Below are positions 1 through 46,116 of a stretch of 46,116 nucleotides of DNA, in pieces. The stretch is from Nanobdellota archaeon (GTDB lineage: Archaea > Nanobdellota > Nanobdellia > Pacearchaeales > GW2011-AR1), in assembly GCA_030611805.1 (NCBI GenBank), contig JAUWPB010000005.1, forward strand, positions 1 to 46,116, given 5' to 3'. A program made the translations under genes and the position numbers. The notes under the pieces are model-generated. The model worked only from the letters and a program-made list of their open reading frames with translations. It had not been told where the DNA came from and did no database searches. Each line of letters begins with the position of its first letter. The first letter of the stretch is position 1.

Positions 1-123
1 GAAGCAGGGTTTTCAGCGATAAAAAGAAAGTATGGAAATTTTGTCAGGGCAAAAAAGATTGAAGGAATAAGAACAGAAATATTCTGCAAAGGAATAGCAC
101 ACAACTTAAACCTTGCGTATTAA
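1..123 (+). pseudogene. C-terminal end of a DDE (IS5/IS1182-like) transposase, cut by the window edge
   Basis: Frame 1 reads EAGFSAIKRKYGNFVRAKKIEGIRTEIFCKGIAHNLNLAY*, similar in layout to the C-terminus of the 7707-8951 transposase (SETVFHMIKTKFGGSIRSKKATAQINELFIKVLCHNL). It may be intact upstream of the window. Confidence 0.65.
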
Positions 124-218
124 AAGATTTTCAACAGAGCCATATTTTACGAAACATTTAAAAGCAAGCCCCTGTCTGGATATATACATTAAAATATATA
201 TGTCGTGCTGATATAACA

Positions 219-485
219 ATGAAAGATAATTTTGACATCTTTTTCAGGAGAAAGCCCGCTTTGATGCTGGTTTCTTTGAAAAGGAATATGAGGATGCGGT
301 ATGGTAGTCTTTTGGCTAAGGAAGTGGATTGCACTTATAGCCACGCAGTGAAGATCCTACAAACATTAGAAGCACTGAAATTGGTTGAGTTTGAAAAAAA
401 GGGGCGGATAAAATTAATCAGACTGACCAAGAAAGGCAAGAATGTTGCAGATGCTATTGAGAATATACAAAGTTTAATTAGATAA
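219..485 (+). CDS. small winged-helix DNA-binding protein (MarR/ArsR-like)
   Basis: 88 aa; helix pattern LAKEVDCTYSHAVKILQTLEALKLVEFEKKGRIKLIRLTKKGK typical of wHTH. Confidence 0.7.
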   Translation: MKDNFDIFFRRKPALMLVSLKRNMRMRYGSLLAKEVDCTYSHAVKILQTLEALKLVEFEKKGRIKLIRLTKKGKNVADAIENIQSLIR

Positions 486-572
486 CTTTGATTACCTGCC
501 CCTGAAACAGAGAGTTTATTCTAGTTGGAAATTTAAACAAAAGATTTATATCTTCTAAATTTTTATATTAAT

Positions 573-809
573 ATGGTGAAAAAGAAGTGGATACAAAAAG
601 TTGGGATCAAGAGAGGTGCATTGAGTAATCAACTTGGAATTTTGGAGAAAGACAATATTCCTGTTTCTTTGATTGAGATGATTGTTTCTGCGAAGATTGG
701 AGATGTTGTTATAAATCCTTCAAAAAAAGGAAAAAAGAAAATTAAGGTTACTAGATTGCTCAAGTTGCGAACTGTGCTGGCAAAGAATTTGAAGAGAATA
801 AAGAAGTGA
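573..809 (+). CDS. small basic hypothetical protein
   Basis: 78 aa ORF, basic, KKGALxxQLGI-like segment. Confidence 0.5.
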   Translation: MVKKKWIQKVGIKRGALSNQLGILEKDNIPVSLIEMIVSAKIGDVVINPSKKGKKKIKVTRLLKLRTVLAKNLKRIKK

Positions 810-843
810 AGTTTTTTAAACTTCTTAGATAAATAATTATAAT

Positions 844-918
844 GGCTCTGTAGCTCAGCTTGGTCAGAGCACCAGACTCTTAATCTGGGTGTCGTGGGTT
901 CAAATCCCTCCAGGGCCA
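844..918 (+). tRNA. tRNA-Lys (CUU)
   Basis: Acceptor GGCTCTG/CAGGGCC, D arm GCTC..GAGC, anticodon stem CCAGA/TCTGG with loop CTCTTAA (anticodon CTT), T arm GTGGGTTCAAATCCCTC; discriminator A. Confidence 0.93.
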
Positions 919-1012
919 TTTTGGATTTTCACCACAAGGGATGACCTCTGCGAGGCCTCGAATCCCTCTAGGTCATAGATAATTTTTTAAACCACTTTTC
1001 TATAGATGTTTT

Positions 1013-1354
1013 ATGACATTGAAGTTTTGTCCAAAATGCAAAACTTTACTGAGCCCCCAAGAAATTAAGGGTAAATTTTTTCTTAAATGCAGTGTTTGTA
1101 ATTTTTTAAAAGAACTTAAACAAAAAGAATCTTTAATTTCTATTGAGAAAATTAAAAGCAAAGAAGAAAAAGGTAAGGGTTTTGTAAACGAGGGGAATTC
1201 TTTTGCCACATATAATAACAAGTGCAAGAAATGCGGATATGGCAAGGCACAAGTTTTAGATATGGGAATTTTTTATTCTGACGAAGATAATTTGATATTG
1301 CTTAAATGTGGAAGGTGTGGATTTTCAGAAAGAATTGGAAGAAAGACCAGTTAA
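1013..1354 (+). CDS. divergent TFS/RpoM-like zinc-ribbon protein (transcription factor S paralog)
   Basis: Two zinc ribbons (CPKC..CSVC; CKKCGYGKAQ..CGRCGF); tip has YSDEDN instead of the canonical RSxDE. Confidence 0.75.
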   Translation: MTLKFCPKCKTLLSPQEIKGKFFLKCSVCNFLKELKQKESLISIEKIKSKEEKGKGFVNEGNSFATYNNKCKKCGYGKAQVLDMGIFYSDEDNLILLKCGRCGFSERIGRKTS

Positions 1355-1663
1355 TCATCGATACTCTCGCCAGGTGTGTTCGCACTTTGTGCATTTGAAG
1401 AATTTGGTTTCTGCTTCATCTCCAGAGCGTGTTTGAATTGTCCAGAAATATGCTTTATCATGTCCACACTTTTTACATTTTTCTCCAACAATCGGTAAAA
1501 CCTGCGTGTCTTTTTTTGATACTAATGCAACTTCTTTTTTCTCTCCTATTTTTTCAGAAGTTGTTATTTTTATTTTTTGTTTTGCAGAATAATTACATCT
1601 GGGACATCCGTCATTCTTTCTTTTTTGAATAAGAACTGCACCGCATTTTGGACAAAATTCCAT
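1355..1663 (-). CDS. tfs: transcription factor S (TFIIS-like RNA cleavage factor)
   Basis: CPKCG..CPRC N-ribbon and CKKCGHDKAYFWTIQTRSGDEAETKFFKCTKCEHTWREY C-ribbon with the acidic DE tip. Confidence 0.9.
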   Translation of the reverse strand: MEFCPKCGAVLIQKRKNDGCPRCNYSAKQKIKITTSEKIGEKKEVALVSKKDTQVLPIVGEKCKKCGHDKAYFWTIQTRSGDEAETKFFKCTKCEHTWREYR

Positions 1664-1814
1664 TGTTAAGAATGGAAATTTTGATTTAAAAAACTATTGG
1701 AAACAAAAAGATTGAAAAAAAAGGATGTAGATTTATTATTTATGGAGGAAAGAATTAAAACATATTTTTATAAAATAATAGATAAAGTATTTAAAATAAA
1801 TTTGGCAACTTGAC

Positions 1815-1919
1815 ATGACAGAAAGAGATTTGATTGAATTAATGAGAATGTGCCCCACAATACAAGCTAAAATCTGGTTAGTTAATTTTCAAATGAAATT
1901 AGGAGAGAACTTGATATGA
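1815..1919 (+). CDS. 34-aa small ORF translationally coupled to the following HTH gene
   Basis: MTERDLIELMRMCPTIQAKIWLVNFQMKLGENLI*; its TGA overlaps the ATG at 1916 (ATGA). Confidence 0.45.
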   Translation: MTERDLIELMRMCPTIQAKIWLVNFQMKLGENLI

Positions 1920-2776
1920 AAGAAAAAACAATAGAAGCAATTGTAAGAACTTATAATTTACCTGTTAAAAAAAGAAATAAGATAATTAGTATTGCTATTC
2001 AACAAAGTGGAAGTTTTGAAGGATTTTCAGATGCTTATGAATATATTAATTTTCTTGTGGAAAGGTTTCATCAAACACCTTATGCAGAAAGATTTTTTAC
2101 AAAGTTAGACCATTTAGTAAGAGACAATTCAAATACAAAATTTCATGAATTAATTTATATTCTTGATTATTTGGAAGAAGACAATCAAAGAGATTTGAAA
2201 ACAAAATTAAAAAATTTAAAACAAAAAGGACAATCAATTTTAGGCAGACCAATTGTACAAATAGAACCTTTTATAAAATTTGGTAGAAGAAAATATAATA
2301 AAAATCCTCTCGCTCTTTTTAGAGAACATAAATTCTATGAAAATAAAACAAGAACTCAACTTTTTAAAATTGATTCTGGAATGTATGAAGCATTAAGAAG
2401 ACATAATCAACTTCATTTAGCAATTCCAAATATTATTTCTCCTGGATTTACAACTAAAATTTCAGACAAAAAAGAAAAAGAAATTATAAAAATATTTCAA
2501 ACTTTAACAAGCCCAAGTGTTATTGCAAGAAAATTAAAAGTTACCAGAGCAACTATTGATTATTATGCAAAAAAACATAAATTAAGAAAACTTAATAATA
2601 AAACAGGTGTTCCAGGTTATCCAAAACAAATGATAAAAGATGTAATAGAATGTTTAAAAAAGTGTAAAATAGCTTCTAAAGTTGCACGATGTTATGATAT
2701 TAGTATACGAACTGTAATAAAGCATGGAAGAGAAATGGGAGTTCCAATTTTATCAAGAGGAGGAAATAGAAGATGA
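1916..2776 (+). CDS. hypothetical protein with two predicted helix-turn-helix segments
   Basis: 286 aa; HTH-like segments TSPSVIARKLKVTRATIDYYAKKHKL and KIASKVARCYDISIRTVIKHGREMGV. Confidence 0.65.
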   Translation: MKEKTIEAIVRTYNLPVKKRNKIISIAIQQSGSFEGFSDAYEYINFLVERFHQTPYAERFFTKLDHLVRDNSNTKFHELIYILDYLEEDNQRDLKTKLKNLKQKGQSILGRPIVQIEPFIKFGRRKYNKNPLALFREHKFYENKTRTQLFKIDSGMYEALRRHNQLHLAIPNIISPGFTTKISDKKEKEIIKIFQTLTSPSVIARKLKVTRATIDYYAKKHKLRKLNNKTGVPGYPKQMIKDVIECLKKCKIASKVARCYDISIRTVIKHGREMGVPILSRGGNRR

Positions 2777-2852
2777 AAAAAGAATTTGTAATTTTTGTAA
2801 AAAACCAATGTTTAATAGTTGGACCAGTGAATGGGTAAATAAAAATTTTTAA
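2724..2852 (+). CDS. 42-aa CxxC microprotein overlapping the upstream gene out of frame
   Basis: MEEKWEFQFYQEEEIEDEKRICNFCKKPMFNSWTSEWVNKNF*; frame 0 versus frame 2 of ORF 1916-2776, 53-bp overlap. Confidence 0.5.
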   Translation: MEEKWEFQFYQEEEIEDEKRICNFCKKPMFNSWTSEWVNKNF

Positions 2853-3499
2853 TTCTCCTTACATAAACCTCTTTCTGAAGCAGGTTTGTTTGCTTCAAAA
2901 AATATTAATTTTCCCCAGCCAAGATAAGGAGCAATTTTGAAAACAGCTTTTCCGACCAATTGTTCTTCTTTTATATTTGTTTCAAAACTTAACTGTTGAT
3001 TATTATTGTCACCTATTGTTTGGAATATATACTCTCCATTTTTATTTTCAATTTTTATTATTCTATGAATTATAGGGTGTTTAGCTGCTCCGTTGAAAAT
3101 TACCACATCCCCCACTTCTAATTTTTCCGGAGTCGCTCTTATCACAAACAAAATATCTCCTTTGTTTAAACCTCTTTTGAAGACAAAGTCCTGAAAATCT
3201 AATTGATTTATAACATAAGGCTCATATTTATTTTCATGCCCTTCCCACCAATTATTAAAATCAGATAAAAGATTTCCTTTATGATACATGCTGCAAGATT
3301 CAACAATTGCTAATGGTATCTCAGTTCCTGTGAATAAACTCAGGGTCGGGAAAAATATGAATTTAATAAAAACAAACAAGAAGATTAAACCAAATATCCA
3401 ACCCTTTAAACTATCATCTTTCCAGATTAAAAACCAGAATTTTCCTGAAATATCTACAAATCCTTTCCAAAATTTCTTCCATCCTCTTTTTAGTGTCAT
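2849..3499 (-). CDS. signal peptidase I-like (S26 family) membrane protease
   Basis: N-terminal TM, ESCSMYHKGN catalytic Ser box, GDVVIFNGAAKHPIIHRIIKI, QTIGDNN. Confidence 0.8.
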   Translation of the reverse strand: MTLKRGWKKFWKGFVDISGKFWFLIWKDDSLKGWIFGLIFLFVFIKFIFFPTLSLFTGTEIPLAIVESCSMYHKGNLLSDFNNWWEGHENKYEPYVINQLDFQDFVFKRGLNKGDILFVIRATPEKLEVGDVVIFNGAAKHPIIHRIIKIENKNGEYIFQTIGDNNNQQLSFETNIKEEQLVGKAVFKIAPYLGWGKLIFFEANKPASERGLCKEN

Positions 3500-3695
3500 A
3501 AATAAAATAATTGTTTTAGGTTTTTAAAATGTTTTATTGAGAGATTACTTGCTCAACTACTTATTTGGGAAATTTATAAAAAAGAAGGAGTATTGGATTA
3601 TTTCCTGAAAAGATAGAACTTTTAGGATATGGATTCTGGCAATAAAAATAATTATTTTAAGATATCTTTTTATAGTTTGCTTTTTTTATTTTTTT

Positions 3696-5132
3696 ATGCT
3701 GAATGTGTTTAAACAATTTAAAAAAGAGGATATCCCCAAGCTAAGATATGGAATCTTGCATTCTCAGTTTGGATTTTCCGACGGGGTTTCTATTGTTATG
3801 TCACAGGTAGAACATGTAATGACAAAATATCTTAAAGTTCCTAAAAAAAATATTTTTTATTTGGTTGGAAAATCTAAATATAAATCTCCTCAAATCTCTG
3901 AGAAAGAAATTTTATAGGACTGGCATCCAATTAACAGACTGATGCTTAGACATTATCACAAGGGTTGCGGGGGGCCCAGAAGTGAAAAAATAGAGGGAGC
4001 ATTAGAGCGTGCAAAAAAAGATATTGGGGATTTTATTGAAAAGAATAAAATTGATATAATGATTGTTCATAATTCTTCGCATCCAATTAATTTTATCAGC
4101 AGTATTGCTTTGTCCAGATATTATAGAAATTCTTCCAGAATGGGTAAAAGAACTCCGAAATATATTCTCTGGTGGCATGATTCGCATTTAGAGAGAAAGA
4201 GTTTTCAAAATCCTGCAAATGATATTGAGCAATATTTATTAGAGGGTGTCCCCGGAAGATATGTAGAGTATATTATTTTTATAAATAGTCTTCAGCTTGA
4301 GAGGGCAAAAAAATATTTTGCAAGACTTAATAGATTAAAGCCAGATTTTTTAAATAAAATATCACTTAACAGGAATGTTGTTTATAATACTACAGATATT
4401 TTTATTAAATCTTTTAATGCTCTAAAATCTAAGGATTTTAATGGGAAGGTTACCCAGTTTATCCATGATTTTAAAATAAAAGAATTGTTAAAAGAGCATA
4501 GATTGAGATTCCCAGAAGTTTTATTTTGTCTGCAGCATACAAGGATTTTAGACAGAAAAAGAATTGATTTTGCATTAAGATATTGTTATGAATTGCTTTG
4601 CAAACTTAAGAGAAAAAAAGATATTCATGCTATTTATTTTTTAGTATCAGGACAGCACGCAGATAATTCTAAAAAAAAGCTTATTAAACTAAATCAAAAG
4701 TTGTCTAAGATATATCCAGAGTGCAAGATATTTTTAGTTTTTGCTGAGGATTATTATGATAAAACTATAATTATTTTTGAGGATTACCCTAAAATTTTCG
4801 CAAAACTAAAAGGATTTTCAACATTTTTTAGCGAGGTAGAAGGTTTTGGAAATAATTTACTGGAGGTATTAGCATCTGGTTTGATTCCGGTTATTTATAA
4901 ATATCCTGTTTTTAGAAAAGATATTGAAAAATACAGGCTGAACATGGTTACTTTAAATAAATATGAAATTGATGAGGCTTCCCTTTTAAAAACAGTGGAA
5001 GTAGTTACAAACACTAAAAAAAGGAGAATGATGATTGAGGGTAATTTAAAGATATTAAAAAAGAATTTTCCCCACAGGATTATGGCTTTTAGATTACGTC
5101 AGGCATTTACTAAAAAGAGAATGCATGGTTGA
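3696..5132 (+). pseudogene. glycosyltransferase (GT4-like) interrupted by an in-frame TAG at 3915-3917
   Basis: ORFs 3696-3917 and 3942-5132 share one frame and are separated only by TAG plus DWHPINRL; C-terminal EVEGFGNNLLEVLASGLIPVIY is a GT-B/GT4 signature. Confidence 0.7.
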
Positions 5133-5283
5133 TGTTTCAAGAAGTTTAAGAAGATTATAAATTGGATTAACTAATTATTGTGCAAGCCCCAACCCCGGCT
5201 TTGTTTAATAAGTGACTTCTGTTTAAAAAGTCATTAAACAATTTTTTTCCCTTTAAATAAATTATAGGAGGTAAATTTAAAAA

Positions 5284-5553
5284 ATGAAAAATAAAAAGGT
5301 TTTAAAAGAAGAGAATATTGGTAAAAGTATAAAAAAGATGGTGTTGGATTTTAAAAAAATATTCTCGAATGTGTTTATAATAGTGGGTCTTTATTATTTG
5401 CTTGTCTCTGCTAAAATAATAAATACAAAAATAATATGGTTAACAGATTATCCTCAAACAGAGCAAACTGTTTTAGTTGTTGCAATTATCCTTTTAATTG
5501 TTGGATTAATCTTAAATGAAAAAATTATTAGGAGATTAAAGAATGTCTTTTAA
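5284..5553 (+). CDS. small membrane protein (2 TM)
   Basis: Preceded by strong SD AGGAGGT; two hydrophobic helices. Confidence 0.6.
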   Translation: MKNKKVLKEENIGKSIKKMVLDFKKIFSNVFIIVGLYYLLVSAKIINTKIIWLTDYPQTEQTVLVVAIILLIVGLILNEKIIRRLKNVF

Positions 5554-5755
5554 AGACGATATTAATGAGTTGCTTTCTCCAAGTAATTTTATTACTTTAT
5601 TACTTGCCTATATTATTATGCTTTCCACAAGTAAAAATAAACTTTTAGTTTTAATATGGGAGATCTCTCTCTTAATTATTGGGTTGAGTTTTTATTTTTT
5701 AATAAGATGGCTTTTTGTTTATCGAAAAGAAAAATCGGCATGGGCTTTTGTTTGA
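5543..5755 (+). CDS. small membrane protein overlapping the previous gene by 11 bp
   Basis: 70 aa, two TM segments. Confidence 0.55.
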   Translation: MSFKDDINELLSPSNFITLLLAYIIMLSTSKNKLLVLIWEISLLIIGLSFYFLIRWLFVYRKEKSAWAFV

Positions 5756-5785
5756 AAGTTTAGATAACTAATCATTAAAAACTCA

Positions 5786-6058
5786 TCATTTTAACTTCCC
5801 TATTTCCTCCAATAATTTCTTACCTTTATTTGTAATCCTATAAAACCTCGTAAGCTTTTGTTTTGGATTTAAACATTCGGCAAAACCTTTTTTGACTAAT
5901 TCATTTAATGTTCTGCTTACAGAATTAAAATGTAATCCTGTTTCACTTTTAAGTTGTGTTGGAGTCTTTGGATCTCCAAGCAATTTTAGTATATTTTTCC
6001 TATGCTTACTACTCAAAATATAACTAATATCTTCCCAAATAACATCTCTTTTTTTCAT
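5786..6058 (-). CDS. wHTH transcriptional regulator
   Basis: MKKRDVIWEDISYILSSKHRKNILKLLGDPKTPTQLKSETGLHFNSVSRTLNELVKKGFAE; internal Met preferred over the ORF-track start at 6121. Confidence 0.75.
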   Translation of the reverse strand: MKKRDVIWEDISYILSSKHRKNILKLLGDPKTPTQLKSETGLHFNSVSRTLNELVKKGFAECLNPKQKLTRFYRITNKGKKLLEEIGKLK

Positions 6059-6160
6059 AGAAACAAGAACAAAACAATTATTAAAAGTAAATCCAACATT
6101 AATCCAACAAGGACACCACAATATTTATAAATAAGTGTGGTTTACTCTGGTTGCCTAAAA

Positions 6161-6670
6161 ATGGAAAAATTAACCAAGAAAATCAAAAGAATCTCCAAGT
6201 TTAAAATAATCATAGGACTCGTTTTAATACTTGCATTATTCAATATCGGTTTTTTATTTAATTATACAAAAACAGGAAAATCAATTACTGGAAATGTTGT
6301 AGCGACCTATGACGATTTAACGACTAAATTTGTTTGTAAACAACAACCTTATGAAGACATAGAATATTATTCTGAAAAAGTTCCTTACGAGGATACTGAA
6401 TATTATACTGAAATTGTTTCTGGGAAGAATTGCGATTCTGTTTCTGGTTGTTATTGCATTCATAAAAGTTGGTTGGGTCTTGGAGCTTGTGATAGCTGTA
6501 AATGTAGAAAAGAAAGGACTATTACAAAATATAAAACAGTTCAAAAATCAAGAACAGTAACGAAGTATCAGGAAGTTTGTGTTAAGATAAGAAAATGGAA
6601 CGAACCAAATTACAATGAAAATTGGTTGAATTATCCTGAAATTTATAATAAAAAAGGCGTAAGGATTTGA
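6161..6670 (+). CDS. secreted or membrane-anchored Cys/Tyr-rich hypothetical protein
   Basis: N-terminal TM followed by SITGNVV; internal repeats PYEDIEYYSEKV / PYEDTEYYTEIV; Cys cluster. Start MEKLTKK preferred. Confidence 0.6.
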   Translation: MEKLTKKIKRISKFKIIIGLVLILALFNIGFLFNYTKTGKSITGNVVATYDDLTTKFVCKQQPYEDIEYYSEKVPYEDTEYYTEIVSGKNCDSVSGCYCIHKSWLGLGACDSCKCRKERTITKYKTVQKSRTVTKYQEVCVKIRKWNEPNYNENWLNYPEIYNKKGVRI

Positions 6671-6710
6671 AATAATTAAAAATGAATATAATTGAAAGGA
6701 GGTTCAAAAA

Positions 6711-7142
6711 ATGAATAAGAAAATATTTTTGATAGTAATGATTCTCGGAATTTTTATGTTGGCATTTATAACTGCAACAGCCACAAATACAATCTGGGGC
6801 AAAATTACACGAACAGGTGGCAATCCATCTTCTGATGCTATGGAAACAACTTTTACTTTTGAAGAAGAGGTAGATTATTGTCTTGCATTTTATAATTGCG
6901 GTTTATCTGGTGTTGAATTAAAAATAGAAAATTCTGAAGATGCTACTATTTTGTTAAAAGAAAAATTTAATTTCGCAGACATGAAAGAAGGTTCTCTTGA
7001 TACTATTAAAACAGGAACATTAGCACCTGGCGAATACAAAGTTACACTAACTCCTTATGGCAAAAAAGATGAATACACAACGATATTTATGCCATTTAAA
7101 GATGGGGTTTTTGGTTGCGGTATAGCTTCTAGTTGCTACTAA
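6711..7142 (+). CDS. secreted hypothetical protein
   Basis: Signal peptide, SD GGAGG upstream, beta-rich body with four Cys. Confidence 0.6.
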   Translation: MNKKIFLIVMILGIFMLAFITATATNTIWGKITRTGGNPSSDAMETTFTFEEEVDYCLAFYNCGLSGVELKIENSEDATILLKEKFNFADMKEGSLDTIKTGTLAPGEYKVTLTPYGKKDEYTTIFMPFKDGVFGCGIASSCY

Positions 7143-7449
7143 ATATATATTATTAAATTTTTATTTTTTTTAGATTTTAGAAAAGTATAAATATTTGTTA
7201 ATTCTTTAATATATTGCGAAAGCTTAACAAAAAGAGGTTGGCAAATAAATCGTAAGGGATATGATTATGGTGGTAGCCTACTATATGAGGTCTTGCATTT
7301 ATGGTTTTTTATAAACCTAAGAACTTATTGGGAATCAGTCTAATCTTCTTGATTAAGTATTAATCCTAGATGTTTCTGTACGAATTTATGTAAAAATTGC
7401 TTTATTCACACTATTTGAGGTATATAGTATAAGAAAACAAAAATAACTT

Positions 7450-7578
7450 TTATTTCAAGTCTTTTTTAATCAGTTCTTCTAGATATTCTGAAATCTCTTT
7501 CCCTTTTTTTATACACTTAATCTTTACTCTCTTCCACAGATCTTCATCAATCTTTATACTTGTGGTCTTTCTGGCCAT
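7450..7578 (-). CDS. 42-aa ribbon-helix-helix (CopG/Arc-like) DNA-binding protein
   Basis: Reverse-strand translation MARKTTSIKIDEDLWKRVKIKCIKKGKEISEYLEELIKKDLK*; too short for the supplied ORF track. Confidence 0.8.
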   Translation of the reverse strand: MARKTTSIKIDEDLWKRVKIKCIKKGKEISEYLEELIKKDLK

Positions 7579-7665
7579 AGTATTATGGAATTATTGTAGT
7601 ATTTAAATATATATGTTTTACTATCATAACACTTATATAGTATTATATACTACTATAATACTATA
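7578..7665. promoter_or_regulatory. multi-copy TAGTATT operator region with perfect inverted repeat TATAGTATTATA-TACTAC-TATAATACTATA (7636-7665)
   Basis: Read directly; lies between the divergent RHH gene and the transposase. Confidence 0.7.
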
Positions 7666-7706
7666 GGATACCTATGAATTTATAGAATTAAAAGAGATGA
7701 AAACAA

Positions 7707-8951
7707 ATGAATAACCAAACTCAAGGAATAAGCTGGAAAAAACTTAACAGAGAACAACAAGGAAAGTTAATCTTTCAGCGAGGAAGAATAGCACAGAAAG
7801 ATAACTATTGGGTTGTTGGTTCTCAAACTTCTTTCAAAGTGTATAAGGTTAATTTTAACGGACACGAGCCGGCTTGTACTTGTAAAGATTGTAAATTAAG
7901 AAAAAAGAAATGCAAACATATTCACGCTGTTGAATTTTATATTAAAAGACAAATTGACGAAGAAGGGAAAATAACTCGAACAAAAGGAGTTAAGATAACT
8001 TATAGTCAGGATTGGAATGCTTATAATAAAGCCCAGACAAACGAGAAGTTAATTCTTATGAAATTGCTTAAAGATTTATGCGAGAATGTAGAACAGCCAG
8101 AATATAAATTTGGTCGTCCAACTTTGCCTTTTTCAGATATGCTTTTTGGTTCTGTAATGAAAGTTTATACAGGATTTTCTTTAAGAAGATTTATGAGTGA
8201 TATGAAAATAGCAAAAGAAATGAGATTAATAGATAAAGTTCCTTGCTATTCTTCACTTTCTAATTTTATGAATAGAGAAGAAGTTAAACAAATTTTAGAA
8301 AATCTAATAACAATTAGTTCTTTACCTTTAAAAGAAATAGAAAAAGATTTTGCTGTAGATAGTTCAGGGTTTTCTACTTCTCGTTTTGCTCGGTGGTTTG
8401 ATTACAAATGGGGCAAGGAAAAGAAATATAGAATTTGGCTTAAAGCACATCTTTGTTCAGGAGTTAAAACTAATATTATAACTTCTGTTAAGATTACGCA
8501 AGGGCATGAAAACGATAGCCCGCAATTAGCAGAGTTAGTTAAAAAGACAGCAGAGAATTTTAATTTAAGTGAAGTAAGCGGAGATAAAGCATACTGTGGG
8601 AAAGATAATTTTAAAGTAATTGAGGAAGTCGGAGCAATACCTTTTATTCCTTTTAAAAAAAATGTTACTGGAAAAAGAGGGCGTAGTTCAATCTGGAAAA
8701 AGATGTACCATTATTTTATGTATAAACATGATGAATTCATGGAACATTATCACAAAAGAAGCAACTCTGAAACTGTCTTTCATATGATTAAAACAAAGTT
8801 CGGGGGTAGCATAAGAAGTAAAAAAGCGACTGCACAAATAAATGAATTATTTATCAAAGTCTTATGTCATAATCTCTGCGTTGTTATTCAGGAAATTTGT
8901 GAATTAGGGATTAAGGCAGAGTTTAAAATAGAAGAAACAAAAGAGATTTAA
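7707..8951 (+). mobile_element. DDE transposase (IS5/IS1182-like) with N-terminal SWIM-type zinc finger
   Basis: CTCKDCKLRKKKCKHIHAV SWIM motif; DDE-type segments DSSGFSTSRF, SGDKAYCG, NSETVFHMIKTKFGG. Confidence 0.85.
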
Positions 8952-8952
8952 G

Positions 8953-9144
8953 TTAATCTGCTTCTTCAAGTGCTTCTCGAACTTTTTTACCAAGTTCTTC
9001 GTCAGATATAGAATTACTACTGGCACTTCCATAATTTTTTGTTGGAGATTTTATAACAAATTTGCCATCTTTATCTTTTGTAGGATTAATGAAAATAGAT
9101 TTATCTTCTTTATGTTGATAAACAGATATTTTTTTACATTTCAT
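8953..9144 (-). CDS. 63-aa hypothetical protein
   Basis: MKCKKISVYQHKEDKSIFINPTKDKDGKFVIKSPTKNYGSASSNSISDEELGKKVREALEEAD. Confidence 0.5.
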   Translation of the reverse strand: MKCKKISVYQHKEDKSIFINPTKDKDGKFVIKSPTKNYGSASSNSISDEELGKKVREALEEAD

Positions 9145-9282
9145 AATTATTTTAATTGTTCTTTCTTTAAATAAATTTCTGTTTAAAAAGTAGGCTTCAT
9201 TTTTGACTTATTAAACAAAGCCCCCAACCCCAAAACATTTAAATAGGTATATATCTGTCTGTGTATACATTAGGTATATACA

Positions 9283-9456
9283 ATGGGACTTAAAGAATTA
9301 AAAAAATCTTGGAAGACAGAAGTAATTGATATAGTTTTAGCATTGGGAGTTTCTTTAATTGCTTACTTTTCTTTTAATTATTTTAAACCCTCAATAGAAA
9401 ATATGTTGGCAGTTATTGTGTTTTTCTTAATATTCATTTTAGTAAAACAAAAATAA
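9283..9456 (+). CDS. 57-aa two-TM membrane protein
   Basis: MGLKELKKSWKTEVIDIVLALGVSLIAYFSFNYFKPSIENMLAVIVFFLIFILVKQK*; first gene of an apparent operon. Confidence 0.6.
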   Translation: MGLKELKKSWKTEVIDIVLALGVSLIAYFSFNYFKPSIENMLAVIVFFLIFILVKQK

Positions 9457-9457
9457 A

Positions 9458-9652
9458 ATGACAAATAAAACTAAGAAAAAATTTTTAAAAAGAATTCCAA
9501 ATGAGATATGGGCAATTGTAATTGCTGGTGCAATTGGATTGTATTTTGGTTATGTTAATGCAAGTATTCACATTTGGGGAGCTGTTCTTGGTATGTGGAT
9601 TTTAATGGTTCTTTATCAGTTAATGGATTTAAAGAGGAAGCTAGAAAAATAA
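9458..9652 (+). CDS. 64-aa membrane protein
   Basis: Tandem with the previous gene; two hydrophobic helices. Confidence 0.6.
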   Translation: MTNKTKKKFLKRIPNEIWAIVIAGAIGLYFGYVNASIHIWGAVLGMWILMVLYQLMDLKRKLEK

Positions 9653-9653
9653 A

Positions 9654-10004
9654 ATGGATATATTTGATAACACAATACTTTGTAATAAATGTAATGTAAA
9701 AATGCAGAAGGCAAAATTTGTTAAAAACAGGTTTTTGTTCAGGGCAATGGTTTGTCCAAAGTGCAATAAAAAATTAATCCATCCGGTTGATGAACAAGAA
9801 TACAATAAATTTATAAATCTAAGGAATAAAGAATTCAACGTCAAGATGAGACTCGTAGGAAATAGTTATGCTGTATCAATCCCAAAAGAAATAGTTTCTT
9901 TTATGAGCGAACAGGAAAAAATTATGGACAACATGGTAAGATTATGTTTTGAAGAAATGGGAAGAGTAAGTTTAAATTTTGGAAAAATAAAAAAGGAAAT
10001 ATAA
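9654..10004 (+). CDS. zinc ribbon plus AbrB-like (SpoVT) domain protein
   Basis: CNKC..CPKC followed by VKMRLVGNSYAVSIPKEIVSFM, an AbrB-type swapped-hairpin motif. Confidence 0.7.
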   Translation: MDIFDNTILCNKCNVKMQKAKFVKNRFLFRAMVCPKCNKKLIHPVDEQEYNKFINLRNKEFNVKMRLVGNSYAVSIPKEIVSFMSEQEKIMDNMVRLCFEEMGRVSLNFGKIKKEI

Positions 10005-10005
10005 A

Positions 10006-10551
10006 ATGAAAAGTAAAAATAAATATTCATTACCATTCGGGAAAGATACTTTAAATCTTGCAATCTCAAATCCTGAAGCCCATTCAAAAAAGTTAAACAA
10101 TGAACATGCAATTGATTTTTTGATTAAACCAAATACCAAAATCTTGGCTGTAGAAAAGGGAATTGTTACAATTGTCAAAGATAATTCTAAAGTTGGAGGC
10201 GATGATGAAAAATTTGGCGCATTAAAATATCAAAACTACATTACAATTAAACATGATAATGGAGAATATTCTCAATACTTTCATTTAGCGCCAAATTCTT
10301 CTCTTGTTAAAAAAGGCGATAAAGTTAAAAAAGGACAACCAATTGCAAAAGGAATTGGAATGATTGGGTACACATCTGCTCCACATTTACATTTAGAGGT
10401 TTTTGATGAAAATGAAAAAAGTTTAAAAATTAATTTCAATAATCCAATAAAAATATATCAGGGAAAAAACGCAAGTTTAGAATTACAAAAATCAAAATAT
10501 CAAAAATTAAGAGAAGCTATTGTGATATCACAATTCTCTAATAAAAATTAA
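10006..10551 (+). CDS. M23 (LytM-like) family metallopeptidase
   Basis: HAIDFLIKPNTKILAVEKGIV ... GEYSQYFHLAPNSS ... KGDKVKKGQPIAKGIGMIGYTSAPHLHLEVFDE. Confidence 0.85.
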   Translation: MKSKNKYSLPFGKDTLNLAISNPEAHSKKLNNEHAIDFLIKPNTKILAVEKGIVTIVKDNSKVGGDDEKFGALKYQNYITIKHDNGEYSQYFHLAPNSSLVKKGDKVKKGQPIAKGIGMIGYTSAPHLHLEVFDENEKSLKINFNNPIKIYQGKNASLELQKSKYQKLREAIVISQFSNKN

Positions 10552-10557
10552 ATTAAA

Positions 10558-13017
10558 ATGAAATCAAAAAAGCAAATTCAATTAAAAGTTGTTGAAGCAT
10601 TGCAGGACGATGCATACAAAGGCATAGCCAGAATAGATTCTGAGATGATGAGGGAGTTAGATATTAGAAGAGGAGATGTTATTTTAATTAAAGGGCACAG
10701 AGAGACAGTTGCAATTGCTGACAGGGCTTATCCTGCAGATGTTGGTGAAGGGATGATAAGAATCGACGGTATTTTAAGGAGAAACGCAAAAACAGGTATT
10801 GGAGATGTTGTCACAATTTCTAAGGCAGAGGTTAAAGAAGCAAAAAAAATAATGATTGCTCCTGCACAAAAAGGAATTATGGTTCAGGGCGACCCTGAAA
10901 GTTTAAGGAGAGGTCTGTTGGGTAGAACTGTTGTAAAAGGAGACATTGTTGTTTTAGGGGGAGTCCAGAGGAGAAAAGATTTAATGTCAGAAGAATTTGG
11001 AGATTTAAATGATATTTTTGGAAATTTAAATGATATTTTTGGAGGCATGGGTTTTGGAGGATTAGGAGGAGTTGCCCAGATTAAATTCCTGGTGGTTAAT
11101 ACTAATCCAAACCAGCCGATTATTATTACAGAAAATACTCAGGTTTCTTTAAATCCTAAAGCAGTTGAAATCAGCGACGAGAGAATCCCTGAAATTAATT
11201 ATGAAGATATTGGAGGGCTTTCTGAAGAGATTAAAAAAATAAGGGAGATGGTGGAAATTCCTTTGAAGCATCCAGAGATTTTTCAAAGATTGGGAGTACA
11301 GCCGCCTAAAGGAGTTTTGTTACACGGACCTCCTGGAACTGGGAAAACTCTTTTAGCCAAAGCAGTTGCAACTGAAACAGAAGCAAATTTTATTTTACTT
11401 AATGGTCCGGAGGTTATGAGTAAATGGTATGGGGAGAGTGAAAAAAAGATTAGGACTCTTTTTGAAGAAGCAGAGAAAACAGCCCCGACTATTATTTTTA
11501 TAGACGAGATAGATGCTATGGCTCCAAAGAGAGAGGAGGTTCATGGAGAAGTAGAAAGAAGAGTTGTAAGCCAGCTCTTAACAATGATGGATGGTTTGAA
11601 GTCAAGAGGAAGAGTTATTGTTATTGGTGCTACTAATAGAGTTAATGCACTTGACCCTGCATTAAGAAGACCAGGAAGGTTTGACAGAGAGTTGGAACTT
11701 AATGCTCCCAGTAAAGAAGGACGGCTCGCAATTTTGAAAATTCATACCCGAGGAATGCCTTTAACAAAGAATGTTAAATTAGAAGAGATAGCTTCCCTGA
11801 CTCATGGTTTTGTTGGGGCAGATTTAGAAGCATTAAGCAAAGAAGCCGCGATGAATGTTCTAAGAAAGCATCTTCATAACATAAAATTAGACGATGAACA
11901 GATTCCTCTGGAGATTTTAGAGAAGTTGATTGTTAAACAAGCTGATTTTATGGATGCTTTGAAAATTGTCAGACCTTCTGCTATGCGAGAGGTTTTAGTT
12001 GAGACACCTAATGTTAATTGGGAAGATGTTGGAGGATTAAATCAGGTTAAGCAGGAATTAAAAGAAGCAGTAGAGTGGCCTATGAAATTTCCAGAGAGTT
12101 TTAAGAGATTGGGGATAAGTCCTTCAAAGGGGATTTTACTTTATGGTCCTCCTGGAACCGGCAAGACTCTTTTGGCCAAAGCAGTTGCAAAAGAATCAGA
12201 AGCGAATTTTATTCAGGTTAAGGGACCTTCGTTGTTGAGCATGTGGGTGGGCAAGTCAGAAGAAGGCATGAGAAAGATTTTTGAAAGAGCAAGGCAAGTG
12301 GCTCCGTGCATTATATTTTTTGATGAGATTGATTCTTTAGCAGGAAAAAGGGGAATGGAAACAGGGACAAAAGTTACTGAAAGAGTTTTAAATCAAATGC
12401 TTGCTGAGATGGACGGGCTTGAGGATATGCAGGACATTCTTGTTATTGCTGCAACAAACAGACCAGATTTGCTTGACACTGCTTTGTTAAGACCCGGAAG
12501 ATTTGACAGGATTTTACTTGTGAATGCTCCTGAAGAAGAAGGCAGGAAAATGATTTTAAAAATTCATACAAAGGATATGCCCATTAAAGTTAGCAAGGAA
12601 GAAATTAAAGAATTTGATAAACAGTTTAAGAATGAGAAATTTAGGGGCGACAAGGTTTTATCTAAAATGATGTCTGATAAACCAATTCAACAATCTGATT
12701 TGGATAAGCTTAAAAAGAAAAAAATTAATTTTAAGGAACTTTCTGATAAAGAAAAATTATTGTATTACTTATCTAAAAAAACCATTGGATATACTGGAGC
12801 TGATTTAAAGTCTTTAGTTCGGGAGGCAGCTATGCTTGCTTTAAGAGAGTCAATAGATTCTAAGGAAGTAAATAAAAAACATTTTGAAGAGGCATTAAAG
12901 AAAATCAAGCCAAGTGTAAGCAAATCATCAATTGATATTTATAAAAAAGTTGAAGAGAATTATCTGAAATCCGCAAAAGCAGCTGTGCCTGTTGCAGGGA
13001 ATAGTTATTTGGGATAA
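10558..13017 (+). CDS. cdc48: CDC48/VCP-like AAA+ ATPase
   Basis: Two AAA modules ([15 protein letters not shown] twice, [16 protein letters not shown]), N-domain [34 protein letters not shown]. Confidence 0.95.
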
Positions 13018-13072
13018 CTCTTTAGTAATAACAAATAGAAGGTTTTATAAAGACAAAATGTTAAATTTTAAC

Positions 13073-13462
13073 ATGGAAAATAAAGGAAGAATTTTAATTG
13101 CAGACGACGAAGAAGGGCAAAGATGTCTAGTTAGTGAAGCAACTAAAATGTTTTTCCCTGGATATGAATTAGAAGTCTTTAAGGAAGGAACATCTTTAAA
13201 GGAGAGATTAGAAGGATTGGTTGGGAAAGAAACTGAGATTAAATTAGTTCTTACTGATAATCAAATGCCTGGATATGAAGGTTCTAAATTAATCAGAGAA
13301 TATTCTGAAAAAATAAATCCTCCAATGATTTTAATATACGGGGGAAAACTTGGAATTGGAGAACAAGCTCTTAAAGATTGTGCTTATGGATTTATTCAAA
13401 AACCTTTTAGATTACAAGAGTTTAATGAACTTGTTGAAAGGGCGTTAAGTTTTAAAAAATAA
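13073..13462 (+). CDS. stand-alone response regulator receiver domain
   Basis: ILIADDEEGQR, LVLTDNQMPGYEG, IQKPFRLQEF; ATG at 13073 (or 13058) preferred. Confidence 0.8.
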   Translation: MENKGRILIADDEEGQRCLVSEATKMFFPGYELEVFKEGTSLKERLEGLVGKETEIKLVLTDNQMPGYEGSKLIREYSEKINPPMILIYGGKLGIGEQALKDCAYGFIQKPFRLQEFNELVERALSFKK

Positions 13463-13463
13463 T

Positions 13464-14342
13464 TTACTCTGTTGTTACAACCACTTCATTATCTTTGATT
13501 AAAATTGTGTTTTCTGCCTGACTGACTTTTGAGTGCGAAGTTTCTACAAGTTGTGGAAAATGATGCAGGTTTTGATTTTCCTCTAATTGATTTAAACCAA
13601 ACAATGCTTTTGTTCCAAATTTTTTCACAATCCATCTTGAGCAAAATGGAAGTGTTTTATATTTTTCAATAATGTAGTTTAGAATTTCCCGTGCTATGGG
13701 GCTTCTGACATTTTTTTCGTCTATCAACATGTAAATGCCAGAAGGTTTTCCATCATGAACTTTTCCGTTTCCAAAAGTCGCGAATGGCTCTATTGCATAA
13801 AGTCCTTTTTCTAAAATAATTTCTTTTTTATTGTTAAAATTTGGAACAGTTACTCCAGCATGCAGTTCATATTTTTTCATTTCATGCCCTGATAAATTAA
13901 CTATTGGCGAAGCCCCATAAGATTCAATTGTTTCCTGAATTGTTTTTCCAATCTTATTTAAAGTAATCCCTTGCTTTGAAATTTTTATTGCATTTTCCAA
14001 TGCTTTTTCAGAAGCTTCAATTAATTTTTTATTTTCCTCATCGTTTTCCAAATCCAAAGAAAATGCAGTATCTGCAATCCAACCATTAACATGAACTCCC
14101 AAGTCAACTTTTAAAAGACCATGAGCAAGAGTTTTGTCGTCGTAAGAAGGAGTGTAATGTGCAGCAATGTCATTAATGCTCAGGTTTGTTGGAAAGGCAA
14201 ATTCGCCCCCAAGTTTTTTTATCTTGTCTTCTATTTTTTCAGCTATTTCCAAAAGAGGCATGTCTTTTTTTATAAATGTTCTGGTATATTCTTTAACTTG
14301 TGAAGCAATTTTACCTGCTTCAAGGATTTTTTCTTTGTTCAT
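13464..14342 (-). CDS. map: methionine aminopeptidase type II
   Basis: FPTNLSINDIAAHYTPSYDD, DLGVHVNGWIADTAFS, NLSGHEMKKYELHAGVTVPN, YAIEPFAT. Confidence 0.92.
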   Translation of the reverse strand: MNKEKILEAGKIASQVKEYTRTFIKKDMPLLEIAEKIEDKIKKLGGEFAFPTNLSINDIAAHYTPSYDDKTLAHGLLKVDLGVHVNGWIADTAFSLDLENDEENKKLIEASEKALENAIKISKQGITLNKIGKTIQETIESYGASPIVNLSGHEMKKYELHAGVTVPNFNNKKEIILEKGLYAIEPFATFGNGKVHDGKPSGIYMLIDEKNVRSPIAREILNYIIEKYKTLPFCSRWIVKKFGTKALFGLNQLEENQNLHHFPQLVETSHSKVSQAENTILIKDNEVVVTTE

Positions 14343-14490
14343 TATTTTTGGAAGAATAAAAGGTTTAAGAAGTTAATGATTAAAGTTTTGGTAGAGAAAC
14401 ATTTATTTTTTTGTTTCTTTCTTCTACTTGAAGTACTCCTTTTTGGGCAAAAAAGAAGATTGGGTACTTTGTTATTTTTCAAAAACAAAA

Positions 14491-14520
14491 GTTTTATATA
14501 GTTATACAAGTATGTATAAC
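14491..14520 (+). promoter_or_regulatory. TATA box plus perfect palindrome GTTATAC-AAGTAT-GTATAAC abutting the start codon
   Basis: gttttatata at 14491-14500; arms 14501-14507 and 14514-14520; ATG at 14522. Confidence 0.7.
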
Positions 14521-14521
14521 C

Positions 14522-14806
14522 ATGCCACAAGCAATGTTAGAAAGAAATATTTTGCACTATCCACAATTAGATACAATTTTGAGGATGGAAGATTTTATTA
14601 GAGAGAATTCTGGAGAATATAAGAAAAAAGCTCTTTGGGAAGCTTTACCTAAAAAAATGATTTATCAAACTTTTTGTGTAATTTTTGACTATCTTTTAGA
14701 ATCTGGAAAAATAGCTCAAGATAAGGAAGGTCATGTTGTATGGATATGGAATCCAGAACTGGTTCAAAAATATCTGAATAAACCCCATTTAAGCTGGAGA
14801 AAATGA
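14522..14806 (+). CDS. wHTH-like protein, putative antitoxin
   Basis: 94 aa; ALWEALPKKMIYQTFCVIFDYLLESGKIAQDKEGHVVWIW winged-helix pattern; overlaps the downstream toxin-like gene (ATGA). Confidence 0.6.
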   Translation: MPQAMLERNILHYPQLDTILRMEDFIRENSGEYKKKALWEALPKKMIYQTFCVIFDYLLESGKIAQDKEGHVVWIWNPELVQKYLNKPHLSWRK

Positions 14807-15132
14807 AATCAGAAATAAAATTTGCAGATGAAAAAGTTCAGAAGAATTTTGAAGAATTAAAAGATTCAAAGACAGAAGATAAGAAATTGTATAAATGGAT
14901 TTGTCGGGCTTTTGAGGATTTAGAAGAAAATGGTTTTAGTGGAATTAGAATACAAAAAAGATTAATTCCAAAAGTTTACATTGAAAAATATGGAATTGAT
15001 AATCTTTGGAAATATGATTTGCCTAAAGGTTGGAGATTAATTTATTCTGTGGCAAATGGAGAGATTAAAATTTTATCAATTATTTTAGAATGGATGAGTC
15101 ATAAGGATTATGAAAGAAGATTTAAGTATTGA
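14803..15132 (+). CDS. RelE/ParE-like toxin candidate
   Basis: KRLIPKVYIEKYGIDNLWKYDLPKGWRLIYSVANGEIKILSIILEWMSHKDYERRFKY resembles the RelE fold end (…WRLIY…ILxWxxHxxYE). Confidence 0.65.
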   Translation: MKSEIKFADEKVQKNFEELKDSKTEDKKLYKWICRAFEDLEENGFSGIRIQKRLIPKVYIEKYGIDNLWKYDLPKGWRLIYSVANGEIKILSIILEWMSHKDYERRFKY

Positions 15133-15239
15133 ATTATGAAGAAAGATTTTACTTTTTCAAAAAATCCCATCTTAAAACAAAGAGAGAAAAAGGATTTATT
15201 AATTTATTGCAAAGTATCTTGATAATATTAGAAAAATTT

Positions 15240-15305
15240 GGGCGTAGCGAAGTGGAGTGAGAGTGCAACGTGGTCGATCGAAGGGAGAAGTTCGGGGCTC
15301 GCCGA
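15240..15305 (+). repeat. GC-rich dispersed intergenic repeat, copy A
   Basis: GCAACGTGGTCGATCGAAGGGAGAAGTTC matches the reverse complement of 42226-42258. Confidence 0.6.
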
Positions 15306-15342
15306 AAATTTGTTGTTATCGTAGTTGTTGAAAAATAGATTA

Positions 15343-15807
15343 TTAATTTTTCGCCTTCAACCTTCTACTCTTAGGAACATAGTTTCCTATTTTTAATTCT
15401 GATGCTTTTCCACATCCAAGAAAATCATTTTTATATTTCATAATCAAAAATTCTTTTTTCCCTGTTTTAATCTGGAGTTCCTGCCCCATCATCCATTGTT
15501 CTGCCTGTTCTTTATTAAGTTCAAAAATATTTTTTGTTATCTGGTTTTTTAAAATATGAACTCCCTCCATACTTAACCTTATTTTTTCATTTTGGATTTT
15601 TCCAAAATAAATTCCAACTTTGTCAACAGGAATTGTTTTTTCTAATTTTCTAATTTGTCTGGGAATATAATTTCCCTGAAAAAGAAACAATTTTTCTGCT
15701 CCATGCTTAACAAGCATTCCATCAAGAACAGAAATTCCAAATTGTTTTTTTAATTTATTTGCTATTTCTTGTTTTTGGTTTTTGTTAAAGATTTTTATAT
15801 TAGTCAT
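15343..15807 (-). CDS. PUA-domain RNA-binding protein
   Basis: QWMMGQELQIKTGKKEFLIMKYKNDFLGCGKASELKIGNYVPKSRRL, PUA tail as in NOL1/NOP2/Nip7-type proteins. Confidence 0.7.
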   Translation of the reverse strand: MTNIKIFNKNQKQEIANKLKKQFGISVLDGMLVKHGAEKLFLFQGNYIPRQIRKLEKTIPVDKVGIYFGKIQNEKIRLSMEGVHILKNQITKNIFELNKEQAEQWMMGQELQIKTGKKEFLIMKYKNDFLGCGKASELKIGNYVPKSRRLKAKN

Positions 15808-15833
15808 TTTTTTGATAAAAGATTATAATATTT

Positions 15834-16166
15834 TCAAAAATTTTTCCCTTTCGGATGTTGTTCACTTGAGTGTAATCTATTCTCTATTTCATTTTCTATT
15901 TTCTTCAAAATCTTATGCATTGTCCTTGCAAAATCCCAATCATCAGCATTTGCCTCAAATACATCTGTGCTGTTTATTATTTTGATATTAATACTGTATT
16001 TTTTTCTTCTACCTTCTTTTTTATATTCTTTAATATGAACTTTCAAAGAAATAATATTTTTTATCTGCCTTTGAATTTTTGGATAATATTCATTTAACAA
16101 TTTATTTGCTAATCTTTTTTCTTCTTCTGTTAAAATATCTATGCCTTTTATTTCAATTGGTTCCAT
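15834..16166 (-). CDS. HPF/RaiA (S30AE)-like small protein
   Basis: LKVHIKEYKKEGRRKKYSINIKI....FEANADDWDFARTMHKILKKIENEIENRL. Confidence 0.5.
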   Translation of the reverse strand: MEPIEIKGIDILTEEEKRLANKLLNEYYPKIQRQIKNIISLKVHIKEYKKEGRRKKYSINIKIINSTDVFEANADDWDFARTMHKILKKIENEIENRLHSSEQHPKGKNF

Positions 16167-16230
16167 TTTTATTTTTTTGTTTAGAATTAAAGAAATGAAA
16201 CTTAATAAATTTTTGTTTTTAATTTTGTTT

Positions 16231-17208
16231 TCATTTTAATTTTCTAAATTTAGCAATGAAGAATCCCTCTGTGTTATTGTCATGTGGATAAATTCTTGTG
16301 CATTTTTTTACTTCTGAGGAAAATGTTTTATCTTCCCATTTAGTTATTCCTTCACGAGTTTTTACTGGCAGAGAAATTTTTTCTAATTTTACTTTTCCTT
16401 TAAATTCATTTAAAATATAATCAACAACTTCTTCATTTTCTTCCGGCGCATGGGTGCAAGTGCTGTAAATTAATTTTCCTTCTGGTTTTAAAATTTCCAA
16501 AGCAGAAGCAACAAGATTTTTTTGTAACCTTGAAAGTTTATGGACTATCTTTATATTCCACATTAAATATGTTTTTGGACTGCTTCTTAATGTTCCCTCG
16601 CCAGAACAAGGAGCATCTACCAAAATTCGGTCAAACTTTAATTCTGGGTTGTATTTTTCCATTCTGTTGCAAAAAGCAATCCCGTCTTTTTTTGTTATTA
16701 TTGTATTTGCAACTCCGCATCTTTCTAAATTTGAGGCAAGAATTTTTATTCTCCCAAAACTGACTTCATTTGCAATTATTGTTCCGGTGTTTTTTATTTT
16801 AGATGCTAATTGAGTTGTTTTGCTTCCAGGGGCAGAACATAAGTCCAAAATAATTTCATCTTGTTTTGGTTGAAGAGCAATAATAGGCAACATACTTGCG
16901 AGTTCCTGAATATAATAATAACCAAGCAGATGCTCTAATGCTCTTCCTAACTCCCCAGGCAAAAGTTCATTTTCAACAATCATAATTTCTGGATAATCTT
17001 TATATGGCTGTTTTATTTTCCAGCCTTTGTCTTCAAGTTTTTTCTTTAACTTATCTGGAGAAATTTTCAAGGTGTTGCATCTTATTGATTTTACCGGAGG
17101 AATCTTTAAAATATTAAGATATGCATTAAAATCTTTTTCATCTGAAAGAAGTTGTTTCATTCGTTCAAATAAGAGAGGTTTTAATTCATAATTGTGTTTG
17201 GTTTTCAT
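16231..17208 (-). CDS. NOL1/NOP2/Sun family RNA m5C methyltransferase
   Basis: LDLCSAPGSKTTQLA, RILVDAPCSGEGTLRSSP, LIYSTCTHAPEENEEVV. Confidence 0.9.
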   Translation of the reverse strand: MKTKHNYELKPLLFERMKQLLSDEKDFNAYLNILKIPPVKSIRCNTLKISPDKLKKKLEDKGWKIKQPYKDYPEIMIVENELLPGELGRALEHLLGYYYIQELASMLPIIALQPKQDEIILDLCSAPGSKTTQLASKIKNTGTIIANEVSFGRIKILASNLERCGVANTIITKKDGIAFCNRMEKYNPELKFDRILVDAPCSGEGTLRSSPKTYLMWNIKIVHKLSRLQKNLVASALEILKPEGKLIYSTCTHAPEENEEVVDYILNEFKGKVKLEKISLPVKTREGITKWEDKTFSSEVKKCTRIYPHDNNTEGFFIAKFRKLK

Positions 17209-17212
17209 TTGA

Positions 17213-17809
17213 TTATTTTTTTATAAATAGTAAGGGAAAAATTATGTCGCCGATACAGCAAGGGATTAAAACTGCTATAAAAACTATTAGGAATATTGTT
17301 AAAAATGAGGTCATTGTTAATGAAATGCTGAATGCCAATAAATAAAATAAGCTCGCAAAGATTGATAAAAATACATGAAGGAAATGAGGTATTTTTGTTA
17401 GTTTTGTTTTTATTCCGATTAAGCTCCCAATAAAAGAAGTTGATAATATTAATATTGGGTTTTCAATTAAAGATAAATGAAAATGAGTTTTTAATCCAAA
17501 TAATATTCCTCCTAAATATGGAAAAATTATGTCGCTTAAACTTCCGATAATTATTGAGCCAGTTACCCCGATTATCAGCGCTTTACTAAAGTTATTTGTA
17601 TATTTATAGAATATTGCTGCTGAAACTATCGCAGAGACAAATAAATGCAAAGGGTGTATAATATAAAATAAGGAAACTATCTTTGAGATTGATTGCGGAT
17701 TATTTAAATAAATAAATGCTGTAATTAAAACTGCAATCAATGTCGCTGTTATTGTGAATGGAATGTGATTTTTTAATTCTGAAATTATTGTTTTAAATGT
17801 TAGTTTCAT
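17213..17809 (-). CDS. polytopic membrane protein
   Basis: 198 aa with several hydrophobic helices. Confidence 0.55.
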   Translation of the reverse strand: MKLTFKTIISELKNHIPFTITATLIAVLITAFIYLNNPQSISKIVSLFYIIHPLHLFVSAIVSAAIFYKYTNNFSKALIIGVTGSIIIGSLSDIIFPYLGGILFGLKTHFHLSLIENPILILSTSFIGSLIGIKTKLTKIPHFLHVFLSIFASLFYLLAFSISLTMTSFLTIFLIVFIAVLIPCCIGDIIFPLLFIKK

Positions 17810-17877
17810 AAATATAAAAGAATTAATTTGTTTTTAATTGTTTTGAGAAGATTGATTTAGTCAAAAACCCCCAAACA

Positions 17878-20334
17878 TCAAAACCACTTACTTAATTTAT
17901 CCTGCCTCTTTCCGTCAATAACTTCTTTTAGATTAACATCAAAAACCTGAAAAATATTTTCAACTGCCGGAAGAATCTGATGCTCCAGATAATACTTAAT
18001 ATTATACTCTCCCTTTTCCTGCGGAAGTTTTACCTTATCCCTTACTAATTTACTTTTTCCATTAGTTTCAGCAATATAATAACTAATTAAATTTCCCTGG
18101 CTGATTGGAATATTTTGCTCTCTCATTTTTTTCGCGGCAACAACATGCGGAGAAATCGCCCTGTATTCTGAAATTGGTTTTTTAAGCTGAGTCCGTATTA
18201 TTAAATCCTCCATGTCTATTTTCCGTTGCTTTATTTTTTTAATTACTTCCTTAACATATTCCAGAGCTTTTTTTCCATCACCATCTTTTAAAATTTGTTT
18301 TATAACTTTGCTCTGCATTTTTCTTGACAACCCGCACCAGTCTCTTCTCACTGTTTCAAATCCTCTTATTTTTATTTTGCCTTTTTTATCACTTAAGGCA
18401 TATTTCTTTTTTGCACCTGTAGCACCTGCCCTTGTTGTAACCCAGAGCCCTCTTTTGAAAAATCCTTCAAGTTCCAGACTCATCACCCCAGGAAGCTCTG
18501 AATTAAGTTCTTTTAAAAATTCCTTAATCTCTTTTTCAGAATGATTATTCATTAAAAATGCAACACTATCTGTGTCGCCGAAAATTACCTCATATCCTTT
18601 TTTTTCTGTCTTGTGAATAATTTCCTGATTAAATTTTCTTACAAAAGCAAGTATGGAAGCAGAAGTTTCATGCGAGTAATATCTTGCTCCGAAAAACCCA
18701 ATGTAACCATGAGCCGACGCTGAGAGAACTTTAAAGGCATTGCTTCTTGCAAGTGTAATCGGGTTTGTGTTTTTTTTATATTCTTGTTTGTATTTTGTTC
18801 TTTTTTCAAAAAGTTCTTTCATTAATATTGGGAAGAACCCGGGTTTTTTTGAGAAATAAAATTTTCCCTTGCTTGTTTCTATTGAATGTGCATTTTTTGA
18901 AGGCTTGTCCAGAAGAGTTGTTTTTGACAAATTCATTGAAATTATTATGCTTGTATGCATTGAAGTAAAATCAAATATAGCAATATTTTCATAAAGTCCT
19001 GGTTTTGGTTCATAGACAAACGCCCCTTCTACATGACCTTTACTTTTTCTTTCAGAGATTTCATTATATCCCGGTCTTTTTTCAGGAATTTCATTAAACT
19101 TTTCCAGATTGTGCAAAATATAATTTTCCATATATTTTGAAAGACCGTTTCTTGAAACATTAAAAACTGGCTCTTGTGTTACTTTTGAAAATTCCAATAA
19201 ATCTGGCCAGAATTTTTCAAACAAGCCACAGGTCAAAACAGAATCATGCAAATTATATTCATAATATTCTTTCCAGTCTTTTTCGCCAAGTTTTGAAGAG
19301 TGTTTAATTTTAAACTCTTTTTTTGTGTCGCCCAAAAATTCCTTGGCAACCTCGTTTAAAGAAAGTGTTTCAGATCGCATATATTGAGAATAAGCAGTTC
19401 TGATAAATTTTAAAATGTCTATGTGAACGATTCCTTTTATTTTTCCGGTTAAATTTATTCCTCGTGTAAATCTTGGCTGGCTTTCATCTAATCCTAAGGG
19501 AAGTTTTACATTGTGTTTTTCTGCCCTTGCTTTTATATACGGCAAATCAAAACCATCTGAAAAATATCCGACTAAAAAATCAGGGGAAATTTTCCGAACA
19601 TATTCAACAAACTTTTCTAAAAGCTCTGCTTCGTCTTCAACATACTCCACGTAACTTGGTTTGTTTTTGGATTTTTTCCAGGTCAATACTTTTTTAAAAT
19701 CATCAGAAACTAAAGATATCATCAAGATTTCACCTTCACCAATTTTTAGCTCGTCTGTTTCTATATCATAAGCAAGTGTTTTTGGGGAGAACTTTAAATC
19801 TTTTATTTTTTTGGTGGTTTCTAATTTTATGCAAAAATCAACATCCAGACCCAGGTCAATTCCTCCAAATTCTTCTGAGTTGTTTAACAGTTCTCCAGAA
19901 ATTTCATACCAATTTAATGGCAAAAGTTTTTTTTCAATAATGTAATGAGTTATAAATCCCAAGTCATATCCTCTTCTTTTTTCTATTTCTTTCATGCCAA
20001 GCTGGTCTGTAATGTCGTGTAGGTCTTTATAATTTGTCGCAAATATTTTCAGTGCTTTTACTTTTTTTCCCAAATAATTTTTTTCATGCAATTCCACTCC
20101 CTCAACTTTTGTTTTTCTGGCTTTAATATCAAGCTTTATTTTTTTTATTTTCTCAATAAGTTTGTCTATCCTACCTTGTTTTAAATCATGTTTTAAAATT
20201 GCCCAAAGAAAAACAGGACAAGAATCAATCACACAAACTCTTTTTCCTTTGCTGTCTCTGCCAATTATTTTCGCATAGTTTCTTCCCTGAAAATCAAAGT
20301 AGTCATAATCTATCGGGATGAATTTGGTTATCAT
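17878..20334 (-). CDS. polB: family B DNA polymerase
   Basis: LAYDIETDELK (ExoI), VGYFSDGFDLPYIKARA, FDFTSMHTSIIISMNLS, VIFGDTDSVAF. Confidence 0.95.
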   Translation of the reverse strand: MITKFIPIDYDYFDFQGRNYAKIIGRDSKGKRVCVIDSCPVFLWAILKHDLKQGRIDKLIEKIKKIKLDIKARKTKVEGVELHEKNYLGKKVKALKIFATNYKDLHDITDQLGMKEIEKRRGYDLGFITHYIIEKKLLPLNWYEISGELLNNSEEFGGIDLGLDVDFCIKLETTKKIKDLKFSPKTLAYDIETDELKIGEGEILMISLVSDDFKKVLTWKKSKNKPSYVEYVEDEAELLEKFVEYVRKISPDFLVGYFSDGFDLPYIKARAEKHNVKLPLGLDESQPRFTRGINLTGKIKGIVHIDILKFIRTAYSQYMRSETLSLNEVAKEFLGDTKKEFKIKHSSKLGEKDWKEYYEYNLHDSVLTCGLFEKFWPDLLEFSKVTQEPVFNVSRNGLSKYMENYILHNLEKFNEIPEKRPGYNEISERKSKGHVEGAFVYEPKPGLYENIAIFDFTSMHTSIIISMNLSKTTLLDKPSKNAHSIETSKGKFYFSKKPGFFPILMKELFEKRTKYKQEYKKNTNPITLARSNAFKVLSASAHGYIGFFGARYYSHETSASILAFVRKFNQEIIHKTEKKGYEVIFGDTDSVAFLMNNHSEKEIKEFLKELNSELPGVMSLELEGFFKRGLWVTTRAGATGAKKKYALSDKKGKIKIRGFETVRRDWCGLSRKMQSKVIKQILKDGDGKKALEYVKEVIKKIKQRKIDMEDLIIRTQLKKPISEYRAISPHVVAAKKMREQNIPISQGNLISYYIAETNGKSKLVRDKVKLPQEKGEYNIKYYLEHQILPAVENIFQVFDVNLKEVIDGKRQDKLSKWF

Positions 20335-20400
20335 TAAATTAATAATGGTTTAAGTTATTTAAAGTTTGGGAAAAAGATTTTATGTAAAATTTGATTCAAA

Positions 20401-20420
20401 GTTATTATGTCTAATTCAGA
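20401..20420 (+). repeat. direct repeat GTTATTATGTCTAATTCAGA, partner of 20936-20955
   Basis: 18/20 identical to 20936-20955; a related site lies at 41705. Confidence 0.5.
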
Positions 20421-20601
20421 ATTCAGGTTAAAAGATAGAAACAAAAAGATTTATTCTCGTTTAAGAGCAAAAAAAATGAAGTCTTGTTTAGAACAGTAGC
20501 ATATAATATTGATAGATTAGAAAAAGAGGCGGAAATCAAATTACTTTCTACAAAGCCCACAATTCCATAATATTTAAAAACTACAAATAATAATTAATAA
20601 G

Positions 20602-20916
20602 ATGGAAAAAGACATTGGAAAAATAAACAAGAACGATACAACTGAGATTCTTTTAAGGATTGATGACTTTAGCGATAGAAAAGGACTTACAATAAGAGAG
20701 TTTGTAACAAGTGAGAGATATACTGGGTTTACTAAATCAGGTGTGAAAATCATGGCAGCAGATTTCCCAAAGTTTAAGGAAATGATTAATTCTATAACTG
20801 ATGAAGATATGAAAGAATCTAAACCAGAGGAAAAGATATTAGAATGTGGACAAGAAACTTTGGCAGAAGAAAAAGTTGAAGTTGAAAAGCCAGGAGAAAA
20901 ATTGCCTGATTATTAA
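20602..20916 (+). CDS. PC4/p15-like transcriptional coactivator domain protein
   Basis: DDFSDRKGLTIREFVTSERYTGFTKSGVKIMAADFPKFKEMINSI matches the PC4 pattern (RKGxxIREF..G.TKxGv.l....w..lk). Confidence 0.65.
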   Translation: MEKDIGKINKNDTTEILLRIDDFSDRKGLTIREFVTSERYTGFTKSGVKIMAADFPKFKEMINSITDEDMKESKPEEKILECGQETLAEEKVEVEKPGEKLPDY

Positions 20917-20935
20917 GTTAAGAAAATTCTAAAAA

Positions 20936-20955
20936 GTTGTTATATCTAATTCAGA
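20936..20955 (+). repeat. direct repeat GTTGTTATATCTAATTCAGA
   Basis: See 20401-20420. Confidence 0.5.
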
Positions 20956-20971
20956 CTCCAACCCCAAAAAC

Positions 20972-21460
20972 TTATGTAAAAAAATTTCTTTCTTTATATC
21001 TATTAATGCAGTGAATTGAAACAAAAGAAATGAATGGAAACTCAATGTTAATCTGAGGTAATTGAGGATGAATATTTCGATAAAATTTTTTATCTAAAAA
21101 TAATGACAAGTCTCCATCAAATAAAATTGATTCTAATGGATATATCTCTTGACGATTTAAATAAAGAAGATTACCTCTAGGGTAAAATTCAGTGTAACAT
21201 GGAAGACGATTCATGTTGGTGAAAGCATCCATCACTTTATTATAATTTTTATCATTATTAATTAGCGGCAGAATTGTATGAGGGCATCCTATTTCTAAAG
21301 AATATTTTGCCCGCCCTTTTTTAATCAACTGTTTCAAATTTTTAGCATTATCAGATGGATAAAGCCCCCATCCTTTTCTCTGCCAGAGCAGAATTATTTT
21401 TGAATCAAGAGAAAGATTTAAATCCATTAGATTTTCAAGTTCCAGATAATTTTTTCCCAT
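20972..21460 (-). CDS. hypothetical protein
   Basis: 162 aa ORF without overlapping competitor. Confidence 0.45.
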   Translation of the reverse strand: MGKNYLELENLMDLNLSLDSKIILLWQRKGWGLYPSDNAKNLKQLIKKGRAKYSLEIGCPHTILPLINNDKNYNKVMDAFTNMNRLPCYTEFYPRGNLLYLNRQEIYPLESILFDGDLSLFLDKKFYRNIHPQLPQINIEFPFISFVSIHCINRYKERNFFT

Positions 21461-21577
21461 TTTATTACAAGATTATGTGATTTAAAAAAATATGTGAGTT
21501 AATTCGTTATTTTAATTTTCTGTTTTTTATTTTAAACAATCCAAAACCTTTAAAAAAAAGATTTTATTCTTTATTCA

Positions 21578-21907
21578 ATGAAAAAAGGTTTAATTACAAT
21601 ATTAGTTATTTTAGGAGTGATAATTTTCGCAACAATTATTTTAATTAAAAGCAACGGAAACACAGAAGAACAACTTGCAAAATGTATTGGGGAAAACTCA
21701 GAACTTTATATTCAATTAGGATGCAATGCCTGCGGAACCCAGACAGATAAATTTGGTGAAAATAAAAAATATTTAAATGTAATTGATTGTTGGAAAGAAA
21801 GAGAAAAATGTTCAGGGATTGAGTATACTCCGACATGGATTATAGAGGGAGAAAAACATATTGGGGTTTATTCAGTTGATAAATTAAAAGAGTTTACGGG
21901 GTGTTAA
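21578..21907 (+). CDS. membrane-anchored thioredoxin-fold protein
   Basis: N-terminal TM, LGCNACGTQ redox CxxC, YTPTWII cis-Pro, adjacent to CcdA. Confidence 0.75.
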   Translation: MKKGLITILVILGVIIFATIILIKSNGNTEEQLAKCIGENSELYIQLGCNACGTQTDKFGENKKYLNVIDCWKEREKCSGIEYTPTWIIEGEKHIGVYSVDKLKEFTGC

Positions 21908-22612
21908 ATGACAGATGCTTTGAATTTTTTCAGGATAACAACACTTGCATTGGCTGATTCTGTAAACCCGTGTGCTATTGCAGTTTTAACAATGGTTTTA
22001 GTGAGCATATTAATTCAAAATCCAGACAAAAGAAAAAAAGTGCTTTGGGCAGGTTTGGCATTTACAGCGTCGATTTATATAGGATATTTGTTTTATGGAA
22101 TAGTGATGATTCAGTTCTTTAAAACATTTGCAGGATTTTTGAGAGAGAACTCAGGAATTATTTATAACGGACTGGCAATTGTAGCGATGACTATTGGAGC
22201 ATTAAACATAAAAGATTTTTTTATGTACAAGCCAGGTGGAGTTGCAACAGAAATGCCTATTTTTATGAGACCAAAAGTAAAAAAAATAATCCAAAAAATA
22301 ACTTCTCCTTCCGGAGCATTTGTCATAGGATTTTTAGTAACATTCTTTTTATTACCCTGTACTATTGGTCCTTATATTGTTGCCTCTGGATTATTATCTG
22401 AATTAGGAATCTTAGGGGCACTTCCATGGCTTTTATATTACAATGCGTTGTTTGTTTTACCGATGCTGATTATAGTAGGATTAATTTATTATGGCTTTGC
22501 AAAAGTTGATGAAGTTTCAGGATGGAAAGAAAGGAATATTAAAATACTTCATTTAGTTGCAGGAATTTTATTATTCTTGGTTGGTGTGGCTTTGTTAATT
22601 GGATGGTTATAG
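21908..22612 (+). CDS. CcdA/DsbD-like thiol transporter
   Basis: SVNPCAIAVLTMVL, FFLLPCTIGPYIVASG, six TM pattern. Confidence 0.85.
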   Translation: MTDALNFFRITTLALADSVNPCAIAVLTMVLVSILIQNPDKRKKVLWAGLAFTASIYIGYLFYGIVMIQFFKTFAGFLRENSGIIYNGLAIVAMTIGALNIKDFFMYKPGGVATEMPIFMRPKVKKIIQKITSPSGAFVIGFLVTFFLLPCTIGPYIVASGLLSELGILGALPWLLYYNALFVLPMLIIVGLIYYGFAKVDEVSGWKERNIKILHLVAGILLFLVGVALLIGWL

Positions 22613-22646
22613 AAAGATTTAAATATAAAGTTAAACAATTAAAATT

Positions 22647-22814
22647 ATGAAATTAGATAAAAGTTATAGGAATATTGCATCAAGCGTTGCAGCTTTTTTA
22701 GTTTGTTTTGGGGTGTTTAAATTAGCAGGCATAGTTGTCGAGGCTATATTTTGGCTAATAACTATTCTTTTAATTTTGATGTACTTTGAACTTTTAGATA
22801 GAAAGAAAAAGTAA
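22647..22814 (+). CDS. 55-aa two-TM membrane protein
   Basis: MKLDKSYRNIASSVAAFLVCFGVFKLAGIVVEAIFWLITILLILMYFELLDRKKK*. Confidence 0.5.
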   Translation: MKLDKSYRNIASSVAAFLVCFGVFKLAGIVVEAIFWLITILLILMYFELLDRKKK

Positions 22815-22946
22815 CACTTAAAATTTTATAAATCTGGCCTCATTTCACTATGACCGACGAAATAACTAATTAATCTTAATGGATTGATTGTAAAGTAATA
22901 CATTTAATCATAGATTTATTTAAAAAGATATAAAGCAAGTTTTAAT

Positions 22947-23294
22947 ATGATTGATTTAACTCGTGCGATTTATTGTATAAAGCGAATGAAAAAGGAAGGA
23001 AATTATCGGAGAGAAAAAATAGGGATTATTGCCAAAACATTTCCTGGAGATTTTTCAATGCGTCAAGAAGGAGATGTAATTTTGTTTAGACACCATTTAT
23101 TTCCAGATGATTCAGAAATATGCATGGGGGAATATATGGGAATGGAACAAAAACCAACAGGAAAAGTAACAATCGAAACACCCTTAACTAAAGAAGAAAT
23201 AGATAAACGAAGATTGGAAGGTTCATTTATTACTACAATTGGAACAATGACTGGTGTTCCTTTAAAATATATTCACGAAGTTAAAATAGATTAA
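22947..23294 (+). CDS. hypothetical protein
   Basis: 115 aa ORF. Confidence 0.5.
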   Translation: MIDLTRAIYCIKRMKKEGNYRREKIGIIAKTFPGDFSMRQEGDVILFRHHLFPDDSEICMGEYMGMEQKPTGKVTIETPLTKEEIDKRRLEGSFITTIGTMTGVPLKYIHEVKID

Positions 23295-23305
23295 ATATAA
23301 GAGTA

Positions 23306-23638
23306 TTAATAATCAGGCATCATCTTTGAATGCCCAAACTGAATAACTAAATTAATTTTTTTCTCAAGTTCTTTTCCTAAAATAGGAGTGTCACATGCTC
23401 CAAAACAAGTTCCAAACCAAATTAAAAATTTAGCAGAAGTCTTTTCCTCTAAATAATCTACAACAGAAGTTGCATAGGGTTTGAGCCCGTCAGGAAACTG
23501 CAATAAAACTATTTTTGCTTTTTGTTTTCTCGTGACCTTTAGGTTATTTATCTTAGAAACAACTTTATTTAATTCTAAATCATAATTCTCCCCAATTTCT
23601 TTAATTGTGTATTTCATAAAAATTAAAATCAGTTTCAC
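23306..23638 (-). pseudogene. dph2: Dph2 (diphthamide synthase) N-terminal domain only, probable remnant
   Basis: IVLLQFPDGLKPYATSVVDYLEE...FGTCFGACDTP...LVIQFGHSKMMPDY*; stops after the first of three repeats. Confidence 0.65.
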
Positions 23639-23721
23639 CTTTTATAACTTGTGATAATGCAACTTGTTAGCATTTTAATATGGTAAGAAAGTTTTAAATA
23701 TTATGGATTTATTACATAATT

Positions 23722-23772
23722 GTCTAACTTCGGTTAGATAAGAGGGTTAGGACTTCGGTTTTGGCCCTTTTT
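23722..23772 (+). ncRNA. candidate small RNA with two tandem UUCG-capped hairpins and a T-run
   Basis: TCTAAC-TTCG-GTTAGA (23723-23738) and GGGTTAGGAC-TTCG-GTTTTGGCCC (23744-23767), then TTTTTATTTT; TATA-like TTTAAATA at ~23693. Confidence 0.6.
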
Positions 23773-23823
23773 ATTTTCTTGCATTTTTAGTAAAAATTTT
23801 GATTATTTTAAACTTTGTAAATC

Positions 23824-24330
23824 TTAGGACATTAAGGAACCTACAAGAAAACTAGCTTTTTCTTCAGCACTATGTAATTCTTTTTGAATTTCTAATAATT
23901 TATTAATCTGTTTGATTCGATTTTCTTCACTAAAATCTTTCCATTTTTCAAAAACTTCTGGCAAATTTTCATTATACAAAGTTGGAAAACACATTTTTTT
24001 ATATCCTTCATCAATTGCATTAATTAAAATTTTAGGCATTCTTTGACCATATTTTTCAACCAATCCAGAAAGATCTAATACTGAAATTGGAATGATTTTT
24101 CTAGAGTTACACTCTAAACAACCCTCTGGTTGTTCTGCTTTATTATAATGACTTCCTAAACAATCTCTTCCAGAAAAAACATGATAATCTCCCCCAACAG
24201 AAGTTATAGAATCACAACTCCCACAATAAGCTATTGTTAAATGGGTATGAAAACCATCATCATTTTTAACTAAATAAGTTCTCATTTCTTTAAGAACGTC
24301 CACAACAAATGGTGTTTGAACTTCATTCAT
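23824..24330 (-). CDS. Cys-rich hypothetical protein, probable zinc binding
   Basis: HTHLTIAYCGSCDSI ... CLGSHYNKAEQPEGCLECNS. Confidence 0.55.
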   Translation of the reverse strand: MNEVQTPFVVDVLKEMRTYLVKNDDGFHTHLTIAYCGSCDSITSVGGDYHVFSGRDCLGSHYNKAEQPEGCLECNSRKIIPISVLDLSGLVEKYGQRMPKILINAIDEGYKKMCFPTLYNENLPEVFEKWKDFSEENRIKQINKLLEIQKELHSAEEKASFLVGSLMS

Positions 24331-24380
24331 AATTAAATAAAAGTATTAACCTTTAAAAACAAATCTATACTTTAAAATAT

Positions 24381-26174
24381 ATGAAAAAAATAAGACAGCC
24401 AATAATTACAGTTTGCGGGCATGTAGACCATGGAAAGACTTCAATCTTAGATTGTCTTAGAGATAGCTGTGTTCAGGAAGGTGAAGCAGGAGGGATAACC
24501 CAGAAGATTTCATTTACTTCATATCCTATTGAGCAATTAAAAAAAGCCTGTCCTTTGATTGAAACATCTGGGATAAATCTGGACATCCCGGGGTTTTTGT
24601 TTATTGATACTCCTGGGCATGCGGCGTTTACTAATTTAAGAAAGCGTGGAGGGAGCTTGGCAGATTTGGCAGTTTTAGTTATAGATATTAACGAAGGAAT
24701 AAAACCCCAGACAGCAGAAGTGATTAAGATTCTGAAGCATAATAAAACTCCTTTTTTAATTGCATTAAATAAAATAGATAATATTTCAGGATGGCGGGGC
24801 CCCCCACAGATTTCAACAGGAGGCGATGTAAAAAAGACATTGTCTTTAAAAAAAAGTATTGAGTCGCAACCGCAAAACATAAAACAAAACTTTGATGAAA
24901 AATATATGACTCTGATAGGGTCTTTGAATAGTTATGGTTTTGATGCCGAGCTTTTTTATAATATTGATGATTTTACAAAAAAAATAGCTTTAGTTCCATG
25001 TTCTGTGAGGACAAAAGAAGGCATACCTGAGTTGATTATGATGCTTTGTGGTCTGAGTCAAAAGTATTTGGGGAATCGGCTTGCGTTGGGAAAAGAAGCT
25101 AAGGGAGTTATACTTGAGATAAAAAAAGAGAAATCTATAAATTACATTGAAGCAATCTTGTATGATGGTGAGCTTGCAAAAACAGATGAGATCGCGGTTG
25201 CAAATATTGAGGGCGAACCCATAATCACAAGGATAAGAATTCTTGAAGAGATAGAACCTTTATCTTCAAAATTTAAACCAAAGGAAAATGTTCGTGCTTC
25301 TACGGGATTAAGAATGCAATTTATTGGTCCCAAAGGAGTATCTTCTGGAGATAAAACAGAAATCCTTCCAGGCATGCCTTTTGTAATTTATAAAAATAAT
25401 AAAAAAGAAATTAAAGAAAAATTCAAAAAAGAGATTTCTGAAAATATTCAGACTCAAAAACAAGGCATCATTATAAAAGCAGATTCATTAGGAAGTTTAG
25501 AGGCTCTTTTGGTTTTGTTAAAGCAAAATAATATTCCTGTTGTTAAAGCAGGGATAGGAAACATAAGCAAGACAGATATAATTTCTGCAAAAGCAAATTT
25601 AGAAATTAATGAACTTGATGCAGTAATTGTCGGGTTTAATATTTCCATAGCCGAAGATGTAAAGGATATTCAGGGTAAAATAAAAATTTTGACTGACGAA
25701 GTAATTTACAAATTAATCGAAGACATAGTTGAGTTCAGAACAGAAAAAAGAAAAGAAATAGAGAAGAAAAGATTGATGGGTTTGACGACTTTGTGCAAGT
25801 TAAAAATACTGTCTCAATATGTTTTTAGGAATACAAAGCCGGCTATTTTTGGAGTTAAGGTAGAGGCAGGAAAATTAATTTCAGGATTAAATTTAATAGA
25901 TGATGAAGGTGAAAAAGTCAAAAGAGTGAAAAATATTCAGTCAGAAAATAAATCTGTTACACAGGCAGGCGAGGGCATGGAAGTTGCAATATCAATGCCT
26001 GGGATTAATTTTGAAAGACAAATAAAAAACAGAGAATTTCTTTATTCTGATATTTCGGGTTCGCAGTTTAAAAATTTCAAGAAAAATAAGGATTTGCTTT
26101 CTCCAAGCGAGATGAAAATTTTACAGGAAATTGCTGAAATCAAAAGAAAAGATAAAACTGAATGGGGAAGATGA
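24381..26174 (+). CDS. infB: translation initiation factor IF-2 (aIF5B)
   Basis: VCGHVDHGKTSILD, FIDTPGHAAF, ALNKID; archaeal EAGGITQKISFTSYP. Confidence 0.95.
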   Translation: MKKIRQPIITVCGHVDHGKTSILDCLRDSCVQEGEAGGITQKISFTSYPIEQLKKACPLIETSGINLDIPGFLFIDTPGHAAFTNLRKRGGSLADLAVLVIDINEGIKPQTAEVIKILKHNKTPFLIALNKIDNISGWRGPPQISTGGDVKKTLSLKKSIESQPQNIKQNFDEKYMTLIGSLNSYGFDAELFYNIDDFTKKIALVPCSVRTKEGIPELIMMLCGLSQKYLGNRLALGKEAKGVILEIKKEKSINYIEAILYDGELAKTDEIAVANIEGEPIITRIRILEEIEPLSSKFKPKENVRASTGLRMQFIGPKGVSSGDKTEILPGMPFVIYKNNKKEIKEKFKKEISENIQTQKQGIIIKADSLGSLEALLVLLKQNNIPVVKAGIGNISKTDIISAKANLEINELDAVIVGFNISIAEDVKDIQGKIKILTDEVIYKLIEDIVEFRTEKRKEIEKKRLMGLTTLCKLKILSQYVFRNTKPAIFGVKVEAGKLISGLNLIDDEGEKVKRVKNIQSENKSVTQAGEGMEVAISMPGINFERQIKNREFLYSDISGSQFKNFKKNKDLLSPSEMKILQEIAEIKRKDKTEWGR

Positions 26175-26265
26175 TTTTTTTTACTTAGTTTACTCTTTAT
26201 TTTACTTTTTGGATTGATTAGAAGTAGTGAGCAAACTTTAAAAACCAATCCTTTCTAACTAATTT

Positions 26266-26523
26266 ATGAAAGCAAAAGTAATTCAATTTAGACGAGGAAG
26301 AAAGACTGTTCATAAAAGGCATTTCTTGATAGAGATAGAAGGAATTTCAAAAAGGCAGGAAGCTGAAAAGTTTGTTGGCAAGGAAGTTGTGTGGAAGTCG
26401 TCGGCTGGGAAAATAATCAAGGGCAAGATTTCATCTGCTCATGGAAATAAAGGCGTTGTCAGGGCGATTTTTGAAAAAGGTCTTCCAGGTCAGGCAGTTA
26501 CAACAGAGGTGGAATTGAAATGA
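26266..26523 (+). CDS. rpl35ae: ribosomal protein L35Ae
   Basis: FRRGRKTVHKRHFLIEIEG..GKEVVWKSSAGKIIKGKISSAHGNKGVVRAIFEKGLPGQA. Confidence 0.85.
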   Translation: MKAKVIQFRRGRKTVHKRHFLIEIEGISKRQEAEKFVGKEVVWKSSAGKIIKGKISSAHGNKGVVRAIFEKGLPGQAVTTEVELK

Positions 26524-26702
26524 TTGAAGAAATAAAAAGAATACAAACTCCCAACTTTATTGGAAAATATAATAGACCTTTGTTCCAAGAAGAAAAAAAG
26601 CGTTCTAAAAAATGTAATGAAGACATTTCAGAAGAATATTATAATCAAAGAAAAAAATTAAATCTACCTTATTTAGGAAATCTAATTGATATAATAATGT
26701 AA
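26520..26702 (+). CDS. 60-aa hypothetical protein between L35Ae and L10e
   Basis: ATGA overlap with the previous stop and ATG of L10e two bases downstream. Confidence 0.45.
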   Translation: MIEEIKRIQTPNFIGKYNRPLFQEEKKRSKKCNEDISEEYYNQRKKLNLPYLGNLIDIIM

Positions 26703-26703
26703 A

Positions 26704-27249
26704 ATGGCAAGTCTAAGAAAAGCATCAGCGTACTCAAAAAAGAAAGTAGTTCCGTTTACCAGGGTTAGTAAGAGAAGGCAGAAATCTTATATTAAAACTG
26801 TGCCTCCGCAAAAGATTGTTAAGTTTAGCATGGGCAAGGAATCGCTTTATAACGAGGGTAAACTTCCGCACCAATTAACTGTGGTTGCAGCAGAAAAAGT
26901 TCAGATTAGGCACAATGCCCTTGAAGCATGCAGACAGTATATAAATAAAAAACTTGACAAAGAGACAAATAGCCAATACCTTTTTAGAGTAATTCCATTC
27001 CCGCATCATATTCAGAGAGAAAACAAAATGCTTACTGGTGCTGGTGCAGATAGAATGCAATCAGGAATGCAGTTGGCTTATGGCAAACCAATGGGAAAAG
27101 CAGCAATCATGAAAAATAACAGCAGAATTTTTTTCGTCGCTGTGTCAAACCCAAAAACAGTGCAGTTTGCAAGAAAAGTGTTTAGGCAAGTCAGGTCAAA
27201 GCTTCCCTGCAAGATTAAAGTGTTATATGAAGATTTTTCTAAGAAATAG
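26704..27249 (+). CDS. rpl10e: ribosomal protein L10e (L16 family)
   Basis: KVQIRHNALEACRQYINKKL, FPHHIQRENKMLTGAGADRMQSGMQLAYGKPMGKAA. Confidence 0.93.
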   Translation: MASLRKASAYSKKKVVPFTRVSKRRQKSYIKTVPPQKIVKFSMGKESLYNEGKLPHQLTVVAAEKVQIRHNALEACRQYINKKLDKETNSQYLFRVIPFPHHIQRENKMLTGAGADRMQSGMQLAYGKPMGKAAIMKNNSRIFFVAVSNPKTVQFARKVFRQVRSKLPCKIKVLYEDFSKK

Positions 27250-27300
27250 TTAATTATTAAGTGGTAACAAAATGGAAAGGTTTATAAAGTTTAAAGTTCT

Positions 27301-27513
27301 TTGAATGTTAAGAAAATGATAAATCAAACACATCAATTTAAAATAGATAAAGGAGAGGGGGATATTTTGTTAGCAAAAGCTGAAATTATAGAACCTTATG
27401 AAGGAAAAGTTTCTATATCTATTTTAGATAATCGTAACTGGACAGAGGAGTCTATTTTATATAATATCTTAACAAAAGAAGTAATTAGAAATAAAATAAG
27501 AGAAAGAAAATGA
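27301..27513 (+). CDS. hypothetical protein
   Basis: ORF coupled to the next gene (ATGA). Confidence 0.4.
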   Translation: MNVKKMINQTHQFKIDKGEGDILLAKAEIIEPYEGKVSISILDNRNWTEESILYNILTKEVIRNKIRERK

Positions 27514-27770
27514 CAATAACATATTTAGCAAAAAAATTAACACCTGAAGAGCGGAAAGATAGAATTTCATCTAGATTGGGGATAATGGTTCAGGTTAGTA
27601 AGTCCATTGAAAGAGAAATGGAGTCTCTCTCTTCTTTTAGTGGAAGGTTAAACACAGTTTCAGAACCTAAGAGAAAAGATTATATTCATCCTGCTGAAGA
27701 AGGTTTTACTGGCGGATATAAAGATGATGATGGGATTATGTATGAAATTCAAATTCGAAAAAAACAATAA
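27510..27770 (+). CDS. hypothetical protein
   Basis: 86 aa ORF. Confidence 0.45.
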   Translation: MTITYLAKKLTPEERKDRISSRLGIMVQVSKSIEREMESLSSFSGRLNTVSEPKRKDYIHPAEEGFTGGYKDDDGIMYEIQIRKKQ

Positions 27771-27776
27771 ATAAAA

Positions 27777-28394
27777 ATGACAAACAATAATGAACAAAAA
27801 GAAAAAGCAAGAGAAGTGGCTTTGAAAAATTTAGCTGAAGCTCCGCTTATGGATTTGGCGACTGCTTATTTTGTTGAGAAAACCGGACAGTATGGTGAAG
27901 CTGGGAGTTCGGCAATTGAAAAATTTAAATATTTTCCTGCAATGAATTCTGGAGCAAAAGTTTATGATTTTGAAACTGGCAAAGAAGTTAATGTTATGCA
28001 AAATGCTTTGCTTGGTTCAAGGCAAGATGGCAAAAGATACTCTGGGAATATTTCTGAATATAAAATAATTGAAAGTTGTGCAAAGATAATGAACCAATCT
28101 CTTGACAGAGTAAAAGTTCAGGATATTTTGGAACTAATTGGCTCTGATGAAGAAGTTGCAGATGCTTACAAAGATAAATATTTATCTGATTTGGTACCTC
28201 AAGTTTCTCAAGAAGAATTTGAGAAATTACCAGAAAATGAAAAAAAGGAAATAGCTAAATCTGAAGAAGTTTATGGAAAAATAATCTCTGGTTATGTTCA
28301 ATATCTTACTGGCACAAAAGTTTCAGAAGCATTAGGCGAAAGAACAAATGCTGTTAAAGGTGGATTGGAAAAGATGTTGTGTGGAGAGAAATAA
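27777..28394 (+). CDS. hypothetical protein
   Basis: 205 aa ORF. Confidence 0.55.
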   Translation: MTNNNEQKEKAREVALKNLAEAPLMDLATAYFVEKTGQYGEAGSSAIEKFKYFPAMNSGAKVYDFETGKEVNVMQNALLGSRQDGKRYSGNISEYKIIESCAKIMNQSLDRVKVQDILELIGSDEEVADAYKDKYLSDLVPQVSQEEFEKLPENEKKEIAKSEEVYGKIISGYVQYLTGTKVSEALGERTNAVKGGLEKMLCGEK

Positions 28395-28405
28395 AATAAC
28401 AGAGT

Positions 28406-29293
28406 TTAACTAACAATTTCCTTAACCAAATTAGCCATAACACTTAAGAATTCTTCTGCTCGTTCCTGCCATTCGTCGATCTCAACACCCTTTAAATCCT
28501 TGATTTCACCATGTGATATTTTTTTGTGAAGAATAAGTAAATCTCTGTACCAGACAACATATTTCATTTTTAGCTTCCCTGTGTTAACAAAATTTTCTTT
28601 TAAATCTATAGGAATGTGTTCTGGTGAAGGAGGAAGTATGCCTTTAGCAATCAAAGCTGCGTGAGCAGCATCAACCATTGCCCAATACAATCCTTCAATG
28701 GCATTTAATTCTGCAACTTTGCTCCTCAAGAGATGTGTTGGTGCCCTTTGAAGACAACTATAAATTGCTTCTGGAGTTGATTTAATTTTCCCCTTAATTA
28801 ATAAGAATTTCAATGGCTCAAAAAATCCTGCCATGTCTATCATTGCCTCGCCATATCTTAAAATATTCAAAATAACAGGGTCGCCTTTTATCAAATCTTC
28901 CCACCAGGTGCTTAATTTTATTGTATTAATATGAAGGCTTTTTTGATAAGGGTTGCTTCTCATGATTTTATCAAGTTCTGTCCTATACCATGCAATTAAT
29001 TCCTGGTCCCATTTTATTGTAACATCATCAATAATTATTATAATGTCAATGTCAGAACCTACAACAGATGTTTGTTTTGCTGTTGAACCAAAAAGAACAA
29101 TTGACTTGATAGTTTTGTCAAATTTTTTATAAACCTTCACAGCAAAATCCATTGCAATATCTGATTCTTTTTTTAACTTCAATGTTGGAACATCTTTTAC
29201 ATTAATTTTTTTGGACTTTTTTTGTTTTAGCACTTTTAGTTTCTCCTTGCTAACTAAAACCGGAAGTTTCTTTTTAGAAATTTTTTTCACCAT
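28406..29293 (-). CDS. nucleotidyltransferase-domain protein with helical C-terminal extension
   Basis: SIVLFGSTAKQTSVVGSDIDIIIIIDD (GS-x-DxD motif). Confidence 0.85.
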   Translation of the reverse strand: MVKKISKKKLPVLVSKEKLKVLKQKKSKKINVKDVPTLKLKKESDIAMDFAVKVYKKFDKTIKSIVLFGSTAKQTSVVGSDIDIIIIIDDVTIKWDQELIAWYRTELDKIMRSNPYQKSLHINTIKLSTWWEDLIKGDPVILNILRYGEAMIDMAGFFEPLKFLLIKGKIKSTPEAIYSCLQRAPTHLLRSKVAELNAIEGLYWAMVDAAHAALIAKGILPPSPEHIPIDLKENFVNTGKLKMKYVVWYRDLLILHKKISHGEIKDLKGVEIDEWQERAEEFLSVMANLVKEIVS

Positions 29294-29333
29294 CTTTTAT
29301 AATTATAATAATCTTTTATGTTTTTAAATTTAC

Positions 29334-31133
29334 TCATTCCATTCCCCTTCCCCTGCCTCCTGGTCTTTGCCCTCCAAGTTCTGCTGGAAGTTGGGCAAAA
29401 CCTGCACCAAAAGTTTCATAGTGTATTTGCGGGAGCATCTGGCCATAACCTGAAGAATATCCTTGCTGAAAACCAAGAGCCTGATTCCAATAAGGACCAA
29501 TGCCATCTGAGTAAATTGGAGAACCCATTGCTTCCAGGGTTTGAGTAAAAGGAGGTGTTTTAAAATGCTGCCACCAACTCATTGCTTCCACAACTTTTTT
29601 ACCTTTAAATCCTTCTTTACCAATTTTCTCCATCATTTCTTTAACAGGAACATTTCCCATGCCCATTGGCAATTCTGTGTGCTCTAAACCAAAATTATCT
29701 GAAAGATGAACATGCTTTACAAATGGAGCAACAAACTCTGTTTCCTTAACAATGTCCTTGGATTTAAAACCCTGCTTACGCAACATATTAATATGCCCCA
29801 AATCCCATGTAACACCAATCAACTTGTCTGCCTGCCTCTTTGCCTCTGATCTAGAATAACCTTTATCAATAGATTTTTTAACAAATTTTTTCTTTGTCGC
29901 TTCAACCAAATTTTTAAGTTCCTCTCCTGTATCTAACGCGGTTCCTACCGGAGGATTTTCAATACTAATAATCGGAGCCTTGTCTTTAAATTTTTTATAT
30001 GAATTAAATGCAACATTAGCAAAAGTTTCTGAAGATTTTTCAACTGCAAATTTTTCTATTGGAACATAAAGTTCTGGGTTCACATGTTGCATTACTTCAA
30101 TCATTTGCTGGACAGCATGAGACTGGTTTTGCAAACTTAGTTGTTTTGTTTTTGCTTTTTCTATTTTTTCTTGAGAATGACTTTTATTTGGATCTAAGAT
30201 TCCTAAATCATTTCTAAATTGCTTGGCAGCCTGAGTTAATATATCTTTGTCATGTGTTGTTCCATATTTATATGCTTTATCAAACATCCCTCCTAATTTT
30301 AATCGTGCATCCTCTAAAAAAAACCTAGCATTAGTCATGTGAGATAATGCTTGTTGCTGTGCAGGTGTTGTATCCTGAGGATTATATCTTTTTTCGTATA
30401 TGTCTTTCATTAAATGTTTAATCTGCATTTCATTCTCTGAAATAATTCTGTCTGCACTTTCTTTATTATGTGCTAACTCAGATATTGAATTAGTCCAGGA
30501 GGTGTTGTTCAATGTACCAAGTGATTCTTCAGGAGTCATTGTTTCTTTTCCTTCTGGTTTCCAGCTTGAGGGATAATGTTTCATTTCTTCATCAGCAGAA
30601 GTTATTATCTTGCCAGATTCTTGCTCAACAATCATTAACTTTGCAGGTTTTTTCCCCTCTTCAGTCATTTTCCACTGGCTCCCTGGGATTTCTACAGAAG
30701 AATGAAAAGTTACAGGCGAGCTTCCGTCAGGATTTAATTCATGGGCTCTTTCAATTGCATGAGTCATTTGTCTTTCAACAGATTTTCTCTGGATTTCGTC
30801 AAATCCCTGCTGGCCCATTCCAGATGGTTCAATAACAGGAGCATGAAGAGTTACTTCTGCACCAATTAATTTTGCCTGTCTATTAACTTCTTTTAAATGT
30901 CCTTTAGGAATTGATTCAAACACCCCTCTGTCAACCTGAGATAATTCAATGTTCTTTGCTCCCATATTAAGTTTAGTGGAAACTTCCTGCATCACATTCG
31001 CTGTCCGGGCATCTGTTGACATTCCTATCTCTCCTGCACCAACCCTGTACCCTGTAAAAATATCTCCATAAGAAGGACTTAAAGAAGAGTATCCTCCTTG
31101 ATAAATTTCATTAATAGTATAATCACCTGCCAT
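29334..31133 (-). CDS. xylose isomerase-like TIM barrel protein
   Basis: SIENPP, GVTWDLGHINMLRKQG, VKHVHLSDNFGLEHTELPMGMGNVP; Gly/Gln-rich tail. Confidence 0.75.
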   Translation of the reverse strand: MAGDYTINEIYQGGYSSLSPSYGDIFTGYRVGAGEIGMSTDARTANVMQEVSTKLNMGAKNIELSQVDRGVFESIPKGHLKEVNRQAKLIGAEVTLHAPVIEPSGMGQQGFDEIQRKSVERQMTHAIERAHELNPDGSSPVTFHSSVEIPGSQWKMTEEGKKPAKLMIVEQESGKIITSADEEMKHYPSSWKPEGKETMTPEESLGTLNNTSWTNSISELAHNKESADRIISENEMQIKHLMKDIYEKRYNPQDTTPAQQQALSHMTNARFFLEDARLKLGGMFDKAYKYGTTHDKDILTQAAKQFRNDLGILDPNKSHSQEKIEKAKTKQLSLQNQSHAVQQMIEVMQHVNPELYVPIEKFAVEKSSETFANVAFNSYKKFKDKAPIISIENPPVGTALDTGEELKNLVEATKKKFVKKSIDKGYSRSEAKRQADKLIGVTWDLGHINMLRKQGFKSKDIVKETEFVAPFVKHVHLSDNFGLEHTELPMGMGNVPVKEMMEKIGKEGFKGKKVVEAMSWWQHFKTPPFTQTLEAMGSPIYSDGIGPYWNQALGFQQGYSSGYGQMLPQIHYETFGAGFAQLPAELGGQRPGGRGRGME

Positions 31134-31162
31134 TTTTTATAATAGTAAGAGTTATTTATAAA

Positions 31163-31804
31163 TTATCTTATTTCATAATCTAATTTCTTTTTTTCAACTT
31201 CTTGGATTCTTGTTTCAAAAGGAGTTTCTCTTCCAACTTTTTCTCTGTCTATTTTTTCTGGTTGAATGTATTTTTTTTCAAGAGTTCCCTGAGGTTTTCT
31301 TACTTCCCAGGATTCTAAATTAACCGGAGCAACCCCTCTTAACTGAGGATGTAAATCTCTGCCGGCAGTTTCTATATTTATTGGAGTGGGTTGTCCAATG
31401 GAGAAATCTTCCTCTATTTTTCTTGATTCAATATAATTTTCATCACTTCTTTCTGATTTGATAGCATAGTCTTCAGACTGTTTTGAAGAACCATATTTTA
31501 TTTGCTCATCATTTTCTTTACTTTGAGTCGGAGCAGAAGCAACACCATGCTCCAAGTCTGTTATTTGTTGAGGGGTTTCAACTCTTTTTAAAACTGGTGA
31601 AAAACTTTCTGTAGGTTGAGTGATGTCAGTTGAAGATTGTTGGATAAATTCCTGAAACTGATTTTTGTCTAAACTCTTTTCTGCATCTTTGATTTCAGGC
31701 TCACCAGAGTCATCCCTTGGGGATTCAAGTTCAGAAGTTTCTTCTGGTTTTTTGTCTTCCTCAGAAGAAATTACTTCTTCTTGTTTTTCAGTTTCTTTTT
31801 TCAT
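31163..31804 (-). CDS. acidic, probably disordered hypothetical protein
   Basis: 213 aa, E/S/P-rich low complexity. Confidence 0.55.
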   Translation of the reverse strand: MKKETEKQEEVISSEEDKKPEETSELESPRDDSGEPEIKDAEKSLDKNQFQEFIQQSSTDITQPTESFSPVLKRVETPQQITDLEHGVASAPTQSKENDEQIKYGSSKQSEDYAIKSERSDENYIESRKIEEDFSIGQPTPINIETAGRDLHPQLRGVAPVNLESWEVRKPQGTLEKKYIQPEKIDREKVGRETPFETRIQEVEKKKLDYEIR

Positions 31805-31846
31805 AATTTATAAAAGATAAAGAAATATATAAGTTTATTGGAGAGG

Positions 31847-31957
31847 TTAATCAATCTCATCTAATTCTTCGATTTCTTCATCAAAATCATCTAATATATC
31901 AATATCTAATAACTTAGAATTCCAAGATGACCTCCCCATAATAAGCCAGTCTTTCAT
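31847..31957 (-). CDS. 36-aa acidic small ORF
   Basis: MKDWLIMGRSSWNSKLLDIDILDDFDEEIEELDEID*. Confidence 0.4.
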   Translation of the reverse strand: MKDWLIMGRSSWNSKLLDIDILDDFDEEIEELDEID

Positions 31958-32188
31958 TTTTAAACAAAGTATTTGGATTATATAAATGTATGCAGCATGA
32001 AATAAAAAATAGAAAAATTTATAAGAGCACTTTAATTATATTTGTCATGGCAAGAATAAGTCTGTTTTATGAAATGTGAAACGCTGGTTACCAGTCTAGA
32101 CTATATTTGCCGGTTCTAAGAGGTGTCTGGCTTTTTTATTTAACTTATTATCAATTATATCACCTATGTAAAAATTAGATAAATTAAA

Positions 32189-33976
32189 ATGAGACATTAC
32201 AAAACGAAAATAAATTTTAAGTATAATCTTAGTGTATACTGGGGTTTTTTGAAAAATCATAAAGTTTTGTTTTTTGGACTGGCGATTTTAAGTTTTGTAC
32301 TTGCCGCTGTATCTGTTGTTGATAAATTTCTATTTAGAAGAATTATTGATGACGGAGCATTGTTCATAACCGAGGGTTTATCAAAAGAAGTATTTATGCA
32401 GACGTTAATTATAATTGCAATAATATTTATTGTATCAAGATTAGCTTGGACAATTGGGGACTGGTTAAAATTTCACTTTGTAATAAGATTAGATTCTAAA
32501 TTAAAATTAGATGTAAAAAGAAAATATTTCAATCATATTATTGGACTCTCACATAAATTTCATACTACTCACAAAACAGGCGCTTTGATTTCGAGATTAA
32601 ATAGAGGCACAAATGCTGTTGAGGGCATGACAGATAACTTGGCATTTAATTTTACTCCTTTAATTTTTAATTTAATAGTTGTTGGGTTTTCTTTGGCTTT
32701 TTTTAGTTTGATCTCTGCTTTAGTTATTGCTTTAACTGCTGTTATTTTTATTGCCTATAGTTTTTACATTCAACAAATACAGCAAAAAGCGAGATTAGAA
32801 TATAACGAAAGACGGGACAGGGAAAAAGGTTTTATTGGCGATATTTTTGTGAATATTGATTCAATAAAATATTTTGGGAAAGAGAGAAACATCCATAAAT
32901 TATTTTCGGGATTTATAACAAGAACTAAATCTGCCCAAATCAAACATGGCGGATATTATAGATGGTTTGAAGCAGGTCAGGTTTTTATATTAGGTATCAG
33001 CACATTCTTTTTAATTTATTTTCCTTTGATGAGTTTCTTAGACGGGGAATTAACTCTTGGAACACTTGTATTTATTTATTCAATATATGGAAATATTATC
33101 GGGCCAATGTTTGGTTTTGTCTGGGGGATGAGGAGTTTTTATAGAGCAATGGCAGATTTTCAGGGCTTGTTTGAATATGGAAAAATTCAAAATGATATTA
33201 AGGAAAAGCCAAATGCAAAAAGTTTGAAGATTGAAAAGGGAGAAATTGAATTTAAAAATGTTGATTTTAGTTATGGTAGGAAAAAAGCTTTTTCATTGGA
33301 CGACTTTAGTTTGAGGTTAAAGAAAAATGAGAAGATTGCTTTTGTCGGGCGTTCTGGCTGCGGTAAAACCACTTTAGTAAAACTTCTTTATAGATTATAT
33401 GATGTGAAAAAAGGGGAAGTTTTAATTGATGGGAAAAACATAAAAGACTTCAAACAAGAATCTTTAAGAGGAGAGTTGAGCATTGTTCCGCAGGAATGTG
33501 TTTTATTTGATGATACAATTTATAATAATATTAAATTTTCAAATCCAAAAGCTACAAAAGGCGAAGTTTGGAAAGCGATAAAATTTGCGCAGTTAGATAA
33601 ATTTATTGAGAATCTCCCTGACAAAGAAAAAACAGTTGTTGGAGAAAGAGGGATTAAACTTTCTGGGGGGGAGAAGCAAAGGGTTTCTATTGCAAGAGCT
33701 ATATTAGCAAATAAAAAGGTTTTGGTTTTAGATGAAGCGACTTCCTCGCTGGATTCTGAAACAGAACACGAAATTCAAAAAAGTTTGCAGAAATTATTAG
33801 AGGGCAGAACTTCTATTATCATCGCGCACCGGCTTTCAACAATTATGAATGCTGACAGGATTATTGTAATGAAGGGCGGAAAAATAATACAGCAAGGCAA
33901 ACATAACGAGCTAATTAAAAAAGAAGGAGAATACAAAAAACTTTGGAATTTGCAGAAAGGTGGTTATATCAAATAA
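32189..33976 (+). CDS. ABC transporter, fused permease and ATP-binding protein
   Basis: FVGRSGCGKTTLVKLLYRLY, LSGGEKQRVSIARAI, VLDEATSSLDSETE. Confidence 0.95.
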   Translation: MRHYKTKINFKYNLSVYWGFLKNHKVLFFGLAILSFVLAAVSVVDKFLFRRIIDDGALFITEGLSKEVFMQTLIIIAIIFIVSRLAWTIGDWLKFHFVIRLDSKLKLDVKRKYFNHIIGLSHKFHTTHKTGALISRLNRGTNAVEGMTDNLAFNFTPLIFNLIVVGFSLAFFSLISALVIALTAVIFIAYSFYIQQIQQKARLEYNERRDREKGFIGDIFVNIDSIKYFGKERNIHKLFSGFITRTKSAQIKHGGYYRWFEAGQVFILGISTFFLIYFPLMSFLDGELTLGTLVFIYSIYGNIIGPMFGFVWGMRSFYRAMADFQGLFEYGKIQNDIKEKPNAKSLKIEKGEIEFKNVDFSYGRKKAFSLDDFSLRLKKNEKIAFVGRSGCGKTTLVKLLYRLYDVKKGEVLIDGKNIKDFKQESLRGELSIVPQECVLFDDTIYNNIKFSNPKATKGEVWKAIKFAQLDKFIENLPDKEKTVVGERGIKLSGGEKQRVSIARAILANKKVLVLDEATSSLDSETEHEIQKSLQKLLEGRTSIIIAHRLSTIMNADRIIVMKGGKIIQQGKHNELIKKEGEYKKLWNLQKGGYIK

Positions 33977-34000
33977 TTGTTTACAACTAATTCAATTTAG

Positions 34001-35392
34001 TCAGGTATAACTCGGCATGCCGTGAGCTTTTTTGTAGATGTCAAATAATTTGAAAGCGGTTTTCTCTGCTTTTGATGCTGCTAAAGGTCTTATATGATTT
34101 TTTTCAATCCAGTCATCTTTTCTAAGGGGTTTGTTTTCATCTTTTTTTGATTCTGGTTTTTTCTCTGTTTTCTCTTTTTTATCATAATATCCAATTAAAG
34201 CCAGGAAAGGATTTGAATCGTCTTTAGATTTTTCCTTTTTTTCTTCTTTATCTTTTTCTTCTAAAAAGAAATTAATTTCTTCCTGCAATTGTTCTAAACT
34301 TTCTGTTGTTCCTTCAATCAAGTTTAAAACATCTCCAACATCAGATTTTTCAAGTTCTTTGTCAATTTTTTTAAGTTCGTCTTGGTTTAACACATATGCC
34401 CTGAAAGTAATCTCAGCTCTCCCTCCAAATACATAATGAGATTGTTGCATTGCTCTTTGCGGAATTCCTCTGAAGTTGAAGTCAACTAAAATGCAACTAT
34501 AATAATCTCTTTTTGTTTTTAGTTTTTGAAAGTCTGATGGCAAATCTCCTGCAAGAGCAGAATTTTTTACATTTAATTTATTTTTTCCCAATAAACTTAA
34601 CTCAAGAAGAATTGTATTAAATGTCTTTACCAACGCTGCTTCTCTTCCTGTTTCTTTCATTTCAAGTTGCTGGGCTGCTCTTAAATATGGCTTTGCCCAA
34701 CGAGAATAAAGCTTTAAACTATTCACCTGGCTTTTCAAATATGTCCTTTCCATTTCATATCTTTTTCTCAATTCTTTTTCAGATTGCTTTACCCAAACAT
34801 TAAATTCATGAATCCTTGGCAATAGGATTCTTTTTACTCTGTCGTTTAAGTCAAGTTTGTTGACATCTTTTTCATCTTTAGAAGATAAAAACGCATCTAT
34901 TAAAGTTTGAAATCCTGCCTGACCCAAAGCCATTGCCTTTATGCTTGATTGTTGTTTTATGATGTCAACTTTGTCCATCCAAATTTGTTTTAGAGATAAT
35001 CTTGCCGCCTCGCCTTTATTTTTGTCTTTAGAATTCAAATCATCGTAACTCTGCAACCTTATTTTAAATTCTTTTAAGTCATAAACAATACTTAAAACAC
35101 TCCTTGATATTAGCCCCATATCTGCCATAAGTTTAGAACCTTGTTGTTGCATTGCGGTTGCTTTTCCCATGAGTTCTGAAAAGTGTCCTGAGCCAGGAGA
35201 TGTTGTAAAATTGTCAACGAGTTTTTCAGGAGCGAGCCCAAGGTCATTCATTAAATCAAGGATGAAGAAATAAATCGGTTCCAGAGTTTCTGAAGACGAG
35301 TCATAGACAATTGTGTGTTCTGCTTCTGGTCCGCCTTTTTTTTTATAATAAGGAATTACTTTTTCAATAATTTCAGAGATTGTTTCCACCAT
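34001..35392 (-). CDS. hypothetical helical protein with charged low-complexity C-terminal region
   Basis: 463 aa ORF. Confidence 0.6.
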   Translation of the reverse strand: MVETISEIIEKVIPYYKKKGGPEAEHTIVYDSSSETLEPIYFFILDLMNDLGLAPEKLVDNFTTSPGSGHFSELMGKATAMQQQGSKLMADMGLISRSVLSIVYDLKEFKIRLQSYDDLNSKDKNKGEAARLSLKQIWMDKVDIIKQQSSIKAMALGQAGFQTLIDAFLSSKDEKDVNKLDLNDRVKRILLPRIHEFNVWVKQSEKELRKRYEMERTYLKSQVNSLKLYSRWAKPYLRAAQQLEMKETGREAALVKTFNTILLELSLLGKNKLNVKNSALAGDLPSDFQKLKTKRDYYSCILVDFNFRGIPQRAMQQSHYVFGGRAEITFRAYVLNQDELKKIDKELEKSDVGDVLNLIEGTTESLEQLQEEINFFLEEKDKEEKKEKSKDDSNPFLALIGYYDKKEKTEKKPESKKDENKPLRKDDWIEKNHIRPLAASKAEKTAFKLFDIYKKAHGMPSYT

Positions 35393-35468
35393 TATAAAAT
35401 AAGAGAATGAGTATTTAAAAAATGTTGGGAAAAGAAAATATTATAAACAATATATTCCTCCGGATAAT

Positions 35469-35810
35469 ATGGGATTATTTGGATTTCGTAAAAAGAAAGA
35501 AATTCTTGATTTGACTGAGAGGTATAAAAAACAACAAGAGAAGCTGGCTCAGGTTAAATCAGAGAGTCAGGAAAGTTCTCAATCTCCTTCACAAAATGCT
35601 TTTAGTTTTTTAGGGAATTTGGCTTCAAATTCTAATTCAGAGACACAATTTGAAGAATATGTTGATGTTTCTGGGGCAGAAGAGAAAAAAAGAAAACTTG
35701 CAAAAAGACTTATGGACATGACTGCTAAAATGGAAGATTTGTCTAATCAGATTTATCATTTGCAACAGAGAGTAGAATTGCTTGAGAAAAAAAGTAGTGT
35801 TGGTTATTGA
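35469..35810 (+). CDS. hypothetical coiled-coil protein
   Basis: 113 aa; divergent from the 34001-35392 gene. Confidence 0.55.
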   Translation: MGLFGFRKKKEILDLTERYKKQQEKLAQVKSESQESSQSPSQNAFSFLGNLASNSNSETQFEEYVDVSGAEEKKRKLAKRLMDMTAKMEDLSNQIYHLQQRVELLEKKSSVGY

Positions 35811-35881
35811 AAGATTTTAGTTATTTCTTGGAAGTAGTTACAAATAGAAAGGTTTATAAAATTAAGTTTTAAAGAAATATT

Positions 35882-36739
35882 ATGGAATTGAGAAAACCTA
35901 AGAGAGTAAAAGGAGAAATTAAACAGATAGTAATACCGAGAGGACTCAATAATCTTATAAGTTTGTTGCCTCATCAAATTAGTGAAGGTATGGGATTTGT
36001 TTATGGTGTGAAAGAAGGAGATAGTATTTATTTGGGAACTTTTTCTCATAAGCATGATCTCTGGAAAAAAAATATTAATCCCACCTCAGTAAATTTGGAG
36101 GGAGAGGGTGGAAAAAGATATATCAAAGCTCACAATAAAATTTGTAAGACAGGAGGAAAAACTTTTGGAAATTTTGTACAAATAGTTTATCATTCACATC
36201 CAAAATTAATTGAAAGGGATTTGAGTGAAAAAGATAAGAAAGAACTGCATTCTCAACACCCTGAATTTGAAGGAGACACTTCCAGACTTGTAAGAATGTT
36301 AGATAATACTTGGTTAAGCAAAGAGGATGAAAAGTTTATTGGAAAATATTCTTCTAAAAGATTAGCTCTTTTATCTGTTGGAAAAGAAGGGGATGTTCGG
36401 CAGGGGTCTATAAAAAACTTTCCCAGAAAATTTTGGGAAATGGGTTTAAGATATCTTTTAAATTATGAGAAGTCTAGATTACAAGGATTTAAAATAAATT
36501 CAGGAGGGATTTGGGATGTCCCATTAGTTATAGCAGAAGATTCTGAAGACCACAAAGATGAGGAAATTTGTTCAGAAGTAGTTTCTTCGATGGATCCTTT
36601 AAGAGAAATTTTTTTAAATTATAGTGAAGAAGTTATAAATAGGTTTAAGGAGACTTATCCAGAAATGACAAGGAAGGCTTTATCACTCATAAAAAAATAT
36701 TCTCTTTTTAAAAATACTCTGGGAAAAAGATTTTTTTGA
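35882..36739 (+). CDS. JAMM/MPN-like metalloprotease candidate
   Basis: EGMGFVYGVKEGDSIYLGT and VYHSHPKLIERDLSEKD (HxH-x8-SxxD). Confidence 0.5.
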   Translation: MELRKPKRVKGEIKQIVIPRGLNNLISLLPHQISEGMGFVYGVKEGDSIYLGTFSHKHDLWKKNINPTSVNLEGEGGKRYIKAHNKICKTGGKTFGNFVQIVYHSHPKLIERDLSEKDKKELHSQHPEFEGDTSRLVRMLDNTWLSKEDEKFIGKYSSKRLALLSVGKEGDVRQGSIKNFPRKFWEMGLRYLLNYEKSRLQGFKINSGGIWDVPLVIAEDSEDHKDEEICSEVVSSMDPLREIFLNYSEEVINRFKETYPEMTRKALSLIKKYSLFKNTLGKRFF

Positions 36740-36804
36740 AAGATTGATTAAATCTATAAACTCTTTTTTCTATTTTAGGTTATGAAAAATTTAAAGGTGT
36801 TAAG

Positions 36805-37302
36805 ATGAAATTTCAAGAAGAATTAAAAAAGCAAATGAAGAAAAATAGTGGATATTTAATTCAGTTGGATATTTCTCTTTATAAGAAAGTTATTAATTTA
36901 ATGATTAAACCTTTCAAAAACAAAAGGATTGATAAAATTGTTTCTCCTGAGATGAAAGGAATGTTTTATGGTCCAACAATTGCATACAAAATGAATTTGC
37001 CTTTTGTTCCTATCTTAAAAAAAGGAAGAGTCCCTAAAATATTTGTTGTGAGAAAGTCTTTTAAGGATTATACAAAAAAGAAAAAAACATTGGATTTGGG
37101 TAAAGAAACTATAAAAAAAAGAGATAAAGTTTTAATTGTTGATGATGTTTTTGAAAGCGGAGAATCTGGAAGAGTGATAATAAAGATGATAGAAAGATTG
37201 GGCGGGAAGGTTGTTGGGATTTCAATTGTGTATAATAAATTAAATAAAAAAGAGGAAGATTTTTTTAAGAGTTATAACTTAAATTATCTTGTTAGGTTAT
37301 GA
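36805..37302 (+). CDS. phosphoribosyltransferase (APRT-like)
   Basis: KVLIVDDVFESGESGRVIIKMIERLGGKVVG PRPP loop. Confidence 0.8.
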   Translation: MKFQEELKKQMKKNSGYLIQLDISLYKKVINLMIKPFKNKRIDKIVSPEMKGMFYGPTIAYKMNLPFVPILKKGRVPKIFVVRKSFKDYTKKKKTLDLGKETIKKRDKVLIVDDVFESGESGRVIIKMIERLGGKVVGISIVYNKLNKKEEDFFKSYNLNYLVRL

Positions 37303-37437
37303 AATCACTAACTAAAAAAACCCTCTTATATTCTCTGAAAAGCAAAAAGTTTAAATATATCAAAGCATTAACTAAATTATCAAGTCCCCAGTATGACCTT
37401 GCTTGTCTTGGGAATGCTGGGATTTTACTTTTCTATT

Positions 37438-38100
37438 ATGTCTAAAAAAATTGCAATTGTTTTTATTGATGGAAATAATTTTTACCACAATGCAAAAAAT
37501 GTTATTAATCCATCCTTAATTGATTTTACTAAACTTTCGAAATTTATCTGCACTCATTTTAATTTGGATATAAAAGAAATTAGGTATTATAATTCTATTC
37601 CAGATATAAGCGATAATCGATTGACATATCATAAGCACATGGAATTTTTGAGTGATTTGAAAAAACAGAACATTAAAGTTTTCTCAAGAAAATTGCAAAA
37701 AACTTCGACAAAAGAAGCATTAAAGGAAAGGAAAGAGGTTATTGATTCTTTGGATTTTTGCGAAATATGCAAGCCACTATCCGAAAATATTTGTTCTGAA
37801 TGCATTGGGAAAATAAAGAAAAGAGAAAAGGGAATAGATGTTTTAATTGCAGTTGATATAATAAGAAAATCTATAATTGAAAATAAATGTGATGTTTGTA
37901 TTTTAATTTCAGGAGATGCTGATTTTATTCCTGCTATGCAAACAATAAAGAATTTTAAGAAAGAAGTTATAACTGTTTCTGTTTTTCCAGGTTATTCAAG
38001 GCAATTACGAGAAGGCAAATTTAGATATTTTTATTTGAAAAAAGAAGATTTAATAACCCATTGTTTTAAAGATTATAAAGAGGTTAAAAGGAAAAGATGA
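37438..38100 (+). CDS. NYN-domain (LabA/DUF88-like) putative RNase with zinc-binding insert
   Basis: AIVFIDGNNFYHNAK, CEIC..CSEC, CDVCILISGDADFIPAMQ; MSKK start preferred over 37393. Confidence 0.8.
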   Translation: MSKKIAIVFIDGNNFYHNAKNVINPSLIDFTKLSKFICTHFNLDIKEIRYYNSIPDISDNRLTYHKHMEFLSDLKKQNIKVFSRKLQKTSTKEALKERKEVIDSLDFCEICKPLSENICSECIGKIKKREKGIDVLIAVDIIRKSIIENKCDVCILISGDADFIPAMQTIKNFKKEVITVSVFPGYSRQLREGKFRYFYLKKEDLITHCFKDYKEVKRKR

Positions 38101-39311
38101 AAAATCTAAATAAAAAAACCCGTGCTTATGCATTGAAAAACGCTTTGGTATATAAAGGAAAAGCCAATCAAGGTTCGGTCATTTCCTCTTTATTCCATGA
38201 AGGATTAAAAAAAGCAGATATGAAAAAATATGGAAAAAAGATTTCTGAGATAATTAAAGAAGTAAATTCTTTAAGTTTGGAAGAGCAGAAAAAAGAATTT
38301 GAAAAAATAGAAAACATTACAAGTAAAAGAAAAATAAGGGAAGGTTTGCCTGAATTGCCGAATGTGAAAAAGTCTGGAATTATCACAAGGATTGCACCAT
38401 CTCCCTCCGGTCCCTTGCATGTTGGCCATGCATTAACTGCATCACTTTCAATATTATATGTAAAGAAATATGGGGGGAAATTTTATGTTAGGATTGAAGA
38501 TACCAACCCAGAGAACATCTGCCCAGAAGCTTATAAAATGATTAAAGAAGAGGCAAACTGGTTGTCTGAAGGAATCTCAAAAATACAAATTCAATCTGAC
38601 CATATGAAAACTTATTACAAGTATGTTAAAAAATTATTATCTTTGAATGCAGTTTATGTTTGTATATGCTCTGCTGAAAAATTTAAGAAATTTGCTGAGA
38701 GTAAAAAAGAATGTCCTTGTAGAAACAATAGCAAAAAAGAAAATTTAATCCAATGGAAAAAGATGTTAGATAAAAATGGATTTAAAGAAGGTGAAGCAGT
38801 TTTAAGATTTAAGTCATCAGGAGGAATGAAACACAAAAATCCTGCTATGAGGGATTTTCCTTTAGCAAGAATTAATTTAACAAAACACCCTCGGCAAGGG
38901 AACAAATACAGAGTTTGGCCTTTGATGAATTTAGCTGTAACTGTTGATGATATAGAGACAGGAATGACTCATATTATTCGTGCAAAAGACCATAGAGATA
39001 ATGCACAACGACAAAGGATGATATACAAAGTTTTGGGGGTTGAAAAAAAGCATCCTTGGATGGCTTTTCTTGGTAAATGGAAATTTACTGATTTAGAAAT
39101 ATCTTGCTCAAAAACAAAAGCTCGGATAGAGAAAGGAGAGTTTACTGGGTGGGATGACCCCCGGCTACCATTTCTTGCTTCGCTAAAGAAAAAATATTCT
39201 CCTCGTGCTTTTTGGAAATTTGCAGAAAATAGGGGTTTCTCTGAAGTGGATAGAACATTAGATAAAAAAGAATTTTTTCAATTGTTAAATACCATCAATA
39301 AAAACATTTAA
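38097..39311 (+). CDS. gltX: glutamyl-tRNA synthetase, archaeal type, lacking the C-terminal anticodon-binding domain
   Basis: RIAPSPSGPLHVGHALTASL, VRIEDTNP, ISCSKTKARIEKGEFTGWDDPRLPFL; ends at 404 aa. Confidence 0.85.
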   Translation: MKNLNKKTRAYALKNALVYKGKANQGSVISSLFHEGLKKADMKKYGKKISEIIKEVNSLSLEEQKKEFEKIENITSKRKIREGLPELPNVKKSGIITRIAPSPSGPLHVGHALTASLSILYVKKYGGKFYVRIEDTNPENICPEAYKMIKEEANWLSEGISKIQIQSDHMKTYYKYVKKLLSLNAVYVCICSAEKFKKFAESKKECPCRNNSKKENLIQWKKMLDKNGFKEGEAVLRFKSSGGMKHKNPAMRDFPLARINLTKHPRQGNKYRVWPLMNLAVTVDDIETGMTHIIRAKDHRDNAQRQRMIYKVLGVEKKHPWMAFLGKWKFTDLEISCSKTKARIEKGEFTGWDDPRLPFLASLKKKYSPRAFWKFAENRGFSEVDRTLDKKEFFQLLNTINKNI

Positions 39312-39376
39312 ATATATAATTTTCTTAGTTAAGTTAATCTAAGTAAATAAAAGAAACAAATGAAAGGAGGTATGAT

Positions 39377-39640
39377 ATGATAAATAATAAAAAAGGTATT
39401 TCAGCTATTATAACAATGCTGATTATTATTGCTTTGGTTTTGGTTGCAGTAGGAGTAGTGTGGTATGTTGTTCAAAATGTTTTGGAACAAGGACAAATAG
39501 AAACAGAGCAAGCAGCTAGTGATTTATTTGGTGACTGTCCGGCTGCAGATATAACAGATGAAACTGATTCAGGAACGGTTTGCGGTGCAAGTGAAGAAGT
39601 GAGAATTGTTGGCGGCGAATATTGTTGTGTTGCCTTATAA
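39377..39640 (+). CDS. type IV pilin-like secreted protein
   Basis: NNKKGISAIITMLIIIALVLVAVGVVWYVVQNV class III signal; SD AGGAGG upstream. Confidence 0.75.
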   Translation: MINNKKGISAIITMLIIIALVLVAVGVVWYVVQNVLEQGQIETEQAASDLFGDCPAADITDETDSGTVCGASEEVRIVGGEYCCVAL

Positions 39641-39651
39641 GATTTTAATTT

Positions 39652-40833
39652 TTAATTTTTAATTTTTTTAATTTTATAAACTTCGTCATTTTTCTTTACT
39701 TTGGGAAGTTTTATCCCAATTTCATCTCTTTTTTTCCCTTTCTGGACAGACGTCTTTTTTATTTCAATATGTTTTATTTTTGAACTTTTTAATCCGGTTG
39801 TTTTTCCGATTATAACAATCTCGTCCCCAACATTTAATTCTGAAACTAATTTAATTGTGGCAACCTTTATTTTTGGAAAATAATGGGTCACTTTTCCAAC
39901 AAAATGTTTTTTTTCTGTCGCTGAACTGTGCTCTATCTTTGAAAAATCGTCTGAAGTGGGCAATCCTAAATAAAATCCGGAAGAAAACCCCTTATTGTAA
40001 ACTTTTTTTAATTCTTTTATTCCATTTTGAATTTCTTTTTCAGTCAATTTTTTATCTAAAGCTTTTTTGTAAATTCTTATGACCTTATCAACATATCTTG
40101 CGTCCCTGTTTCTTCCTTCTATTTTAAAGCCTTTTATTCCTGATTTTTTCATTTCTTCAATAAATGGCAGGGTGCATAAGTCTTTTGCCGATAAAACTTT
40201 ATTATTTTGAACTTTTAGTTCATACCCCTCCTGCTCGTCTTTTACAATATAACTTCTCCTGCATGGTTGTATACATGTTCCTCTGTTGGCAGATTTATTA
40301 AAAAGAAATTGAGAAATAAAACATCTTCCTGAAATAGAGATGCACATGGCCCCGTGGGCAAAACATTCTACATCAATTACTTTTGAAATTTCTTTAATTT
40401 GTTTTAAATTTAACTCTCTCGCCAGAACAATTCTCTTTGCTCCAAGTTTTTTATAAAATTTTGCTGATTCAATATTTGACACTGACGCCTGAGTCGAAAT
40501 AAAAAAAGGAATTTTATATTTTTTACAGAGATTAATTACCGAGAAATCCCAGCATATAATTGCATCAATTCTGCCTTTTACTTTTTTTATTATTTTTTCA
40601 ACTTTTGTGATTTCATCATCATAAATTATTGTGTTTAGAGTTAAATATTTTTTAATTTTCTTTGGCTTGCAAATTTTTTCAATTTTATCTAAATCTTTAA
40701 TTTTAAAATTCTTTGTAGTTGTTCGCATAGAATATTCTTTCAAACCAAAATAAACTGCATCTGCTCCTGCGTTCACTGCTGCAACAAGCATTGGAAAATT
40801 CCCTACAGGTGCAAGAAGTTCATATTTTACCAT
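39652..40833 (-). CDS. U32 family peptidase / TrhP-RlhA-like tRNA or rRNA hydroxylation protein
   Basis: ELLAPVGNFPMLVAAVNAGADAVYFGL, HGAMCISISGRCFISQFL...NRGTCIQPCRRSY. Confidence 0.88.
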   Translation of the reverse strand: MVKYELLAPVGNFPMLVAAVNAGADAVYFGLKEYSMRTTTKNFKIKDLDKIEKICKPKKIKKYLTLNTIIYDDEITKVEKIIKKVKGRIDAIICWDFSVINLCKKYKIPFFISTQASVSNIESAKFYKKLGAKRIVLARELNLKQIKEISKVIDVECFAHGAMCISISGRCFISQFLFNKSANRGTCIQPCRRSYIVKDEQEGYELKVQNNKVLSAKDLCTLPFIEEMKKSGIKGFKIEGRNRDARYVDKVIRIYKKALDKKLTEKEIQNGIKELKKVYNKGFSSGFYLGLPTSDDFSKIEHSSATEKKHFVGKVTHYFPKIKVATIKLVSELNVGDEIVIIGKTTGLKSSKIKHIEIKKTSVQKGKKRDEIGIKLPKVKKNDEVYKIKKIKN

Positions 40834-40834
40834 A

Positions 40835-41644
40835 TTATAAATTATCTAAAGGAGATTTAATGTTTGCTATATCCGAATTTGCCACATGAGTATATATTTG
40901 TGTTGTTCTTAAATTTTTATGACCAAGCAACTTTTGAATATAGCGAATATCTGTTCCAGCCTCCAATAAATGCGTCGCAAAACTATGTCTCAAGGTATGC
41001 GGTTTTATTTTTCTCCTAATTGCACCCAAAGAGTTTTTTGAAATAATTTCTTCAATCGTTCTTTTAGAATATTTCTTTTTTCTATTTGGCTCGAAAAAAT
41101 ATTTAGAAGGATTATTTGCCAATAAATGTTTTAGAATACTTTTTCTTAATAATTTAGGAAGCAGGGTAATTCTATCTTTTGCTCCCTTGCCCTGCCTAAT
41201 AATTAAAACATTTCTTTCAATATCTAAATCTTTTGGCTGAAGATTAACAACCTCAGAAACTCTCAATCCCCCAGAATAGAGCAACTGAATAATTAATTTA
41301 TGGATAGGATTCTTGGTAAATTCAATTATACTTTTTATTTCTTTTTTATTTAAAACATCGGGCAATTTTGATTCTTTTTTATAAAAAGGCAAATTAAATT
41401 CAGAAGATTTACCAAGAATTTTAAAAAGAATTTTTAAAGCAGATGATTGTTGCTTAATTAAACTTGTGCTTTTTTTATTGTTAATTGATTTAAGAATATA
41501 GCGCTTAACCTCTTCAATTGTGACTTTTTCCGAAAAATTAAAAAAATCCTTAACTATATTATTATAAGATTTAATAGTTTCTCGAGAATAGTTTCTTAGT
41601 TTAAGCTCATCATTATATATATTTTTAATCTCAATTGTATCCAT
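40835..41644 (-). CDS. xerA: tyrosine recombinase, XerA-like
   Basis: LLYSGGLRVSEVVNLQ, GKGAKDR, HTLRHSFATHLLEAGTDIRYIQKLLGHKNLRTTQIYTHV. Confidence 0.88.
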   Translation of the reverse strand: MDTIEIKNIYNDELKLRNYSRETIKSYNNIVKDFFNFSEKVTIEEVKRYILKSINNKKSTSLIKQQSSALKILFKILGKSSEFNLPFYKKESKLPDVLNKKEIKSIIEFTKNPIHKLIIQLLYSGGLRVSEVVNLQPKDLDIERNVLIIRQGKGAKDRITLLPKLLRKSILKHLLANNPSKYFFEPNRKKKYSKRTIEEIISKNSLGAIRRKIKPHTLRHSFATHLLEAGTDIRYIQKLLGHKNLRTTQIYTHVANSDIANIKSPLDNL

Positions 41645-41811
41645 ATTATTATAAGTCTAAGGAACAAATTATTTATATATCTTTCTAAAAACTGAGATTA
41701 AAAGTTGTTATACGCAATTCAAAAAATATTTTTCTAGATAATTAGGAATTTTGATAGGCTTTAGAAAAGTTAATAAACTTCAATATATAACCAAATATAA
41801 CCAATATTATT

Positions 41812-42201
41812 ATGAAAACAATATTAGTAGACGCAATCAATGCCTTTGTTCTGAAAGACGAAGGAATCTTTAATGAAATGTATAAAATGCTTGAACAGTA
41901 TCCAAATAGAAAAATCATTCTCACAGGTGCCAATGATGAACAAATGGAAAAATTTGGATTAAACAATATGCCTTATGAAATTTTTACATTAAAGCATAAT
42001 CCAGAAAAAACTGATCCAAAGTATTTCCAAATAATGCTCAAGCATTTTAATTTGAGCGCTGATGATGTAGTGTATTTTGAACATAATGAGGATGCTGTAA
42101 AAAGCGCTCAATCGGTTGGAATACATACATTTCATTACGATAAAGATACCAAAGACATTGAAGCGTTAAAGAAGTTTATAGATGAAAGCCTATCAAAATA
42201 A
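41812..42201 (+). CDS. HAD-like hydrolase
   Basis: ILVDAINAFV, KIILTGANDEQ, DDVVYFEHNEDAVKSAQSVGIHTFHYD; the usual first Asp is partly altered. Confidence 0.65.
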   Translation: MKTILVDAINAFVLKDEGIFNEMYKMLEQYPNRKIILTGANDEQMEKFGLNNMPYEIFTLKHNPEKTDPKYFQIMLKHFNLSADDVVYFEHNEDAVKSAQSVGIHTFHYDKDTKDIEALKKFIDESLSK

Positions 42202-42225
42202 ATATAGAAACGAAAAATATTTTTT

Positions 42226-42258
42226 GAACTTCTCCGCTTCGCTCCGACCACGCTGCGC
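42226..42258 (-). repeat. GC-rich dispersed intergenic repeat, copy B (opposite orientation to copy A)
   Basis: Reverse complement GCGCAGCGTGGTCGGAGCGAAGCGGAGAAGTTC. Confidence 0.6.
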
Positions 42259-42306
42259 TTTCCTCGTTTTAGTCAGAACTTTTCATAATCTAAATATTAT
42301 GTAAAA

Positions 42307-43491
42307 TTAAAAAACATTTTTTATCTTAGAGGAAATTAAAATCATTATAAACATAAATGAGCCATATAATAAAAATAAATAATTAAAAGGAAGGAAAAGA
42401 AGTATGAGTGCTCCAAATAATCTTCCCACAAAACTATTAAAATCTATAGTTGTATTATAAGGGCCATAAAATCTGTTTTCTTCAGATTTTTTCTTCAGTG
42501 TTTTAAAAAAATGTGTTTCTGTTGTTGGTTCAAGTAGTGCCATTCCAAAACTTGCAAGGACTAATAATGCAAGAACCATGTAAATGTTGTATACAAAAAA
42601 ACATAAAAAAGATATTATTGCTGCAAAAGCATATCCTGCCTGAAATATCTTTTTGTATCCATACTTTGAAGTTAATTTAGAAAAATGATATTCTGTTAAA
42701 ATTAAAGGAATTGCAATGGCGAATAAAAAATAACCTACCCATAATTCATTTAGTCCGCTTCTCATAATATGGAGGGGGACAAATAAATAGATAAGGCTCC
42801 ACCAAAGATTTACCCCTCCTCCGATAAAATATGATAAACTTCTTTGTTTGTTTTTGAAAAAATCTTTAAAATTTTTAATTAAATCTTTATGAGTTTTTCT
42901 GTTAATGTTAATGTCCTTGATGTTTGCAAACATAAATACTAAAAATCCGAGAAAAATAAAAATTGCTGAAAGAATAAAAACAAGATTAAGCCCATATTTG
43001 TTGGCAATAATTCCTGCAATTAAAGGTCCAATAACCCACGCACAATTTAAAATGGTGTAAAGGACGCCTTCATTTCTTGAAAGACAGGAATCTTTTGATT
43101 TATCTCTTACAATTATCCCAAAACTCGTTGTTCTAAAGGTTTGCATTAAAGTAATTAAAAAAGCTAATACAACAAAAAAATAAAATTTAGTATTTAATGC
43201 AAATAGTATATATGCGACTGCCATTAAAATTAAGGAGTAAGAATAAATTTTTGATTTGCTGTGTTTTTCTATTAATGGGATAAATAAAAAATAAGATATG
43301 AAAGAAATAAGTGTTAATGCAGAGGCAATAAAACCTACAAATGATTCGTTGTGAACAAAACTATCAATATACAATGCCCAGATAGTCTGAACTGAAGATA
43401 AGGAAATTGCCACTAAAAATCCTACTATAGAAATTTTTGCGATTCCTGTTAAAACCGGGGCACCATCTCTTTTTGTAATAAGGATGCTCAT
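42307..43491 (-). CDS. MFS transporter
   Basis: About 12 TM segments, 394 aa, MFS-like loop LIEKHSKSKIYSYSLILMAVAYILFAL. Confidence 0.8.
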   Translation of the reverse strand: MSILITKRDGAPVLTGIAKISIVGFLVAISLSSVQTIWALYIDSFVHNESFVGFIASALTLISFISYFLFIPLIEKHSKSKIYSYSLILMAVAYILFALNTKFYFFVVLAFLITLMQTFRTTSFGIIVRDKSKDSCLSRNEGVLYTILNCAWVIGPLIAGIIANKYGLNLVFILSAIFIFLGFLVFMFANIKDININRKTHKDLIKNFKDFFKNKQRSLSYFIGGGVNLWWSLIYLFVPLHIMRSGLNELWVGYFLFAIAIPLILTEYHFSKLTSKYGYKKIFQAGYAFAAIISFLCFFVYNIYMVLALLVLASFGMALLEPTTETHFFKTLKKKSEENRFYGPYNTTIDFNSFVGRLFGALILLFLPFNYLFLLYGSFMFIMILISSKIKNVF

Positions 43492-43638
43492 AATATATTT
43501 AAATTCCCAATATTTATAAACCCTTTTTATTTTGAAAAATTATGACTGCTAAAATTGGGAGTTGTTCCCATCATCGATAAGAGAGATTTCTTTAGCTGTG
43601 CGAATATTTTTATACCCTGTTCAATTAAAAGTAAATAT

Positions 43639-43710
43639 GATGGATGTAGTTTAATGGTAGAACGTGTGGTTGTGGTCCGCAAAACGAGGGTTCAATTCCC
43701 TCCTTCCATC
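43639..43710 (+). tRNA. tRNA-His (GUG) with genome-encoded G-1:C73
   Basis: G-1 ATGGATG / CTTCCAT C73 acceptor (one T6-T67 mismatch), anticodon stem TGTGG/CCGCA with loop TTGTGGT, T arm GAGGGTTCAATTCCCTC. Confidence 0.9.
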
Positions 43711-43727
43711 CTTTTGAAAAAGAGAAA

Positions 43728-44291
43728 ATGAAAAAAAATTATTTATTTGGATATGGGAGTTTAATTTCTGAAGATAGCAGGAGAAGAACAGGTTTAACTG
43801 GGGAAAGTTTTATAGTAAGAGTTAGTGATTACAAAAGATCTTGGAATGTTTTAATTCCTGAAGAAAAGACGGTTGGTCTCGGAGTTGAAAAAAAGTTAGG
43901 GTATTCTTGCAATGGGGTTATATTTGAAATAGATAAAAAAGAATTACCTAAATTTGATGAAAGAGAAACTAATAACTATGAAAGAACTAACATTTCTATA
44001 GAACAAATTGAATTTTTAGAGAACAAGAGTATAAAAGAAGGAGAAATTTGGGTTTATGTTACTAAAAATAAAGGAGAACCAAATGAGAAATTTTCAATTC
44101 AACAATCTTATATAGATGTTGTTTTAACTGGTTGCTTGGAGGTAAATAAAGAATTTGCTTTGGAGTTTATGAGAACTACATATGATTGGAAATTCATAGA
44201 GAATGATAGAGCAAATCCTAAATATGCCCGGGCATTAAATAAATTAAAATTCAAAAATGAAATAGATAAATTAATAGAGAGGATAAAATGA
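43728..44291 (+). CDS. gamma-glutamylcyclotransferase-like protein
   Basis: YLFGYGSLISEDSRRRTG, PKFDERETNNYERTNI. Confidence 0.75.
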   Translation: MKKNYLFGYGSLISEDSRRRTGLTGESFIVRVSDYKRSWNVLIPEEKTVGLGVEKKLGYSCNGVIFEIDKKELPKFDERETNNYERTNISIEQIEFLENKSIKEGEIWVYVTKNKGEPNEKFSIQQSYIDVVLTGCLEVNKEFALEFMRTTYDWKFIENDRANPKYARALNKLKFKNEIDKLIERIK

Positions 44292-44722
44292 ACATATTAT
44301 TTATATGCAAACACAATGTATTCAGGAGTAAAGTAGCTGAAGCTTATTTTAAGAAGATAAATAAAAATAAAGAAGTTAAAGCAGAGAGTGCAGGACTTAT
44401 AAAAGCAGATATTTTTAGTGAGATTGAGAAGAAATTAATTATTCTTCAAAGAAAGACCGCGAAAGAATTTGGAATAGATATTGAGGATGGTTCTAAATCT
44501 TTAAGTATAAAATTGTTAAAGAAACAAGATATAATAATTATCGTAGCAGATGATGTTCCAGAATATGTATTTAATAATAAATTTTATTTAAAACCCAACT
44601 TAAAAATAATTGTATGGAAAATTCCTGATGTAAAAGGAGAAGAAAGTGATGAAGCATTAATTAAGGAAGATATACTTAAAATTATGAAAAATATTGACAA
44701 GTTTGTTGGAGATTTAAAATGA
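44288..44722 (+). CDS. low-molecular-weight protein tyrosine phosphatase family protein
   Basis: ILFICKHNVFRSKVAEAYFKK (CX5RS loop), AESAGL. Confidence 0.8.
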   Translation: MNILFICKHNVFRSKVAEAYFKKINKNKEVKAESAGLIKADIFSEIEKKLIILQRKTAKEFGIDIEDGSKSLSIKLLKKQDIIIIVADDVPEYVFNNKFYLKPNLKIIVWKIPDVKGEESDEALIKEDILKIMKNIDKFVGDLK

Positions 44723-45858
44723 AAACAGAAACAATAAAAGGATTTAAAGATTTTATAGGGAAAGATGCTGAGAAATTTTCAGTGATTAATGAGATTATTC
44801 GGAGAACTTTTGAGCAGTATAATTTTGAACAGGCTCGGACGCCGATAATTGAGTCTGAGGAATTTGTTAGGGGCGAAAACCCAAGTGACGAGGCTGTTTC
44901 TGATATCTTTAAATTAACAGATAAGGGTAAAAGAAAACTTGCGTTGAGGTATGAGTTTACTTTTCAATTGAAAAGAATTGCAAAAAACAAAAAACTTCCT
45001 TATAAGAGATGTCAGATTGGACCTGTTTTTCGGGACGAGCCTGCGACAGGGAATCGGCTAAGACAGTTTACCCAATGTGATATTGATGTTATTGGTTCAA
45101 ATGCAAAAAGCGAGGCAGAAATTTTGGCTGTAATAAAAAATATTTTAGACAAGTTGAAAATTAAATCAATTATTTATGTGAATAATAGGAAATTGTTAAA
45201 TGAGATTTTGGAAGATCAGGAAGTTAATACAATTAAAAAAGAGGAGATAATTAGAGAGATAGATAAATTAGATAAATTGTCTGAGAAAGAAGTTAGAATA
45301 AACCTAAAGAAGTTTAGCGCTGAAAAAGTTTTAAATGTTTTTAAGAAACCTGAGAAATTTTTTGAAAAGTATAAATCTTATTCAGAGATTAGAGAGTTGA
45401 AAAATGCGTGTGCAATGTATGGATTAAAGGTTGTGTTTTCTCCTTTTTTAGCAAGGGGGCTTTCTTATTACAATGGCAGTGTTTTTGAAATTAAAGGGGA
45501 AGGGATGAAAGAAACTATTTGCGGAGGCGGTTCTTATATGATTAACAAAACTCCGGCAACAGGAATTTCATTGTGTATTGAGAGATTGATGAAAATTACA
45601 AATATGATTATTGACATTGACAAAACTTTGATTGTTTCTCTTGGAAAAGATAAGGAATCAATTAAGCTTGCAGAAAAACTTAGAAGACAGGGGGAAAATG
45701 TTTCTGTGTTTTTTGGAAAGCCGTCAAAGGCGTTGGAGTATGCAAATTCTTATGGAAGTAAAAAAGTTATTTTTGTTGGCGCGCGAGAAGTTAAGAAAAA
45801 AAGGTTTATTGTTAAAGATATGCAAACAGGGAAGGAAAAAATAATTTTGAGAATATAA
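44719..45858 (+). CDS. hisS: histidyl-tRNA synthetase
   Basis: KGFKDFIGKDAEKFSVINEIIRRTFEQYNFEQARTPIIES, LRYEFTFQLKRIA, FRDEPATGNRLRQFTQCDIDVIG, GLSYYNGSVFEI. Confidence 0.93.
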   Translation: MKTETIKGFKDFIGKDAEKFSVINEIIRRTFEQYNFEQARTPIIESEEFVRGENPSDEAVSDIFKLTDKGKRKLALRYEFTFQLKRIAKNKKLPYKRCQIGPVFRDEPATGNRLRQFTQCDIDVIGSNAKSEAEILAVIKNILDKLKIKSIIYVNNRKLLNEILEDQEVNTIKKEEIIREIDKLDKLSEKEVRINLKKFSAEKVLNVFKKPEKFFEKYKSYSEIRELKNACAMYGLKVVFSPFLARGLSYYNGSVFEIKGEGMKETICGGGSYMINKTPATGISLCIERLMKITNMIIDIDKTLIVSLGKDKESIKLAEKLRRQGENVSVFFGKPSKALEYANSYGSKKVIFVGAREVKKKRFIVKDMQTGKEKIILRI

Positions 45859-45889
45859 AAATTTATAAATGAATTTTCTATAAAAAAGC

Positions 45890-45997
45890 ATGGCAATTTT
45901 AAACAGATATAAAAATAAAATTCAAAAATTAGATGAAAAACAGATTCAAAGAAGATATAAAGGAGCTCACAAAAGAGGCTTTGGTGAATTCCTATAA
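45890..45997 (+). CDS. 35-aa basic small ORF ending inside a perfect hairpin
   Basis: MAILNRYKNKIQKLDEKQIQRRYKGAHKRGFGEFL*. Confidence 0.4.
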   Translation: MAILNRYKNKIQKLDEKQIQRRYKGAHKRGFGEFL

Positions 45998-46007
45998 TCA
46001 CCAAAGC
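45978..46007 (+). terminator. 10-bp perfect inverted repeat GCTTTGGTGA-N10-TCACCAAAGC
   Basis: Read directly; 10-nt loop ATTCCTATAA contains the stop codon of the small ORF. Confidence 0.45.
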
Positions 46008-46116
46008 AGATAGAATTATTTTCCTGTCAATATTATAAGCAATTATTCTAAACAACAATTCTTTTTTCTGGGTTGCAAAAGATTTGCTAAGAATACAACT
46101 TCCATACTTTCTTTTT

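Follow-up and report, generated by a model that had tools for sequence, protein, structure and literature searches.

A predicted family of small UUCG-hairpin RNAs with its own promoter in Candidatus Pacearchaeota

The window considered here, the whole analysed stretch of 46,116 nucleotides, belongs to the genome of a DPANN archaeon of the Pacearchaeota/Nanoarchaeota group. Its gene for translation initiation factor IF-2 (aIF5B; 24381-26174, + strand, NF003078) is a conserved neighbour of the locus described below, and among named genomes the closest relatives of the protein are found mostly in Candidatus Pacearchaeota and Nanoarchaeota MAGs, with up to 80% identity. The locus itself is flanked by two genes on the minus strand, as a preliminary description of this DNA had stated. 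The one at 23306-23638, divergent from the RNA, encodes a Dph1/Dph2-like N-terminal fragment (diphthamide synthesis; PF01866, TIGR00322). This product has 110 amino acids, corresponding to roughly the N-terminal fifth of the Pfam domain, and stays short in relatives (93-110 amino acids); it may be one part of a split gene or a small protein in its own right. The other, at 23824-24330, is convergent with the RNA, and its product has no match in Pfam or NCBIfam.

Between these genes, two tandem UUCG-capped stems occupy positions 23721-23771 of the + strand, and TTTTTATTTT comes next. The hairpins and the T-run had been noticed in the preliminary description, and direct reading confirmed them. 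Hairpin 1 (23721-23740, +) consists of TGTCTAAC-TTCG-GTTAGATA and folds, as described, into an 8-bp stem with one GU pair under a UUCG loop. The terminal hairpin (23741-23770, +), AGAGGGTTAGGAC-TTCG-GTTTTGGCCCTTT, carries the same loop on a stem that had been credited with 10 core pairs, extendable; the hairpin is real, but the count was too low, as the fold has 13 bp including five GU pairs, or 14 bp with A23740 paired to T23771 rather than closing hairpin 1. The two hairpins directly abut (23740/23741), with no spacer. A terminator-like scan matched 23740-23771 plus the U-rich 3' tail, which extends over 23768-23777 (+) and is the likely termination site. No ORF of at least 40 amino acids in the window overlaps the hairpins, in agreement with the earlier statement that none covers them. 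The element is present once in the 855-kb assembly (33 contigs, about 90% complete).

The + strand is predicted to fold with -26.0 kcal/mol (z = -4.5), a value reached by none of 200 shuffles, and the minus strand at the same locus with -9.7 kcal/mol (z = -1.5). UUCG hairpins with a stem of at least 7 bp number exactly two in the 46-kb window, namely hairpin 1 and the terminal hairpin. Across 300 windows simulated with a first-order Markov model, single hairpins of this kind averaged 0.33 and tandem pairs never appeared; this simulation, together with the covariation presented below, led to the rejection of a chance origin. A DNA inverted repeat was also rejected, because the G-U pairs mean that it is the + strand RNA that folds. 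This argument, already put forward in the preliminary description, holds in direction among the homologues: G-U pairs account for 162 of the 1039 cells in the alignment, and in 53 of 57 homologues the better fold is that of the + strand.

The first homologues were retrieved by BLASTN with the 96-nt element against relatives, and a pattern for two CUUCGG loops added more. Model R1 was built from eight two-hairpin copies, and matches were counted at E<=1e-4. They come from no fewer than 42 genomes, which represent 23 genera (tallied by hand from the R1 match table), all inside the window's own archaeal family, whose named relatives are Candidatus Pacearchaeota. Carrying genomes mostly hold one to three copies. 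Searches of class and phylum samples gave no convincing homologue outside this family; the weak matches there comprise a promoter with one hairpin (G463) and a poor match (G291). When 25 genomes of the family, most of them without an earlier match, were searched with greater sensitivity, no convincing copy emerged either, the best match (G012, 43 bits) overlapping an H/ACA-like RNA. Weak matches (29-43 bits) were left out of the counts. Those in G012, G031, G042, and G007 are cross-hits to H/ACA-like RNAs and that in G047 is a cross-hit to a three-way-junction RNA. The RNA family is lineage-restricted and patchy, and it is not universal even within its archaeal family.

The RNAs responsible for these cross-hits are putative and have no Rfam match. 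In the three-way-junction RNA, two UUCG hairpins lie inside the stem GTAGGAG...CTCCTAC (L083 ~1030-1060; L084 ~3030-3060; L082 ~3010-3040; L170 ~3940-4040). It is strongly conserved between genera, and a TATA box lies upstream in L083. The H/ACA-like RNAs consist of one or two long hairpins capped by CUUCGG and interrupted by a large internal pocket (L075 ~2950-3110; L076 ~2930-3110; L077 ~2980-3150; L078 ~1930-2110; L079 ~2980-3060; L087 3003-3103). UUCG caps are therefore not confined to the tandem-hairpin element in these genomes, so that the loop may be a generic stabiliser and need not be a recognition signal.

When folded, the homologues repeat one design: a promoter, a 5' hairpin, zero to four optional hairpins, a longer terminal hairpin, and a U-rich tail or T-run whose form is constant. 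Clean UUCG hairpins are mostly two or three per copy, with a range from two to six or more. The terminal hairpin has a purine-rich 5' arm and a pyrimidine-rich 3' arm. Its internal mismatches cluster 4-6 bp below the loop, where UU/UU is the commonest by far (19 of 43); such a tandem U-U mismatch is frequent in homologues, and in the window copy this position is occupied by UU/GG, which forms wobble pairs. The UUCG loop of this hairpin is lost in a few homologues (L153, L158, and L169). Arrays of hairpin units behind one promoter, arising from local duplication, are seen in G028 and G166, and adjacent duplicate copies, each with its own promoter, in G108, G153, and G154; the local duplications lie at L072 2885-3110, L151 3994-4235, L124 3909-4167, L128 3966-4231, and L134 733-1083.

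The preliminary description had proposed that a covariance model built from related genomes would reveal compensatory changes in both stems, and the homologues bear this out strongly. In a MAFFT alignment of eight sequences, 94.5% of the cells are paired and 11 of 19 pairs show change on both sides; none of 500 shuffles reaches the observed pairing, and sliding the partners abolishes the signal. As this alignment was not fitted to the structure, it provides a cleaner test than the alignment of 76 model matches, which was fitted to the model, includes a few weak rows, and has 93.9% of its cells paired. Within the latter, 18 of 19 pairs show pair-keeping change on both sides, compared with about 14 in shuffles, and there are 369 both-sided cells against 99.7 and a covariation score of 0.707 against 0.271, the shuffle controls taking no account of the relatedness of the sequences. 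Shifting the partner by one to three columns destroys the covariation. In the same 76 rows, both-sided compensatory change affects all eight pairs of hairpin 1, with 96% of cells paired, and 10 of the 11 modelled pairs of the terminal hairpin. A purely inherited pattern is unlikely because each position shows a range of pair types, often four to six. Judged from these alignments, the predicted secondary structure is under selection, the base pairs being kept and the letters changing freely.

Upstream of hairpin 1, the predicted promoter comprises the TATA box TTTAAATA (23693-23700, +), separated from the hairpin by a 20-nt spacer, and a BRE-like purine/A-rich element at 23684-23692 (+) in the context AAGAAAGTT, recognized from the archaeal promoter consensus. 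Homologues aligned on hairpin 1 show a G/A-rich stretch with an AAA core at -34 to -30. The TATA-like box had been pointed out in the preliminary description, and its spacing is fixed in relatives: a side-by-side comparison of 15 homologues shows the 20-nt spacer in almost every one. These first 15 had been retrieved through similarity in sequence or hairpins, with no promoter model involved, and have the box at the same position. Relative to hairpin 1, a TATA-like word starts at -30 to -26 in 50 of 57 homologues, with 0-11 in other 5-nt windows, a figure that is partly circular because models R1 and R2 include promoter columns and bias later matches towards TATA. The putative RNA thus has its own predicted BRE/TATA promoter at a fixed distance. 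Given this archaeal distance, transcription should begin at hairpin 1, and the predicted start is 23720-23721 (+), at the base of the stem.

Promoter, hairpins, and U-tract all lie within about 90 bp in two-hairpin copies. So compact a unit would suit a transcription decoy or insulator, in which a promoter is followed immediately by a strong terminator and what counts is transcription itself, the RNA being incidental. This explanation is improbable: hairpin 1, which is dispensable for archaeal termination, is nevertheless conserved by compensatory change, and many copies hold further intact hairpins. Likewise, the terminal hairpin with its T-run has the form of an intrinsic terminator, but the element differs from one in that it carries a promoter of its own, conserves its first hairpin, and ends no upstream protein gene in the window.

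The genomic surroundings of the RNA are variable. It lies beside the Dph2-like gene and/or IF-2 in 11 genomes from eight genera, the window included, and at several different loci across genomes. The preliminary description had held that absence of both stems from the corresponding intergenic regions of relatives would count against a small RNA; some relatives do lack the RNA at the IF2 locus, but at least two of these carry it elsewhere, and many relatives keep both stems. Several genomes have it directly upstream, and on the same strand, of IF2 or of a PC4-family gene, which has to be considered as a sign that it is a cis element of its neighbour, either a 5' leader or attenuator of IF2 or PC4 or the terminator of the upstream gene. 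However, the strands of the upstream and downstream genes are mixed at 51 loci (16, 14, 12, and 9 for the four combinations), the downstream gene having the same strand as the RNA at 30 and the opposite strand at 21, and the two neighbours in the window are both encoded opposite to the RNA. Moreover, sequence reading of G013, G043, and G044 reveals a separate TATA-like box before PC4 or IF2, after the T-run. A cis element is thus very unlikely, and a leader or neighbour's terminator was rejected as a general role since the flanking genes show no preferred orientation.

PC4-family genes lie near 13 of 68 loci. In G013 and G043, and likewise in most members of one genus represented by about ten genomes, such a gene immediately follows the RNA. 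A partnership with PC4 was not accepted and is kept as a lead only, because 10 of the 13 PC4-adjacent loci belong to that one genus and shared ancestry may suffice. The window has a PC4-like small protein at 20602-20916, 2.8 kb upstream of the RNA; Pfam misses it, though a homologue scores for PC4. Patchy presence, one to three copies per genome, and the local tandem duplications (G108, G153/G154, and G028) would also fit a small selfish or mobile repeat with its own promoter. That origin is hardly credible, as the window's assembly contains a single copy and the position by Dph2/IF2 is kept in eight genera; viral contigs gave no match to a strict pattern, one that would miss divergent copies.

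Comparison with catalogued RNAs has been unproductive. The Rfam scan recommended in the preliminary description found, with Rfam 15, only two tRNAs above the gathering cut-off in the window, consistent with an unannotated RNA. At a relaxed threshold, the window and six homologous loci gave nothing credible, with none of 4227 families matching, and searches of part of PubMed Central, which cover the literature only partly, returned no report of this RNA. In comparative terms, these sequences represent a new, previously uncatalogued archaeal family of predicted small RNAs, with strong support. They resemble the candidate structured RNA motifs of the Weinberg type in Rfam (PMC2864571), which are also comparative-genomic non-coding RNA candidates with covariation, but no Rfam family matches the Pacearchaeota RNA. 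Archaeal H/ACA and C/D guide RNAs are likewise small and stable and contain hairpins. An H/ACA guide was rejected, the stems being uninterrupted or having a short U-U mismatch, with no guide pocket and no ACA after either hairpin, as was a C/D box guide, RUGAUGA and CUGA boxes both being absent from 23720-23780. As for type III toxin-antitoxin features, some copies form tandem arrays (G028 and G166), and there is no consistent downstream protein.

Taken as a whole, the locus very probably encodes a small, structured non-coding RNA, about 50-60 nt long, in a gene that runs from its own promoter to the U-rich tract; the conserved fold, the strand preference, and the promoter favour the small RNA on the + strand first proposed in the preliminary description. 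Transcription would proceed from the BRE/TATA promoter, starting at the base of hairpin 1, and stop within the U-rich tract downstream of the terminal hairpin, so that relatives with more hairpins would give a longer RNA. The closed stems at both ends would stabilise it.

How such an RNA acts can be considered in the light of archaeal intergenic sRNAs such as sRNA162 of Methanosarcina, which pairs with mRNAs through accessible domains (PMC3510493). The Pacearchaeota RNA resembles this type in its independent archaeal promoter, small size, stem-loops, and U-rich end. A trans-acting antisense sRNA would pair with mRNAs, the hairpins serving as protection and the tail or linkers as seed; the combination of promoter, terminator, and U-rich tail seen in Hfq-type and methanogen sRNAs agrees with it, as does the presence of an Lsm-family (Sm-like) gene in the window's genome. 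In contrast to sRNA162, however, the RNA is almost without unpaired region: hairpins begin at the predicted +1 and follow each other at 0-5 nt in homologues, leaving almost no single-stranded stretch for base-pairing. Stem sequences also vary freely with compensation, which is unexpected for a conserved pairing region. With no free seed and such turnover, a protein recognising the RNA's shape is more probable than pairing with targets, and the antisense role is considered unlikely.

The near absence of single-stranded regions favours instead a protein-binding, trans-acting RNA, and the short rigid stems, U-rich tail, and varying hairpin number make a structure-recognised ligand the leading candidate. 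The repeated stems would bind an RNA-binding protein in trans, as scaffold or sponge, and the U-rich end could be held by the genome-encoded Sm-like (Lsm/SmAP) protein. In Sulfolobus, archaeal Sm-like proteins are reported to bind RNA targets (PMC4500138). This mode of action is put forward tentatively, with somewhat less than an even chance; for the RNA gene and the protein-binding class taken together, a compromise estimate leans slightly in favour.

CsrB, CsrC, and RsmZ are bacterial RNAs that titrate a protein by exposing GGA in loops for CsrA. The likeness to them, which implies no homology, lies in the serial hairpins, the identical loop, their variable number, the terminator end, and the trans-acting logic, but here the loops are UUCG without GGA and the RNA is far shorter. 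A sponge of the CsrB/RsmZ type, defined by GGA in hairpin loops and a CsrA partner, was rejected on the basis of these UUCG loops, though the RNA may work in a similar way.

DPANN archaea, most of which cannot be cultured, have genomes of roughly 1 Mb at most, and their regulatory RNAs are almost uncharted. With about 60 examples, borders and a promoter delineated, and a covariance model ready for use, the family can be sought directly in metatranscriptomes that already exist. Modular growth, starting at two hairpins and reaching six or more, combined with free sequence turnover, provides a clean case of selection acting on RNA shape alone. A bolder proposal, improbable at present, is that of a multivalent protein-binding RNA made of a variable number of interchangeable UUCG hairpin modules, perhaps linked to the PC4-family single-strand-binding protein, which several genera encode right next to the RNA; if true, it would be the first sponge or scaffold RNA in DPANN archaea.
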